From NCBI RefSeq assembly GCF_010091925.1, contig NZ_WVID01000008.1, positions 62,001 to 126,000 of the forward strand: a stretch of 64,000 nt of DNA, in the 5' to 3' direction. Origin of the DNA: Nostoc sp. B(2019). GTDB taxonomy: Bacteria; Cyanobacteriota; Cyanobacteriia; Cyanobacteriales; Nostocaceae. This document shows, piece after piece, positions 1 through 64,000 of this stretch (its first letter is position 1; the number at the start of each line of letters is the position of its first letter). The position numbers were made by a program, and so were the translations under genes. Below the pieces are notes generated by a model. The model ran no database searches and was not told the origin of the DNA. It worked only from the letters and a program-made list of their open reading frames with translations.

Positions 1-26
1 ACTGTGTTTCACTTGAGCTAAAATTT

Positions 27-3000
27 GTTTCAATCCCTAATAGGGATTTTGATTAATTGGAACTCTAGTTAACTGGAGGGTGTGATAGTTTAGTGATTAG
101 TATCTGTTTCAATCCCTAATAGGGATTTTGATTAATTGGAACCTTGATCGCCTCCAAGTTGAGCGTTTTGCGATTGCTGGTAATGGTTTCAATCCCTAAT
201 AGGGATTTTGATTAATTGGAACCAGAAAAGCTCTGCGCTAATAGCAAACCTTGTTCGCTGGGCATTTGTTTCAATCCCTAATAGGGATTTTGATTAATTG
301 GAACAATACATGGCTCACACAAGCCAACACACCAACTAAGTTTCAATCCCTAATAGGGATTTTGATTAATTGGAACAGCAATTCACAGAGGAAGTAGAAA
401 GAGGCTTCACGTTTCAATCCCTAATAGGGATTTTGATTAATTGGAACAGGATCACTACTTCTTACTACGTAATTATTTCTTTGTTTCAATCCCTAATAGG
501 GATTTTGATTAATTGGAACGCGACGGGCGCAAGCGAAATGAGCGATGTAAGTGTTTCAATCCCTAATAGGGATTTTGATTAATTGGAACATTTCCTCGGT
601 GATGATGCACACCCTCCCCAGTGCTTTGTTTCAATCCCTAATAGGGATTTTGATTAATTGGAACGCCACAAAAATGAAGGAACAGAATCAATCATAGGTT
701 TCAATCCCTAATAGGGATTTTGATTAATTGGAACAAGACGGGATTGCCGCTGGGCATAAAAGTTTGAATGTTTCAATCCCTAATAGGGATTTTGATTAAT
801 TGGAACCAGCGACAGCCGCGGGTGAAAGAGAAATCAGTAACCTTATGTTTCAATCCCTAATAGGGATTTTGATTAATTGGAACCAATATTGAAAACAGGT
901 TGCCCTGTTGAATTCTGAGTTTCAATCCCTAATAGGGATTTTGATTAATTGGAACAATCAAACTGACCTAGTCAATAACCTTCAGTTTTTCGTTTCAATC
1001 CCTAATAGGGATTTTGATTAATTGGAACATAACTGTAAATACCCACTGCCATAAGGCTTTACGGGTTTCAATCCCTAATAGGGATTTTGATTAATTGGAA
1101 CTTTATGAAAAGACTCTTACTCCCACTGAAAGAGCTGTTTCAATCCCTAATAGGGATTTTGATTAATTGGAACATAAATTAATAATCCCGCGCAACCACT
1201 TACTCATGTTTCAATCCCTAATAGGGATTTTGATTAATTGGAACCTGAAACTATGCGTGCTACAGCCAAAAATCCCGTTTCAATCCCTAATAGGGATTTT
1301 GATTAATTGGAACGGCGTGACCGCTGACTTCTTGAATTGTTCGCAGTGGGTTTCAATCCCTAATAGGGATTTTGATTAATTGGAACTTGAGTAATGTCAG
1401 CAACCCATAACAAACTCGAGTTTCAATCCCTAATAGGGATTTTGATTAATTGGAACTTCTTTGGCTTCACCTTCATGTTCAAACGCCTCTGTTTCAATCC
1501 CTAATAGGGATTTTGATTAATTGGAACACTTAAACGAATTCCGCCCGGATCTTGTGGTTATTGTTTCAATCCCTAATAGGGATTTTGATTAATTGGAACT
1601 TGGTATTCACCAATTCCCTTGATCGTGCTTTTGTAAGTTTCAATCCCTAATAGGGATTTTGATTAATTGGAACAATGTTAAAGGCATACATACCCCCGTA
1701 AATTTAATGTTTCAATCCCTAATAGGGATTTTGATTAATTGGAACTACATACCCCCGTAAATTTAATGACACACGGCATGACAGTTTCAATCCCTAATAG
1801 GGATTTTGATTAATTGGAACTGGTACGAAATTTACCCATTCAAATCGCAGTAACTCGTTTCAATCCCTAATAGGGATTTTGATTAATTGGAACATGTAGC
1901 CATGGCATCCGTATTTCCTGCCTATGGTTTCAATCCCTAATAGGGATTTTGATTAATTGGAACTAATACCATCCATCCGCAAAACAGGCTCCTATAGTAT
2001 CCAAGTTTCAATCCCTAATAGGGATTTTGATTAATTGGAACTTTTGTGATCTTATAAGCAGTGTTAGTTGTGGATGTTTCAATCCCTAATAGGGATTTTG
2101 ATTAATTGGAACCTGGCAAGGGAACGGTGAACGATTCATTCTTCCTTACGTTTCAATCCCTAATAGGGATTTTGATTAATTGGAACACGTATTTATTTCC
2201 TTCCACACTAGGGAATTTCGTGAGTTTCAATCCCTAATAGGGATTTTGATTAATTGGAACGTTCACCGTTCCCTTGCCAGAAGCACCTTGTCCGGGTTTC
2301 AATCCCTAATAGGGATTTTGATTAATTGGAACAAATTCATGGGATTTAGTGTATGGGAGGCTTCTGTTTCAATCCCTAATAGGGATTTTGATTAATTGGA
2401 ACGTAAGGGGTGCTTTTTACTATGTCATAAAATATGTTTCAATCCCTAATAGGGATTTTGATTAATTGGAACCATTTTCTCAAGGATAGCCGATGACATA
2501 ATAGGATGTTTCAATCCCTAATAGGGATTTTGATTAATTGGAACTAAGCATTGCCTGTGCATCTATCAACAACACTAAGTTTCAATCCCTAATAGGGATT
2601 TTGATTAATTGGAACGTAAATAGTACCGATGCCATTATCTAGTCCCGCTGTTTCAATCCCTAATAGGGATTTTGATTAATTGGAACCCTAATGCGGTAAC
2701 AGAAGAATACACCAAGGATGAGTTTCAATCCCTAATAGGGATTTTGATTAATTGGAACCAAGGCTGTATGCGAGATAGAGGGCGTGAGACACATGTTTCA
2801 ATCCCTAATAGGGATTTTGATTAATTGGAACGGTAGATGGTTCCTGTGGTAGAAGATACCTTGAAGTTTCAATCCCTAATAGGGATTTTGATTAATTGGA
2901 ACGTCACCCCTGCGATGCCGATCGTTACCAACTTGGCACGAGTTTCAATCCCTAATAGGGATTTTGATTAATTGGAACACAAACGGATGCTACAAATAAC

Positions 3001-4800
3001 CTCCAGTTTTTCGTTTCAATCCCTAATAGGGATTTTGATTAATTGGAACAAGAGTGTACCCCAGGTACTCGGCATTAGCTAAGGCGTTTCAATCCCTAAT
3101 AGGGATTTTGATTAATTGGAACCATTCACGGGGACACTACCGTCGTACGATACCGTGTTTCAATCCCTAATAGGGATTTTGATTAATTGGAACTGGGATA
3201 CAGCCATTCGATACGCCCTGACATCCGCGTTTCAATCCCTAATAGGGATTTTGATTAATTGGAACTAGTACCTTTACGAGAGTCTTGAGTACAGGGATAT
3301 CTCCGTTTCAATCCCTAATAGGGATTTTGATTAATTGGAACCTTTTACTGTGTCATATTTTATGTCATCTCAAATGTTTCAATCCCTAATAGGGATTTTG
3401 ATTAATTGGAACACACTGACAATTTAATGAAGCGCCATGAGTAATGTTTCAATCCCTAATAGGGATTTTGATTAATTGGAACTCGATCACACTTACGACT
3501 TATGGAAATACTCAAAAGTTTCAATCCCTAATAGGGATTTTGATTAATTGGAACTTGTACAGTACCGGTAGTAGGTAGGGGGTAGGAATTCGTTTCAATC
3601 CCTAATAGGGATTTTGATTAATTGGAACCTATTAGCTCACAAGTTGCAAATACTGCACCTGAGTTTCAATCCCTAATAGGGATTTTGATTAATTGGAACA
3701 ACGAATTCTATAGTGTTGCGCGATATTCGTGATGTTTCAATCCCTAATAGGGATTTTGATTAATTGGAACCCATTCCGGCTTTTGAAATTCCAATCCAAC
3801 TTGATAGTTTCAATCCCTAATAGGGATTTTGATTAATTGGAACATATCGGCTTTCACCTCTGAATAGGAGCCATTAGTAGCTTTAGTTTCAATCCCTAAT
3901 AGGGATTTTGATTAATTGGAACAAGCTATCCCCCCTGCGGGAGAGGCGTATGATTTGTTTCAATCCCTAATAGGGATTTTGATTAATTGGAACTTTAAAC
4001 CCTGCCATTCGTCCGGTGAAGCGTCTGGATCGTAGTTTCAATCCCTAATAGGGATTTTGATTAATTGGAACGCTGGCGGTGCTGTTGCTGAATACCGTTT
4101 TGATGAAATGTTTCAATCCCTAATAGGGATTTTGATTAATTGGAACCAACCCAGTTACAAGCACAAACTGGATCGGGCAACGCGATGTTTCAATCCCTAA
4201 TAGGGATTTTGATTAATTGGAACGAGGGGCGTGAGCAAGCCAAGGTTAGTGCTAATGGTTTCAATCCCTAATAGGGATTTTGATTAATTGGAACATGCCA
4301 GGAAGAATAGATGAAATAGGTAATCGCTATGTTTCAATCCCTAATAGGGATTTTGATTAATTGGAACGTTCTCTGCACCTAGAATGCCTTGCAAAACACC
4401 GCTGTTTCAATCCCTAATAGGGATTTTGATTAATTGGAACCATACACGCATGAAAATTAACGAATTCTCAGAACTGTTTCAATCCCTAATAGGGATTTTG
4501 ATTAATTGGAACTGCTCCCTTCTGTTTTTAATCCAAATGAGTTAATGGTTTCAATCCCTAATAGGGATTTTGATTAATTGGAACCTTCTTAACAATTTCA
4601 CCGCAGCTAGAGCATTCTTGTTTCAATCCCTAATAGGGATTTTGATTAATTGGAACTATTAGATAAGTTGATAAGTTTACGTTCTCCTACTAGTTTCAAT
4701 CCCTAATAGGGATTTTGATTAATTGGAACCTTGATATCCTGCCAAGTCGTGGAAAAATTTGCGGTTTCAATCCCTAATAGGGATTTTGATTAATTGGAAC
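27..4800 (-). CRISPR. Type I-D CRISPR array, 66 repeats, truncated by the window edge
   Basis: I count 66 copies of a 37-bp repeat, first at 27-63 and last at 4764-4800, separated by 65 spacers of 32-45 bp. Bases 1-26 are part of a further spacer, so the array continues to the left. All copies look identical by eye. On the plus strand the repeat begins GTTTCAATCCCTAATAGGGA and ends ATTAATTGGAAC. On the minus strand it ends ATTGAAAC, the usual 5' handle of cyanobacterial crRNAs, so transcription is leftward, in line with the adjacent cas genes. The inner palindrome AATCCCT/AGGGATT would form the Cas6 stem. Newest spacers should be near 4764. Open reading frames inside the array are only translations of the repeat. 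Confidence 0.98.
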
Positions 4801-5068
4801 GGCGGGAGCCTCAAAGGCAAGCTATATTTAGTTTTCAAGGTGCGGTTGCGCGATTCAAGAGCAATCATAGCATTAGAAAAATTGCTTGGGAAGAGAGCGG
4901 GAAAAGTGTGAAGGCTTAAACCCTGTTTTTGTAAGCATTTCAGAGATTGCGCGGATGAGGAATAGGTTAATAGTAGGCTGAAATCCTTGCTAGGCTTGGG
5001 ATAGAAGGACTTTTTTTAGGCTATGAAATTTGTACACCTACCCTTCCGCGCATTTGTCATACAGGAAT
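4801..5068 (-). promoter_or_regulatory. CRISPR leader between cas2 and the array
   Basis: This 268-bp non-coding stretch lies between the end of cas2 and the first (leader-proximal) repeat. Read on the minus strand it is AT-rich next to the array, with ACCTTGAAAACTAAATATAG about 20-40 bases before the first repeat. Leaders normally carry the array promoter and the integration anchor for Cas1-Cas2. The assignment rests on position and orientation. I could not fix a promoter with well-spaced -35 and -10 boxes. Confidence 0.75.
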
Positions 5069-5356
5069 CTAACCAGAAGGGGACTCGGCAAAGAAAATTG
5101 TTTCGTCTCGTGGCTGTTCTCCGCCAATACGTTCGACTTTCCCCTGACAACAGCCACAAAGAAAGTAAAAACGCACGCTGTCTGTGTCGGGTTTAATCAG
5201 TTTGGCTAAACGCGATCGCAGTTTAGCATACTGGGTAGAAGTCAAATCGCACTCAAACACACTCAGTTGCATCCACTGACCATAAGACTTGAGAACAGAA
5301 TGGATTTTTGTACGACGCTTATCTTCTGGAATGTCGTAGCTGACAACAATATACAT
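5069..5356 (-). CDS. cas2: CRISPR-associated endonuclease Cas2
   Basis: A 95-residue protein of normal Cas2 length with the ferredoxin-like start MYIVVSYDIPEDKRR, in which the aspartate after YxxSY is the conserved metal-binding residue. Cas2 dimers bridge two Cas1 dimers in the complex that integrates new spacers. It is the last gene of the leftward cas operon, 56 bp after cas1, and lies directly before the leader. This cas1-cas2-leader-array order is the standard adaptation arrangement. Confidence 0.97.
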   Translation of the reverse strand: MYIVVSYDIPEDKRRTKIHSVLKSYGQWMQLSVFECDLTSTQYAKLRSRLAKLIKPDTDSVRFYFLCGCCQGKVERIGGEQPRDETIFFAESPSG

Positions 5357-5412
5357 GGAGAGGAAGGATAGGGAAGTGGGGAAAGCAAGGGGAGCAAATA
5401 ATTAATGACAAA

Positions 5413-6417
5413 TTACTTGAGAACTAAGGGCGGATATTTATCAATTTCATTCATCAGATACTTACCTAATAACCTCGCTTGAATTTCAAAGGCTTCTTGA
5501 TAAGTGCATTTGTGTCCCATGACTGGATGTTTAAAATCCGATTGTTTCTTTTGTTCGTAAGCGCGAAGAAATGTATGCAGTCCTTCTTTGGTTAAAAACA
5601 CAGCACCACTTAGAGGTTCGGTGGTAAAATCGTTTAGGGTGAGCGATCGCTTATTAATTAGTGACAGCACTACAGCATCCACTATTAAAGGGCGAAATTC
5701 TTCCATTAAGTCCAAGGCTAGGGATGGTCTACCGTAACGCTCAACGTGTAAATATCCTAAATAAGGATCAAAACCAACAATATTTACCGCGCTTTGCACA
5801 TCGTGACGTAGCAATGAATACCCAAAACTCAAAAGAGCATTTATAGGGTCGGTTGGTGGACGGCGGCGTCTGGCTTCAAATTGAAATTCTGAGGTTTTGA
5901 TTAGCTGGTTAAAACAACCAAAATAAGCTGCACTACCAGATCCTTCTAAGCCTCTGAGGGAATCAATACTGCTAGTCTTGTCTATAGGTGCGATCGCGTG
6001 TTCGAGTCGAGTGATATTATTACTCAGAGAAAGATGAGGATATTCTCGCTGGGTGCGAAGTAAAGTATGGCGGTAATTTTTCAATTTACCCCGTACAAAA
6101 CCTCTAACTAAATGTATCGCTGGTTGTGATTCTCCTATTGCTTGCCATTGGGCTTTACGAACAAAAATATTTTTGGTAACTTCTGGTTCTAAACGCCCTA
6201 AATATTTTCCATTTTGTGTGAGAAAAGTTAAACAAATGTGGCGTTTTAAAAGTTCATCAAGGACGGCGGGAGAAACAGTAGCTCGACCTAGTACTACAAT
6301 TCCCTCTATTTTAATTAGGGGGACATCCAAGATAGTTTTTTTATCAGCTTTGACGGTGAGACGCTCGTCAACTTTGCCGATAAAAGCATCGGTTTGTGTT
6401 ATGTAAACTGTTCCCAT
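5413..6417 (-). CDS. cas1: CRISPR-associated integrase Cas1, type I-D
   Basis: A 334-residue Cas1, the metal-dependent integrase that inserts prespacers at the leader end of the array. The catalytic set is visible: Glu158 in LRGLEGSGS, His224 in YLHVERYG, and Asp236/Glu239 in LALDLMEEFRP. The N-terminal part is the beta-rich dimerisation domain, the C-terminal part the helical catalytic domain. It sits between cas4 and cas2, so adaptation here is probably Cas4-assisted. No truncation or missing key residue is seen. Confidence 0.97.
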   Translation of the reverse strand: MGTVYITQTDAFIGKVDERLTVKADKKTILDVPLIKIEGIVVLGRATVSPAVLDELLKRHICLTFLTQNGKYLGRLEPEVTKNIFVRKAQWQAIGESQPAIHLVRGFVRGKLKNYRHTLLRTQREYPHLSLSNNITRLEHAIAPIDKTSSIDSLRGLEGSGSAAYFGCFNQLIKTSEFQFEARRRRPPTDPINALLSFGYSLLRHDVQSAVNIVGFDPYLGYLHVERYGRPSLALDLMEEFRPLIVDAVVLSLINKRSLTLNDFTTEPLSGAVFLTKEGLHTFLRAYEQKKQSDFKHPVMGHKCTYQEAFEIQARLLGKYLMNEIDKYPPLVLK

Positions 6418-6472
6418 TTTTAATTTTCCTAGTAATAGTTGGTTTGGCGAATCATATTCGCCAGGGAATGAT

Positions 6473-7066
6473 TTAATTTACTTCTTGATAACTTTTTACT
6501 TTATCAGTTGCTTTAGGTAAACATTGCGAATAAAGACTGCATCCTTGGCAGCATTTGCTGTAAACTGGTTTTGGCATTATTCCTGTTTCGAGGATATTTG
6601 TTACAGATTGAATTGTCGCGATCGCACCTTGCCGTAACTCTGCATTAATCTCTACTAATTGACGTTGATGAGAGTGAGCATAATAGATATATCCAGTAGT
6701 AACAGGTTGTGCTGTCATCTCTTCCAAACATAAAGCTTGAGCGCAGACTTGCAACTCATCGTTATCCCATTCGCCTTTACGTCCTCGTTTGTATTCCACT
6801 GGATAAACCTGACCAGATTCCGCTTCAATTAAGTCAGATTTTCCGATTAGTTTGTATTGCTCAGACTTTAACCAAATTGCCCGAATTTGCCAAGTTTCTC
6901 CTCGCTGTCCATCGCCTGTAGTATGAACGCGATCGTGTAAAGTTGTACCTTCAATTGTGTATTGATTATCGCTAAATTCGCCTGCACAAAACATCCGCCA
7001 ACACCGATGCGGACAATAGGCATATTGATTCAATGCCGCAATAGGAATATATTCGATTTCATTCAT
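6473..7066 (-). CDS. cas4: CRISPR-associated exonuclease Cas4
   Basis: A 197-residue RecB-like nuclease with an iron-sulfur cluster. Cys17, Cys21 and Cys26 lie near the N-terminus (YAYCPHRCW) and a second cysteine group lies at residues 172-182, giving the usual 1+3 cluster ligands. The nuclease motif is in the stretch GKSDLIEAESGQ followed by VEYKRG, then the QxxxY-like helix QVCAQALCLEEM. Cas4 trims prespacers and selects those with a correct PAM. It follows cas6 by 21 bp and precedes cas1 by 55 bp. Confidence 0.95.
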   Translation of the reverse strand: MNEIEYIPIAALNQYAYCPHRCWRMFCAGEFSDNQYTIEGTTLHDRVHTTGDGQRGETWQIRAIWLKSEQYKLIGKSDLIEAESGQVYPVEYKRGRKGEWDNDELQVCAQALCLEEMTAQPVTTGYIYYAHSHQRQLVEINAELRQGAIATIQSVTNILETGIMPKPVYSKCCQGCSLYSQCLPKATDKVKSYQEVN

Positions 7067-7087
7067 AAATTTATATCTTTGTTAAAG

Positions 7088-7933
7088 TTACGGATAATAC
7101 AGACGGCGTGCCATGCCCATACCCATTGGTGTTTTACGACCAATTCCCGCATATAAAGCAAAGTCAGCTAAGGCATTAATTTGCTTGATTTGTATCGGTT
7201 CAATTTCTCCTAAAACCCGATAGCTAACTTCTCCGAGAATGCCAATAAATTTACTGCGGGAGTCAGCTAATATTTCTGTATGAATGTTGATAAAAGATGG
7301 AAAAATTGACTCAATAGCAATATGTGAAAATTCGATACCGCTGTATTTGTTCCATCGTGAAAGCAGAGAGTTAAAGACAGATTCCCTGGTAGGGAGAGTA
7401 GTATCATACTGTCCTTGACGGAAGGCGGTGGGTGTGCAGAAGTTAAAGTGAATAGTGCGATGGCTCTCGCTAGCTTCCTCGTATAATTGAGCGTAGGTGC
7501 TAGCATTTGCCCAAGGTTGAATAGATTGGGGTGTGCCTTGAATGCTGGTAATATATAAATCAGCCGGGCCAAGATGCCAAGGGTGACTTGGATTAAGATT
7601 TAACCACAGTTGAGTAAGTTTGCCAAATAAACTATCGTCTAATAAAGAGATGCGCCACCAACAAGGTGTCCCGGTGGGGATGGGTTGTTGATGTTCCCAT
7701 TGCAATTTAGATCCCCCTTTACCACCCTTCAAAAGGGGGGAGTTTGTATTACTAATTTGCAAGGGAGAGAGAGTAAAAGCCTTATCTGCGGTAGAATCAT
7801 GCAAGCGATCGCCTAATTCTTTATCTACAGAGCTAACAAGGGTTAAAAATAGAGCGTGGAGATGTCTACCAGTGAGAAACTGTGGTGGAATAGGCGATTG
7901 AGGTAGCAAATTCAACACTAAGCTATGAGGCAT
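7088..7933 (-). CDS. cas6: CRISPR repeat endoribonuclease Cas6
   Basis: A 281-residue Cas6, which cuts the repeat stem to release crRNAs. The C-terminus carries the glycine-rich RNA-binding signature GIGRKTPMGMGMARRL. I place the start at 7933 (MPHSLVLNLLPQ). A further upstream in-frame ATG at 8011 would add 26 residues lying entirely inside the preceding oxygenase gene. The first codons overlap the 3' end of that gene by 11 bp, so the two are probably translationally coupled. A palindromic repeat sits in frame at about residues 64-74 (see 7711-7743), giving the segment NSPLLKGGKGGSK, which is unlike the rest of the protein. Confidence 0.93.
   Translation of the reverse strand: MPHSLVLNLLPQSPIPPQFLTGRHLHALFLTLVSSVDKELGDRLHDSTADKAFTLSPLQISNTNSPLLKGGKGGSKLQWEHQQPIPTGTPCWWRISLLDDSLFGKLTQLWLNLNPSHPWHLGPADLYITSIQGTPQSIQPWANASTYAQLYEEASESHRTIHFNFCTPTAFRQGQYDTTLPTRESVFNSLLSRWNKYSGIEFSHIAIESIFPSFINIHTEILADSRSKFIGILGEVSYRVLGEIEPIQIKQINALADFALYAGIGRKTPMGMGMARRLYYP
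7711..7743. repeat. C-rich palindromic repeat inserted in frame in cas6
   Basis: The sequence ATCCCCCTTTACCACCCTTC followed by AAAAGGGGGGAGT can fold on itself (CCCCCTTT against AAAGGGGG). Elements of this form are common between genes in Nostoc relatives. Here one lies within cas6 with the reading frame kept, encoding SPLLKGGKGGSK. Confidence 0.6.
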
Positions 7934-8543
7934 ATTTTCTTTTCTTAGTTGTAGACTGAGTGCTTCTTGACTCGACAGTAAACTCTGGAATTTCCTGGAG
8001 TTCAGCCTCACTCAAACTATACTGTTCACAAACTAAACTCAAGCGATTTCCTGGAGTTTTGACAGCGTTGACAGAATGAGTTAAATCACCTTGGAAATAA
8101 ACTAAAGTATTGAATTGGGGTTTAATTTGTCCAAGTTGACGTTTGTGCGATCTTAATACCAGTTCTCCTCCCTCCATATCTGCTGGTACGCGCACATAAA
8201 GAACGCTGACAAGTGTAGGCGGCTCAATAGTTTTGCAGTAGGAACGCAGCGAGCGATCAATATGTGGATCAACGCGGGAGCCTTCTTTTAGCTGTAAAGG
8301 ATTGAGGTAAAATGCATTACAATTCGGCTGGAGAGCTAAATCTAAGTAAGGTTTGAAGTAGGGGAATTGTTGCTCTACTTGTGGTAATCCAGAACGTTGA
8401 AACACCACCGAAAAGCCTTTAGTGGCGACAAAATCGCGGTTGAGGTTGTTGATAGCAAAATAAGAACAAGCTTGGATTTCTCCCCACAAGTTATTTAAGT
8501 AATCGCTGGGGAAGGCGTTGGGTTGTTGCTGATAGTGTTTCAC
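7923..8543 (-). CDS. 2OG-Fe(II) oxygenase (prolyl-hydroxylase-like) inside the cas operon
   Basis: A 206-residue protein with the double-stranded beta-helix signature of 2-oxoglutarate, iron-dependent dioxygenases. His94 and Asp96 form the HxD pair in VDPHIDRS, the distal iron ligand is His156 in GDLTHSVNAV, and Arg167 in PGNRLSL is placed to bind the 2OG carboxylate. The family hydroxylates proteins, nucleic acids or small molecules; the substrate here is unknown. It lies between csc1 (114 bp upstream) and cas6 (11-bp overlap), on the same strand, so it is almost certainly co-transcribed with the I-D effector genes. The C-terminal tail (SRSTQSTTKKRKYAS) is basic and probably disordered. Confidence 0.88.
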   Translation of the reverse strand: MKHYQQQPNAFPSDYLNNLWGEIQACSYFAINNLNRDFVATKGFSVVFQRSGLPQVEQQFPYFKPYLDLALQPNCNAFYLNPLQLKEGSRVDPHIDRSLRSYCKTIEPPTLVSVLYVRVPADMEGGELVLRSHKRQLGQIKPQFNTLVYFQGDLTHSVNAVKTPGNRLSLVCEQYSLSEAELQEIPEFTVESRSTQSTTKKRKYAS

Positions 8544-8657
8544 GATAGATGTGGGGAGCGTACAGAATTAACAGGGGTTAAAAATTGTAACGTAATTTGT
8601 GACTGGACGCTAGAACCTGCGAAAAATAAAAAACGTAGTAAAGGTTTTAGGAAGTGA

Positions 8658-9365
8658 TTAGTTCCGAAAACGATATTCTATCCGAACTGGAATTTTTAAG
8701 TTTTGAATGCCATCAAATTGATAGTATTGCCCTCGCATTTGGACATTCTGAATTAAGCTAACTGGAGGCATATTCACAACATCATAGCTAATCACTTGAT
8801 TGGTGAACATCACATCTAACGGATTTAATGGATGTGTACAAGTGAATATACCTTCAGAAATTTTATGTTTCGGTAATGGTTCTACTGTCACTTCAGCCTT
8901 GCTCATCCATTTACCCAAGCGAATCCACTTTGGTAGTTTGAGTTCTTTTTGGGAGATGACAAAAAACTCAAATATACTTTCTGCTGCTATTTCTTTCGCT
9001 CTCCCAAAGCTAGGAATATTTTTCTGTGTTTTCTCCATTTCAACGTGGTAGTTGTTGTTAGCATACTTCCAGGTGTTGAGGATAGAAGAATGATTGAGCG
9101 ATCGCGCCGGAGTTACGTAAATTTCCTGTTGATTGAGTGGCGTTAAATGCTCCTCATATTTTGGCACTTGTTCGGGGCAAAAATAGCGATAGGAATGTTC
9201 TTCAGCAACGGTAGTAGAGTAGATTTGGCTATCAACTAAACCCAGTGCATAACAGAGAGCATAATTGTGAATTATTGGCTCTGTTTCATACAATCGCCCG
9301 ATTTCACGAGTTGCGTAATAAAGGCTGTCATGTAGTTCTATTTGACAGCGATAAATTAACACCAT
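8658..9365 (-). CDS. csc1: Type I-D effector subunit Csc1 (Cas5d)
   Basis: A 235-residue Csc1, the Cas5-like subunit that caps the 5' handle of the crRNA in the type I-D effector. The start MVLIYRCQIELHDSLYYATR and the end KIPVRIEYRFRN match the family layout I know. Its first base overlaps the last base of the csc2 stop region at 9365 (a TAATG junction), which indicates translational coupling. Family assignment also rests on position next to csc2 and cas10d. Confidence 0.93.
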   Translation of the reverse strand: MVLIYRCQIELHDSLYYATREIGRLYETEPIIHNYALCYALGLVDSQIYSTTVAEEHSYRYFCPEQVPKYEEHLTPLNQQEIYVTPARSLNHSSILNTWKYANNNYHVEMEKTQKNIPSFGRAKEIAAESIFEFFVISQKELKLPKWIRLGKWMSKAEVTVEPLPKHKISEGIFTCTHPLNPLDVMFTNQVISYDVVNMPPVSLIQNVQMRGQYYQFDGIQNLKIPVRIEYRFRN

Positions 9366-10414
9366 TACTCTTTCCCCACTTTAGCAGCAGTTTTCTTCTT
9401 GCTGATATGCTTCTTGGCATAATCTTTAGCTTCTGCATCAGCTTTTTGCAAAATTGCCTGGATTCCTTTCTCGCTTCCTGTTAGAGTCTTTACTTCATTA
9501 ATTAGGGATAAAAAAGCATCACCAATGAAATCTGTATGAACAATAAATTCATCAGCCATTAACGCCTCGATAGAATTTTTAGCGGCAGTAATTACATCAT
9601 CTTCATCTAATGGATCGGGAGCATTTAAAGTATTATTAGATTTCATTTGGTCATATATTGCCTGAGTCCAACGCAGGTTACTAGTAATTTCTCCGTCTGC
9701 AAATACAACACCAATCAACTCATTTCTAACGCGACCTGTACGGGTGGTTTGCGCTCCATAATGACGAGTTCGCAGAATGTTATTAAAAACGTAAAGGAAG
9801 CTAGCCTCAGTGGGGTCTTTCAAGGTGACAATACTAGGAAAGAAAACTTGAGGTAAGATATGATCTTGTTGGTTAATTCTGGCTGTTACTGTACCTATTT
9901 CTCCATCTAGTTTGCCATCTGATTTCTTTTCTCCTTTTGCCGCCATTGTGCCATTCTCATAGGGAGCATTGAGAGTAAAGGTTTCGTGTGATTCATCAAA
10001 AGATGTAATTGAAAATGCCGTGTCCACCACAACTTTCGATTTTTCTGAGCCAGAATCACCAATAGCAAACCCATAAATAATGCAATCAGGATTATCCATT
10101 GCAAAGGCTACGTTATATTCACATTCTTCAGCAGTCATTAAACCATAGTTTCGTAGTAATTCTCGACCTACTAAACGTTCTGGTGTTGATTGCTTACGTT
10201 TGAACATTGACAAACGGCTAATTGTAGTTTTGTCTTTGACTCCGGCTCTTACTCGTGCTTTATTCAGTTCTGCATCTGTCTGAAATAAAGGATAGGATTC
10301 GGTAATACGAATAGTCAAAAAATGGACATATTTACCCATTGGTTTGTATGGAATTTCAGATTGAAAAAACTTCGCTTCAACAGTCTTCAATAATGACATA
10401 TTTTTTGTCTCCAA
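9365..10414 (-). CDS. csc2: Type I-D effector backbone subunit Csc2 (Cas7d)
   Basis: A 349-residue Csc2, the Cas7-family protein that polymerises along the crRNA and forms the backbone of the I-D interference complex. Visible features are the N-terminal KPMGKYVHFLTIRITESYPL, the central segment FNNILRTRHYGAQTTRTGRV typical of Csc2, and a lysine-rich C-terminus. It lies 64 bp after cas10d and overlaps csc1 by one base. Confidence 0.95.
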   Translation of the reverse strand: METKNMSLLKTVEAKFFQSEIPYKPMGKYVHFLTIRITESYPLFQTDAELNKARVRAGVKDKTTISRLSMFKRKQSTPERLVGRELLRNYGLMTAEECEYNVAFAMDNPDCIIYGFAIGDSGSEKSKVVVDTAFSITSFDESHETFTLNAPYENGTMAAKGEKKSDGKLDGEIGTVTARINQQDHILPQVFFPSIVTLKDPTEASFLYVFNNILRTRHYGAQTTRTGRVRNELIGVVFADGEITSNLRWTQAIYDQMKSNNTLNAPDPLDEDDVITAAKNSIEALMADEFIVHTDFIGDAFLSLINEVKTLTGSEKGIQAILQKADAEAKDYAKKHISKKKTAAKVGKE

Positions 10415-10478
10415 ATTAAATGAAATAATTGCTTGATAGTTTTGTATGCAGAATCATTATTTCTAGAGCCTAGAAAGC

Positions 10479-13400
10479 TCAATCTTCATTTTCTTCTTGT
10501 ATGTCATTATCAGTTTTATTACCTTTATCATGGTATTCTTTATCATTTTCTAGACGATATAAAAACTCGCAAGTATCTTTGATTAGATTGAGTTGACGAC
10601 CAGCTAAACGAGCGCGATCGCCTGCAAATGATTTTTCAAAAACTTCTACTACAAAGTGTTGTGCAAAATTTAAAATTGCCTCTCGTTCTTCATCACGATG
10701 AGCGATAACCCAACGTCCCTCTGCTGTTGAGTTACGCACTCGCTCCATCAATTTGAAAATTTTTGCAGCTACAGCATCAACTAATACTTCACCTTGAAAA
10801 AAATTTTTGTCGGCTTTGATAATAGTCTCAGCAGCCTCATCAATTGGTTTCAAGATAGCATTAGACTTGATTGGTTTTCCTTTACTAGATTTTGCTCGGT
10901 AAAATTTACGGTAAAGGTCAGTTAATTTTTTAGGATGATGCAAGTGTGATTCTTCTGTCATAGTCCACTTCTCCAGTTGAAAATCATATTTAACATAAGG
11001 GTCAAAACAAGGGTAAAAGTGGTGAGCATAAAGCTTGATTTTACTCAAGCTTGCAGTATCAACTTTTTGGTTACGTACCCAGCGATTGAGGTAAGAAAAG
11101 ACGTATAGTGGACTGGTTTCAAAATCTTTAGCCAGTTCTGTAAATCTCCCCCAATTGGCATCGTAACCAGACTTACCCTGTCGCGCATTCACATCTAAAT
11201 GAATGGCATAAGCGGCAGTAAGCACATTTAAAGGTGCTGGGTATTGGATGCCGTTTTCATTCCAGCCTTCGAGGATGTAGTCAAGACGGAACCGATCGCG
11301 TCTTACTAAAGCACGGAAAGCATGAGGCGCACTATCAAGGAAAACGCTTTCCTCAAATTCAGCCCCATCATTAAAGGGTGGAATTGGTGACTCTGAAACC
11401 ACAGTTTTAACATCTAAAATCATTGGGAAAGCAAATGCTAACCAAGTTGGCATTACCCAAGATTCTGTGTCCGTGCTGTCTCTTCCTGGCGGGAGTGCCA
11501 TGAAGTAAAATGTTAAAGGCTGGTCTTCAGGATAGGAAAGCTTAAAGGTGCGATCCTTGTCACGCTGGAGGTTTTCATCGATTAAGAAACTATCTACACT
11601 TTGGTAGCGATCGCGCCCCAAATCCGCCTGCAAATCCTTACTGATAAAGTGATTGCGAACGCTGGTATCAAAGCGAGTTTGAGCAATACCGTTGTATGCT
11701 TTTTGCAAAAACTTATTAGTCTCTGGAGTAAAGTAATAAGTAGGATAAAAGTATAGATAGCGATATTTACCATCTTCAAATCGCTTACCTACAGCTTGAG
11801 TTTGATTCATCAAGATTTGCCTCAGCATCATCTCCACACCTGCAATACTGGAGATATTGCGTTTAGCGTTAGAACCTCCTAACATTTGCTTGTTTGTATA
11901 AACTTGAGGCGTAAATAAAACTGCTGATTCCATTTGCTCAGTAACCGTGTAAGCAGAATGAGAAATTGAGCAGATTAATTGTTTCCCTCGCCCTGTTTTT
12001 TTCGCAGCATTGTAATTATCTAACTCATTTAAAAATGTTTCAACTTGAGTTTTAACAGATGACTCTTGATTAGTGCCTGGTAACATCACAACTCGCTTTA
12101 CCCAAAGCCTTAAATCATCCCAACCATCAGGTAATTCATACTGAGAAATTATCGGAGAAATTAAGGTTGTCAAATAGCCAATGACTTGCTGACAAGCTTC
12201 GCGTACATCTTCAATTCCTGGATGATGTTCTAAATATTTAGCCGCCAGATAATACCATTCATAAGGAACTCCCCCAGTATTTCCCTTTAACTTGTTTTCT
12301 TTCAGACTTTCATTAATGCGTTGAATTTCTCTAATTTGGGGTAAACATTCTGCTAAATTCCAAAATTCTGCAACTTTGTGAGTTAAATCAAAATCGGGAA
12401 CTGCTGGCAGCTTTTTATCTTTCTTACGAGCATAATCAACGCGATTAACTGTCTCTTCCCAAATCTTCCGGCTAACTAAATCACCAAATTCTGCTATTTG
12501 GTCAATGCGGATATCTTCTTCAAATTTGAAATCATAGTCAGCAGATAAAACTTTTTGTTGCTGAAACTTGTTCAAATTTTCGCTGCGACTTTTAGCAACA
12601 GAGCCTTTATTAGGGTTTAAGATGCGTAACGTAGCATCTAAAGCTACTTTCATCAAGCCTATGTCATCAAAAAATAAGTTGTAATATTCGGCATATTTCA
12701 TGCCTTTGCCATCTCTACCAAATCCTGTTTGTCTGAGGCGTAATTGTCCTGCACAAAGCGATTTAATACTGTTAATTACACGGTCTGGTAAATCTTCTGG
12801 CGAGATAGCCGGAGCATTGCGCGAAGCCAAGTAAATCACGCCTGTCGGCAGATATAATAAAGGTTCATAGTAGGTATGCTCATCAGTATTGAGACTAGTA
12901 TGAGCTTGAATTAAAGCATTATTCACCACATTAGTTAAAACACCACGATTCTCAGCAATGCTGTGATAGGTAAATTTTAATTGCCCATCACTGAGGCTGT
13001 GGATGATTTCTTTGAGTCGAGGATGTTCTGCATCTTGGGGATGTTTAACAATTGAGGCGAGAGAATCAGCTAAACAAGTTAAATCAGATAAACTGCGAAG
13101 GGTGCGGTCTTTGAGAAGAGGATTTAACCCAAATTCAGAAAAATTCCAGTTAGTATCCCAGCGACGTTGAGCATTATAAGCCATGCACAACAAATCATCT
13201 AGATACTCTCGATAAGCTTCAGGATTTTCTGGATTTATAAAGTTATCTAGTTCTAACTGGTGAACTTTTTTATCAATAATTTCACGATGTTCTGTTAACG
13301 ATAGCTTGCGGCAGCTTTCAGGGACATCAGGAAACTTTTCAAAATCATGTAATATAAATCCAGCAATTACTAATCTACGTTCTCGCTCTTTCACAACTCG

Positions 13401-13775
13401 CTGCACTGTGGTATTAAGTTTTTCTAAACGTTTCTCAATTAAATTTGCTGGGAATAATCCATTGAGTAAATGAGTATTAAGCGATTGGTCAGCAGCGTTA
13501 TCTCGTCTAACTTTAGTTTTTCCTTCAGCTTCTCGCTGTTGGTCAATTTCATCAAAGAACTTACCACCTTTCGCTGTTACACCAATGGCTATCCTCAACA
13601 GATTTGGTAAGACATACTCGGCAAAGTCTGCCATTACCTTATCATCTGGATTTTGAGCTTGAATTGCTTCTCGTAATAGCTTGAGTGTTAGTAACTCTCC
13701 TTCAATTTCAATAGTGCGGTCTGAAGAATCACCATCAAAACCAAAATCACCTGATAACCAATCATCATTAGACAT
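10479..13775 (-). CDS. cas10d: Type I-D large subunit Cas10d (Csc3) with HD nuclease domain
   Basis: A 1098-residue Cas10d/Csc3, the signature protein of subtype I-D. In this subtype the HD nuclease is carried by the large subunit and not by Cas3; the motif is His143-Asp144 in GFILHDFEKFPD. The long middle and C-terminal parts are the diverged palm-like and helical regions involved in PAM recognition and contact with Cas7. The acidic tail (DNDIQEENED) is probably flexible. It follows the PDDEXK nuclease gene by 17 bp and precedes csc2 by 64 bp. Length is close to normal and no frameshift is seen. Confidence 0.95.
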   Translation of the reverse strand: MSNDDWLSGDFGFDGDSSDRTIEIEGELLTLKLLREAIQAQNPDDKVMADFAEYVLPNLLRIAIGVTAKGGKFFDEIDQQREAEGKTKVRRDNAADQSLNTHLLNGLFPANLIEKRLEKLNTTVQRVVKERERRLVIAGFILHDFEKFPDVPESCRKLSLTEHREIIDKKVHQLELDNFINPENPEAYREYLDDLLCMAYNAQRRWDTNWNFSEFGLNPLLKDRTLRSLSDLTCLADSLASIVKHPQDAEHPRLKEIIHSLSDGQLKFTYHSIAENRGVLTNVVNNALIQAHTSLNTDEHTYYEPLLYLPTGVIYLASRNAPAISPEDLPDRVINSIKSLCAGQLRLRQTGFGRDGKGMKYAEYYNLFFDDIGLMKVALDATLRILNPNKGSVAKSRSENLNKFQQQKVLSADYDFKFEEDIRIDQIAEFGDLVSRKIWEETVNRVDYARKKDKKLPAVPDFDLTHKVAEFWNLAECLPQIREIQRINESLKENKLKGNTGGVPYEWYYLAAKYLEHHPGIEDVREACQQVIGYLTTLISPIISQYELPDGWDDLRLWVKRVVMLPGTNQESSVKTQVETFLNELDNYNAAKKTGRGKQLICSISHSAYTVTEQMESAVLFTPQVYTNKQMLGGSNAKRNISSIAGVEMMLRQILMNQTQAVGKRFEDGKYRYLYFYPTYYFTPETNKFLQKAYNGIAQTRFDTSVRNHFISKDLQADLGRDRYQSVDSFLIDENLQRDKDRTFKLSYPEDQPLTFYFMALPPGRDSTDTESWVMPTWLAFAFPMILDVKTVVSESPIPPFNDGAEFEESVFLDSAPHAFRALVRRDRFRLDYILEGWNENGIQYPAPLNVLTAAYAIHLDVNARQGKSGYDANWGRFTELAKDFETSPLYVFSYLNRWVRNQKVDTASLSKIKLYAHHFYPCFDPYVKYDFQLEKWTMTEESHLHHPKKLTDLYRKFYRAKSSKGKPIKSNAILKPIDEAAETIIKADKNFFQGEVLVDAVAAKIFKLMERVRNSTAEGRWVIAHRDEEREAILNFAQHFVVEVFEKSFAGDRARLAGRQLNLIKDTCEFLYRLENDKEYHDKGNKTDNDIQEENED

Positions 13776-13792
13776 TTTTAAACTCCATTTTT

Positions 13793-14812
13793 TTACTCCA
13801 CGCCTTCTAGCAACTTGGCAACTTGCTCTGGAGCCGGAAGCTGATTTTTTAATTCTTGAGGCAACGTAGAAAACAGTTTATAAGTTGCGATACCAATTGG
13901 TTTATTCGATTCTCTCAGTGCATACTCAACAATAGTTTTATCCTTGGATTTACAAAGAATAATTCCGATTGAGAGATTTTCGTCTGGAAATCGAGATAAA
14001 TCATCTAAAGCCGCCAGATAAAATTGCATTTTTCCCACATACTCAGGTAGGAACTCTCCAGTTTTTAACTCAATCGCAACTAGACATTTTAATTGGCGGT
14101 GATACAGCAACAGATCAATAAAAAATTCTTTATCGCCAACTTCTAAGCGATACTGACTGCCAACAAAAGTAAACCGCCCACCCATTTCTTGCAAGAATGG
14201 TTCAACTCTTGCTAAAATCGCCTGTTCTAGCTGTCGTTCATTGTGTTCATCTGCTAGTTCCAAGAAATCAAAAGTATATTCATCTTTGACAGCTAGTTTT
14301 AATTGGTTACGAATCTCTGCTGGAACAGTTTTATCAAAGTTAGTCTGATTTAACAGAGTTTTTTCATAGGTTTGATTTTCAATTTGGTGAATCAAAACAT
14401 TCTTTGTCCAGCCAAATTTACGAGTCATTCTGATATAAAATTCCCGTTCTAAGTCATCTTTGCACTTCTCTACAATGACCAGATTGTGACTCCATCCAAT
14501 TTCTCGCACCATTGGTGCGAGTTTTTCATTATTGACGTATGATTCATAAAAAAGCCTCATTCGCCAGAGGTTAGCAGCAGAAAATCCGCTAATTCCTGGA
14601 AACTCTGCTTGTAAGTCTTTTGCTAACTGTTCTACTACGGATTTTCCCCAACTAGCGCCCTGCTGTTGAGTAACAATTATCTGTCCAATGTCCCAGTAAA
14701 GGTTAATCATTTCCCGATTAACTGCTTTTAGTGCTTCGTACTGGGCTGAACGAATACGCTGTTTTATTTCCATTAGTAAATGTCTGTAATTATCTGAAAC
14801 GGGGTTACTCAT
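13793..14812 (-). CDS. DUF1016/PDDEXK nuclease (YhcG-like) within the cas operon
   Basis: A 339-residue protein with an N-terminal DUF1016 helical domain (about residues 10-150, including INLYWDIGQIIVTQQQ and WGKSVVEQLAKDLQ) and a C-terminal PDDEXK nuclease core. The core shows an Asp in EFFIDLLLYHRQLK and the ExK pair in LVAIELKTGEF. The family (YhcG, RpnC-like) is thought to process DNA and is often mobile. The start overlaps the DUF433 gene by 4 bp (ATGA), so the two form a coupled pair directly upstream of cas10d. Whether it helps interference or adaptation, or is a passenger, cannot be told from sequence. Confidence 0.88.
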   Translation of the reverse strand: MSNPVSDNYRHLLMEIKQRIRSAQYEALKAVNREMINLYWDIGQIIVTQQQGASWGKSVVEQLAKDLQAEFPGISGFSAANLWRMRLFYESYVNNEKLAPMVREIGWSHNLVIVEKCKDDLEREFYIRMTRKFGWTKNVLIHQIENQTYEKTLLNQTNFDKTVPAEIRNQLKLAVKDEYTFDFLELADEHNERQLEQAILARVEPFLQEMGGRFTFVGSQYRLEVGDKEFFIDLLLYHRQLKCLVAIELKTGEFLPEYVGKMQFYLAALDDLSRFPDENLSIGIILCKSKDKTIVEYALRESNKPIGIATYKLFSTLPQELKNQLPAPEQVAKLLEGVE

Positions 14813-15048
14813 AACGGAAAAGGTTCAACTCGCTCATGACTAACTAGCCGACGCGCATATATCAAACAGGCTTGTGCATCTTCCCGTTCTAACCAGGGAT
14901 AACCTTCTAGCAAGGTTTCAATAGTATCTCCCGCCGCCAACATCCCCAAAATATGTTCAACTGCAAGGCGGCGACCTCGAATAATTGGTTTGCCGCCAAA
15001 GATTTTAGGGTTGACTGTGATTCTTTCTAAAAATTGTTGTTCGTTCAT
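14809..15048 (-). CDS. DUF433 family antitoxin-like protein
   Basis: A 79-residue DUF433 protein. The family signature is complete: ITVNPKIFGGKPIIRGRR followed by the helix-turn-helix-like stretch HILGMLAAGDTIETLLEGYP and LEREDAQACLIYA. DUF433 proteins usually pair with DUF5615 PIN-like toxins; here the partner downstream is the PDDEXK nuclease, joined by a 4-bp ATGA overlap. A second, broken DUF433 lies at the head of the same operon. Role inferred as DNA-binding or antitoxin. Confidence 0.88.
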   Translation of the reverse strand: MNEQQFLERITVNPKIFGGKPIIRGRRLAVEHILGMLAAGDTIETLLEGYPWLEREDAQACLIYARRLVSHERVEPFPL

Positions 15049-15121
15049 GGTTTACCTCCAAGATGTTTAAGTTTAAAGAGGGGGCTTTTGAAATTATGAA
15101 TTCTTAGCCCCCTTAGTTAAC

Positions 15122-15331
15122 TTACGCAGCCAATATCAATAACTCTCTAGGAATTTGATAAGGCTGTTGTGAGAATAGGTTGAGTTCGAGTTGCTCGTAC
15201 CTGACACACTGTTGAACTTCTTCAACCTGAAACTGAAACTTTTCACTATTGACTGGAGTAACCTGCTCAACTGTGTAAAGTTCCACATCGAAGAGAACTA
15301 ATTGTTCACCATTCATTTTTGTTATCTCCAT
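15122..15331 (-). CDS. Small acidic hypothetical protein in the cas operon
   Basis: A 69-residue protein rich in Glu and Gln (QFQVEEVQQCVRYEQLELNL), with no membrane segment and no family I recognise. A later in-frame ATG exists at residue 6 (MNGEQL). It lies 73 bp before DUF433 on the same strand and directly downstream of the poly-T tract at 15374-15382. If real it would be the first gene after the unusual non-coding region that follows cas3. Confidence 0.5.
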   Translation of the reverse strand: MEITKMNGEQLVLFDVELYTVEQVTPVNSEKFQFQVEEVQQCVRYEQLELNLFSQQPYQIPRELLILAA

Positions 15332-15371
15332 TATTGGATTTGTCTGAATGGTGGTTTCTGCCCTTTAAGGT

Positions 15372-15470
15372 TCAAAAAAAAAGGTCTTACGCCGGACGGA
15401 TGCAAGCATCGGAACAGCGACTCTCCGTCTTTGTACTTGAAGGCTCACGCCACCAAGTAGACTTTAACAC
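15372..15470 (-). ncRNA. Candidate structured RNA or attenuator between cas3 and the downstream cas genes
   Basis: On the minus strand this interval can pair AGTCTAC (15457-15463) with GTAAGAC (15384-15390) around an inner stem GACGGA/TCCGTC (15424-15429 with 15395-15400). It contains two hairpin-like pieces with GNRA loops (GGC-GTGA-GCC at 15442-15451 and GGC-GTAA-GACC near 15383-15393) and ends in nine T residues (15374-15382). That is the shape of a small RNA with a terminator, or of an attenuator inside the operon. The structure was drawn by hand and not computed, so this is only a candidate. Confidence 0.3.
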
Positions 15471-15524
15471 AGCTTTATAAGTTCAGCATCAGAAGACAGG
15501 TTCATTTTTGACGACACATTTCTA

Positions 15525-15530
15525 TATAAT
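15525..15530 (+). promoter_or_regulatory. Consensus -10 box facing the mini-array
   Basis: TATAAT stands at 15525-15530 on the plus strand. A start 7 bases later falls at about 15537, where a full 37-base first repeat of the mini-array would begin. No good -35 box is present at 17 bp spacing (TTGACG at 15508-15513 is only 11 bp away). Confidence 0.45.
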
Positions 15531-15536
15531 TGAATG

Positions 15537-15648
15537 TAGAGGGTAACTAATAATCCCTATCAGGGATTGAAATTTCCGTTGCTGCACTTGCAGGCTTACG
15601 CCCTCCCACTGTAAATCAGTGATCAAAATCCCTATCAGGGATTGAAAC
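15537..15648 (+). CRISPR. Two-repeat mini-CRISPR inside the cas operon, opposite strand
   Basis: Two repeat copies flank one 38-base spacer (15574-15611). The second copy (15612-15648) matches the main repeat over its last 27 bases with one change (ATCAGGG for ATTAGGG). The first (15537-15573) keeps the last 22 bases with the same change and ends GAAAT instead of GAAAC. Both keep the AATCCCT/AGGGATT stem needed by Cas6. The crRNA sense is the plus strand, opposite to cas3 and opposite to the main array. The second repeat ends one base before the cas3 stop codon. The shared T-to-C change means the two copies arose together and not from separate decay of the main array. Confidence 0.7.
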
Positions 15649-15649
15649 C

Positions 15650-17827
15650 TCAAACAATCCATATTTCATCTCCTTTGCTTTTAAACGTATAAGCAAGCGT
15701 ATCCAGCAGCAGCGCAGAGTGACCAAATGCGATCGCATAGGGCGCAGTAGCATCATGAAAGCTATACTGATCGCTGATGCCATAAATCTGAAAATTCATC
15801 GGTAGCCTTAGCCGCATCCGCACTTCAGCAAGAGGACGGCGAATTACGTAACAAACCAAACCTTCCTTTTTTAGGCGTTTGTTAATTTCCCCAACCCAAT
15901 AGTTGTCAGGTTGCCAAATTTCCACACCTGTCAAAACCTGAACTTTCCAAGCGTCAGCAATTGGCTGCAAGTTGCCAGAGTAGGTAAACTTCCAGTTCAG
16001 CCGTTCCTCTCGGTAGGAACGTAACTTCATAAATGCTAGACAATGAGCAAACCTACCCTTGGCAATGGGTTGTCTGGTGCGTTCTGTGGTTTCTTTGAGT
16101 GTCCGTATAAATGCCGCTTCTGTCCACATTTCAATTTCTAAATTTCCCAAAATACCCGGTAAATCGTAGGTTTTAAACCTATCTGCCTCGTTTTCTTCCG
16201 TTAAGTCGTATAAACCACATTGCAAAGGACTTAAACCTCGAAAACTAGCAGCATCCTCAGCAATAGGATTACCTGATTTACCAGAAAGTGCTTGCCAATC
16301 TTTCGCCCATCCTGAAACCCGTCCAGCCGCAGACTTCAAACTTGTTTCAAATACTTGTTCACAGGCTTCTTGAAACTTGTCTCGGCTTTGGGCATACTGT
16401 TGTTTAATTGTGCGATCACTCAACTGATAACACAACCGAAATGATTGTACAGCCCCCCAACGACGATAATAACCACGAAAATCGTTGATTTGTCGATAAT
16501 TCTCAGTAATTGTATTGTGAAAAGAAGGGCGATCGCAAATGCTATTCACTTCTAACGGTGGAGTATCTCCCTTAAATAAACGCTCTACTAAAAAGTTAGG
16601 AACTAGAGCAAAAGCTGTGAAATTCTCAAAGTTGATTTTCTGACCATCTTTCTCATATCCATCATGTCTTCCTAAGCGTCCCAAGCGTTGGATAAAGTTA
16701 CCTGCATCTGATGACTCAAAAATGAGAAAATTGATTTTGAAATCAACCCCAACATCAATTGTGCTTGTACCAATAACCAAGTCAGCCGCAAGACTTCGTT
16801 CCTTTTCTCCTTTTCCCGATAACCCTGTGTTTTCTCCAACGTTCAATCCGTAAGGCTGTAATATTTCCCGAAAGAATTGAGTTAGGCGCTTCACGACTGC
16901 AATTGAGTTAAGGATGATTGCACCTTTACTTCCTGGATATTGCTGAAACTGAGCCAAAATCAAATCATTATTTTCTTTTAACCAGGTTTCTGAAGCTTTA
17001 AATGACGGTTCCAAAGGAATAAAATTCAACGAAATTGTTCGTGCTACCTGCCGCCATCCCTGCGCTTGTAGTTGCTGCCCTTGCTCTGGTGTATTGGGAA
17101 ATTGATATTTATTTTTTTCAATAGGATTAATCTCTTTACAATGAAATCCTGCTTTTTCTAATCGCCCGATTAAATTTGTATCTGGTGTAGCTGAGAGAAA
17201 CAGAAATTTTTTGCGGCGGTTTGTACAGCGAATTAAGAGCATTGTGTTAATCACACTAGCAATTTGTGGAGCCGCGAAAACATGAAATTCATCAAAAATG
17301 AATAAGTCAAAATCTTTATCAATTCTGCCCCATAATTTGTCTGGGCTATCGCCATGAATTATATAAGCACCTCGATGCAAATAATGAAGAATATCAGGGT
17401 TGGTTAATAATGCTTCTCTCTGGTTAGTGAGAGTTGCGATCGCAGCTCCTTTTTTCAATCCTTCATTTTCAGAATAAATCTCTAAATCAGCACCAGAAAG
17501 GCGCACTACACGCGGCTGATTCTCTGGCTGAAATTTCTCAACATATCCTCTAATCTGCGTTTCTTGATCGCGGGCGAGTTCATTGGTTGGATAAAGTCCG
17601 ATCGCAGAAAATTCGCCCTGAAGAACTTCTAGGTAAGCTGCGAGACTTTTACCATCGCCAGTCATCGCAGTGTTGAACACGACATCAATATTTGAATCGC
17701 GCAACGCTTCTAAAGTTGCGGCTTGATGCCAAGAAAGCAACCAATCTTTAGGTAATTTCACCCCGTTAGGTGTCGGGACGGTTTGCGAGTAAACAGGCTT
17801 TAGAGTAATTTTGTATGCTTCCGTCAT
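15650..17827 (-). CDS. cas3: CRISPR-associated helicase Cas3 (Cas3', no HD domain), type I-D
   Basis: A 725-residue superfamily 2 helicase. Walker A is at residues 53-61 (TAMTGDGKS), the DEAD-type motif II is DEFH at 179-182, motif III is SATPD at 212-216 and motif VI is QRLGRLGRHDG near residue 385. There is no HD domain, as expected for subtype I-D where it sits in Cas10d. The helicase is recruited to the R-loop and unwinds target DNA. Its start overlaps the DUF5615 gene by 4 bp (ATGA). Its stop lies next to the mini-array. Confidence 0.94.
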   Translation of the reverse strand: MTEAYKITLKPVYSQTVPTPNGVKLPKDWLLSWHQAATLEALRDSNIDVVFNTAMTGDGKSLAAYLEVLQGEFSAIGLYPTNELARDQETQIRGYVEKFQPENQPRVVRLSGADLEIYSENEGLKKGAAIATLTNQREALLTNPDILHYLHRGAYIIHGDSPDKLWGRIDKDFDLFIFDEFHVFAAPQIASVINTMLLIRCTNRRKKFLFLSATPDTNLIGRLEKAGFHCKEINPIEKNKYQFPNTPEQGQQLQAQGWRQVARTISLNFIPLEPSFKASETWLKENNDLILAQFQQYPGSKGAIILNSIAVVKRLTQFFREILQPYGLNVGENTGLSGKGEKERSLAADLVIGTSTIDVGVDFKINFLIFESSDAGNFIQRLGRLGRHDGYEKDGQKINFENFTAFALVPNFLVERLFKGDTPPLEVNSICDRPSFHNTITENYRQINDFRGYYRRWGAVQSFRLCYQLSDRTIKQQYAQSRDKFQEACEQVFETSLKSAAGRVSGWAKDWQALSGKSGNPIAEDAASFRGLSPLQCGLYDLTEENEADRFKTYDLPGILGNLEIEMWTEAAFIRTLKETTERTRQPIAKGRFAHCLAFMKLRSYREERLNWKFTYSGNLQPIADAWKVQVLTGVEIWQPDNYWVGEINKRLKKEGLVCYVIRRPLAEVRMRLRLPMNFQIYGISDQYSFHDATAPYAIAFGHSALLLDTLAYTFKSKGDEIWIV

Positions 17828-18206
17828 TTGTCTTTTCTCTCCACCTCAATATCCTGATATTCTTGAATACTTCCTTGTCGAGTTCTCCATAATTTACCAG
17901 TCACATCTGCTGCTTCAAGTCCAGCAATGAGAGTTTCTGTAACTGTATGGTAATCTTCAAAACTAGGACGGGATGGTAAACGAATGACTATAATTCCTGT
18001 ATAGTGAGAAGGATTATATTTAAGACGATTTCCAAATCCTCTATCTATCGTTACTAAACATCTGTTCTCGCTACGGCAAATATCAATTAATTCCTCATCA
18101 TGAGTTGACATTAAACCTTGTTCTCGGACAGTGGCGACATCATGTCCTGCAAGACGTAATGATGTAGCTACTCGCAGACTACCAAGATTTTCATCAAGTT
18201 TAATAT

Positions 18207-18210
<4 letters not shown>
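17824..18210 (-). CDS. DUF5615 PIN-like protein, toxin-type partner of DUF433
   Basis: A 128-residue protein with the DUF5615/Mut7-C-like pattern: KLDENLGSLRVATSLRLAGHD at the N-terminus, an acidic centre STHDEELIDICRSENR, then LVTIDRGFGNRL. In this family the acidic residues form a PIN-like nuclease site and the usual partner is a DUF433 antitoxin. It starts at GTG in a 4-bp overlap (GTGA) with the reading frame of the broken DUF433 gene upstream and overlaps cas3 by 4 bp, so it belongs to the cas transcript. Confidence 0.85.
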
Positions 18211-19507
<1,297 letters not shown>

Positions 19508-19719
19508 ATTATACTAAAGGACATAGTTGCATTAAGGGCAAAAGGTCTATTAACTACACATCCGCTTTAAGACAGGATAGAAGCAATAGTTGATATTTAG
19601 TAGGGTTATGAAAAAATCTTGTCTTTTCCCACTGTGTACCCATGTCTTAACTAAGGTTTATAAAGCTTAAAATTGCTATAACTTAAGTCGCACTATTGGG
19701 ACTTTGTAAAAAGTAAAGT

Positions 19720-20580
19720 TCAATGCAAAATTTCGTCAATCATCCGGTTGGCTTGGGAACCATAACCACCGCCAAATAAATTGAAGTGATTCAAAATGTG
19801 ATATAGGTTATAGAGCGTTTTTCTGCGTTCATAACCTGGCTCTAAAGGAAAGACTTCGTTATAACCCTTATAAAATGCTGCTGGGAAACCACCAAACAAT
19901 TCTGTCATGGCGATATCAACTTCGCGATCGCCAAAATAAGTTGCAGGATCAAAAATCACTGGTTCTCCCGATACAGTACACCCAGCATTCCCACCCCATA
20001 AATCGCCATGTACCAAGGAAGGTTGCACTTGGTGTGCTAACAATTCTGGGATAGCTGCTAGTAGCTTTTCTTGTTGAGGAAAATTTCCCCCCCGTCGTCT
20101 TGCTAACTGAAATTGATACGAGAGCCGATGGTTAGCATAAAATTCCGCCCAGTCTGCTGTCCAAGTATTGATTTGGAGAGTGGAACCAATAGTATTGTTA
20201 ATTTTCCAACCAAAACCTTGACTGCTACTAGCTTTATGCATCGCCGCCAATTTGCGCCCCATCTCCTCCCCAGAATTGCTGTTACCAGCAAGTTCCAACC
20301 ATTCCAACACAATGTAGCTAGAATTATCAGCCATCCCCCAACAAACTGGTTTTGGGACGCGAATACTAGCTGTTGCTAACATATCTTCCAAACCCAGCGC
20401 CTCAGCTTCAAACATGGCAACTTGAGATGCTTGATTGAGCTTGACAAAGTAGTTTAGCTTACCATTCGAGACAGCATAACCTTGGTTAATACACCCACCA
20501 CTAATTGAGCGCCGTTGCTGACTCTGAAATTTTTCACCAGTTACCTGGCTAATCTGGGCGTCAATTTCAGTCCACATCAT
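19720..20580 (-). CDS. Fructosamine kinase family protein
   Basis: A 286-residue protein of normal length for the fructosamine-3-kinase family, aminoglycoside-phosphotransferase fold. The nucleotide-binding lysine region is LNYFVKLNQ, the catalytic loop is LVHGDLWGGNAG and the metal-binding segment is FDPATYFGDREVD. These enzymes phosphorylate glycated lysines so that they decay, repairing glycated proteins. It ends with a typical family tail (HILNHFNLFGGGYGSQANRM). It is 70 bp downstream of the M16 peptidase on the same strand. Confidence 0.92.
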   Translation of the reverse strand: MMWTEIDAQISQVTGEKFQSQQRRSISGGCINQGYAVSNGKLNYFVKLNQASQVAMFEAEALGLEDMLATASIRVPKPVCWGMADNSSYIVLEWLELAGNSNSGEEMGRKLAAMHKASSSQGFGWKINNTIGSTLQINTWTADWAEFYANHRLSYQFQLARRRGGNFPQQEKLLAAIPELLAHQVQPSLVHGDLWGGNAGCTVSGEPVIFDPATYFGDREVDIAMTELFGGFPAAFYKGYNEVFPLEPGYERRKTLYNLYHILNHFNLFGGGYGSQANRMIDEILH

Positions 20581-20590
20581 GTAATTTTGT

Positions 20591-20624
20591 CATTAGTCAT
20601 TAGTCATTAGTCATTTGTCATTTG
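20591..20624. repeat. Heptanucleotide tandem repeat (STRR)
   Basis: CATTAGT is repeated three times, followed by two CATTTGT-like variants. Such short tandem heptamers are typical of heterocystous cyanobacteria and fill the gap between the M16 peptidase and the kinase gene. Confidence 0.8.
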
Positions 20625-20650
20625 CCCAATAGTCAATTTATTTTTGACTA

Positions 20651-21934
20651 CTAAAACGGCTTGAGGACAACTACACCATAAGCATCTGGGGCAAGATACT
20701 GGTTAGCTGCAAATAACAATTCAGCGGCGTTCTGGGCTTGAATATTAGCTGGGTAGTTAAACGCTGGTTCTAAATCTCCCACCATAGACTGATAGTAACC
20801 ATACAACCCAGCGCGATCGCTTGGTGTTTCGTTGCCAAAAATAAACCTGTTAGCTGCTCGCCGCCGCACACGGGCAATTTCGGATTCTGTAACTAACTCT
20901 GTTTGTAACTTGCGGATGTGTTGAGCGATCGCATCTTCCACGGCTTCTAAATTTTCCACTGCACACTTAGCCGAAATATAAAACGTTCCTTGCAGTAAAT
21001 TGCTCATATTGCTCACAGCGATGGAAGACACTAATCCTTGTTCTTCCCGCAAATCCTGTACTAATCTCGATGTCCGTCCCTGTCCCAAAATTCCTGCCAA
21101 AACATCCAATCCATAAGTTTGATCTAGTTGAGCCAAACCTGGAACCCTCCAAACCATGACTATCCTTGCTTGCTGGAGACTTTCATCAATAAACTCCCGA
21201 TGAACAATTTCTGTAAAAGCAGTTTCAGGACTAACGCTTACCTCTTGACTGTTGATTCTTGACTCTTGACTCTGATTAATTTGTGCAAATCCCTCAGCAA
21301 CAATTTCAATTAATTCTTCTTCAGGTAAATTCCCCACAGCCACAGCAGTAATTGATTGGGGTTGATACCAACTAGCGTGAAAATCTCGCATTTGCTGGGG
21401 TTGAAGTTGGGTAATTACTTCTTCTGGCCCCAATACTGGACGGCGATAGGGTAATAAATCAAACGCTGTCTCCATTGCCCGTCGAAACGTGCGGCGGCGG
21501 GGATTATCGTCTGAACGTCTAATTTCTTCTAAGACTACTAATCGCTCACGTTCAAAGGCATCATCAGGAATACTGGGATTAAATACTACGTCTATTTGTA
21601 GTGGAGCCAGTTCAGCAAAATCTTTAGGAGCAGTGGTTATATAGTAATGAGTATAATCTTGGCTAGTAGCGGCATTAGTAACAGCACCGCGTTCTTCAAT
21701 TCGCCGTTCAAACTCGCCGCTAGTCAGTCGCTCGGTTCCCTTAAAAATCATGTGCTCTAAAAAGTGAGCCATACCGTTAATAGCATCTGATTCAACAGCC
21801 GAGCCAGCTTTAACCCACAAGCTCAGATTAACGGCTTCAACTGGCATCTGCTCCGCGATGATTGTCAAACCATTAGGCAACTGCCTTAGCTTTGGAGCAT
21901 TAAGACGAGGAAATTTTAGCAGGGTTGAGGTCAT
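20651..21934 (-). CDS. M16 family zinc metallopeptidase
   Basis: A 427-residue pitrilysin-type peptidase related to mitochondrial processing peptidase. The inverted zinc motif HFLEH is in GMAHFLEHMIFKGTE, near residue 60, with the downstream glutamate region ERERLVVLEEIRRSDD. The protein covers both halves of an M16 unit. Cyanobacteria usually carry this gene beside a second, inactive M16 copy; none is seen here. The segment SQESRINSQEVSVSP, around residue 225, is encoded by heptamer repeats (21243-21275) and looks like a spacer between the two halves. Confidence 0.93.
   Translation of the reverse strand: MTSTLLKFPRLNAPKLRQLPNGLTIIAEQMPVEAVNLSLWVKAGSAVESDAINGMAHFLEHMIFKGTERLTSGEFERRIEERGAVTNAATSQDYTHYYITTAPKDFAELAPLQIDVVFNPSIPDDAFERERLVVLEEIRRSDDNPRRRTFRRAMETAFDLLPYRRPVLGPEEVITQLQPQQMRDFHASWYQPQSITAVAVGNLPEEELIEIVAEGFAQINQSQESRINSQEVSVSPETAFTEIVHREFIDESLQQARIVMVWRVPGLAQLDQTYGLDVLAGILGQGRTSRLVQDLREEQGLVSSIAVSNMSNLLQGTFYISAKCAVENLEAVEDAIAQHIRKLQTELVTESEIARVRRRAANRFIFGNETPSDRAGLYGYYQSMVGDLEPAFNYPANIQAQNAAELLFAANQYLAPDAYGVVVLKPF
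21243..21275. repeat. Heptamer repeats lying in frame inside the M16 peptidase gene
   Basis: The units TTGACTG, TTGATTC, TTGACTC, TTGACTC run head to tail. This is the same heptamer family found between genes elsewhere in the window. The coding frame passes through it without a stop. Confidence 0.7.
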
Positions 21935-22265
21935 TGCTGGTGGTGAGTGAGAGTTTTTTACTCCTTTATCTTAACTACGACTCAAAATAAGCACCGTCAT
22001 CATTGTGATGTGCGTTATGACAGGCGATCGCGTTTTACATCGGTTTTAAGCTATTGGCCCATCATTACAAGCGATCGCCCAACAGCATTTACGACTATCT
22101 CCCCAGTTATCCAGCATTTGAAACTTTAGATTTACAGGATTTTCCCAAAATCAAATAAGAGTCCTACCGATAGATATAGTATTCTATGTAAAAATAAAAA
22201 TATACTAGTTTAAGTGCAAAGGGCCCATTCACCAAACTAGCCAAAGAGCTAAAAATCATTTCCCA
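21935..22265. other. Intergenic region without a supported gene
   Basis: About 330 bp between the M16 peptidase start and a small secreted-protein gene. It has two HIP1-type GCGATCGC octamers (near 22023 and 22071) and AT-rich DNA, presumably the peptidase promoter. No coding frame here is convincing. Confidence 0.5.
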
Positions 22266-22493
22266 TCAATCTTTACAGATGCCTGCACGAAGACAATCTT
22301 CTGTTTGGTCGTCTCTAGCTGATATTTGCCACGGTACTATTTTTAACTGAGCATTTGTGCTGACGGCAATTACAGCAGTTGTTATAGGAACCTTAGAGTT
22401 GAATATTGGCACGTCACTACTAGCAAAGATTGAACAGGCATTGTATAAATAAACAGGCAATGCCATCAATCCAATGTAAATTTTCCTATTCAT
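22266..22493 (-). CDS. Small exported hypothetical protein
   Basis: A 75-residue protein from the ATG at 22493, which is preceded by GAGG six bases upstream. An earlier ATG at 22523 would add ten residues without a ribosome site. The N-terminus MNRKIYIGLMALPVYLYNAC is basic then hydrophobic, like a signal peptide. The rest has no family I recognise; two cysteines near the end (DCLRAGICKD) could form a disulfide in the periplasm. Confidence 0.5.
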   Translation of the reverse strand: MNRKIYIGLMALPVYLYNACSIFASSDVPIFNSKVPITTAVIAVSTNAQLKIVPWQISARDDQTEDCLRAGICKD

Positions 22494-22611
22494 ACAAAAC
22501 CTCAGATCACAATTTCCGATCACGCCATAGCAGATACCACCTTAGATGAACCGGAGTTTAAAAACTGAGCTTTGTATGTCAAAGATTTTGTATCAATTTA
22601 CTAAATACTGC

Positions 22612-22749
22612 TTAGAGAGACGTGATTTGTAAATTATCGGTTCCACCCTGTTTGTAGGGTAGACGTTGAATAAAAGATGGCTTCTTACTTAACTCATACA
22701 AATGCAACGCCAAAAAACCGGACAAAAATCCCCAAGCAGCCAAAAACAT
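22612..22749 (-). CDS. 45-residue putative membrane protein upstream of tatC
   Basis: An open frame of 45 codons: one hydrophobic helix (FLAAWGFLSGFLALHLYEL) followed by a basic segment KKPSFIQRLPYKQGG. It is divergent from tatC, 60 bp away. Composition and the single-helix-plus-basic-tail layout resemble small thylakoid proteins. I do not recognise the family and no strong ribosome site is visible. Confidence 0.45.
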   Translation of the reverse strand: MFLAAWGFLSGFLALHLYELSKKPSFIQRLPYKQGGTDNLQITSL

Positions 22750-22808
22750 ATTTTGGTAGCTGCTGCCCCGGATAAAATAGTTAACAAATGTTGCCTACTA
22801 GCTGACTC

Positions 22809-23630
22809 ATGACGCCTTCACAAGATGTAGATACTGTACAGCAACCCCCGCATACGCCTGCTTCAGAGACTCCCGATATCGACCAAGAAGGATACGGCAA
22901 CTCAGAGAGTGATCCCTTTGATGAGTTACCTGATGAAGTCGAGATGTCCCTTTTCGATCACCTAGAAGAGTTGCGACAGCGAATTTTCTATTCGCTGATT
23001 GCGGTAGCAGTGGGTATCATCGGCTGTTTTTTTGCCGTCAAACCGATTGTCCAGCTATTGGAAGTCCCAGCCCAAGGAGTAAAATTTCTCCAGCTTGCTC
23101 CCGGAGAATATTTCTTTGTCTCCTTCAAAGTTGCAGCATACACAGGTTTGGTACTTTCCAGTCCCTTTATTCTTTACCAAATTATCCAGTTTGTCCTCCC
23201 AGGATTGACTCGCCGCGAACGTCGCTTGCTAGGGCCTGTAGTTTTGGGGTCGAGTGTGCTGTTTGCTGGTGGGTTAGTATTTGCCTATTTTCTCCTTATC
23301 CCCGCAGCTTTGAAATTCTTCATCAGCTATGGAGCAGATGTAGTAGAACAACTATGGTCGATTGACAAATATTTTGAATTTGTGCTGCTTTTGTTATTTA
23401 GTACTGGCTTAGCATTTCAAATTCCCATTATCCAATTGTTACTCGGTAATTTAGGAATTGTCTCTTCTAAAAAAATGCTTGCTGGTTGGCGTTACGTGAT
23501 TATGGGAGCAGTAGTTTTAGGAGCTATCCTTACACCTTCTACTGACCCCCTAACCCAAAGTCTTCTGGCGGGAGCAGTACTTGGGCTTTACTTTGGTGGC
23601 GTTGGGCTAGTTAAGCTCACAGGTAAATAA
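22809..23630 (+). CDS. tatC: Twin-arginine translocase subunit TatC
   Basis: A 273-residue TatC, the membrane receptor that binds twin-arginine signal peptides and assembles with TatA for export of folded proteins. The conserved cytoplasmic start [17 protein letters not shown] is at about residue 45, after an acidic Pro/Glu-rich extension usual in cyanobacteria. Six membrane segments follow, with the loop [14 protein letters not shown] and the [14 protein letters not shown] region. Its client here is likely the Rieske protein encoded 1.9 kb downstream, which is Tat-targeted. Confidence 0.95.
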
Positions 23631-23716
23631 CAGTCGCTACCATGCGAGAACCTACCTTTTAGGCGTCTAGCCATCTATAGATCCAATTCAAAATAAAAAT
23701 GTCAATTCTGAAGTAA

Positions 23717-24052
23717 ATGGCACAAATTAGCTATGATGACTTTGAAAAAATTGAGATTCGTGTTGGCAAAGTCATCAAAGTAGACGAGTTCCCCAAAGCT
23801 AGAAAACCAGCTTATAAATTGTGGATCGATTTTGGTTATTTGGGTATCAAGAAATCTAGTGCCCAAATTACCAGACTTTATCAGCAAGAGGATTTAATCA
23901 ATAGATTAATATTAGCTATTACCAATTTTCCACCCCGTCAAATCGCTGATTTCATCTCGGAAGTTTTAGTCTTGGGTGTAGTTTTAGATGATGGGGAAGT
24001 TGCGTTAATCCAGCCAGATAGAGATGTAACTTTGGGCAAAAGAGTTTTATAG
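23717..24052 (+). CDS. csaA: tRNA-binding domain protein, CsaA family
   Basis: A 111-residue single OB-fold protein. The start YDDFEKIEIRVGKVIKVDEF and the end VLDDGEVALIQPDRDVTLGKRVL are the hallmarks of CsaA, related to the tRNA-binding domain of methionyl-tRNA synthetase. CsaA has been described as an export-related chaperone and binds tRNA; the role in cyanobacteria is uncertain. It lies 86 bp after tatC on the same strand. Confidence 0.9.
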   Translation: MAQISYDDFEKIEIRVGKVIKVDEFPKARKPAYKLWIDFGYLGIKKSSAQITRLYQQEDLINRLILAITNFPPRQIADFISEVLVLGVVLDDGEVALIQPDRDVTLGKRVL

Positions 24053-24167
24053 GAAGTTTTAGTAATATTTATGTATTGTTTGACTACATTTAGTAGGCTG
24101 AGAAGTTATCAGCTTTTGACTGCTGAATTTAGTGTATAATCAAATATTTAAAAATAGAAAAAGCAAG

Positions 24168-24476
24168 TCATAATATCCATTCTGAAGAACGCTCGCCCAA
24201 ATCTAGAGGAATGCTAACAGCTTTGCCGAGTCGGGGGCGATCGCGTGTTTCAATGATAAATGTTTGTACTTGTGTTGCCCCACCCAAGGCGTGAAGATAA
24301 TTGGCGATGCTATCAAGATGCTCTTGGTACTCTGTCTCACTTAACGGAAAAGAAGCCTGCTCTAAGTATTTCCACATTACTTGCAGAAATATTTTCCCCT
24401 GTGTCCGCCGCAACTGCACATCATAAGAGTATCCCCACTTATCAAGCAACATTTGGCGTAATTCCTGTCCTGTCAT
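24168..24476 (-). CDS. DUF3067 family protein
   Basis: About 102 residues from MTGQELRQMLLDKWGYSYDV; an ATG four codons earlier (24488) is also possible. The full DUF3067 pattern is present, including KIFLQVMWKYLEQASFPLSE and the C-terminal PRLGKAVSIPLDLGERSSEW. The family is confined to cyanobacteria and plastids and commonly lies next to petC. Work on plant homologues suggests a role in thylakoid complex assembly. It is transcribed away from petC. Confidence 0.85.
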   Translation of the reverse strand: MTGQELRQMLLDKWGYSYDVQLRRTQGKIFLQVMWKYLEQASFPLSETEYQEHLDSIANYLHALGGATQVQTFIIETRDRPRLGKAVSIPLDLGERSSEWIL

Positions 24477-24705
24477 AGCTTTTCTCAATTAGATTTTACA
24501 TTTAGTTATGATGTTAAGTTCCGTAACTCAAGTATGATAGGGATATAAAGAAATGTAATGCTAACAGAAAAGATGCTAGATATATCTTGGAACAGAGAAG
24601 TATGGCATCGTTGTGGGCGTTAGCATTTCGACTTAGACAAGAGTTGCTCAAGTACTAGTACTCCTGTCAAAATGCTTAGCAAAATACATAAAGAGCGCGT
24701 AGATT

Positions 24706-25245
24706 ATGGCTCAATTTTCTGAATCAGCAGACGTGCCCGATATGGGGCGTCGTCAATTCATGAATCTGCTCACTTTTGGGACTGTCACTGGAGTGGCTCT
24801 GGGTGCATTGTATCCCGTTGTCAAGTACTTTATTCCACCCGCTACTGGTGGTGCTGGTGGTGGTACAACGGCAAAAGACGAGCTGGGCAACGATGTTAAC
24901 GTCAGTAAATTCCTAGAAAGCCATAATGTAGGCGATCGCACCCTAGTTCAAGGACTAAAGGGCGACCCCACCTATATTGTGGTAGAAAGCAAAGAGGCAA
25001 TTGCTGATTACGGTATCAATGCCATCTGCACCCACCTAGGTTGTGTCGTTCCCTGGAATGTGGCTGAAAACAAGTTTAAATGCCCTTGTCACGGTTCCCA
25101 ATACGATGCAACTGGTAAGGTTGTTCGGGGCCCAGCACCGCTGTCTTTGGCTTTGGCCCATACCAAGGTAAACGACGACAAAATCGTCTTAACCCCTTGG
25201 ACTGAAACCGACTTCCGCACCGGCGAAGAACCTTGGTGGGGTTAA
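24706..25245 (+). CDS. petC: Cytochrome b6f Rieske iron-sulfur protein PetC
   Basis: A 179-residue Rieske protein of the cytochrome b6f complex. The N-terminal Tat-type anchor is [20 protein letters not shown]. The [2Fe-2S] ligands are Cys108-His110 and Cys126-His129 with the disulfide pair Cys113/Cys128, in [11 protein letters not shown] and CPCHGSQYD. It passes electrons from plastoquinol to cytochrome f. It lies 127 bp before petA and the two form the usual petCA operon, separated here by heptamer repeats. Confidence 0.98.
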
Positions 25246-25255
25246 TCAGTGCTGA

Positions 25256-25345
25256 GTGCTGAGTTTTTAGTTCAAAGTCCAGAGTCAAAAGTCAAAAGTA
25301 TTGACCCTTGACCCTTGACCAATGACCAATGACCAATGACTAATC
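25256..25345. repeat. Heptamer repeat tract between petC and petA
   Basis: Runs of heptamers (TTGACCC twice, TTGACCA, ATGACCA twice, and AGTCAAA-type units) occupy most of the petC-petA gap. A short tandem repeat tract of the Nostocales type inside an operon. Confidence 0.75.
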
Positions 25346-25372
25346 CATCAGAGAATCGTTGTCCTTATAGAG

Positions 25373-26374
25373 ATGAGAAATGCTTTCATAACAGCGAGGT
25401 TAACTCGCAGTGCTAGAGCGATTGTCAAAACATTGCTCATAGCGATCGCTACCGTGACATTTTACTTCACAAGCGATCTAGCCCTTCCCCAAGCTGCTGC
25501 TGCCTATCCTTTTTGGGCACAGCAAACCTATCCTGAAACCCCCCGCGAACCAACCGGGCGGATTGTTTGCGCCAACTGTCACCTAGCAGCTAAACCTACA
25601 GATGTGGAAGTTCCCCAATCGGTGCTACCTGACACTGTATTTAAAGCTGTTGTGAAAATTCCTTACGATACCAGCTTGCAGCAAGTCGGTGCGGATGGTT
25701 CTAAAGTCGGCTTAAATGTCGGTGCTGTACTGATGCTACCCGAAGGCTTTAAGATTGCTCCTGAAGACCGGATTTCTGAGGAACTTAAAGAAGAAGTCGG
25801 CGACACATACTTCCAACCCTACAGCGAAGAGAAAGATAACGTTATCATCGTCGGCCCCCTACCCGGTGAACAGTATCAGGAAATTGTCTTCCCAGTTCTT
25901 TCTCCCAACCCCGCAACCGATAAAAACATCCACTTCGGTAAATATTCGGTTCACGTAGGTGGTAACAGAGGACGCGGACAAGTTTACCCCACTGGCGAAA
26001 AGAGCAACAACACAGTTTACAACGCTTCCGCTACTGGCACAATTAGCAAAATTGCCAAAGAGGAAGACGGAGACGGTAACGTCAAATATGTTGTGAGCAT
26101 CCAAAGTGAATCTGGTGAAGTTGTCAAGGAGACGATTCCTCTAGGGCCAGAACTGATTGTTTCCGAAGGACAAGCAGTCAAATCTGGTGATGCTTTGACC
26201 AGCAACCCGAACGTGGGTGGATTTGGTCAACAAGATGCAGAAATCGTATTGCAAGACGCATCTAGAGTTCAATGGATGATTGCGTTCATCGCTCTTGTGA
26301 TGTTGGCTCAAGTTATGCTGGTGCTGAAGAAGAAGCAGGTTGAGAAAGTTCAAGCTGCCGAGATGAATTTCTAA
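25373..26374 (+). CDS. petA: Cytochrome f (PetA)
   Basis: A 333-residue precursor. A signal peptide ends at about residue 44, the mature chain beginning [11 protein letters not shown], whose N-terminal tyrosine amine is the sixth heme ligand. The heme site CANCH is at residues 66-70. A single C-terminal membrane anchor ([18 protein letters not shown]) precedes the basic tail. It takes electrons from PetC and passes them to plastocyanin or cytochrome c6. The first ATG at 25373 gives a normal length. A good terminator follows. Confidence 0.98.
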
Positions 26375-26400
26375 ATTCTCTGCTAAATAATTACTTGTAG

Positions 26401-26427
26401 GACAGGCAAAAAGCCTGTCTTTTTTTT
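26401..26427 (+). terminator. Rho-independent terminator of petCA
   Basis: The stem GACAGGC/GCCTGTC with a five-A loop is followed by a run of eight T residues, 27 bp after the petA stop codon. Confidence 0.92.
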
Positions 26428-26769
26428 ACGTCAGTTAAAACTAAATCATAGATTTAGTGGTCTTCAATTAGCGGGGGTCTGAATCCCCCACTAATTGCCT
26501 TCTGCCTCCTGCCTTCTTCAATCTTTGGTTAGGTTTTCCTCGTAAGGAAGGTGATAAAAAAGATTGTTATCAAGTTTTTACTAAAAAAGTTGAGAATGGA
26601 GAATTTCCTCAAAGTATAGATGAGCTACTTTCACATATATCTTAGAATTAGCAACTTCAAGTTGTTTCCCAATTACCTTTTGATCAGCGATCGCTACAAC
26701 GAAAAACTTGACTTTCAAGACAATTGCTACAACTAACTTCAAGTGAAAATGCTAGACTTGTACTAATGA
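26428..26769. other. Intergenic region with a hairpin and a coding remnant
   Basis: The DNA between the petA terminator and the DUF6888 gene. It holds an imperfect hairpin AATTAGCGGGGG/CCCCCACTAATT (26466-26496) of the dispersed-repeat type, then a coding-like remnant (26517-26645), then AT-rich DNA that may hold the promoter of the next pair. I see no complete gene. Confidence 0.5.
26517..26645 (+). pseudogene. Short coding remnant, family unknown
   Basis: An open stretch of 42 codons ending at a TAG reads FNLWLGFPRKEGDKKDCYQV, then FTKKVENGEFPQSIDELL. Composition is that of a soluble protein's C-terminus, and there is no start codon or ribosome site. It is probably the tail of a gene lost by deletion; coincidence is possible. 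Confidence 0.35.
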
Positions 26770-26967
26770 ATGTGGATGAAAGTGTCCAAAAGTCCTACAT
26801 CAGAGCAGAAAACACAATGCTTTAATCTGTGCATCTGGTTCAGTAAGCTCTACCTACCTATAAACTTAGTTCGTATAGACGAGCGAACAGGAAATGTTTT
26901 CTTTCTGGCAGGTGAGGAAAATATTATTGAGATTTATCCCAACGGCAAATGGAGGTACGTAGGATGA
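26770..26967 (+). CDS. DUF6888-like small protein
   Basis: A 65-residue protein with KCxxLxxxLSxLYLPISLVRxDERTGNIxxLAGEE-like sequence: here QCFNLCIWFSKLYLPINLVR then DERTGNVFFLAGEENIIEIY and the ending PNGKWRYVG. This is the pattern I know from cyanobacterial DUF6888 proteins, always small and of unknown role. It overlaps the next gene by 4 bp (ATGA), as DUF6888/DUF6887 pairs commonly do. Confidence 0.72.
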   Translation: MWMKVSKSPTSEQKTQCFNLCIWFSKLYLPINLVRIDERTGNVFFLAGEENIIEIYPNGKWRYVG

Positions 26968-27188
26968 GTAAGCCTGATTTTAAAGCAATGAGCCGAAAAG
27001 AATTACACACTTACGTTCTCGCTCACCGAGAGGATCAAGAAGCTTTTTATAGCTACGTAGACAAGCTACATGCAGAGGCTACTTGGATTGAAATGCCAGC
27101 ATTGCAGTCTGTAGAAGATCTGAAAAATTACCCAGAATTTCTTGAGCGTCTTCGCAAAAGTGCAGAGCCACGCGATAATGCAGTCTAA
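26964..27188 (+). CDS. DUF6887-like small protein
   Basis: A 74-residue protein from MSKPDFKAMSRKELHTYVLA. The start at 26964 overlaps the stop of the preceding gene (ATGA), so an upstream ATG at 26949 is less likely. Features are KMSRKELxxYVLxHREDxEAFxxYxD and a C-terminal acidic stretch, the DUF6887 pattern. The two-gene layout with overlap resembles a toxin-antitoxin pair, but no activity is known to me. Confidence 0.75.
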   Translation: MSKPDFKAMSRKELHTYVLAHREDQEAFYSYVDKLHAEATWIEMPALQSVEDLKNYPEFLERLRKSAEPRDNAV

Positions 27189-27278
27189 CAAATCAAATGC
27201 AGCGAACGGTCGAGAGCCATTGGTGCTAAGTTCGAGTATAACTGCATCAAATGCTCAATTAAAGCGATCGCAAATAGA

Positions 27279-27307
27279 TTCCGCGTAAGCCTACCGATTA
27301 CGCGGAA
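27279..27307. terminator. Strong hairpin between convergent genes
   Basis: A perfect 10-bp stem TTCCGCGTAA/TTACGCGGAA with a 9-base loop lies between the DUF6887 gene and alanine dehydrogenase, which converge here. On the plus strand it is followed by ATTTT. It could stop transcription from both sides. Confidence 0.6.
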
Positions 27308-27372
27308 ATTTTAATAAAAACCTTCTACCAAAGTCAACACTGTTACCTTAAATCAAGATTAACTGTGTAAAT

Positions 27373-28464
27373 TTAATTTACTAAATCAGGGAATACCTCT
27401 TGCACTGCGGGATGGACTAAGCGATGATTTTGTACATTCAAGCCTTTAGCTAAGACTGGATTAATTTCCAGTGCCTTGATTCCCAAATTCGCCAACTGAA
27501 CGACGTAAGGTAATGTACTGTTGTTGAGTGCTTGGGTTGCTGTCCAAGGTACTGCCCCTGGCATATTAGGAACGCCATAATGTACTACGCCCTCTTCAAC
27601 ATATACCGGATTGGTGTGAGATGTGGCGTGTAAGGTTTCAATGCAACCACCTTGATCAACGGCAACATCAACTATTACAGAACCGGGACGCATTTGTTTG
27701 ACCAATTCACGGGATACTAGTATTGGTGCTCTACGTCCTGGCACTAAAACTGCACCAATCAGCAAGTCGGCTTCTTTAACGGCAGCTTCGATATGAGCAG
27801 AGTTGCTGTAAAGCAATTCGACTCTAGAGCCAAATAGGGTTTCTAGGTAGGATAAGCGCTCGACACTCACATCTAAAATCTGCACAGTAGCACCCATGCC
27901 CACGGCAATTTTAGCTGCTTCTGTGCCGACAACGCCGCCACCTAAAATTACTACTGTGCCTGGTTTTACTCCAGGTACACCACCTAAAAGGACACCTCTG
28001 CCTCCTTGTTGGCGTTCTAGGAACCTGGCCCCAAATTGTACTGCTAGCCGACCAGCAATCACACTCATGGGGGTGAGTAGGGGTAATTTGTTAACACCGG
28101 GTTGTTCTACAGTTTCGTAGGCGATCGCACAAGTGCCACAATCAATTAAATGTTCTGTCAATTTGCGATCGGCTGCTAGATGCAGATAAGTAAACAATAT
28201 CTGTCCTTTCTGTAAAAACTTATACTCAGTTGCTAGTGGCTCTTTGACTTTGACAACTAACTCCCGATTCCAAGCCGCTTCTGGTGTGGTGACAATCTCC
28301 GCTCCAGCACTTGTGTAATCATCATCTGTAAATCCAGCACCACTACCTGCTAATGTTTGGACGAATATGGTATGACCATTTTCCCGCAGCACCCGCACAC
28401 TAGAAGGACTCAACCCTACCCGAAACTCTTGATCCTTGGTTTCCTTCGGAACGCCGATTTCCAT
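27373..28464 (-). CDS. ald: Alanine dehydrogenase
   Basis: A 363-residue NAD-dependent L-alanine dehydrogenase, converting alanine to pyruvate and ammonia and the reverse. The N-terminal catalytic domain starts MEIGVPKETKDQEFRVGLSP, with the substrate-binding lysine in VKVKEPLATEY. The Rossmann motif GGGVVGTEAAKIAVGMGA is near residue 175, and the conserved HYGVPNMPGAVPWTATQAL lies near residue 297. Heterocystous cyanobacteria use the enzyme in nitrogen metabolism. Length is normal and it stands alone. Confidence 0.96.
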   Translation of the reverse strand: MEIGVPKETKDQEFRVGLSPSSVRVLRENGHTIFVQTLAGSGAGFTDDDYTSAGAEIVTTPEAAWNRELVVKVKEPLATEYKFLQKGQILFTYLHLAADRKLTEHLIDCGTCAIAYETVEQPGVNKLPLLTPMSVIAGRLAVQFGARFLERQQGGRGVLLGGVPGVKPGTVVILGGGVVGTEAAKIAVGMGATVQILDVSVERLSYLETLFGSRVELLYSNSAHIEAAVKEADLLIGAVLVPGRRAPILVSRELVKQMRPGSVIVDVAVDQGGCIETLHATSHTNPVYVEEGVVHYGVPNMPGAVPWTATQALNNSTLPYVVQLANLGIKALEINPVLAKGLNVQNHRLVHPAVQEVFPDLVN

Positions 28465-28761
28465 GTAACGCCTCTGATATTTTTTTGTTTAACTTTAGCT
28501 TGCTAATTCAAGCTTGCTACTTCTGTATTATGGATAGCTGTATTAGGGATAGCTAATCTCTGTCCTAATTTTCTCAACTTTATTTGGGTAGCTCCAAACT
28601 CTACCCTTGACTATTACCCCAGTATTTATACAATGTATAAAGATTAATTACATTTTGTTAATAAAGCTCCGCCCAACGACAACCCCTGTGGAGAACGGAG
28701 GCTTCTTCAAATCAGATTTATCCCAGTCAAGTCACGTTTGCCGAAAAGAGGTTTCTGAAAA
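28465..28761 (+). promoter_or_regulatory. Upstream region of the Hli gene with an HLR1-like site
   Basis: At 28648-28664 the sequence TTACATTTTGTTAATAA resembles the HLR1 element bound by RpaB in front of light-stress genes, with the second half degenerate. TATACAAT lies 20 bp upstream of it. The rest of this 297-bp gap, shared with the ald promoter, shows nothing distinctive. Confidence 0.3.
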
Positions 28762-28932
28762 ATGACACAAACACAACCGACAATTACACCCAGACTAGAG
28801 GAGCCTAAGTTTGGCTTTAATGAATATGCAGAGCGTTTGAATGGCCGAGCTGCAATGGTTGGCTTTGCCTTGATGGTAATAATTGAATACGTTACCAATC
28901 AAGGTGTGCTATCATGGCTCGGTCTAAAGTAG
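28762..28932 (+). CDS. High-light-inducible protein (Hli/Scp family)
   Basis: A 56-residue single-helix protein. The N-terminus MTQTQPTITPRLEEPKFGFN leads into the chlorophyll-binding motif YAERLNGRAAMVGFALMVII (ExxNGRxAMxGF). Such proteins bind chlorophyll and carotenoid, dissipate excess light energy and help photosystem II and chlorophyll-synthase assembly. A hairpin at 28988-29010 may terminate the transcript. Confidence 0.93.
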   Translation: MTQTQPTITPRLEEPKFGFNEYAERLNGRAAMVGFALMVIIEYVTNQGVLSWLGLK

Positions 28933-29275
28933 CGCCACAAGAAAGCACAGGTTTGCAAGTTGTGAGCTAATAATTAAAAGAGTTATGACCAGCTGGAACA
29001 TCTAGCTGGTTTGAATTTAACAATCTAGAGCGAAGTACTTCGCCCTAGGCGTTTTAGATTAGACTTATCCGTAAATTGTTGCCGTAGAATGTAAGCAGGG
29101 GAGGGACTGAAATATCCTAAACCCGCAATTACTACATTATAAGAGGGGTAATTACTACACTTCCTTCCCTACTGAATAAAATTATAATACTTTATGCCTT
29201 TGATTCAAAGGGCAATTTGCGGGTGAGGTATTCTCGGTAAATGTACACAAAAGGTTAACTGAAACCAACCAAGCT
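28933..29275. other. Intergenic region with two hairpins
   Basis: ACCAGCT/AGCTGGT (28988-29010) is followed by a T-rich stretch and could terminate the Hli transcript. A 14-bp perfect palindrome GCGAAGTACTTCGC is at 29030-29043. The remainder, up to the next gene, is AT-rich with no coding signal. Confidence 0.5.
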
Positions 29276-29581
29276 GTGATGAACGCTGTATTACCTCGTT
29301 TTTTAAAGTCAACCTACCGGAAAGAACCACTAATCAGTGTACTGATTACGATGGGTGTGGTAGATGCCCTGATTGGTGGATTTGATGATAGCTGGTCGTT
29401 ATTCGCTTTTGGTTTAGGGCTAGCAGGGATAACGCTCGTCTTTAAGTTGTGGCGTATCCAGCAGCGTCGTCCCCTACCAGAGGAGCCTGTGGTACAACAT
29501 TATTTACCCTCCCGCTCCTCTAGTTCTGCTTTACCAATGCTGAGCGTTTCTAAGAAAAAACCCCCCTTTAGGGAGTCCTGA
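29276..29581 (+). CDS. Conserved cyanobacterial membrane protein of unknown function
   Basis: A 101-residue protein with two hydrophobic segments (ISVLITMGVVDALIGGF and SLFAFGLGLAGITLVFKLW) separated by a short DDSW turn, then a basic Pro/Ser-rich tail. The alternative first codon is the second Met. I recall similar proteins only in cyanobacteria, without assigned role. Confidence 0.65.
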   Translation: MMNAVLPRFLKSTYRKEPLISVLITMGVVDALIGGFDDSWSLFAFGLGLAGITLVFKLWRIQQRRPLPEEPVVQHYLPSRSSSSALPMLSVSKKKPPFRES

Positions 29582-29597
29582 GTGCTGAAGCGCGGTA

Positions 29598-29660
29598 GCG
29601 GGGCGTTTAGCCCGTCCTGAGTTATGAGTTATGTTAGCGATCGCGGGGCGTTTAGCCCGT
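29598..29660. repeat. Pair of 18-bp direct repeats
   Basis: GCGGGGCGTTTAGCCCGT occurs at 29598-29615 and again at 29643-29660, with a HIP1-like GCGATCGC between. Each copy can fold as GGGC/GCCC. The second copy covers the GTG proposed as the start of the next gene, which makes that start doubtful. Confidence 0.7.
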
Positions 29661-30771
29661 GCTGACTTACGACTCAGTTAGATTGATTGGTGTAACCATA
29701 TTTAAAAGTGAGGAAAATGTAGTGAGGAGTGAGGGAAGAGGTGGGGGTGGTTTTGTACTTCGACCGTATATTGTCTTGGCGTTTATGGCAACTGTAGCTG
29801 CGGCTACGATATCGAAAGAGTTTTATATTAATACTGCTAATGCTGCTGTTGAAGTAATACCATCTCAAGTTACTAACAGTTTTGCTAATCCTCAACTACT
29901 TTACATACTCAATGGACATAGAGGAACCATTAAATCCTTAGCCTTTAGTCCAGATAGCAAAATTCTTGCCAGCGGTGGTGCAGAAAATGAGGGGGCAATT
30001 CGCCTGTGGAATCCAGAAAGAGGCAAAAAATTAGGTAACATTAGCAGAGCGCATCAAACAGCTATAGAATCTTTGGTGATTTCGCCGGATGGTCAAACCC
30101 TCGCTAGCTGTAGTAATGACAACACAATTAACCTTTGGAACCTAAGAAATAATAAGTTTAGCCGCTCTTTTGTCGGACATACTAGTAACGTCCTATCTTT
30201 AGTAGTGTCTCCTGATAGTAAAGTGCTGATCAGTGGCGCTTTAGATGGAATTCGGATGTGGGATTTGCTACAGCAGCGCCCACTAGGTACGCTAGTACGT
30301 TTTGATAACTTGATTTATACCTTGGCTATTAGTCCTGATGGACAGACCTTAGCTAGTGGTGACAACAAAGGTGTAATTAAGCTGTGGAACTTGAGTACTG
30401 GAAAATTAATTCGTGGATTTGTTGCTCATTCTAATGCTGTTAACGCTGTAGCGTTTACACGAGATGGGGAATTGGTTAGTGCTAGCCGCGATCGCACGAT
30501 TAAACTTTGGAATATTAGCAGTGGTAAACTAGTTCGTAGCCTTATAGGACATAACAACTGGGTGAATGCTGTTGCTATTCACCCCGATGGAAAAACCCTT
30601 GCCAGTGCTGGCAGAGATGGTATCAAGTTGTGGAATATAACTACAGGTGAGTTAAGAAATACGCTCAATGGGCATACTGACTGGGTAAGTGCGATCGCTT
30701 TTAGTCCTGATGGGCGAACACTTGCTAGCGGCGGCTTTGACCAAAGGATAAATATTTGGCGAAGTCTATAA
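29659..30771 (+). CDS. WD40 repeat protein with N-terminal export signal
   Basis: Up to 370 residues. A hydrophobic stretch YIVLAFMATVAAATI followed by NTANAAVE looks like a signal peptide or anchor, so the protein probably faces the periplasm or lumen. About seven WD40 blades follow, with units such as GHRGTIKSLAFSPDSKILAS and DGRTLASGGFDQRINIW. They should close into one propeller, a binding platform. The GTG at 29659 lies in a repeat; a later GTG near 29722 is as likely. Confidence 0.85.
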   Translation: MLTYDSVRLIGVTIFKSEENVVRSEGRGGGGFVLRPYIVLAFMATVAAATISKEFYINTANAAVEVIPSQVTNSFANPQLLYILNGHRGTIKSLAFSPDSKILASGGAENEGAIRLWNPERGKKLGNISRAHQTAIESLVISPDGQTLASCSNDNTINLWNLRNNKFSRSFVGHTSNVLSLVVSPDSKVLISGALDGIRMWDLLQQRPLGTLVRFDNLIYTLAISPDGQTLASGDNKGVIKLWNLSTGKLIRGFVAHSNAVNAVAFTRDGELVSASRDRTIKLWNISSGKLVRSLIGHNNWVNAVAIHPDGKTLASAGRDGIKLWNITTGELRNTLNGHTDWVSAIAFSPDGRTLASGGFDQRINIWRSL

Positions 30772-30798
30772 ATCTCATTAAACTATCTCCCAAATCTC

Positions 30799-31869
30799 CT
30801 AGCGAACCCCCACAAAACCTGCTTGCCTAATTGCCTTTTGTCCTTGGTCGGTCAGTAAAAGATTGGCATAAGCCTCGCCAGCCTGCTGTTCCCGACCTTG
30901 GTTTTGCTTAATAATCACAAACAATTTAGCAGTAATTGGATAGCTACCATTTTTGATAGCTTCAGTATTTAGCTGGTTGCGCTGACGTGGACACTGGTCA
31001 GGCGAGACTAAGGGTTCGCGGTAAGGAGAAATTAGCTGAGTAGAAGTGCGACCCACTGGCAGAGGCTTCACACTACACTGAGGTACTACCGCACGGGCAG
31101 AACCGTAATATACACCACCAGGGGTTTTACTGAGTTGACGGACTGCCTCTGTAGTGGAGTAGACATACTTGACATTGGGACTAAGGGCTTGCTCTTTCAA
31201 GTCGCTGTTAGAGAATATTACTGTGTCTGCGTCCTCCGGTTTTTGCGAAAAAGGCGTGATGGGTATGTTTGGCCCGCCTACTTGTTGCCAGTTAGTAATT
31301 TGACCCAGATAAATCTGCTGTAACTGGTCAATAGTTAAACCCGGCACGTTAAGCGATGGATTAACAATTACAGCTACCCCATCAATGCCAACTTGGCGTT
31401 GTTCAAGTGTGAAGCCTAGCTGTTTAGCAGCGGCTCGTTCTTCATCTGTGAGGGGACGAGAAGACTGAGCAAAGTCCAATTGTCCGTTCAGCAACATGCG
31501 AATACCTGAGCTAGAACCAGGGCTACCATCAACAGGGTGTACATAGCGCAATTGTAGTTCAGGGCGATCGCTCTGAATCTGAGAATCTACCAATTGGCGG
31601 ATAGGTGCCCAAGCTGTACTACCACCATAGTTAAATGAGTTGGTTGGGACATTTGCAATTGTCTTAAAGGTGGATGAATTACCAGAGGCAGTATTTAAAC
31701 TTTGACTAGAAGATTCAGCACCGCTGCGAGTCAATAAGTTCGGCTTCAGTAACCACCAGAGTAGCCCGCCAATAACTAAAAGTGTTAGCACTTTGCCAAT
31801 AATCAAACCTTTAAGAAATAGGGCAATTTCTCCATTAATTAAAGATTTTCTTTGATTTGTATTGTCCAT
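30799..31869 (-). CDS. PstS-like substrate-binding protein with membrane anchor
   Basis: A 356-residue protein. A membrane anchor (LIIGKVLTLLVIGGLLWWLL) is near residue 25, followed by a periplasmic phosphate-binding-type domain: NYGGSTAWAPIRQLVD, the segment GQLDFAQSSRPLTDEE, and GVDGVAVIVNPSLNVPGLTI then QIYLGQITNW. It is not next to pstCAB genes, so it may be a sensor-type binding protein. It ends 27 bp from the WD40 gene, which converges with it. Confidence 0.85.
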   Translation of the reverse strand: MDNTNQRKSLINGEIALFLKGLIIGKVLTLLVIGGLLWWLLKPNLLTRSGAESSSQSLNTASGNSSTFKTIANVPTNSFNYGGSTAWAPIRQLVDSQIQSDRPELQLRYVHPVDGSPGSSSGIRMLLNGQLDFAQSSRPLTDEERAAAKQLGFTLEQRQVGIDGVAVIVNPSLNVPGLTIDQLQQIYLGQITNWQQVGGPNIPITPFSQKPEDADTVIFSNSDLKEQALSPNVKYVYSTTEAVRQLSKTPGGVYYGSARAVVPQCSVKPLPVGRTSTQLISPYREPLVSPDQCPRQRNQLNTEAIKNGSYPITAKLFVIIKQNQGREQQAGEAYANLLLTDQGQKAIRQAGFVGVR

Positions 31870-31966
31870 ATCATTAGTTTTGTTTTATTTATTTATCCTA
31901 CAGGAATCTCTGGGTATTCAGATTTAAAGCAAATCTATGAAGAGTCAGTTGATAATATTTAGCAGT

Positions 31967-33241
31967 TCATTGACTCTTTCTAATATGGTGAGATTTAATT
32001 TGCCCCTTGGTAGTTGTGTCAGTGCAATTACTTTTACAGATTCCTGGCGGGACTGCTGTAGCTACTCGCTCATCCACTTGAGCAAACGATAATTTATCAG
32101 ATTTTTCTATAAAATTCTTAAATTGAGTCGGTTGGTTCGGAGGCGATGTACTCGTTCGCAGAAATGTATAAATTAAAACTATTACAACTAAACTAGTGAT
32201 AGTGCCAAGACCCACTCCTAACAACAAAATAAAGTTTCTATAAGTTAGCAAATAGTTATCATCAGCGTTTTCATCTTTGCTAGTAGATTGGGAAGAGGGT
32301 GGTAATTCCATAGCAGAAATTAGCGCTTGCAAAGCTTCCGCCGCAGATTGGTAACGCTGGCTACAGCGTTCGTGAACCATAGTGTCTAAAACATCTGCAA
32401 AAGCATCGCTTACCCGTGCTTTGTTCCGCCAAATAACCTCTCCGGTATTGGGATCTTCTTGTAATTGGTTAGGCATTAAACCTGTTAGAGCTTGAATGCC
32501 AATCATTCCCACTGCATAGATATCACTGCAAAGCTTTGGTTTTCCTTTAGCCTGTTCGCTTGGCATATAGCCAGGAGTACCTACAGCAATTGTTAGGCCG
32601 GCTCCCAGAGCACCGATTCTCTTAATACTCCCAAAATCAATCAGCACAATTTTTTGATCAGAGTGCCGCCGCATTAAATTTTGCGGCTTAATATCCCGAT
32701 GAATGATGTTGTTTTGGTGGACAAAAACCAACACTTCCAGGATGTCTTTCAATAAATTAAAGACTGTATTCTCACTAAGTGGTTGATCTGGTACTATTTC
32801 TTGAGTCAAGTCATGACCACCAATGAATTCCTGAACTAGATAGAAATCTCCATCTTCATCAAAATGGGCAAATAGTCTAGGTATTTGGTCGTGGTCTTTG
32901 CCTAATTGATACAAGACTTCTGCTTCGCGAGCAAATAGGCTTCTGGCAATCGGTACAACAGCAGGATTAGGATCTTTGGGATGGAAATGTTTGACGACAC
33001 AATGAGGTTGCCCTGGTAAATCTAAATCAACAGCCAAATAGGTATCACCAGATCCTCCGCTCCCCAACAGTGTAACAATCTCGTAGCGATTCCGAAGTTT
33101 TTTTCTGAGGACAGAGTGCTTGTGCATATTGCGTGTCCCACCTGATAACAAGTAGGTATTGCCAGATCCTCCGCTCCCCAACATTGTGACAGTCTCGTAG
33201 CGATTCCGAAGTTTTTTTCTGAGGAGAGGGTACTGACGCAT
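31967..33241 (-). CDS. Serine/threonine protein kinase with duplicated glycine-rich loop and C-terminal membrane segment
   Basis: A 424-residue Hanks-type kinase. Catalytic features are the VVKHF lysine, the loop HRDIKPQNLMRR, DFGSI and the activation segment GTPGYMPSEQAKG. A membrane helix (LLLGVGLGTITSLVVIVLIY) follows near residue 355, then a short tail with two cysteines. The first 38 residues repeat the next 38: LRKKLRNRYETVTMLGSGGS and LRKKLRNRYEIVTLLGSGGS. The second copy runs into the kinase domain, so initiation at the internal ATG (33127) would give a normal kinase; the upstream start gives an extra loop. Confidence 0.9.
   Translation of the reverse strand: MRQYPLLRKKLRNRYETVTMLGSGGSGNTYLLSGGTRNMHKHSVLRKKLRNRYEIVTLLGSGGSGDTYLAVDLDLPGQPHCVVKHFHPKDPNPAVVPIARSLFAREAEVLYQLGKDHDQIPRLFAHFDEDGDFYLVQEFIGGHDLTQEIVPDQPLSENTVFNLLKDILEVLVFVHQNNIIHRDIKPQNLMRRHSDQKIVLIDFGSIKRIGALGAGLTIAVGTPGYMPSEQAKGKPKLCSDIYAVGMIGIQALTGLMPNQLQEDPNTGEVIWRNKARVSDAFADVLDTMVHERCSQRYQSAAEALQALISAMELPPSSQSTSKDENADDNYLLTYRNFILLLGVGLGTITSLVVIVLIYTFLRTSTSPPNQPTQFKNFIEKSDKLSFAQVDERVATAVPPGICKSNCTDTTTKGQIKSHHIRKSQ
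33039..33241. repeat. In-frame tandem duplication at the 5' end of the kinase gene
   Basis: The segment 33039-33127 recurs at 33153-33241 with a 114-bp offset (38 codons) and a few substitutions. Both copies include the GATCCTCCGCTCCCCAACA stretch that encodes the GSGGSG loop. Confidence 0.88.
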
Positions 33242-33628
33242 CTGGCGGATCTTAACTTGCTAAATTACTGATCAATCAGAGTTTAGTTGAAGGTACATCT
33301 GAATTACCTGCCATTTGGTTTAATAGTATTTGAGGCAGAAGTTTTCCCCAGTTTCGTATTTGCTTCTGGTAGTTCTGTGATCAGCCTTTTAATGGTTTTA
33401 TTTGATACCTTCGCAAGCATCATTTCGTAAAATTTATACAATTATTTTAGCAAAAATTAGACTTTAAGTAAATTTAACATTAGTCTAAGCATATACGGAG
33501 GTCTAACGGCAACTAAACACTAAAGTGCTTTTTACTACTTACGTAATCCTAAATGAGCGATGAAAAAAACCCCCAAAAGGGGGCTGATTGAGTTATTCGC
33601 GTGGAATGAACAACTAAATAATTAATAC
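33242..33628. other. Intergenic region with the ctaE terminator
   Basis: This 387-bp gap separates the kinase start from the end of ctaE. Apart from the terminator at 33563-33584 it is AT-rich and shows no coding frame. The kinase promoter presumably lies here. Confidence 0.5.
33563..33584 (-). terminator. Rho-independent terminator of ctaCDE
   Basis: On the minus strand CCCCC-TTTT-GGGGG is followed by a run of seven T residues, 45 bp beyond the ctaE stop. Confidence 0.9.
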
Positions 33629-34255
33629 TTAGAGTAGATACAGCAATCCGAACAGAATAATCCAAATCACGTCAACAAAGTGCCAATAGATTTCGGCAGC
33701 TTCAATACCAAAGTGCTTTTCACTACTATAGTGACCCTTAACGCGCGATCGCCACAATACGGCAACAATCGCCAAAACGCCAATAGTAACGTGCAAACCG
33801 TGGAAGCCAGTTAAAACGTAAAATGCACTAGCAAACAAGTTAGTAGTCAAACCAAATTCTAAATGGGTGTACTCATATACCTGTCCCATCAAGAAAAAAG
33901 CACCCATCGCCGCAGTAATTGCCAACCAAGTTCGCATACCCCGCGTATCATTCTTTTTGATTGCAGTATCGGCATTGTGCATCACAAAACTGCTAGCAAT
34001 CAGATTAACGGTGTTAACACCGGGTAGCAATAGTTCTAACTCTGGTGTACCTGCTGGGGGCCACACAGGTATAGTAGAACGGAAAGCCAGATAGGCTCCG
34101 AACAACCCCATAAAAATCATCCCCTCCGCAATCAAGAAGACAATTAGCCCAAACAGACGATGGTCTGGATGTTCTTCGTGGTGAGCATCTAGCGCTTCCG
34201 CTGCGTGGTGATGATTTAGTTCAGTTTTAGCTGGGTCAATAGTTTGACTTTGCAT
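33629..34255 (-). CDS. ctaE: Cytochrome c oxidase subunit III
   Basis: A 208-residue subunit III of the aa3-type terminal oxidase, with five or so membrane segments and a His-rich soluble start (NHHHAAEALDAHHEEHPDHR). Family marks are LIVFLIAEGMIFMGLFGAYL, FYVLTGFHGLHVTIG and the end EIYWHFVDVIWIILFGLLYL. It stabilises the catalytic core. It is last in the ctaC-ctaD-ctaE operon. Confidence 0.96.
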   Translation of the reverse strand: MQSQTIDPAKTELNHHHAAEALDAHHEEHPDHRLFGLIVFLIAEGMIFMGLFGAYLAFRSTIPVWPPAGTPELELLLPGVNTVNLIASSFVMHNADTAIKKNDTRGMRTWLAITAAMGAFFLMGQVYEYTHLEFGLTTNLFASAFYVLTGFHGLHVTIGVLAIVAVLWRSRVKGHYSSEKHFGIEAAEIYWHFVDVIWIILFGLLYLL

Positions 34256-34368
34256 AAATCTTAATGCCTAGAGGACAAGTCAGGAGTCAGAAGTCAGGAG
34301 TTAGGAGTCAGAGTTAGGAGTTTTGAACTAATAACTTTATTAGACTCATAACTCCTAACCCATCAGTA

Positions 34369-36105
34369 TTATTTGCGGTCTTCGGGATTTGCAGCAACCG
34401 CTGGGTCGGGTTCTGCTCTTAACACCGAGTTCGGGCCGCCAGACAGGACTGGATTGGGGTCAGACAAGGGTACACCTTCTTTAGCGTTTTCCAAACCGTA
34501 GTCGTAAGGGCCTGTGGCTAATACTGGGAGTTTGTCGAAATTCTCGATCGCTGGTGGTGATGTAGTCATCCACTCTAAGGTTAGTGCTCTCCAAGGATTA
34601 TTACTAGCTTTCTCTCCGTACAACCAGCTCCAAACTGCATTGATAATGAAGGGAAATGTTGAAACTGCCAGTATATAAGCACCATAGGTGCAGATTTCGT
34701 TGAGAGACGTAAATTTGGGGTCATATTGGGCAATGCGGCGGTTCATGCCCATCATTCCCAGCTTGTGCATGGGTAAGAAGGCCATGTTTAGACCAACTAT
34801 TGTCAAGGCAAAATGCACCTTACCCCAAAATTCGTTCAGCATCCGCCCTGTCATTTTGGGGAACCAGTGGTAAATCGCTGAATAAATGCCGAGAACACTA
34901 CCACCAAACAGTACATAATGCAAGTGCGCCACCACAAAATAGGTGTCGTGAACGTGAATATCAAACGGCACTGCCGCCAACATTACGCCACTGATCCCAC
35001 CAATCACAAAAGTGCCAACAAAGCCCATTGCAAAGAGCATGGCACTGTTGAGTTGGATTTTCCCGCCCCACATGGTTGCTAACCAGCTAAAAATTTTAAT
35101 TCCGGTGGGAACGGCAATGATCATGGTGGTGATCATAAAGAACATCCGTAACCAACCAGGGATACCGCTGGTAAACATGTGGTGTGCCCAGACGATTAGT
35201 CCTAAAAAGCTGATAGCAAGAGAGGAATAGGCGATCGCTTTATAGCCAAAAATAGGCTTGCGAGAATGTACTGGAATCACCTCAGAAATTGCCCCAAAAA
35301 AAGGCAAAATCATGATGTAAACTGCTGGGTGCGAATAAAACCAGAACATGTGCTGGTAAACAACTGGATCGCCACCCCCAGTCGGGTTAAAAAATGTTGT
35401 TCCTGCCAACAAGTCAAAAGCTAGCAGAATTAAACCTGCTGCTAGTACTGGCGTAGATACCAGAGTCAGTGCCGAGGTAGCAAACATTGCCCAGCAGAAC
35501 AAAGGCATCTGATGGACTCCCATACCTGGGATACGCATTCTGAGCAACGTCACGAGGAAATTGATTGCTCCCAGAATCGATGATGTACCTAGGAGTAGGA
35601 CGCTCATAATCCAAATTCCCTCACCCACTTGACCTGTTACCAAGCTCAGGGGAGGGTAGGAAGTCCAACCTGCATCGGGTGCATCGCCTACCACTAAACT
35701 AGCGATCAGCAACAAACCCGCAGGCGGAATCATCCAAAAGGCAACAGCATTGAGACGGGGGAATGCCATATCTTTCGCCCCAATCATCAAAGGGATCAGG
35801 AAGTTGGCAAAACCCGCACCAGCTGGCACAATCCACAAGAAAATCATGATTGTGGCGTGCAGCGTAAATAAACTGTTGTAAACTTCAGGCGTGACAAAAT
35901 CTACTTCTGGCGTTCGCAATTCCGTGCGAACTAAGTCAGCCAAAACACCACCAATACAGTAAAAAATGAACGTTGTTACCAGGTATTGAATCCCAATCAC
36001 CTTATGGTCAGTGTTGAAGCCAAAGTAGTCTTGCCATTTTCTAATCCCTGGCTCCTCAAGATGAGCAGGGATATTGGCAGTTTCTTGCAACTGAGCTTGT
36101 GTCAT
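34369..36105 (-). CDS. ctaD: Cytochrome c oxidase subunit I
   Basis: A 578-residue catalytic subunit that reduces oxygen to water and pumps protons. Visible are the CuB region FWFYSHPAVYIMILPFFG and the heme-ligand stretch HVHDTYFVVAHLHYVLFGGS, plus about twelve membrane helices. The C-terminal extension is soluble and proline-rich (DPNPVLSGGPNSVLRAEPDP). In cyanobacteria it works in respiration in thylakoid or cytoplasmic membranes. It lies between ctaC and ctaE, with repeats filling the gaps. Confidence 0.97.
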   Translation of the reverse strand: MTQAQLQETANIPAHLEEPGIRKWQDYFGFNTDHKVIGIQYLVTTFIFYCIGGVLADLVRTELRTPEVDFVTPEVYNSLFTLHATIMIFLWIVPAGAGFANFLIPLMIGAKDMAFPRLNAVAFWMIPPAGLLLIASLVVGDAPDAGWTSYPPLSLVTGQVGEGIWIMSVLLLGTSSILGAINFLVTLLRMRIPGMGVHQMPLFCWAMFATSALTLVSTPVLAAGLILLAFDLLAGTTFFNPTGGGDPVVYQHMFWFYSHPAVYIMILPFFGAISEVIPVHSRKPIFGYKAIAYSSLAISFLGLIVWAHHMFTSGIPGWLRMFFMITTMIIAVPTGIKIFSWLATMWGGKIQLNSAMLFAMGFVGTFVIGGISGVMLAAVPFDIHVHDTYFVVAHLHYVLFGGSVLGIYSAIYHWFPKMTGRMLNEFWGKVHFALTIVGLNMAFLPMHKLGMMGMNRRIAQYDPKFTSLNEICTYGAYILAVSTFPFIINAVWSWLYGEKASNNPWRALTLEWMTTSPPAIENFDKLPVLATGPYDYGLENAKEGVPLSDPNPVLSGGPNSVLRAEPDPAVAANPEDRK

Positions 36106-36170
36106 AGGAGTCCTTTGTCAGTTGTCAGCGATCATTTGTCCTTTGTCATTAACTAATGACCAATGACTGA

Positions 36171-37286
36171 CTAATGATGATGAGCAGGGTGAATTTGATT
36201 GATAATTTCTGGCTGAATTCCCATGTCCTTGGTGTAAGGAGTGAGAAATTCATTTGGAGATAAATTTGCAGGGTTAACCGCAACGGCTTGATTTAACGTT
36301 TCTTTGCTAGCAACTAGCTGCTCTTGTACCCATTTGTCAAATGCTTCCTGCGTCTCAACTATTACTGATGCTCTCATAGCACCGTGGTAAGGGCCACAAA
36401 GTTCAGCACAGATTAGGGCATAATCGCCTGCTTTTTTGGGCGTAAAGCGAATCTCGCTCTGCCTACCGGGGATCGCATCTTGTTTCAAGCGGAACTCTGG
36501 AACCCAGAATGCATGGATGACATCGTTAGCTGTCATATTGATTTGCACCTCTTTCCCTATAGGAACGTGCATTTCACCTGTAGTTATGCCAGTTTCAGGA
36601 TAGGTAAAAATCCAGGCGTATTGTAAACCAGTGACGTTGACCCGCAATTCTGGTGATTGTCCTGCTTTATCAGGACTGCCTCCGATGGTGGGAGCAACAC
36701 TGCCTACGCCAGGAGCATCACGCTTTTGGGGAATTTGGTCAGCATTGCGAATTGCTGCGGTAGCTGGATCTTGCATCGCCTCATCAGATTTTTCTTGATT
36801 GAGGTTGGGTTCGGTGCTGGGAAGCGTATCGTTTAAAGTTGCTGCGAGTGCGGTTCCCGCACGCTGCGCGAACGCCGCCCCAGGCATTGCCATCGATTGA
36901 GACATCGGGGCTTCATGGATAGCATGGGGATCAAAGCCACCGATCTCGTTGTATACATCAAAACTGTAAACAGAAATGCCGAGAACGATAATTGCTGGGA
37001 TCGCCGTCCAGAGGATTTCTAGAGGCACATTTCCTTCAACTGGTGGGCCGTCTTCATTGTCACCTGCACGCCGACGATATTTAAATGCGGAGTAAATCAA
37101 AATACCTTCGACGAGCAGAAATATACCTGTAGAAACGATCATCATCGTATTGAACAAACCATCTACTAAGACGGCTTCATCCGTTGCTGCTACTGGCAAC
37201 AGACCATGATTTTGACCGTACCAAAGGCTAACTAGCGTTAGCACGATGCCAATGAGTAATGTCCAGATGGAACTTGGAATATTCAC
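36171..37286 (-). CDS. ctaC: Cytochrome c oxidase subunit II
   Basis: A 371-residue subunit II. Two membrane helices are near the N-terminus, followed by the cupredoxin domain with the CuA site CAELCGPYHGAMRASV. The aromatic docking stretch is LQYAWIFTYPETG. Between them, about residues 125-215, is a long low-complexity insert rich in Ala, Pro and Asp, part of which (AFAQRAGTALAA) is encoded by a dispersed palindromic repeat (36845-36882). The C-terminus is His-rich (IHPAHHH). First gene of ctaCDE. Confidence 0.95.
   Translation of the reverse strand: MNIPSSIWTLLIGIVLTLVSLWYGQNHGLLPVAATDEAVLVDGLFNTMMIVSTGIFLLVEGILIYSAFKYRRRAGDNEDGPPVEGNVPLEILWTAIPAIIVLGISVYSFDVYNEIGGFDPHAIHEAPMSQSMAMPGAAFAQRAGTALAATLNDTLPSTEPNLNQEKSDEAMQDPATAAIRNADQIPQKRDAPGVGSVAPTIGGSPDKAGQSPELRVNVTGLQYAWIFTYPETGITTGEMHVPIGKEVQINMTANDVIHAFWVPEFRLKQDAIPGRQSEIRFTPKKAGDYALICAELCGPYHGAMRASVIVETQEAFDKWVQEQLVASKETLNQAVAVNPANLSPNEFLTPYTKDMGIQPEIINQIHPAHHH
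36845..36882. repeat. Palindromic repeat in frame inside ctaC
   Basis: GTGCGG-TTC-CCGCAC (36848-36862) is followed by ACGCTGCGCGAACGCCGCC-type sequence. The latter resembles the GACGCTACGCGAACGGCGAG unit at 58889 and similar intergenic elements. The frame is open through it. Confidence 0.55.
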
Positions 37287-37766
37287 GGCTTACTAATTGA
37301 ATTTACTACGTTATCTTCAAGCTGCTCACTTACTAAGGTAGTCTAGGCTGCCAGACATGGGGGCCGAAGGTCTGAAATTTTCATTAATTTTTTTGGCTAT
37401 TTTACTAATTTTGGGTACAAGGGGTTTATTGGATACTGCCGAAAGAGATGAAAATTCAGTGGAAAATTCAGAATAATAAAATAATTGCCATTAATCAATT
37501 TCTCACAACTTGAAAAATACCTAAAGCTTATAGCTAAAAGTAGCTAGAGTGATTCAAAGTATAAGTAAAAGCCAATTTATAAACCCTAGCCTATACGCTA
37601 GGGTAGAGATGGGGAGGACACTTGCTTATGGAGAGAAGTCTGAGCGGAGTTTTCTTCCGTACAGAACTTTGGGGGGTTCCCTCCGCTTTTGCAAAGTGTC
37701 CGTTCGGTATTGAAAATTGAGAATTTTGAGAGAGCTACTACCAAGAGCGGGCAGAAGGTATCCTTC
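37287..37766. other. Divergent region between ctaC and ctaA with inverted repeats
   Basis: This 480-bp gap should hold both promoters. It contains a hairpin ACCCTAGC/GCTAGGGT (37583-37604) and an 86-bp element bounded by GGACACTTGC (37616-37625) and GCAAAGTGTCC (37691-37701), with further inverted parts inside, typical of Nostocales dispersed elements. No supported gene. Confidence 0.55.
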
Positions 37767-38699
37767 ATGAGCGAATTTGTCCTACAACAAAATGAAGCGG
37801 CAGCTGAGCGGCAAAAGCCCAAGGAAGTGATTCGTCGCTTGGTGTGGAAAATATGCATAGCCACCTTAATTTTGATGGCAATAGGCAGTGCCACCCGTGT
37901 GATGAATGCTGGACTTGCTTGCCCAGACTGGCCCTTATGCTACGGCGAACTGGTTCCAGCCAAGCAAATGAATCTCCAAGTGTTTTTGGAGTGGTTTCAC
38001 AGATTGGATGCAGCTTTGATTGGTGTCAGCGCGATCGCACTCTGCGGTTTATCCTGGTGGCATCGTCGTTTCTTACCCGTCTGGCTGCCTTGGGCATCAA
38101 CGTTTGCCCTGTTTTTAATCGTCTTCCAAGGCATTTTAGGAGGACTCACCGTTACCGAACTGTTGCGGTTTGATATCGTTACCGCTCACTTAGGAACGGC
38201 GCTGTTGTTTTTCACTACCCTCTTGATAATTGGCACGGCACTCACACCTTACCAAGGCACTGGAACTGCTGGAAAGTTGCCTTGGGTAGGTTTAATAGCC
38301 GCTGTTTTTGTCTACCTGCAAAGTCTACTAGGTGCTTTGGTAGGTTCTCGCTGGGCAGTACACCAATGCTTTGACGGTTCTCAACTTTGTACTGTGATGT
38401 ACAGCCATATTGCTGGTTTAGTGCCACCAACGGTGGTAATCTTGGCAATGGTATTTATCTGTTGGCGTACACCGGCACTACATCCAGCTTTACGGCGACT
38501 GGCAAATATGGCTGGTGGATTGCTAAGCTTACAAATCTTGTTGGGATTTGCTACTTTCCGATTACATCTGCAAGTCGAGCCTCTCACCGTCTCTCACCAA
38601 GCTGTTGGAGCCGCGTTGCTGGGCACTCTGGTGGTCTTCACAGTTCTAGCACTGCGTGACTCAGTTAGTGCTGAGTCAAGAGTGCTAAGTGCTGAGTAG
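37767..38699 (+). CDS. ctaA: Heme A synthase CtaA (COX15 family)
   Basis: About 310 residues from MSEFVLQQNEAAAERQKPKE; an upstream ATG at 37689 would add 26 residues overlapping repeat DNA and is less likely. The protein has eight membrane helices, the GLACPDWPLCYGEL motif and histidine-containing helices (EWFHRLDAALIGVSA, VSHQAVGAALLG) that hold heme. It hydroxylates heme O to heme A for the oxidase. The last dozen residues (SVSAESRVLSAE) are encoded by heptamer repeats. It is divergent from ctaCDE and precedes ctaB. Confidence 0.94.
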   Translation: MSEFVLQQNEAAAERQKPKEVIRRLVWKICIATLILMAIGSATRVMNAGLACPDWPLCYGELVPAKQMNLQVFLEWFHRLDAALIGVSAIALCGLSWWHRRFLPVWLPWASTFALFLIVFQGILGGLTVTELLRFDIVTAHLGTALLFFTTLLIIGTALTPYQGTGTAGKLPWVGLIAAVFVYLQSLLGALVGSRWAVHQCFDGSQLCTVMYSHIAGLVPPTVVILAMVFICWRTPALHPALRRLANMAGGLLSLQILLGFATFRLHLQVEPLTVSHQAVGAALLGTLVVFTVLALRDSVSAESRVLSAE

Positions 38700-38820
38700 G
38701 AAGTGGGGGGCAGGGGAGCAGGGGGCAGAGGGGCAAGGGGAATAAATACTGACTTTTGACTTTTGACTTTTGACTTTTGACTTTTGACTCTTGACTCAAA
38801 ACTCAGCACTCAGCACTCAT
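38660..38820. repeat. Heptamer repeat tract running from the ctaA 3' end into the ctaA-ctaB gap
   Basis: AGTGCTGAGT-type units begin within ctaA, and after a G-rich stretch GACTTTT is repeated five times, followed by GACTCTT and CAGCACT units. The tract supplies the last codons and the stop of ctaA. Confidence 0.8.
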
Positions 38821-38955
38821 TAATGATGGAAGCTGCAACGGCGAGTATTGCGACCCACGCAGGTGTGGAAAATCTATAGTTTTCGTTTGACTCAAAGAGC
38901 CAGCTTGAGCGGGGGCTGCATATAAGTTGTTGAAAAATAAGGAACTAGAGCCAAC

Positions 38956-39909
38956 ATGATTGAGACTAATGTCTCTCGCCACCACGAAACCTTTCTACAA
39001 GTAATTCAAAGCTATTACCAGTTAACAAAGCCTCGGATTATCCCGTTGCTTTTGATTACTACTGCTGGGAGTATGTGGATTGCTGCTAAGGGAGAAGTAG
39101 ACCCATTGCTGTTGCTAGTAACTCTGATTGGTGGCACTTTGGCTGCTGCAAGCGCCCAGACTATTAACTGTATCTATGACCGAGATATTGATTATGAAAT
39201 GGAGCGGACGCGCCATCGTCCTCTGCCTTCCGGTAAGGTACAGCCACGTGATGCTCTAATTTTTGCGATCGCACTGGCTACTATTTCCTTTACCCTACTA
39301 GCAGTGTTTGCAAACCTCTTAGCCGCCCTGCTAGCATTCTCTGGCATCGTCTTTTATATTTTGGTCTATACCCACTGGCTAAAACGCCACAGCACCCAGA
39401 ATATCGTCGTCGGTGGAGCAGCTGGAGCAATTCCGGCATTAGTCGGATGGGCTGCTGTCACAGGCACTTTAAGCTGGTCAGCATGGTTAATTTTTGCGAT
39501 TGTCTTTTTATGGACACCGCCCCATTTTTGGGCGCTAGCTTTGATGATCCGGGACGACTACGCAAAAGTTGGGATACCAATGCTACCAGTGGTTGTAGGC
39601 GATACGGCAACAGTGCGGCAGATTTGGTATTACACCTTGGTCACGGTAGCCGCAACGCTGTTGTTAGTTTATCCCTTGGGGGCAAGTGGAATTCTTTATG
39701 CTGCGATCGCCCTAAGTCTGGGAGGATTATTTATCTACAAATCTTGGCAGTTGTTGCAGAATCCAGAGGATCGCACTGTCGCTAAAGAGTTGTTTCTCTA
39801 TTCCATTTCCTACATGATGCTGTTGTGCCTAGGTATGGTAGTGGATAGTCTTCCTATTACTCATCATCTGATTAGTGCAGTGATTAATCAACTGCATTTT
39901 ATTGGTTAG
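38956..39909 (+). CDS. ctaB: Protoheme IX farnesyltransferase CtaB
   Basis: A 317-residue UbiA-family prenyltransferase that makes heme O. The two aspartate-rich sites are [20 protein letters not shown] near residue 75 and the later [15 protein letters not shown]. There are nine or so membrane helices, and the start segment [20 protein letters not shown] is typical. It works just before CtaA, whose gene is 257 bp upstream, so this divergent pair supplies heme A to the oxidase encoded on the other strand. Confidence 0.97.
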
Positions 39910-40330
39910 GGAATGTACAATAACTGCGATCGCGTTGCCAAATTTTGAGGGCGCGATCGCATTTCAAAAATTTAAATATCAAAATTTTTTATTAGACATA
40001 TTGCAAAAAAAATTATGGTAATATTAAGGGCTGACTAAATCGAGGAAAAATTTACGCCTTCTGAAGTTCGTAGTTATAAATTCCAGCGAGCATTCGCTTT
40101 TAACTTTTTGATTAAAAACTTTACTTACTGTTAAACAATAAAACCTCAAACCTTAATTAAATAAAAATCTCAGAATTGGGTTTCGATTATTATTTCTTCA
40201 GAGTAATAAGAAAGGTTAAATAAACTCATCTAATAATTTTTCAAATGAGAGTTGGTGTAGTAATCTGTTAATCGTTGACGTCTGAGTTAACACTCTTCAC
40301 TATCCAATTAAAATTGGAACAACTCTTCTG
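39910..40330. other. Intergenic region with a HIP1 hairpin
   Basis: TGCGATCGCG (39925-39934) and CGCGATCGCA (39952-39961) form a 10-bp stem made of two HIP1 sites just after ctaB and may end its transcript. The rest, 370 bp upstream of the PEP-CTERM gene, is AT-rich with no coding frame. Confidence 0.5.
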
Positions 40331-40891
40331 ATGAAATTAACTCAAAAGCTATGTACCGCTATTGCTGCGGTAGCGATGAGTTTGGGTGTACTAGAGGCTG
40401 TTCCAGCAGGAGCGGTTACACTCAACTTTGACTGGACTGGTAATACTGGGTATTCAGCTAGAGGCACGTTTGCCTACGATGAAACTCAAGGTTATGCAAC
40501 TGTTGATGAATCAAAACTTCAGTCGATTACAGTTGATTTTTTTGACCAAAGAAAAAAATTATTAAATAGTTTTGCTCCGATTACCAATGGGAGTATTACT
40601 TATGATTTTTTAGACTTCAGCTACGATACTGCCACTAAGTCTTTATTTGGTTTTTTTGATGTAGGTCAAGATAAGGCCCAAAATACAGACTATTATCTGT
40701 TCGGAAATGTTGGTTTAAGCCTTAGTTTGAGGAATCCTAGCAAGGGAACAATAGATCAAAATAATGGCTTGATTAATGTGACAAGTACAACCCCAGTTCC
40801 AGAACCGCTTACAACAGGTGGGGCTGTCCTTGCTGGTAGCATTGGCTGGCTAATCAAGCGTAAGCAAGCTTATGCTCAAACCAAAGCTTAA
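40331..40891 (+). CDS. PEP-CTERM sorting domain protein
   Basis: A 186-residue exported protein. The signal peptide is MKLTQKLCTAIAAVAMSLGV to about residue 28. The C-terminus is a PEP-CTERM anchor: VPEPLTTGGAVLAGSIGWLI then KRKQ. An exosortase would cut there and the product would reach the cell surface or sheath. The middle is beta-rich with no catalytic motif. PEP-CTERM proteins often accompany extracellular polysaccharide. Confidence 0.85.
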   Translation: MKLTQKLCTAIAAVAMSLGVLEAVPAGAVTLNFDWTGNTGYSARGTFAYDETQGYATVDESKLQSITVDFFDQRKKLLNSFAPITNGSITYDFLDFSYDTATKSLFGFFDVGQDKAQNTDYYLFGNVGLSLSLRNPSKGTIDQNNGLINVTSTTPVPEPLTTGGAVLAGSIGWLIKRKQAYAQTKA

Positions 40892-41084
40892 TCACTATGC
40901 TGATTACAAACATAGCTGCCAATTAAGATTAACTAATTATATCTATTCTGAACTATTCAAAAGTATCAACTTTTGATTAATTCTCTGAGTTGAGAAAGAA
41001 TAAACCACAATTTTTAATTGTGGAATTGGTAGCAATTAAACGAATAATAAAGCCACAAGTAAAAATCTCGTCAAGGATAATAAT

Positions 41085-42539
41085 GTGAAACGCCAGCTAA
41101 CAAAATACTATAGGCTGTTAGTTTTTTTTGTTTGTACGATGTTTGTTGTCTTTTTTAGTCAGATAGTTATTGCTCAAAGTAACTACAATCTAGGCATTCA
41201 AGGAAAGCAGAACGTACAACTAATTGTCAGCAGTGATTTCGTTGTGACTATGAACGAGGCACAACCTGTTATCGCTAATGGTGCGATCGCGATTAAGGAT
41301 GGCCAAATTGTTGCAGTGGATACACAAGACAAAATCATGGCATCTTACAGAGCTAACAGGACATTGCCAGGTAAAGATATGGTGCTGATGCCAGGTCTTG
41401 TCAACGGTCACTCTCACTCAGCAATGGTTCTGTTTCGCGGTCTTGCAGATGACTTAGCGCTAGAAGATTGGCTGCAAAATTATATCTTTCCAGCAGAAGC
41501 AAAGTTCGTTGACGAAAATTTTGTCCGTGTTGGTGAGCAGCTTGCTTGCTGGGAGATGATACGCGGTGGTACAACGACGTTCGTTGATATGTATTTCAAG
41601 TCAGATGTCGCAGCCAAAGTGGTTGACGAATGTGGCTTGCGGGCTATTATTACAGGGTCGTCAATAGATTTCCCCAGTCCTGGTTTCAAAGGATGGGATG
41701 ATGCATTTGCCGCATCAGTGGATTTTGTCAAACGCTGGAAGGATAAGAACCCGCGTATTACACCAGCCATTGCTCCACACGCTCCCTACACCGTTTCACC
41801 AGAGCATCTTGTCCAAGCTATTCAGGCTGCACGCCATTATGATGTTCCACTTACGATTCACCTAGCAGAGACACAAACCGAAGTTAGAGATATCCAGCAG
41901 CGTTACAACGCAACCCCGGTGCAACACCTGGAAAATCTCGGCTTCCTAGACCCGCGAGTTTTTGCCGCGCACGTTGTCTGGCCTAACTCTAGTGAAATTG
42001 CACTGTTGGCAAAACGCGGTGTTGGTGTTATTCACAATCCTGACTCAAATTTGAAGTTGGCTTCTGGCTTTGCACCGATTCCGGCAATGCTGAAGGCGGG
42101 AATTAAGGTCGGTTTGGGTACAGATGGAGCCGCATCGAACAATGTTCTTGATATGTGGAACGCAATCCGTCTAACTGCTCTCATCCATAAAGGCACAACC
42201 CTTGACCCTACTGCTGTCCCCGCCAAGACAGTCTTGCGTATGGCAACACTTGGCGGCGCAGAAGCACTCGGACTATCAGATAAAATTGGCGCAATCAAGG
42301 TGGGGCTTCAGGCAGACCTAATTCAAGTCCATCTCGAAGAACCTCATCTGCTCCCGCTTTACGATGTCATTTCGCATTTAGTGTATGCAGCCGATGCCCA
42401 AGATGTTGATACAGTCATTGTTAATGGGCAAGTTCTAATGCATAAACGCGAGATGCTCACGGTTGACCCGGAACGAATTCGCCGTGAAGCTACCTCAATT
42501 GCTGAGAATATCAAAGCCCAGTTCCGACCTTCTAATTAA
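41085..42539 (+). CDS. Exported amidohydrolase, MTA/SAH deaminase-like
   Basis: A 484-residue metal-dependent hydrolase of the ATZ/TRZ group. It starts at GTG (41085), since the overlapping ATG is out of frame. A signal peptide (LLVFFVCTMFVVFFSQIVIA) ends near residue 31. Metal ligands are seen in MPGLVNGHSHSAMV (HxH), IHLAETQTE and GLGTDGAASNN, with the substrate histidine in PHAPYTV. Relatives deaminate S-adenosylhomocysteine or methylthioadenosine, or triazines and guanine. The export signal is unusual for that role, so the true substrate may be extracellular. Confidence 0.88.
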   Translation: MKRQLTKYYRLLVFFVCTMFVVFFSQIVIAQSNYNLGIQGKQNVQLIVSSDFVVTMNEAQPVIANGAIAIKDGQIVAVDTQDKIMASYRANRTLPGKDMVLMPGLVNGHSHSAMVLFRGLADDLALEDWLQNYIFPAEAKFVDENFVRVGEQLACWEMIRGGTTTFVDMYFKSDVAAKVVDECGLRAIITGSSIDFPSPGFKGWDDAFAASVDFVKRWKDKNPRITPAIAPHAPYTVSPEHLVQAIQAARHYDVPLTIHLAETQTEVRDIQQRYNATPVQHLENLGFLDPRVFAAHVVWPNSSEIALLAKRGVGVIHNPDSNLKLASGFAPIPAMLKAGIKVGLGTDGAASNNVLDMWNAIRLTALIHKGTTLDPTAVPAKTVLRMATLGGAEALGLSDKIGAIKVGLQADLIQVHLEEPHLLPLYDVISHLVYAADAQDVDTVIVNGQVLMHKREMLTVDPERIRREATSIAENIKAQFRPSN

Positions 42540-42975
42540 AAAGACAAATCTAAACTGCTCTGAATTAAACTCAGGGCAGTGAAAAAATTGTAATGCTTGT
42601 AGTGCCAGAAAACAGTCGAATCGGGTGGGAAATCTCTAGGTAAGTCAGCCCAATTGCAACTATAGTATTTTTAGCCTGATTAGAGCATAGTTCCGGGGCA
42701 AATGTATCATACTTAGTTCCATCATGTTGACAAAAACTTAATTGTTCTCTTCATTATTTCTGCTATGCAGAAAAACTCTGTGAGAACATTTCGTTTTTGC
42801 CTTATAATTCGTCTCCTCACCGACCTAGGTTTTGGTTTAGTAATAGCTTTCTTGCTGTTTGAAGTAAACAGTTTTATGGAGACGCGAAGTTCGCGTCTCT
42901 CAAACATATTTACAAATATTCACCTAAAGCTAAAGCAAATGAACAACTCAAAAGAATTTTGTTGCCGATTGAGTT
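42540..42975. other. Intergenic region between amidohydrolase and trxA
   Basis: This 436-bp gap holds a near-perfect 10-bp hairpin GGAGACGCGA/TCGCGTCTCT (42878-42900), a common Nostocales palindrome. Open frames of 60-78 codons occur on both strands over 42720-43001, but they lack ribosome sites and run into trxA, so I do not call a gene. Confidence 0.5.
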
Positions 42976-43299
42976 TCAAAGATACTTTTCCAAAGTACTA
43001 GCTAGTGTAGTTTTAGGTACGGCACCGACCACCATATCTACTTTTTGACCCCCTTTAAAAATCATTAATGTGGGAATACTACGGATACCATACTGACTGG
43101 CAACCTGGGGATTCTCGTCAGTGTTGACTTTCACGACCTTTAGTTGACCTTCATACTGAGAAGAGATTTCATCGACAACAGGAGCTACCATCCGGCAAGG
43201 GCCGCACCAGGGGGCCCAAAAGTCAACTAATACGGGTACATCGCTGTCGAGTACTTCTTGCTTAAAAGTAGAGTCTGTAACTTGTGCGGCTGCTGACAT
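42976..43299 (-). CDS. trxA: Thioredoxin, m-type
   Basis: A 107-residue thioredoxin from [20 protein letters not shown]; six upstream codons exist (ATG 43317) but the shorter form is the family norm. The redox site is WCGPC in [16 protein letters not shown], with the cis-proline in [12 protein letters not shown]. It reduces disulfides in Calvin-cycle and other enzymes. The trxA-Yfr1-guaB order is conserved among cyanobacteria. Confidence 0.97.
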
Positions 43300-43419
43300 G
43301 CCTAAAACCTTCGCCAATTATATCTGAGCTTCGTGAAAATTCTACCATAGCAAAAACAGTTGCTTAGGAGTAAAGGATATACATTTACAAAGAAGCTCTA
43401 GAATTTATTCATAAACATA

Positions 43420-43488
43420 AGGAACCGCCCGAACAGTAGTCCGGGCGGAGTGTGGTGTGAGGAGTGAACGGAAACATGCGTCTCCGCT
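43420..43488 (-). ncRNA. yfr1: Yfr1 small regulatory RNA
   Basis: On the minus strand between guaB3 and trxA, about 69 nt. A 5' stem (CGGA/TCCG around GACGCATGT) is followed by the unpaired, strictly conserved Yfr1 core CACTCCTCACAC (43455-43466), then a 3' hairpin CCGCCCG/CGGGCGG (43425-43448). TACAAT at 43495-43500 is a good -10 box placing the start near 43488. Yfr1 is a cyanobacterial RNA known from this genomic site; in Prochlorococcus it pairs with mRNAs of outer-membrane proteins through the core. Assignment is by core, fold and position. Confidence 0.92.
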
Positions 43489-43632
43489 ATTTCTATTGTA
43501 GGCTAGATATGGGATTTTTCCAGTAATTGTTTAAGATGGCTGGAAAAATTTCTTAAAGAATTAAGAAGTGGGCATGGGGTATTGGGCATTGTCTGTTATT
43601 TTTTACTATTCCCTATTACCTATTCCCTCTAT

Positions 43633-44796
43633 TTATTTACCCATGCCTAATTGTTGAGCTTTTTGGTAGACTTTACCTTCGGTTAACAGTGAAGGAGCAA
43701 TCACAACTTCTACTTGCTGCATTTCTTTAATGTTTTTGGCTCCCAATGTCCCCATACTTGTCTTTAAGGCTCCGACAAGATTATGAGTGCCATCATCTAA
43801 TCCTGCTGGGCCGATGAGTATTTGCTCTAGGCTACCAGTTGTAGCAACACGAATGCGAGTACCACGGGGCAACACAGGGCTGGGAGTCGCCATACCCCAA
43901 TGATAACCTCGTCCTGGGGCTTCGGCGGCTCTAGCAAAGGGGGAACCAATCATCACACCATCAGCACCGCAAGCAATGCACTTACAAATGTCGCCACCAG
44001 TGATTAAACCGCCATCGGCAATGATGGGGATATAGTTGCCAGTCTCCTTGTAGTAATCATCTCGTGCAGCGGCACAATCGGCGATCGCACTCGCCTGCGG
44101 TACACCCACACCCAACACGCCACGGGATGTACAAGCAGCGCCAGGCCCAATTCCCACAAGTACCCCTGCTGCTCCAGCTTTCAACAAATTCAAAGTAACT
44201 TCGTAAGTAACACAATTCCCCAACACTACGGGGATAGGCATCGAACGACAAAATTCTGCCAAGTCAAGCGGTACTAATGACTCTGGCGACAGGTGTGCAG
44301 TTGAAACCACCGTAGCTTGCACAAAAAATAAATCAGCCCCAGCTTTTGCCACCACCTCACCATATTTGCTTGCACCAGCCGGGGTAGCGCTCACTGCTGC
44401 AATACCACCTTGTTGTTTAATTTCCTGAATACGTTGTTCAATTAATTCCGGCTTGATTGGTTCGGCATAGAGTTCTTGCATCAGGGCAACAAATTCATCT
44501 TTCCCCACGGAGGCAATTCGATCTAAAATCGGCTCTGGATCAGCATAGCGAGTTTGGATACCTTCTAAATTGAGGACTCCTAATGCTCCTAACTGTGACA
44601 AACGTACAGCCATACGAACATCTACTACGCCATCCATTGCACTAGCAATTATTGGGATTTCTCGCTCAATATTGCCAATACACCACTTAGTATCTGCCAA
44701 ACTCGGATCTAGTGTTCTGTTACCGGGGACTAGAGCAATTTCATCTATTCCGTAGGCTCTGCGAGCTGTTTTTCCCCGCCCAAGTTGAATTTCCAC
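43633..44796 (-). CDS. guaB3: GuaB3 family IMP dehydrogenase-related protein
   Basis: A 387-residue protein of the GuaB3 clade, shorter than classic IMP dehydrogenase because the CBS domains are missing. The nucleotide and catalytic loop is VLVGIGPGAACTSRGVLGVG, with the catalytic cysteine in it, and the phosphate site is IADGGLITGGDICKCIACGA. It should oxidise IMP to XMP for GTP synthesis, though the exact reaction of this clade is less studied. It lies upstream of Yfr1 and trxA on the same strand. Confidence 0.93.
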   Translation of the reverse strand: MEIQLGRGKTARRAYGIDEIALVPGNRTLDPSLADTKWCIGNIEREIPIIASAMDGVVDVRMAVRLSQLGALGVLNLEGIQTRYADPEPILDRIASVGKDEFVALMQELYAEPIKPELIEQRIQEIKQQGGIAAVSATPAGASKYGEVVAKAGADLFFVQATVVSTAHLSPESLVPLDLAEFCRSMPIPVVLGNCVTYEVTLNLLKAGAAGVLVGIGPGAACTSRGVLGVGVPQASAIADCAAARDDYYKETGNYIPIIADGGLITGGDICKCIACGADGVMIGSPFARAAEAPGRGYHWGMATPSPVLPRGTRIRVATTGSLEQILIGPAGLDDGTHNLVGALKTSMGTLGAKNIKEMQQVEVVIAPSLLTEGKVYQKAQQLGMGK

Positions 44797-45131
44797 GCTT
44801 TAATTTTTCTCAAATCTGTTTAAGCTAGGGTATCAAATTGTGGAGGGAATTGGGGTGATTTTTTTCTACAAACTATAGGGAATACAAGGAGAATTATCAG
44901 CGGTGGAAAATGTCACTTATAACTTTGGTCTACCTACCAAGCAGAGGAGATGAGGAAAAATCGTTAATTAGTTTTTATGTTGTGGTGGTGAAGGGATGCC
45001 GTTTGGCTATTTTTTCAAAACTATAGTTTGATGTGTCAGTTATTACTTAGTTAATGCCATCATTCTTTGATTAATTTTCCCAATTTTACCGTAGGTAAAT
45101 AAGGATTATGCAAATTCCCAAAGAGAATTCA
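44797..45131. other. Intergenic region, no feature seen
   Basis: About 335 bp between the guaB3 start and the end of the YdcF gene. It must contain the guaB3 promoter but I find no repeat, hairpin or coding frame worth naming. Confidence 0.5.
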
Positions 45132-45698
45132 TTATTTATTTTGAGCTTCATCAGTACCAGTGTAACCAGTTGCTACCCAAAGTATGGCTCTAACTCCATC
45201 GCGGATAGATTTCTCAATTGGTTCAGGCGATTTTTCTGAAGGAACTGGCACTGGTTTTAACTCAATACCTCGACTACCCAAAATAATCTCGCCGATGACA
45301 CAAGCCCGACGCATGTGAAAGTCTGAAGTAATCAAATAAACGCTGTTTATACCGCGAGCTTGCAAATCATCTACCAACGTAGTAAAATTAGTCACTGTGT
45401 CCACCGCTTGATAATCCAAGTGTAAGCGCTTGGGATCAATGCCAGCTTTGGTAAACACTCGTTGTGTAGATTTAGGTGGGCTACCTCCAGTGATCCAGAT
45501 TGGTATATTTGGATGCTTGCGAGCAAATTGAGCTGTAAACTTCTCTCGCTCTAAGCGCCTCGTTGAACCACCCAATACTAAAACTGCTTGTGGCTGTACA
45601 AATTGGTTTTGTACTTCTTTGTATCCCCACCACATTGCTAGCGGTAAGACAAGAGCCATAAACCTAAAAGATTTACCTATAAACAATAGCTTATTCAA
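45132..45698 (-). CDS. YdcF/DUF218 family protein
   Basis: A 188-residue protein with one N-terminal membrane helix (FRFMALVLPLAMWWGY) and a DUF218 domain: AVLVLGGSTRRLEREKFTAQ, IWITGGSPPKSTQR, and DFHMRRACVIGEIIL. In E. coli SanA/ElyC-type members act in envelope polysaccharide metabolism; the enzymatic role is not settled. The domain should face the periplasm. Confidence 0.88.
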   Translation of the reverse strand: MNKLLFIGKSFRFMALVLPLAMWWGYKEVQNQFVQPQAVLVLGGSTRRLEREKFTAQFARKHPNIPIWITGGSPPKSTQRVFTKAGIDPKRLHLDYQAVDTVTNFTTLVDDLQARGINSVYLITSDFHMRRACVIGEIILGSRGIELKPVPVPSEKSPEPIEKSIRDGVRAILWVATGYTGTDEAQNK

Positions 45699-45928
45699 GG
45701 CTCGATAACCTAGTTTACTGAGTCCAGAATTTTCTCTAACCAGAAGAAAAACAATTTTAGAGTAGCAAACTACTCAAAAACCTACCCGAATCCAAATTAG
45801 GGTAATCGTTTTACAGCGCGATTAAGCGTGCTTGATGTTTTTCCTCTAATTGATGGATTATCCTAACCTTTATCGGACGATCCAGCAAAAGATATGCAAC
45901 CACTTGATATATTTAGTTGTTTAAACGA

Positions 45929-46002
45929 CGGGACTGGTGCGACTTGAACGCACGACCTAGCGCTTAGGAGGCGCTCGCTCTATCCATCTGAGCTACAGCC
46001 CC
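45929..46002 (-). tRNA. tRNA-Arg (anticodon CCT)
   Basis: The minus strand folds as a cloverleaf: acceptor GGGGCTG (from 46002) with CAGTCCC (ending 45930), D arm AGCTCAGATGGATAGAGC, anticodon loop CTCCTAA giving CCT (reads AGG), and T arm around GTTCAAGTC. The discriminator base is G and CCA is not encoded. 74 nt. Confidence 0.95.
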
Positions 46003-46035
46003 AACTACGAAGCATATACAATGATAGCAGTAGTT

Positions 46036-47767
<1,732 letters not shown>

Positions 47768-48759
47768 AACGCTTCACATAGCAACACCATAGTTTGAATG
47801 ATATTCTACTAGTAGCTGGTAATACTAAGTAAAGTTTTATTGGCTGCTTATTTTTTAGTATTCCTAAATATGCAAGATTTAATATCTGTACGTACCCTCA
47901 AAGGTCATTCAAGTAAGGTGATGTCTGTCGTCTTCAGTCCTGATAGGCAAATGTTAGCTAGTGGTAGCGGCGATAAAACTATTACGCTATTCCCTTGTCA
48001 GTAAGATAATCATTTACAGGAAGCGATTAAGAAAGACTGTAACCCCGTAGTAAACTACTACGCTTGTGTGCCTAACCAAAGCTAGTAGTTCACCAATCCC
48101 AAAAATGACGGTCGGAGAAAGGTTTATTTCCTTTCCCCCTTACCCTTTTCCCTTTTCCCTTTAAAAAGCCAAGTTTCTTTGGCAGACTACTAGTCTGATA
48201 GCTACAGCACCAATAGCCGCATCAGGCAAGTGGCAATATTCTTAAGAAAGATTTCCGAATTATTGCGATAAGTTAATGCTATTCAAGTTTAGTAAATATA
48301 CTGTGTGGCTAAAGAAGATAATGCTAGCTTAAGAGCAAGGTACAAACAGGTTAAAAGTTTAAACAAAAACTTTCAAGTTAGAGCCTGTGCCTCCTGCTCT
48401 AATATTCTCGCGATCGCTGCTAGGTTGTAACATCCTGTGAATGTGTTTTAGCCTTGAGTTCATTGAGTTGTTTTGGAGGTTTTTGAACGCACAGTCAGAT
48501 ATGCCTACCTAGTTGGAATAAAGGATGTGCAACTCTGAGTAGATCGATTGCGAATACTGTCCACCTTAGTTTAGTTAGCTACTTCTAATTCTCCTATTTT
48601 CTTGAAATATTGCCTCCTTAAGAAACCGCCCCAAGCTACTTGATAATTTTCCATCGTAGCTTTCGGCGGTTTCCGTTGTTGAGTTATTTAATAAATCTAG
48701 AGTTAAACGTTTAGGGTTTTCTTACTAATTAACTAACGTAATTACAGTAACTTCTGGTG
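47768..48759. other. Long intergenic region, repeat-rich, one coding remnant
   Basis: Nearly 1 kb with no intact gene. It contains the WD40 remnant (47870-48004), a hairpin GTAGTA/TACTAC (48046-48060), a HIP1 site near 48411 and, at its right end, a copy of the metallophosphoesterase 3' terminus (48724-48759). The rest is AT-rich and shows no coding signal. Confidence 0.55.
47870..48004 (+). pseudogene. WD40 repeat gene remnant
   Basis: An open frame of 44 codons holds one WD40 blade: RTLKGHSSKVMSVVFSPDRQ then MLASGSGDKTITLF, and stops. The blade is similar to those of the WD40 gene at 29.7-30.8 kb. It is probably the broken 5' end of a larger WD40 gene whose remainder is gone. Confidence 0.7.
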
Positions 48760-48938
48760 CAATACTTTTCGGATAAGCGTAAACTACTCTTTTTTGATAT
48801 GGAGAAAGGGAAAAGGACAATGGGTAAAGGTGAATTCAAACTCTTTCCCTTTCCCCTTTCTCCCTTAACCGAAAAGTATTGACTTCTGGTGGACATTTTC
48901 TGACTAATTAACTAACGTAATTACAGTAACTTCTGGTG
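48724..48938. repeat. 36-bp direct repeat: copied 3' end of the metallophosphoesterase gene
   Basis: The 36 bases at 48903-48938, the end of the metallophosphoesterase reading frame, recur exactly at 48724-48759. The first copy is cut by the inverted-repeat element at 48760-48881. Confidence 0.9.
48760..48881. mobile_element. MITE-like element with perfect 13-bp terminal inverted repeats
   Basis: The 122-bp element begins CAATACTTTTCGG and ends CCGAAAAGTATTG, a perfect inverted pair. Inside, GGAGAAAGGGAAAAGG (48801-48816) and CCTTTCCCCTTTCTCC-type sequence (48848-48864) form a second, imperfect inverted pair, so the whole can fold as one long hairpin. ACTTCTGGTG lies immediately on both sides (48750-48759 and 48882-48891), as a target duplication would. 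No transposase is encoded. Confidence 0.7.
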
Positions 48939-49755
48939 GACAAAATAGGCGTCCTGGGCGATAAGTTCCTAAGCCGCGATTGACATATAATTGATTTTTT
49001 TCTACCTGATGAAATCCCTGTGCCCACTCCCAATATCGCACTACTTTAGAGCAGTCTCCTAGTAAAAACGTCACCCAACATCGGAGTTTTTTAGGAATTT
49101 GTTTTAGCAGTTTTTTATAATAAACTACTAGAGGGCCAACGCCCGGAATCACAATATGACCACCGTGGGTATGACCAGATAATTGTAAATCTACGCGCCA
49201 TTGTTGCAATATCTTAGCTGTATCTGGATTGTGAGATAAAACGATGCGGGGTATATTAGGTTCTAATTGATTCATGACTGTTGCGGGACGAAATTCCCTT
49301 GACCAATAATCAGCTAGTCCTACTAGCGGCAATTTTTTCCCTAGGGGATAAGCGATTTCATTCCAAAGCACATGAACCCCAATACTAGTCAGCGCGGCTG
49401 TAACTTCTGCTTGGGAGTGGCTGTAATGTATATCATGGTTGCCAAGTACAGCATAGATACCACAGCGACTTTGCAGATGTTTGAGTCGAAGCACCAGTTG
49501 GTGAATTGGCGTGGGATCGTCAGTTACGTAATCACCAGTTAATAGAACTAAATCCGGTTCAACTTCGTTAGTAAGTGCGATCGCTTTTTCTAACATCTCT
49601 TCTGACAGCCGCAAACCATCGTAGTGAAAATCTGACAACTGCACCAGCTTTGTGCCTTGTAAAGACGCTGGAAGTTCTGCAATCTTAACCGTTATTTTAT
49701 CTACTCTTAAATGCCCCGTAAATAACCAATGCATATAGTAACTGACACTCCTCAT
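48904..49755 (-). CDS. Metallophosphoesterase, copy 1
   Basis: A 283-residue calcineurin-like phosphoesterase of the YkuE/YaeI type. Metal motifs are LVQLSDFHYDG, LLTGDYVTDD, AVLGNHDIHYS and LQLSGHTHGGHI. Relatives are membrane-associated and some hydrolyse lipid phosphates such as UDP-diacylglucosamine. It is closely similar along its whole length to the gene at 50272-51123 and both face left, so this is a tandem duplication. It ends next to a repeat element. Confidence 0.93.
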   Translation of the reverse strand: MRSVSYYMHWLFTGHLRVDKITVKIAELPASLQGTKLVQLSDFHYDGLRLSEEMLEKAIALTNEVEPDLVLLTGDYVTDDPTPIHQLVLRLKHLQSRCGIYAVLGNHDIHYSHSQAEVTAALTSIGVHVLWNEIAYPLGKKLPLVGLADYWSREFRPATVMNQLEPNIPRIVLSHNPDTAKILQQWRVDLQLSGHTHGGHIVIPGVGPLVVYYKKLLKQIPKKLRCWVTFLLGDCSKVVRYWEWAQGFHQVEKNQLYVNRGLGTYRPGRLFCPPEVTVITLVN

Positions 49756-50271
49756 ACCAGCGCTTACAGCTTACCAAAAATTAAAATGTATCTTGAGTAA
49801 CTGCAACAATTTCTGTCATAAAATCCAAATAAAATAAATGAATTGGTTGGAATTCTGTTACTAAATTATACTAAGCTAGGAAAAAATATATTATGGCAAG
49901 GGACAGGGAACAGGCTTGAGAGTCTCTTGATGTCAGGGTTTTATGATCATCTGATATCCTAAACTACCTGGTAACAGCTATATTTCATAAACTGGATAAC
50001 GCATTTTAAATTGCTTATATCAAGCTTTTCTCTATATGTCTTAATTACGAATTACGTTAGCGAGTCTTGTCTACGACACGCTACGTCATAACACAGCGTT
50101 AGCGAATCTTCCCCCAAGGGTAGTACTACGGTCTTCTCCCTTCGCGTAGCGTCGCCTTTAGGAGAAGGGCTGTAGTGCGAACGAGCGTCATTACGAATTA
50201 CGTAAAGCCTGCGGCATAGCTACGCTTAGAGCGCAGCGGGGCGTAGCCCCAGAGCGAATTACGAATTAGTA
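49756..50271. other. Spacer between the duplicated phosphoesterases, largely dispersed repeats
   Basis: The first half is AT-rich and probably has the promoter of copy 1. From 50041 to 50270 it is a composite of palindromic Nostocales elements (GCGTAGCGTCGCC, ACGCTACG, TTACGAATTACG units), including the 79-bp repeat at 50191-50269. No gene. Confidence 0.6.
50191..50269. repeat. 79-bp dispersed repeat, copy A
   Basis: These 79 bases are identical, in reverse complement, to 58790-58868, 8.5 kb away. The element ends in TTACGAATTACG-like repeats and contains an inner palindrome around GGGGCGTAGCCCC. Confidence 0.92.
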
Positions 50272-51123
50272 TTACTCACTTTGTAGCGTAATTATAGTAA
50301 TTTCTGGGCGACAAAATAAGCGACCGGGGAGATAAGTTCCTAAGCCACGATTGACATATAACTGATTTTTTCCTAACTGATGTAAACCCTCTGCCCATTC
50401 CCAATGGCGTACTACAGAAAAGTTTCTTCGTAAAAATGGTATCCGACGCCGTATTTTTAAGGGTATTTTTCTCACGATCTTTTTGTAAACAACCACAGCA
50501 GGGCCAATTCCAGGAATCACGATTTGACCACCGTGAGTGTGACCAGATAATTGCAAATCGACTCGCCATGCTTGCAATATCTCCGCAGTATCCGGGTTAT
50601 GGGATAAAACAATACGAGGTGTAGCGGGGTCTAGCTGGTTCATTACTGATGCAGGATTGAATTCCTTTGAGTAACGGTCTGCTAATCCTATCAGTGGTAA
50701 TTCTTTTCCTAGTGGATAGGCAATTTCATTCCAAAGAACGTTAATTCCAATGTTAGTTAGAGCTGCTGTAACTTCGGCTTTTGAGTGTGTGTAATATATA
50801 TCATGGTTGCCTAGTATGGCATAAATACCAGCGCGACTGTGCAGATGTTTAAGTCGTAGTACTAGTTGGTGAATTGGTGTAGGGCTTGTGGTTACATAGT
50901 CACCAGTTAATAGAATTAAGTCTGGTTTTACTTGGTTGCTAACTGCGATCGCACTTTCTAACATTTCTTCTGATAGTCGCAAACCATCATAATGAAAATC
51001 TGACAACTGCACCAGCTTTTTACCTTGTAATGATGCAGGCAACCCTGCAATCTTAACCGTTAATCTCTGTGTACTCAACGGCCCAGATAACAACGAGTGC
51101 ATAAGGTGTTCAATAGTCTTCAA
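50272..51123 (-). CDS. Metallophosphoesterase, copy 2
   Basis: A 283-residue paralogue of the gene at 48904-49755 with all four metal motifs: LVQLSDFHYDG, LLTGDYVTTS, AILGNHDIYYT and LQLSGHTHGGQI. Most differences are conservative; the region before the C-terminus (KKIVRKIPLKIRRRIPFLRR) is more basic here. The equal lengths show no decay in either copy. Confidence 0.93.
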   Translation of the reverse strand: MKTIEHLMHSLLSGPLSTQRLTVKIAGLPASLQGKKLVQLSDFHYDGLRLSEEMLESAIAVSNQVKPDLILLTGDYVTTSPTPIHQLVLRLKHLHSRAGIYAILGNHDIYYTHSKAEVTAALTNIGINVLWNEIAYPLGKELPLIGLADRYSKEFNPASVMNQLDPATPRIVLSHNPDTAEILQAWRVDLQLSGHTHGGQIVIPGIGPAVVVYKKIVRKIPLKIRRRIPFLRRNFSVVRHWEWAEGLHQLGKNQLYVNRGLGTYLPGRLFCRPEITIITLQSE

Positions 51124-51266
51124 TCATAGCGCTTACAGCTTAACGAAAAATTATCCGATTTCCCGTAGCGACTAAAGTAAATTCTTATAAATTTCATCAA
51201 ACCTATAGATTTAAATGTATTTGTACTAATTTAAATCAAATTTAAATTTAGTTATTTATGTTAAAT

Positions 51267-51416
51267 ATGCTACTTAGTTGCCTTTGTTTAGGCGTGCGAT
51301 CGCTGCGAATAAGACGTAGCCCATCGCCAAAACGTCTGGAGATAATTGCCACAGCTACCCATTTATTTCAAGAACCAGGTAAATTAGCAGCAGTAGCACA
51401 ACTAATGAGTGAATAA
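51267..51416 (+). pseudogene. Alpha/beta hydrolase C-terminal remnant
   Basis: A 49-codon open frame whose end, PKRLEIIATATHLFQEPGKL then AAVAQLMSE, matches the C-terminus of dienelactone-hydrolase-like proteins often fused or adjacent to phosphoribosyltransferases; ATHLFQEPG carries the catalytic histidine. The first 15 codons bear no resemblance to the family. The remainder of the gene is missing. Confidence 0.55.
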
Positions 51417-51466
51417 TTGAAGCATTAGTAAGTAGGTAGGTATAATTAAATATAAAATAAAATTAT

Positions 51467-51532
51467 AGTTCGTAGTGGGCGATTCATCGCTCAAAACAAG
51501 GATTATCAAGACTAAAGTCCTTACTACAAACT
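51467..51532. repeat. 66-bp inverted-repeat element
   Basis: AGTTCGTAGT (51467-51476) faces ACTACAAACT (51523-51532), one mismatch. Inside are GGGCGATTCATCGCTC and GACTAAAGTCC palindromes. This is the form of small non-autonomous elements common in Nostoc relatives. Confidence 0.55.
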
Positions 51533-51672
51533 TTAATTTATTTATGCCTAGCTACTTAGCAATTCGTAATTCGTAATAAAGAAAGTTAGTTTCTTTTTTC
51601 AAATTGGTATTACCTTATTGTTGGGGTATGAGGTCGATATGGTGTGGCGAGAGTACCCTTGCGGAGGTCTAG

Positions 51673-53019
51673 ATGGATGTAGTCAAGCGTCGTATCGGTC
51701 TTGAGCAAGAGTTTTTTCTGGTAGATGAGGTTGGTCATCTGAGCGATCGCGCCGATGAGTTTTTGCAGGGTTGTCACTCAATGGCTCAAGCACAAGGTTT
51801 AAACCCAAGTTACTTTGTGCCAGAGTTCGTCAAGAGTATGGTGGAGATTAACACACCACCAGCATATAGTGGCACAGAGTTAGCCAGAGAATATCTAAAA
51901 AATCTCAAATTAGCGCTTTGTGTGGCACGACAGATTGGTTTACGGCTTTATCCTCTGTCTAGCTATCCTTTGCATATCATGCCAGTCATGCGCGATCGCC
52001 CTAATTATCATATCCAAGCGCGGACTGTTGGCTATGACAAATTTTTGCATGCTGGGAAATGTACTGGTACACACCTACATTTGGAAGTTCCGTCTGGAGT
52101 AATTGACCCTCGTGTTGCAGTTTCTTACAACTCTACAGCGGCAGAGCGAGAAGAACTACTAAATATCTACAATTTAGCTACAGCTTGCGACTCAGCACTC
52201 ATTTCCCTGACGCGGGCGTGTCCCTTTTATGAAGGACAGGCGATCGGGCTAGCCGCGCACACAATTCGTTATCGAGGTAGCGAAACCTTTGGCTGGGAAG
52301 GAGTTTACACTAATTTACAATCTGTCGGCGGACTCATGCCTTATGCTGAGAGTGTAGAGAGTTTAGTGGAGCAGCAATTTGCTCGCTACTACACTTGGCT
52401 GCAAGCGATGGAAAAAGCCGGAATTGAACGTCACCTGTTTTTAGAAGCGGGAGGAAGCTTACTCAAATCAGCTTGGAATCCGGTTAGACTCAACAAACTT
52501 GGTACTGTGGAAATAAGATGTATAGATAGCAACTATCCCTCAGTTATTTTAGCTGTAATTGTACTGTTGGAGAATGCGGCTGATCGAGTCAGACGCGAGA
52601 AGTTAACAGTTAGACCAGCTAAAGGAATGCAGACATTTGAACTAGTAGGCGATTGCCTTTATGTACCGGATTTTGAATATCTCAATGGTGAATTGCTCCA
52701 TGCCTCAGCTACAGAGGGAGTCAAAAACCCCAAAGTTAAGGCTTACGTCAATTCAATTTTGCAGTTTGCTATGAAGGACACTGGTGAAGGAGCAAAGTTT
52801 CTGGAAAAACTGAGCGCATACCTTGATCGCTATCAGACAATAGAAGCCGGGATATTGCAAGAGTTTACCCCGACAACTGCTCAACTTACATTAGATGCGG
52901 GTTTGCGTCTAGTGCGTGAGTGTTGTGACAAGCTAGAAGCACAGGTTTCATGGATAGACACAGAAAATCCCTTATCAGCGTTGGATCTTGACGAACGATT
53001 GTTACTACAGCAGCTTTAA
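51673..53019 (+). CDS. GCS2-family carboxylate-amine ligase (glutamate-cysteine ligase-like)
   Basis: A 448-residue protein of the GCS2 family. It starts MDVVKRRIGLEQEFFLVDEV, where the GxExE-like acidic motif binds metal and ATP. Further marks are VKSMVEINTPPAYSG, the histidine-rich AGKCTGTHLHLEVPSG and the C-terminal KLGTVEIRCIDSNYPS. The family joins an amino acid to the gamma-carboxyl of glutamate. It differs from the shorter cyanobacterial GshA I know, so glutathione synthesis is not certain. GGAGG six bases before the ATG fixes the start. Confidence 0.85.
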   Translation: MDVVKRRIGLEQEFFLVDEVGHLSDRADEFLQGCHSMAQAQGLNPSYFVPEFVKSMVEINTPPAYSGTELAREYLKNLKLALCVARQIGLRLYPLSSYPLHIMPVMRDRPNYHIQARTVGYDKFLHAGKCTGTHLHLEVPSGVIDPRVAVSYNSTAAEREELLNIYNLATACDSALISLTRACPFYEGQAIGLAAHTIRYRGSETFGWEGVYTNLQSVGGLMPYAESVESLVEQQFARYYTWLQAMEKAGIERHLFLEAGGSLLKSAWNPVRLNKLGTVEIRCIDSNYPSVILAVIVLLENAADRVRREKLTVRPAKGMQTFELVGDCLYVPDFEYLNGELLHASATEGVKNPKVKAYVNSILQFAMKDTGEGAKFLEKLSAYLDRYQTIEAGILQEFTPTTAQLTLDAGLRLVRECCDKLEAQVSWIDTENPLSALDLDERLLLQQL

Positions 53020-53055
53020 AAGCATTCCAACTAAATTTACTCAAAACTTAAGGCT

Positions 53056-53625
53056 ATGGACGTTAAAGAACTTCTAAATCGATATGCAGCAGGAGAAAGG
53101 AACTTTCACGGTATCGTTTTACCGAAAGCCGATTTACGGGGTGTTCACTTGGGCGGTGTAGACTTTGGTAGAGCAGACCTACGGGGTGCTAACTTAGCAA
53201 AGGCATCCATGAGTGGAGCTAATCTGTGTAAAGCAAATCTTCAAGGTGCGAACTTAGAACACGCAAATTTATCTGAAGTGATTTTTTGTGGCGCTGATTT
53301 GTGTGAAGCTACACTGACAACAGCCAACCTCAATGAATCAGACCTCAGTGGTGCATATCTTTGTGATGCAGACTTATGTGATGCTACTTTGCACATGGCA
53401 TCACTTAGCGCAGCAAACTTGCAACGTGTAAACCTAAGTGATGCCAAAATGAGCGGAGTTAGGATGTGGAAAGCTGATTTGCGAGAATCTGATCTGAGTG
53501 GTGCTGATTTAAGTGAGGCAAATCTGAGTGAGGCAAACCTGACTGGGGCAAATTTAAATGCAACAGATATGAGTGAAGCTTTTTTAACTGGGACAATTAT
53601 GCCTGACGGTACTATACATAAATAG
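53056..53625 (+). CDS. Pentapeptide repeat protein
   Basis: A 189-residue protein composed of about 28 A(D/N)LxX pentapeptides from residue 25 on (ADLRGVHLGGVDFGRADLRG and so on), forming a right-handed quadrilateral beta-helix about seven coils long. Such proteins are abundant in cyanobacteria with mostly unknown roles; a few mimic DNA and inhibit gyrase. There is no membrane segment. It follows the GCS2 gene by 36 bp and may share its transcript. Confidence 0.93.
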   Translation: MDVKELLNRYAAGERNFHGIVLPKADLRGVHLGGVDFGRADLRGANLAKASMSGANLCKANLQGANLEHANLSEVIFCGADLCEATLTTANLNESDLSGAYLCDADLCDATLHMASLSAANLQRVNLSDAKMSGVRMWKADLRESDLSGADLSEANLSEANLTGANLNATDMSEAFLTGTIMPDGTIHK

Positions 53626-53631
53626 TGTTAA

Positions 53632-53829
53632 TTGAATCTAAAGTCTATATCCTTGCTGATACACCGCGCCCAACATTCTCTAGCCAGTGCAAAACACTTA
53701 GCTAAGACTAGAAATGAAATAGCTGCATTAAAATCAGTTCAATCTCAAACTTTGCAACAAGTTTTGAGGAAAGTGGAGCAAGCATTTGTTTCTATGCCGG
53801 AACAAAATCATTTTTTTGTCTCCACCTAG
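53632..53829 (+). CDS. Small hypothetical protein after the pentapeptide gene
   Basis: A 65-codon frame with a TTG start, 6 bp after the preceding stop. The sequence is helical and mixed-charge (RAQHSLASAKHLAKTRNEIA), soluble, of no known family. Its position just behind a gene and its composition speak for a real gene; the rare start and the lack of a clear ribosome site speak against. Confidence 0.35.
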   Translation: MNLKSISLLIHRAQHSLASAKHLAKTRNEIAALKSVQSQTLQQVLRKVEQAFVSMPEQNHFFVST

Positions 53830-54284
53830 AGGTTACGCCGTCTATATTCCTCAGTTTTGATCAGATTTTTTTACATAGCCAATTAATGTTTAAATTATTA
53901 CCAATATACTCATACTTAAGATGTAGTTATCATCCTGGAAAATATTCTTAATGGTCATCTAACTTTCATCAAAACTATATCAATTGGTTGATATTTAAAT
54001 CGAGTTATTTTTTTAGTATCAATGCAATACCTTGTGAATCAATTAGAGAAAATTAAACAAGGTATTAAGTAAGGATAAAATAAATCCTCAGTTATTAGAC
54101 ATCATTCACATCCTTTTTAAGAAATCAGGAAATCCAAATAAAGAATAGATAGCAATCTGGTTTGATTTTTGAAAAAAATCTCGACACTTAAGCTTCAAGT
54201 GTCGACGGTTATTGTCTACCAAAATCTGAATCTGGTGGGTAATGTCACCCTACCTATATTTCAAAATTCAGATAGGAACTCTAT
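53830..54284. other. Intergenic region with a hairpin
   Basis: AT-rich, 455 bp. A perfect 9-bp hairpin TCGACACTT/AAGTGTCGA is at 54181-54205. A short open stretch at about 54052-54147 (ending DIIHILFKKSGNPNKE) has no start codon and may be a remnant. The promoter of the three-gene protease cluster is presumably close to 54240. Confidence 0.5.
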
Positions 54285-54626
54285 ATGGATAAGAAATTAA
54301 TATTTGCTTTTTTTGCCATAGCATTAGCAAGTTTACTATTTTTACCATTATTTACTTTCAATCAGGACAAACAATTTTTGTTTTTGTCAAGCTCTTTATC
54401 AACTAGGCCAACTATTGAACAGGTAAAAGAGCAATATGAATCTGATTTACTGAGTATTAATGGTGTAGTAGGTGTGGGAATTGGCAAATGTGAAGATAAA
54501 CCTTGCATAAAAGTGTATTTAGAAAATGAATCTCCGAACTTGAAAAAGCAAATACCAAAGCAGTTGGACGGATTCAAAGTAGATACACAAGTGACTGGAG
54601 CTATTCAAGCATTGCCTCAGCAATAA
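54285..54626 (+). CDS. Membrane-anchored protein carrying a single protease-associated module
   Basis: A 113-residue protein. An N-terminal membrane segment (LIFAFFAIALASLLFLPLF) leads to a soluble module at residues 47-107: INGVVGVGIGKCEDKPCIKV, then ESPNLKKQIPKQLDGFKVDT. The same module occurs in the next two genes. AGGA lies 9-12 bases before the ATG. The protein probably faces the periplasm. It could restrain or guide the protease encoded two genes downstream; no family name is known to me. Confidence 0.72.
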   Translation: MDKKLIFAFFAIALASLLFLPLFTFNQDKQFLFLSSSLSTRPTIEQVKEQYESDLLSINGVVGVGIGKCEDKPCIKVYLENESPNLKKQIPKQLDGFKVDTQVTGAIQALPQQ

Positions 54627-54659
54627 CAAGTCTTTTTTCTCTGTAAATAGGAGATGGCG

Positions 54660-54887
54660 ATGAACCAAGTTAATAGCGTCAAACAGAATTATGAGGAACA
54701 ACTGATGAGGCTGCCCAACGTCACAGGCGTTGGCATTGGTGAAAAGGATGGGAAGACGGTTATTAAAGTTTTTGTTACCCAAAAAGTTCCAGAATCCGAC
54801 TTGCAGCCCCAGGAAGTTGTCCCAAAGTCTATAGAAGGATGTGAAACCGACGTTGAAGAAATCGGCATTGTAACAGCACAAATCTAA
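54660..54887 (+). CDS. Stand-alone protease-associated module protein
   Basis: A 75-residue soluble protein made almost only of the shared module: LPNVTGVGIGEKDGKTVIKV, then QKVPESDLQPQEVVPKSIEG and CETDVEEIG. I start it at 54660 (MNQVNSVKQN), because the AGGAG ribosome site at 54649-54653 abuts the earlier ATG at 54654 and is well spaced only for the later one. It lies 33 bp after the previous gene and 26 bp before the protease. Confidence 0.75.
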   Translation: MNQVNSVKQNYEEQLMRLPNVTGVGIGEKDGKTVIKVFVTQKVPESDLQPQEVVPKSIEGCETDVEEIGIVTAQI

Positions 54888-54913
54888 GCAACCAGATCAA
54901 CAGGAGATTTGAT

Positions 54914-56062
54914 ATGAAATTAGATGAAAACAAAATGATACTGTCTGGACAGTACACAACAGAGGTACAAACAGCTCACAGATTAGCCGTAGAAGAGTTT
55001 ATGAGTCCACAGCAGCTACGTCCCAACGTCGTTGGTCTTGGAGTAGGTGTCAAGTGGCGGAATGGGGAACCCACAGGTGAGCCAGCATTGGTGACATTGG
55101 TAACTCACAAGATGCCAAAAGATGAGTTGAGTGACGCCGACCTGATACCATCAACATTAGCAGATATGCAAACTGATGTTTTGGAAATAGGTTATCCTTT
55201 TGCGGGAGTGGGCGAGTTACGCCAAAAACCAACACAACTAAGAACCGAGCTAATACAACCTACTGATGGTGTTTCTGGAAGTTACCGTGTTACTGAAAGG
55301 GTTGAGATACCAGAGGCCGGCGTTGAGTTGCTTGCTAAACGGGCCCGCCCAGCTGAAGGAGGCTACAGCGTCGGACATTTCAAGATTACGGCAGGTACTA
55401 TTGCTACTTGCGTATACGATATTTTACCAGAAGGTTCTACTAACCCTCCTGTGCATGGCAGAGGTATCCCATCTCGATACTACATTCTTAGCAATAATCA
55501 CGTCTTGGCTAACAGCAACGATGCTGCTATAGGCGATCCTATATTGCAACCAGGCCCCTTTGATGGGGGGACTGCTCCAACTGATATCATCGCTCGGTTA
55601 AACCGATTTGTTCCGATTGATTTTGAGCCAACAATTCCCAGAGAACAGCACCGCAACCTTGTAGATGCGGCGATCGCAGAAGGAGCATTCCATGATCTTG
55701 ATCGAGAAATTTACTGGTTGGGTTACGTGCGAGGCTGGCGGCGCAAGCAGGATGTAACGGTGGGGATGCCTGTGTATAAGACTGGACGCACCACAAACTT
55801 CACAAGCGGCAGAATTACGGCGATTAGTGCCACTGTCGATGTGGGCTATGGTAATGGAAGGATAGCCCGTTTCAAGGATCAGATAGTTACTACCAATCTT
55901 TCCGCCGGTGGTGACTCTGGTTCACTGGTTGCTACTTTAGTAAATAACACCCCGGCCGCTGTAGGGCTGTTGTTTGCTGGCTCCTCGGTAGCAACTATTG
56001 TCAATCAAATCGAAAATGTGCGATCGCTACTACGGATAGAAGTTGCAGAACAGATCCTCTAA
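54914..56062 (+). CDS. Trypsin-like serine protease with N-terminal regulatory module
   Basis: A 382-residue protein. Residues 36-93 are the shared module (RPNVVGLGVGVKWRNGEPTG to TDVLEIGYP). Residues 150-380 form a chymotrypsin-fold domain with His196 in ILSNNHVLAN, Asp251 in NLVDAAIAEG and Ser335 in SAGGDSGSLV, all intact. The combination resembles Nal1-type proteases. No signal peptide is visible, so it is probably cytoplasmic. AGGAG 8-12 bases upstream sets the start. It forms one operon with the two module genes. Confidence 0.85.
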   Translation: MKLDENKMILSGQYTTEVQTAHRLAVEEFMSPQQLRPNVVGLGVGVKWRNGEPTGEPALVTLVTHKMPKDELSDADLIPSTLADMQTDVLEIGYPFAGVGELRQKPTQLRTELIQPTDGVSGSYRVTERVEIPEAGVELLAKRARPAEGGYSVGHFKITAGTIATCVYDILPEGSTNPPVHGRGIPSRYYILSNNHVLANSNDAAIGDPILQPGPFDGGTAPTDIIARLNRFVPIDFEPTIPREQHRNLVDAAIAEGAFHDLDREIYWLGYVRGWRRKQDVTVGMPVYKTGRTTNFTSGRITAISATVDVGYGNGRIARFKDQIVTTNLSAGGDSGSLVATLVNNTPAAVGLLFAGSSVATIVNQIENVRSLLRIEVAEQIL

Positions 56063-56229
56063 AAGCCCATTTTCAATTACTAGTAGTCTACTAACCCAAA
56101 ATTCTCGGTTTTGGGCTGGAGAAAAGTAAAAGGAGGAAAGAGTAATAAATACCTTTCCTCTTTAACAACATTTATAAAAATGTTTTTGACAGGAAAAAAG
56201 GCAATCAAACAATCAGGTTCATAAGATAA

Positions 56230-58689
56230 CTATGATTCAATTACCTTACTGTTGCTACCTTCTTCCGTACTTGCTATTTCTAAAAGAGTCTTCAGTACAG
56301 AGTCAGGGTTAAGACTGATAGAATCAATACCTTGCTGAACCAAAAATTGAGCGAATTCTGGATAGTCGCTGGGTGCTTGACCGCAAATACCAATTTTGCA
56401 TCCGTGCTTTTTAACTGTGGCTATGGCTTTAGCAATCATCCGCTTTACAGCTGCATTGCGTTCATCGAATAAATGCGCTACTAATTCCGAATCTCTATCT
56501 ACTCCTAATATTAATTGTGTCAGGTCATTCGAGCCAATTGAGAATCCATCAAAGATCTCACAAAATTCATCCGCCAATTGCACATTACTAGGTAACTCAC
56601 ACATCACATAGACTTGCAAACTATTTTCTCCCTGTACCAAACCATGCTTTGCCATCTCTGATAGCACGCGCTGACCTTCTTCGGGAGTACGACAAAATGG
56701 AACCATTAAAATTACATTAGTTAAACCCATGCGATCGCGGACATTTTTCATCGCTAGACATTCTAAAGCGAAGCCTTCACGGTAGCGTTCATCGTAGTAG
56801 CGAGAAGCACCACGCCACCCCAGCATCGGGTTTTCTTCTTGGGGTTCAAACTGCTTGCCACCCAAAAGGTTAGCATATTCATTACTTTTAAAATCTGACA
56901 GGCGCACAATCACAGGTTTGGGATAAAAAGCAGCTGCGATCGTGCCAATACCTTGAGCTAGTTTATCGATAAAGTACGCGGTTTTGTCTTTGTATTGGGC
57001 AGTTAACTCGGCAATTTGAGATTTGGCAAACTGATCTTCTAATTTATCAAAGTGAATTAACGCCAGTGGATGCGTCTTAATATGATTAGCAATGATAAAT
57101 TCCATTCGCGCTAATCCGACTCCATCATTGGGGATAGCGGCATAACTTAATGCTTCTTCTGGATTACCCACATTCATCATAATTTTGGTACGAGTGTGGG
57201 GCAATTTTTCCAATGCTAATTCTGTCACTTCATAAGGCAATAAACCTTCGTAAACTCTGCCAGTTTCACCTTCTGCACAGCTAACAGTAATTTCTTGTTC
57301 TGTTTTCAATACGGTGGTGGCATTCCCACAACCAACTATTGCTGGAATACCTATTTCTCTAGCAATAATTGCACTATGGCAAGTACGTCCACCTTGGTTA
57401 GTAACAATTGCACTAGCACGTTTCATGATGGGTTCCCAGTCGGGATCAGTGCGATTTGTGACTAGTACTTCTCCAGGTTGAAACTGGTTAATTTGATGCA
57501 CATCCAGAATAACTCTGGCTTTACCTTGTCCAATCATCTCACCCACACTCCGCCCTGTACTCAACACTTCACCTTTTTGGTGTAAATGATAAGTGCGGAG
57601 AACATTTTTAGATTTCTGAGACTGTACTGTTTCGGGACGCGCCTGCACTATGAAAAGTTCATTGGTAATCCCATCTTTTGCCCATTCAATATCCATTGGT
57701 GTATAGACACCACGTACTTGTGAGTAATGTTCTTCAATGAGACAACAAGCGTGGGCTAACTGTAAAATTTCTTCATCACTAAGGGCATATTTTAGGCGAT
57801 CGCTTGCCGCAACACTGATATTTTTGGTCAATTTCGATCCGCCAGTATCGTAGACCATCTTGATTTCTTTTGTACCCAGGCGTTTTTCTAAAATTGGGCG
57901 ATATCCCTGCTTTAGCGTAGGTTTAAATACTAAGTATTCGTCTGGATTGACCGCTCCTTGTACTACATTTTCTCCCAAACCATAGGCGGCAGTAATTAGT
58001 GCTACATCTTGAAAACCTGTTTCAGTATCGATAGAAAACATCACCCCAGATGTTGCCAGGTCAGAACGCACCATTTTTTGTACGCCTACCGAGAGGGCTA
58101 TGCTAAAGTGGTCGAAACCTTTGATTTTACGGTAAGAAATAGCGCGATCGGTATAGATTGAAGCAAAGCACTTGTGACAGGCTTCTAGTACAGCTTGCAC
58201 CCCGTGGACATTCAGGTAGGTTTCTTGCTGTCCGGCAAAGCTAGCATCAGGTAAGTCTTCGGCTGTGGCACTAGAACGGACTGCAACATCTGTGTTAGCG
58301 CCATATTGTTCTTCAAGGTCTTGATAAGCTTGGGTAATGGCTTGTTGCAATTGTGCTGGGAATGGAGTTTGTAGCATTAAAGACCGTGCTTGCTGACCAA
58401 TAGAATGGAGATTGTTCACATCTTCTACATTTAAATCTGCAAACAATTGCCGCAATTTAGCTTCCAAACCTGCTGAAGAGATAAAGTAACGATAAGCGTA
58501 AGCTGTAGTAGCAAATCCTGTGGGAACCTTGATGCCTTTGGGTACAAGCTGCTGAATCATTTCTCCCAAAGAAGCGTTCTTGCCACCGACTAGGGCTATA
58601 TCTGCAATTCCAACTTCGCTTAAAGGTAATACTAAGGCTTTGTCTTGGGATTGATGAGGAGTTTGTTGATTAACTAGCGCTTCTGGCAT
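56230..58689 (-). CDS. ppsA: Phosphoenolpyruvate synthase
   Basis: An 819-residue PEP synthase of normal length. The N-terminal ATP-grasp domain starts with LPLSEVGIADIALVGGKNAS. The swivelling domain carries the phosphohistidine, His438, in GGRTCHSAIIAREIGIPAIV. The C-terminal PEP/pyruvate barrel ends with GSNDLTQLILGVDRDS and KIGICGQAPSDYPEF. It makes PEP from pyruvate and ATP for gluconeogenesis. It is followed on the same strand by pfkA-side DNA but is read away from it. Confidence 0.96.
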   Translation of the reverse strand: MPEALVNQQTPHQSQDKALVLPLSEVGIADIALVGGKNASLGEMIQQLVPKGIKVPTGFATTAYAYRYFISSAGLEAKLRQLFADLNVEDVNNLHSIGQQARSLMLQTPFPAQLQQAITQAYQDLEEQYGANTDVAVRSSATAEDLPDASFAGQQETYLNVHGVQAVLEACHKCFASIYTDRAISYRKIKGFDHFSIALSVGVQKMVRSDLATSGVMFSIDTETGFQDVALITAAYGLGENVVQGAVNPDEYLVFKPTLKQGYRPILEKRLGTKEIKMVYDTGGSKLTKNISVAASDRLKYALSDEEILQLAHACCLIEEHYSQVRGVYTPMDIEWAKDGITNELFIVQARPETVQSQKSKNVLRTYHLHQKGEVLSTGRSVGEMIGQGKARVILDVHQINQFQPGEVLVTNRTDPDWEPIMKRASAIVTNQGGRTCHSAIIAREIGIPAIVGCGNATTVLKTEQEITVSCAEGETGRVYEGLLPYEVTELALEKLPHTRTKIMMNVGNPEEALSYAAIPNDGVGLARMEFIIANHIKTHPLALIHFDKLEDQFAKSQIAELTAQYKDKTAYFIDKLAQGIGTIAAAFYPKPVIVRLSDFKSNEYANLLGGKQFEPQEENPMLGWRGASRYYDERYREGFALECLAMKNVRDRMGLTNVILMVPFCRTPEEGQRVLSEMAKHGLVQGENSLQVYVMCELPSNVQLADEFCEIFDGFSIGSNDLTQLILGVDRDSELVAHLFDERNAAVKRMIAKAIATVKKHGCKIGICGQAPSDYPEFAQFLVQQGIDSISLNPDSVLKTLLEIASTEEGSNSKVIES

Positions 58690-58789
58690 GGAAAATTTCC
58701 TTTTATCAAGCTAATCATGAGGGTTATAGTCGTCTCACACTTATAGTTATAGGAAAATTATTTGAGGAACTTGTGAGGGTAGAGTTAAC

Positions 58790-58935
58790 TAATTCGTAAT
58801 TCGCTCTGGGGCTACGCCCCGCTGCGCTCTAAGCGTAGCTATGCCGCAGGCTTTACGTAATTCGTAATACTCGCCTTCTCTACAAGACGCTACGCGAACG
58901 GCGAGAGGCAAGCTACGTCATTTGTAATGACGCTC
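58790..58935. repeat. 79-bp dispersed repeat, copy B, with a nested 60-bp insert
   Basis: 58790-58868 is the exact reverse complement of 50191-50269. The flank GACGCTC that follows directly in copy A is here displaced by 60 bp (58869-58928). That insert ends in GTAAT, and GTAAT also precedes it (58864-58868), which looks like a 5-bp target duplication. The insert is itself palindromic (CGCCTTCTC and GGCGAGAGG ends around GACGCTACGCGAACG). Confidence 0.8.
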
Positions 58936-58940
58936 TATCG

Positions 58941-60032
58941 TTAAATTGTGGTTATCGCCGGAGTAATGTTGCCAATGTAAGTACTGAGCGATCGCGCAGT
59001 TTGCACTAAGAAATTCTGAGGATCTACAAGACATGGACTGCAAGCCAAAACTGCTTCTAAAGGAACTGCTACAACTTGCCCATTTTGCCAAGCTACCATC
59101 TGTGCAGATTGCCCATCAGCTAACAAATCCACGGCGGCTTTACCAAAAGCCGTGGCTAGCAAACGGTCTAAAGCTGAAGGAATACCACCTCTTTGGATAT
59201 GTCCTAAAACGGAAACCCGAATATCAATTTGATCGTGACTGCAATGGCGAAGCTCATCGGCAATATATTGACCCATACCACAAGATGGCTTTTCACAAGA
59301 TGGATAGTTTGATGAATCGGCTGCTATTTGAGCGCCTTCCGCCACAACAACAATTGCAAATCTGCGTTCCCAGCGATCGCGTAATTCTGCTAAATGTTCA
59401 CACACACCTTTAATTGTGTAGGGAATTTCAGGAATCAAAATCACATCAGCACCGCCTGCAATGCCGGAATGCACTGCTAAATGACCAGCTTTACGTCCCA
59501 TGACTTCCACAATCATCACGCGATCGTGACTAGCAGCTGTAAATGTTAAACGATTCAGAGCATCAACAATCGTATTAACCGCAGTATCAAACCCAACAAC
59601 TCTTTCTGTCTGACCGACATCATTATCAATTGTTTTCGGGATAGCAACGAACTGCCAGTTTCCTTTACTTTGCAGTTGGTTGAGAATTGCTAAACTGCCA
59701 TCTCCACCAATACCAATCAAGGCATCTAGTTCTAAAGCATGATAGCCTGCAATAATCTCGTCAATATGAGCTAGGGTATCACCTTTGTTGATGCTACCCA
59801 GAATCGTGCCTCCCATATTCAGCAAGGGATCAATACCACGTAGGTCTAGACCATGTATGCTCAGAGGAATTGCCTTTCTCTCCAAAAGCCCTCTAGTTGC
59901 ATAGGGAATACCCACTACCTGCCAGTTATAGGTGAGAGTAGCGTGGTTAACAACTGCCCGAATCACAGCATTGAGTCCAGGACAGTCACCACCACTGGTA
60001 AGAATGCCAAGTCGTTTTTGCATAGTCATCAC
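58941..60032 (-). CDS. pfkA: 6-phosphofructokinase
   Basis: A 363-residue PFK. The start is KRLGILTSGGDCPGLNAVIR, the nucleotide loop IGIGGDGSLAIL, the catalytic motif PKTIDNDVGQTERV, and the effector/substrate region VMGRKAGHLAVHSG. Gly follows GGD (position 104 in E. coli numbering), as in ATP enzymes, but PKTIDND has Lys at position 124, as in PPi enzymes. It is a mixed-type PFK, probably ATP-using. It phosphorylates fructose 6-phosphate in glycolysis. Initiation may be at either of the first two ATGs. Confidence 0.94.
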   Translation of the reverse strand: MMTMQKRLGILTSGGDCPGLNAVIRAVVNHATLTYNWQVVGIPYATRGLLERKAIPLSIHGLDLRGIDPLLNMGGTILGSINKGDTLAHIDEIIAGYHALELDALIGIGGDGSLAILNQLQSKGNWQFVAIPKTIDNDVGQTERVVGFDTAVNTIVDALNRLTFTAASHDRVMIVEVMGRKAGHLAVHSGIAGGADVILIPEIPYTIKGVCEHLAELRDRWERRFAIVVVAEGAQIAADSSNYPSCEKPSCGMGQYIADELRHCSHDQIDIRVSVLGHIQRGGIPSALDRLLATAFGKAAVDLLADGQSAQMVAWQNGQVVAVPLEAVLACSPCLVDPQNFLVQTARSLSTYIGNITPAITTI

Positions 60033-60372
60033 ACCTCAACCTGAAACGTTTCTATCCAACCAGTCAAAGTTTTGCTCTAATGCGGGAACTGCTAAATCTT
60101 CGTGCAAAAAGCTAAATAATTGCGCCATTTTACCTGATTCCATACTTTTGAACCCTGTTTTGGCTGCTATGTTGAGGTTAAGTCAAAAATCTGAGGAAGT
60201 TGTGAGGATCTAACTTAGGTATTATGCATTGGGCGTCTGGAGTGTAATTAAATCATACCCTCATCCAGCACACCGAAAATTCACTTACTGTCCTCACAAG
60301 TTTCTCAAATTGTTCTCCTATCATCCTGACTGTGAGACTCGCAACATCCTGAACAGACAAGAGGCTCAAACG
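60033..60372. other. Divergent region between pfkA and hoxE
   Basis: A 340-bp gap between two divergent starts. An upstream in-frame extension of hoxE is open over 60229-60372 but has no ribosome site and resembles no HoxE N-terminus. No repeat or obvious operator is seen. Confidence 0.45.
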
Positions 60373-60936
60373 ATGAATTCGGCATCTGCTATTAAAACTA
60401 AGAACACGGCAAAAGCAACTTCAGCAACAGATAAACGCTTTAAGATGCTGGATGCAACTATCAAACGCTACCAGTATCAACAGGATGCACTCATTGAGAT
60501 ATTGCATAAAGCGCAGGAACTTTTTGGCTATTTAGAAAACGATGTATTAATTTACGTTGCTCACAGTCTCAAACTGCCACCTAGTCGAGTTTATGGTGTT
60601 GCCACGTTCTATCATTTGTTTTCACTTGCACCTAGTGGCGTACATACCTGTGTGGTGTGTACGGGTACGGCTTGTTACGTTAAAGGCGCTCCAGCGATCC
60701 TGGCAAATTTAGAAAAGTCTGTCCACATCCACGCTGGTGAAACTTCGGCAGATGGTCAAATTTCTCTGCTCACAGCAAGGTGTCTGGGTGCTTGTGGAAT
60801 TGCACCTGCTGTAGTATTTGATGGTACTGTTTTAGGCAACCAAACCCCTGAATCAGTATGCGAATGGCTACGCCACTGCTTCGCAGAACGCATTAAAGGA
60901 TGGCTGGAGGGAACAGAGCGATCGCCTCACTCCTAA
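60373..60936 (+). CDS. hoxE: HoxE, diaphorase subunit of bidirectional hydrogenase (NuoE-like)
   Basis: About 187 residues from [20 protein letters not shown]. The NuoE-type [2Fe-2S] ligands are in [12 protein letters not shown] and [14 protein letters not shown]. The preceding helix segment [20 protein letters not shown] is typical. HoxE joins HoxFU to electron carriers, in the bidirectional NAD(P)-hydrogenase and perhaps in respiratory complex I. The gene downstream is not hoxF but a TPR protein, so it is isolated here. Confidence 0.9.
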
Positions 60937-61060
60937 TATTCAGTTTTCTCTTTAGATAAAATCAAAATTTAAAAAACCTGCGGGAGGAAATATAAATCAA
61001 TATTTTTAAATACATTCCTCCTGCAATTCAATTCTGACTAACAAGCTAGGATGGTCAGTT

Positions 61061-63910
61061 GTGAAATCGAGTAGATATTTTTCTGTACTTATCACTTTTG
61101 TATTAGTAGCATCTCTTACTATTATAGTATCTCCATCTGTTCATGCTCAAACAACTAATTCATGCCAGCAGAGCGGTGTTGTATGCTTCGACAATCAAGA
61201 ACTCTTCACTATTAAAGCCAACTTCTATTCATACACACCTGAACGGCGAGCAGAAAGAATTACTGAAACCATCCAAAATATTGCTAATAATTATTCAATT
61301 CCAATTGATTCTATTAAAGTTGAGGAAGGATATGGCACTAACAATATTATGGTAGAAGAGATAATTCTCGTCATTGTGACAGATGCCGATGCTAGAGCAG
61401 CAAGATTAAATAGAAAATCATTAGCAGATAGATGGTTACAAAAAATTAAAGCATCTATTGAAAATTATAGAAAAAATCAGCGTACTTCTTCTATAAAAGA
61501 TAATATTGCAAGCTTTTGGAATAACCACATTGAACCTTATTATTTAATAATTATTAGATTAACTAGCATTGTTGTTGGGCTAGGATTTTTTTATGTATTT
61601 TTTGCTGCTATTTATTTCTATTTATTGAAAGATAAAAAAATTGATATTTATGTTAAAAAACGCCTAAAATCCATTAGAAATAGATGTAGAAAATGTCAAC
61701 AAGAACAATGGGCAAACCACCTATCTCAATCTACATCACAAATATGTAGATTCACAAAAAGCATAAATAAATTTGTTGTAATATGGACTGGAATAGGAAT
61801 TGAAATAATAGTTTTATTCATCATTGTTATATTAATTGCTAGGCTAATATTTGTAATTTACTATAATAATTTTGATTTAACAACGGACGAGTTAGAAAAA
61901 CTAAGAAAACATATAGCTACTTTGTTAAATATTATTGGATTGCTCCTCTTGTTTGGAGTTGTGTCCGTTTTACTTCACTGGCTCTCCAGCAGTAGAGAGG
62001 GTACAGTAGTTCTTCCCTTTGATGATACAACTGCACCACTATCTGAAGAACCAAATAACAAATCTAAAGGAACATCTAATCAGGGCAAAGCGATCGCTGA
62101 TTCATTAGTTGAAGAACTTCATAGAATTAGTCATATATACACTATTCTGTCCCCGACTATAAAGCCAGGAGAAGAAAAGATTGAGTTACAGAGATTGAGA
62201 AAGTTAAACTTTCCTCCATTAACTTCCAGCCAAGAAAATATAGAGAGTAATCTTACTGATGTTGCGACTTTTGAAGCTGGTAAAACCAGTTTTTCGCTTG
62301 GAAGAATAATTCTAACTATCAAATTGCTGTGGCCTTTTGGAGGTGTGAATAGGGTAATCTCTGGAAGTCTACAAACCTACGGCTCGACAACTCGTTTGGT
62401 TGTCAGATTAGACTATCAAAGTGAAGTAAAAGCTTGGGAGGTGACGTGGGAAAATTATCAGAAAGAGCCAATGACTGAGAAAATTAAGGATCTAGCTTAT
62501 AAGGTTGCTATGTATTTAGCACCCGATATTACTGCTCAAACATGGTATGGTTTCAAGTTTTATACTGAAGCAATTTCTGACTACTACCAATATCAGCAAA
62601 CTAGCTCGTTAGAACATCTTAATAATGCCGAAGACAAGTGTAAAAAAGCGTACCAAGAAGAAAGAAAATATGAGAAGCTTGATGACCTATTCTATAAAAT
62701 AGGCAGGGCTTATTTGGAGGAAAAACTATATTATCCGGCGGAGAGAGCTTTTCGGTCATCCTTAAAAATTAATCCTAAAAGTGAATATTCCTATACTGGG
62801 CTGGGAAATGTCTATTACGCACAGGAAAAATTAGATAATGCTATCAATAAATATGAACTTGCTAAGAGGGTAAATAAAGATTTTCCCTATTCTTATAATG
62901 GTCTTGGTAATGTATATTTTCAGCAAGGAGATTATGAAAAGGCGCTTGAACAGTATAAAGATGCTTGTGACAAAAATGAAAAATACTGGCATGATCATTT
63001 CTGGAAACCTTACCATAATCTTGGGCTTATATTCTTATACGGAGATGAAGAGAAATTAACAGACTATGAAAAGGCTAAAGAAAAATTTCAAAAAGCCAGA
63101 TGTGTTAACAAACATTTAAAAGATGCCCAGGAATTGCATCCAGTTCATAGTGGACTAGCTTTAGCCTACCTTTTTCAAGCTAATGAAGACTTTATTAAAC
63201 AGCAGAAATCTAAAAAAACATTATTATTTCTAATAAAAATTATACTGTTTTTAACGCGATGCTCAATAATATCATTTCTCTACTTTTATATTTTGCAAAT
63301 ATATTCTCTAAAGTTTTCAGACTACACGGTCATTGACCACATATTACTAAGTATAAGTGTACAGCAAATTGATAGACCTAATTTGATGGTATTAACATTA
63401 TGGATAAATGTTTACCAAGTTTGGCAGGAAATAAAATTAGAACAATATGAATTAGAAAAAGAGATCAAGAGTAACCTGAAACACTCGACAGAAAATATAC
63501 AAAAAGCTACTGATATTGCATTAGAGAGTCAGGCTTATATTTACTGGAATCTTGGTTTAATCACCCTTGCTCAAGGCAAAATAGCTGAAAACAAGATAAA
63601 GGTAGATGAAGTATGCGATGCTTGGGAAAAAGCATTAAAAGTTTCGCTTAATCAAAGTGAGCAAAGTGAGCAGATGTGCATTGAAATCTATAAATATGCA
63701 ATTAATGCTCTCAACAAACCAAATTTTGCATCTAAATTTGCTCTTTCAAAATGCATTAATCATCCTCTACATTGCGTGAAAAAAGGATGGTTAAAAGTTA
63801 TGTTGAAAGATGTAACAATTATCTCAAAATTTCTAGATGAAAACAATAAGTCTATAAATGATTTAATTTCAATACTAAAGGAAACAATTGAAAAAAAAGA
63901 TAAGCAATAA
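61061..63910 (+). CDS. Large TPR membrane protein of unknown function
   Basis: A 949-residue protein with a GTG start. A signal peptide (YFSVLITFVLVASLTIIV to about residue 30) precedes an exported domain. Membrane helices lie near residues 167-190, 243-270 and 292-312, then a cytoplasmic domain with FDDTTAPLSEEP and RVISGSLQTYGSTTRLVVRL. TPR units run from about 530 to 660 (YSYTGLGNVYYAQEKLDNAI, YSYNGLGNVYFQQGDYEKAL). A further hydrophobic stretch is near 730. The AT-rich, Lys/Asn-rich coding is unlike its neighbours and suggests acquisition by transfer. No enzymatic motif seen. Confidence 0.75.
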   Translation: MKSSRYFSVLITFVLVASLTIIVSPSVHAQTTNSCQQSGVVCFDNQELFTIKANFYSYTPERRAERITETIQNIANNYSIPIDSIKVEEGYGTNNIMVEEIILVIVTDADARAARLNRKSLADRWLQKIKASIENYRKNQRTSSIKDNIASFWNNHIEPYYLIIIRLTSIVVGLGFFYVFFAAIYFYLLKDKKIDIYVKKRLKSIRNRCRKCQQEQWANHLSQSTSQICRFTKSINKFVVIWTGIGIEIIVLFIIVILIARLIFVIYYNNFDLTTDELEKLRKHIATLLNIIGLLLLFGVVSVLLHWLSSSREGTVVLPFDDTTAPLSEEPNNKSKGTSNQGKAIADSLVEELHRISHIYTILSPTIKPGEEKIELQRLRKLNFPPLTSSQENIESNLTDVATFEAGKTSFSLGRIILTIKLLWPFGGVNRVISGSLQTYGSTTRLVVRLDYQSEVKAWEVTWENYQKEPMTEKIKDLAYKVAMYLAPDITAQTWYGFKFYTEAISDYYQYQQTSSLEHLNNAEDKCKKAYQEERKYEKLDDLFYKIGRAYLEEKLYYPAERAFRSSLKINPKSEYSYTGLGNVYYAQEKLDNAINKYELAKRVNKDFPYSYNGLGNVYFQQGDYEKALEQYKDACDKNEKYWHDHFWKPYHNLGLIFLYGDEEKLTDYEKAKEKFQKARCVNKHLKDAQELHPVHSGLALAYLFQANEDFIKQQKSKKTLLFLIKIILFLTRCSIISFLYFYILQIYSLKFSDYTVIDHILLSISVQQIDRPNLMVLTLWINVYQVWQEIKLEQYELEKEIKSNLKHSTENIQKATDIALESQAYIYWNLGLITLAQGKIAENKIKVDEVCDAWEKALKVSLNQSEQSEQMCIEIYKYAINALNKPNFASKFALSKCINHPLHCVKKGWLKVMLKDVTIISKFLDENNKSINDLISILKETIEKKDKQ

Positions 63911-64000
63911 AATTAACACAGAACTTACGCAACTACTCTTTTTTCCTTACCAATTAATTTCCTCACAATTTCCTCAATATTTTCCCCTAACCTCAGAATA

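Follow-up and report, generated by a model that had tools for sequence, protein, structure and literature searches.

What purpose does a two-repeat CRISPR mini-array serve when it lies inside a cas operon, and why does its single spacer match a nearby site with mismatches at every sixth base? This question is raised by the window, i.e. the whole 64,000-nt stretch of Nostoc sp. B(2019) DNA that was analysed. Matches to cas10d, csc2, csc1, cas6 and cas3', all on the minus strand, assign the operon to subtype I-D. The genes below were assigned by family match unless stated otherwise.

28..4785, minus strand: canonical CRISPR array with 66 repeat cores, repeat GTTCCAATTAATCAAAATCCCTATTAGGGATTGAAAC
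7088..8011, minus strand: cas6
8658..9365, minus strand: csc1 (cas5d)
9365..10414, minus strand: csc2 (cas7d)
10479..13775, minus strand: cas10d/csc3
13793..14812, minus strand: DUF1016/YhcG PDDEXK nuclease, ahead of cas10d in the operon
14809..15048, minus strand: DUF433 protein, ahead of cas10d in the operon
15122..15331, minus strand: small ORF of 69 aa without Pfam or NCBIfam match
15650..17827, minus strand: cas3' (type I-D)

A 2OG-Fe(II) oxygenase gene (7923-8543, minus strand) lies between csc1 and cas6 of the operon. Just upstream of cas3, a DUF5615/PIN-like gene and a DUF433 gene (17824-18606, minus strand) form a possible toxin-antitoxin pair. The divergent gene that follows (18641-19507, plus strand) encodes a WCX domain with a sub-threshold WYL match and resembles the WYL gene adjoining cas3 in Synechocystis pSYSA; judging from this resemblance, its product may be cas3's own protein repressor. 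The cas3-cas10d gap of pSYSA comprises 13 bases and leaves no space for a mini-array.

In the window, the mini-array occupies the interval that separates cas3 from the effector genes and reads on the plus strand.

15525..15530, plus strand: possible -10 of the mini-array, TATAAT (motif)
15537..15573, plus strand: mini-array repeat 1, its 5' part differing from the canonical repeat
15574..15611, plus strand: mini-array spacer of 38 nt, putative CreR-like guide (repeat comparison)
15612..15648, plus strand: mini-array repeat 2, its 3' end at the cas3 stop

Compared with the 66 canonical repeats, the mini-array repeats (15552-15647) carry one changed core base (CTATCAGGG versus CTATTAGGG), and their 5' part differs as well.

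Homologous loci were collected by cas3 searches, which gave matches in 167 of 388 genomes of the order (E 1e-60) and in 69 of 291 genomes of the class (E 1e-150), and by an additional DNA search of 60 relatives. Named genomes with listed cas3 homologues belong to Nostoc, Calothrix, Leptolyngbya, Pseudanabaena and others. We took nearly all full-length cas3 matches of at least about 57% identity and left out those of at most about 51% and most partial ones, which after removal of duplicates resulted in 147 distinct type I-D cas3 3' ends. Loci sharing an identical stretch next to cas3 entered the set a single time; the window is therefore absent from the 147 and is represented by L012, which is 97% identical to it.

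A two-repeat mini-array was detected beside cas3 in 97 of the 147 loci, and 92 of these 97 end at the cas3 stop. In shuffled regions, the detector reported a repeat pair at the cas3-stop place in 0.17% and anywhere in 3.2%, and among real stretches farther off it did so in 2 of 111. Given these rates, a few of the five non-adjacent mini-arrays are possibly false. Among the 50 mini-array-negative loci, several show a single repeat or a diverged form by eye, and one (L180, PCC 7117) carries a diverged mini-array that the detector missed. A conserved promoter ahead of the mini-array was set aside as a weak candidate; a perfect TATAAT is located 5' of the mini-array in 14 of the 97 loci versus 5% of shuffles. 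We also rejected the idea of an old virus spacer, since viral contigs and phages gave nothing convincing: the first 21 spacer bases had no exact match in viral contigs, and the 21 phage records obtained were weak, none covering 80%, with E values of about 6 among the 20 matches listed.

Two sites in the neighbourhood resemble the spacer. Site 1, absent from the earlier note on this DNA, carries a PAM and overlies the predicted promoter of the effector genes.

15478..15497, minus strand: site 1, predicted DNA target; PAM GTC at 15497-15495, protospacer positions 1-17 at 15494-15478, 13/17 matching

The type I-D PAM is GTN in Synechocystis and GTH in Microcystis (PMC10212523). Like site 2, site 1 recurs in homologous loci: a GT PAM with at least 13/17 matching positions was found in 69 of the 97 mini-array loci, versus 0.15% for shuffled and 0.45% for swapped spacers. 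Without the PAM requirement, a match of at least 13/17 was present in 83 loci and was preceded by GTT in 36 and by GTC in 23. Among 104 distinct site 1 matches (at least 12/17), the mismatch fraction was low at positions 1-5 and 7-9 (0-.12), rose to.12-.46 at positions 10-11 and 13-17, was high at positions 6 (.65) and 12 (.69), and approached the random level past position 17.

A generic promoter scan gave no consensus promoter for the effector-gene operon. The prediction used here derives from a motif and from its layout relative to the two sites.

15461..15469, minus strand: extended -10 of the predicted effector-operon promoter, TGTTAAAGT (motif and layout)
15423..15451, minus-strand transcript: site 2, 22 of 29 positions complementary to spacer positions 1-29, near the predicted 5' end

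An extended -10 (TGnTAnnnT) precedes site 2 by 6-13 nt in 15 of the 18 loci of the window's type (type A, defined by distance and by spacer bases 2-3), where chance would give 4.1%; the other types show it in 1 of 48 loci. The start of site 1 precedes site 2 by 43-50 nt in 14 of the 15 loci with a minus-strand site 1, and the window shares this layout of its type. Cascade bound at site 1 would therefore cover the promoter, and site 2 would correspond to about the first 30 bases of the mRNA; the 5' end of the cas transcript would then be at about 15454. The homologous loci back the placement of the target within the control region of the cas operon, as the earlier note had proposed. At the cut-offs used, 62 of the 97 loci contain both sites, 20 only site 1, 9 only site 2 and 6 neither, which indicates that the two targets are separable.

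Site 2 is the match from which the earlier note started, and its alignment was exact. Without gaps, 15573-15602 and 15422-15451, which are 151 bp apart, are identical at 23 of 30 positions (22 over spacer positions 1-30), with mismatches at positions 1, 7, 8, 9, 12, 18 and 24 when counted from 15574. The chance of a best match of 22/30 is 0.01%, based on 100 shuffled spacers in each of 97 loci, regions of about 750 bases and both strands. With at least 16 of positions 8-30 matching, site 2 was found in 71 of the 97 mini-array loci versus 1.4% of shuffles. It is on the plus strand in all 71, and the guide is therefore complementary to a cas transcript. The scoring gave equal weight to all positions; candidates that had GT at the PAM or overlapped site 1 were skipped, and the flank was checked separately without that bias.

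In 66 distinct pairs of spacer and site 2, the mismatch fractions at positions 6, 12, 18, 24 and 30 were.77,.67,.74,.82 and.91, i.e. near or above 75%, the level of no constraint, and those at positions 10, 11, 16, 17, 23, 25, 27, 28 and 29 were 0-.06. Permutation of columns 10-29 gave p = 0.0006 for positions 12, 18 and 24 jointly. As far as the sequences of related loci go, the mismatch at every sixth base seen in the window is a conserved signature. Further frequent mismatches at positions 1-3 (.52-.65), 8 (.59) and 21 (.45) have no explanation in flipped bases. The similarity between spacer and site 2 fades beyond positions 4-29. Site 2 was also located independently of the spacer, by applying profiles derived from earlier loci to later loci from which the mini-array had been removed. 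It was recovered in 29 of 58 loci, 24 of them held out and 5 training loci extracted again, and the periodicity was retained (.66,.69,.69 and.90 mismatch at 6, 12, 18 and 24) in a set that includes the held-out L142, out of register by one base. These sites were likewise mismatched at positions 2 and 3 (.86 each) and 21 (.66).

The earlier note had proposed to compare homologous loci for co-variation of spacer and site at non-sixth positions. At the 20 non-sixth positions, 93.9% of cells were paired with G-U allowed; slid registers reached 24.8-45.5% and 200 row shuffles no more than 77.0%. The covariation value was 0.274, versus at most 0.038 in slid registers and at most 0.075 after row shuffling. 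A mini-array and site 2 were both present in 41 of 80 named loci, and these 41 were placed on a cas3 tree, on which 141 spacer changes and 153 site changes occurred at the 20 non-sixth positions. Spacer and site changed on the same branch 115 times and identically in 102 of these cases. Slid registers gave 35-59 same-branch changes but only 0-6 identical ones, and independence expects about 13.5. Since changes are clumped on branches, the number of identical changes is the appropriate measure. The four sixth positions had 17 same-branch changes, with 12 expected, and a single one of them was identical. The 102 identical co-changes are spread over 24 branches, with up to 12 per branch and ten branches holding one or two. 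Because of this clumping, some of the joint change is explained by exchange of the module as a whole, and the branches with many events may be such exchanges. The comparison backs the view that the guide is kept for a purpose other than cutting.

In light of these data, we consider it likely that the mini-array is a type I-D relative of CreR, in which one guide would have both promoter DNA and cas transcript RNA as targets. The mini-array would give rise to a processed, crRNA-like regulatory RNA that is loaded into the I-D effector. At site 1 (15497-15478, minus strand), which overlies the predicted promoter, GTC and incomplete pairing with guide positions 1-16 would define the DNA target, and binding of this partial kind would repress transcription of the effector genes. 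At site 2, guide positions 4-29 would pair with the transcript at 15451-15423 without any PAM, and the sixth bases would be left free because the effector backbone flips them out. The contact with RNA would most likely constitute a second layer of negative feedback in which the emerging transcript is held or cut. Competing canonical crRNAs, or anti-CRISPR proteins acting on Cascade, would relieve both controls, as described for CreR. The conserved sixth-base pattern in related loci thus suggests a defence system that regulates itself.

That the second target is RNA we infer from several properties of site 2: it lacks a PAM, has a poor seed, always points the same way relative to the operon and in many loci is separated from site 1 by hundreds of bases. 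The I-D Cascade, moreover, binds ssRNA and flips sixth bases. Binding of ssRNA was reported at about 11 nM for both flanks tested, and a structure with bound ssRNA was solved (PMC9123187); the flipping out of each sixth base by the backbone is described in PMC10212523. We lean towards site 2 being a natural RNA target for the I-D Cascade, a dedicated guide binding its own promoter DNA and its own transcript RNA and the transcripts of many genomes holding a conserved structured element with the binding site, as a switch read by the effector.

In many of the 38 loci with a distant site 2, the site is part of a conserved element about 150 nt long. A covariance model of the element found 21 copies in 291 genomes, one in each of 21 genomes, among the best 10 candidates per genome, and by their coordinates all 21 are less than 1 kb from a I-D cas3. 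Among 145 loci, the element and a mini-array occurred together in 65, the mini-array alone in 32, the element alone in 2 and neither of them in 46; one of the two with the element alone is L180 (Picosynechococcus sp. PCC 7117), the locus with the diverged mini-array. The 692 bases that separate its cas3 from cas10d contain this mini-array, the element, site 1 (GTC, 15/17) and site 2 (22/30). The element does not appear to be a known RNA: in 10 homologous loci (window excluded), Rfam gave three matches at gathering score, all of them CRISPR repeats, and left the element unmatched. The outer stem P1 and the stem P3 beat all 500 dealt-out shuffles, while the hairpin P2, i.e. site 2 itself, was equalled by 54 of 500. 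In the strand test, the mRNA strand is preferred by P1 and P2 (G-U 26 and 69 versus A-C 12 and 24) but not by P3 (9 versus 20), with 104 versus 56 in its favour overall. As this outcome is mixed, the assignment to RNA rests mainly on the missing PAM, the poor seed, orientation, distance, ssRNA binding and base flipping. The leader of the window is of ordinary stability (z 0.47), and the element model (R1) yielded no element in the window and in 18 loci of other types. Considering these values and the unremarkable P2, we call the element probably structured, and do so only for the other locus types.

The possibility that the element is a second guide on the plus strand, considered on the grounds that its flank GGGGTTGAGATT resembles a repeat end, is unlikely given the mixed G-U/A-C counts with their overall tilt towards the mRNA strand. 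We also discarded an attenuator: the A run at 15374-15382, a U run in the transcript, has a shorter counterpart only in L012, L052 and L055, the closest relatives, and a scan for a terminator-like site found none. A small ORF of about 60 aa is located between site 1 and the element in L016 (about 1010-1201, minus strand) and likewise in L277, on the stretch from cas3 to the element. Both appear winged-helix-like by eye; the L016 ORF has no Pfam match.

The main rival assigns the opposite effect to the same contact. Site 2 RNA may act as a sponge for guide-loaded Cascade, so that each cas transcript would relieve the repression at site 1. Such a decoy accounts for the same pairing and co-variation, it agrees with the conservation of the element past the paired part in many genomes, and site 1 alone could provide the feedback, as in the 20 loci containing only this site. 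A single site per transcript would make a weak sponge, and nothing decisive speaks against it; we regard this role as unlikely, though worth serious consideration.

The earlier note had proposed binding of the effector to site 2 as DNA, which could block read-through into the effector genes. Site 2 is indeed just downstream of the predicted start in the window and in loci of its type, and a six-base periodicity would suit any effector-bound duplex. However, the bases 5' of site 2 in the window are ACT rather than GTN, as the earlier note had itself objected, and the missing PAM and poor seed recur across this class of sites: GTN was found at 0 of 24 held-out sites located without the spacer, 20 of which carry GA-N-T/G flanks, and site 2 positions 1-3 are usually mismatched. 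In 38 of the 71 loci, site 2 and the mini-array are also separated by 470-660 bp, in contrast to a median of 130 bp for site 1. The role of a Cascade DNA-binding site is consequently unsupported for 15422-15451, as the GTC PAM and the seed belong to 15497-15478 on the minus strand. We consider a PAM-less roadblock improbable; blocked read-through at 15422-15451, although possible, is not needed by the explanation given here.

Even less probable is pairing of the mini-array transcript with the cas mRNA as a plain antisense RNA without the effector. Complementarity does span positions 4-29, and non-sixth mismatches are more often wobble-compatible (58) than reverse transitions (28), but a naked duplex offers no reason for drift at exactly positions 6, 12, 18, 24 and 30. 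An old duplication of spacer or site in the course of decay, suggested by the likeness and proximity of the copies and named in the earlier note as the case that would overturn its reading, can practically be dismissed, as it is contradicted by the co-variation, which also argues against free divergence, by the non-random positions of the mismatches and by the fading of similarity outside positions 4-29.

The regulatory guide proposed here can be compared to three known systems. CreR, reportedly first described by Liu et al. in 2023, is the closest of them in our reading. It represses cas genes of types I-B, I-E and V-A via partial complementarity to their promoters (PMC13131331), and the repression is relieved by competing crRNAs or anti-CRISPR proteins (PMC12737573). 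The shared traits are a mini-array beside cas genes, a partial guide match at a cas promoter and repression instead of cutting (PMC13131331, PMC12737573), the last being predicted here. Membership is indicated by the mini-array with ectopic repeats near cas genes (97/147, 92 at the cas3 stop) and by PAM and partial match at the predicted cas promoter (69/97 versus 0.15% of shuffles; GTC and 13/17 in the window). Two differences are that type I-D is not among the CreR subtypes named in the available passages of PMC13131331 (I-B, I-E, V-A) and that the guide here has an additional PAM-less, co-evolving site on the transcript side. In CreTA, the crRNA-like CreA with its degenerate repeats also guides Cascade to a promoter (PMC12737573), but the target operon here is the cas operon. 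The CreT-like toxin that the earlier note had considered found no support, as the downstream 69-aa ORF (15122-15331) matched neither Pfam nor NCBIfam at E 0.01. Type III effectors and the I-D Cascade in vitro likewise pair with RNA independently of a PAM and with a six-base periodicity of the backbone (PMC10212523, PMC9123187). For type I-D, the passages available describe ssRNA binding in vitro with made-up targets (PMC9123187), in contrast to the natural target and regulatory use proposed here, and interference in vivo has been tested against dsDNA only, according to the corresponding part of a review (PMC10212523).

Among the matches listed in a search of literature titles and abstracts, which did not extend to subscription papers and preprints, none concerned such a type I-D mini-array or an RNA target of the I-D Cascade in its own operon. 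To our knowledge, the second, transcript-side class of targets has no described counterpart. If confirmed, the proposal would extend guide-based self-regulation to type I-D and would suggest a natural purpose for the RNA binding that structures and binding assays have shown for the I-D Cascade. The 66 distinct guide-site pairs furthermore show which guide positions count for the effector.

Other arrangements were observed beside cas3. In L024 and L183, mini-array and RNA element look fused: a single spacer-like copy is present, and the second half of the element replaces repeat 1. Seven loci (L048, L050, L066, L158, L172, L176 and L178) contain a different, single-repeat form at the 3' side of cas3, in which a repeat end is followed by ATGACCTACTA-like sequence, in most loci with flanking inverted repeats such as GGGAGG/CCTCCC. 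This form is possibly another class of regulatory guide.
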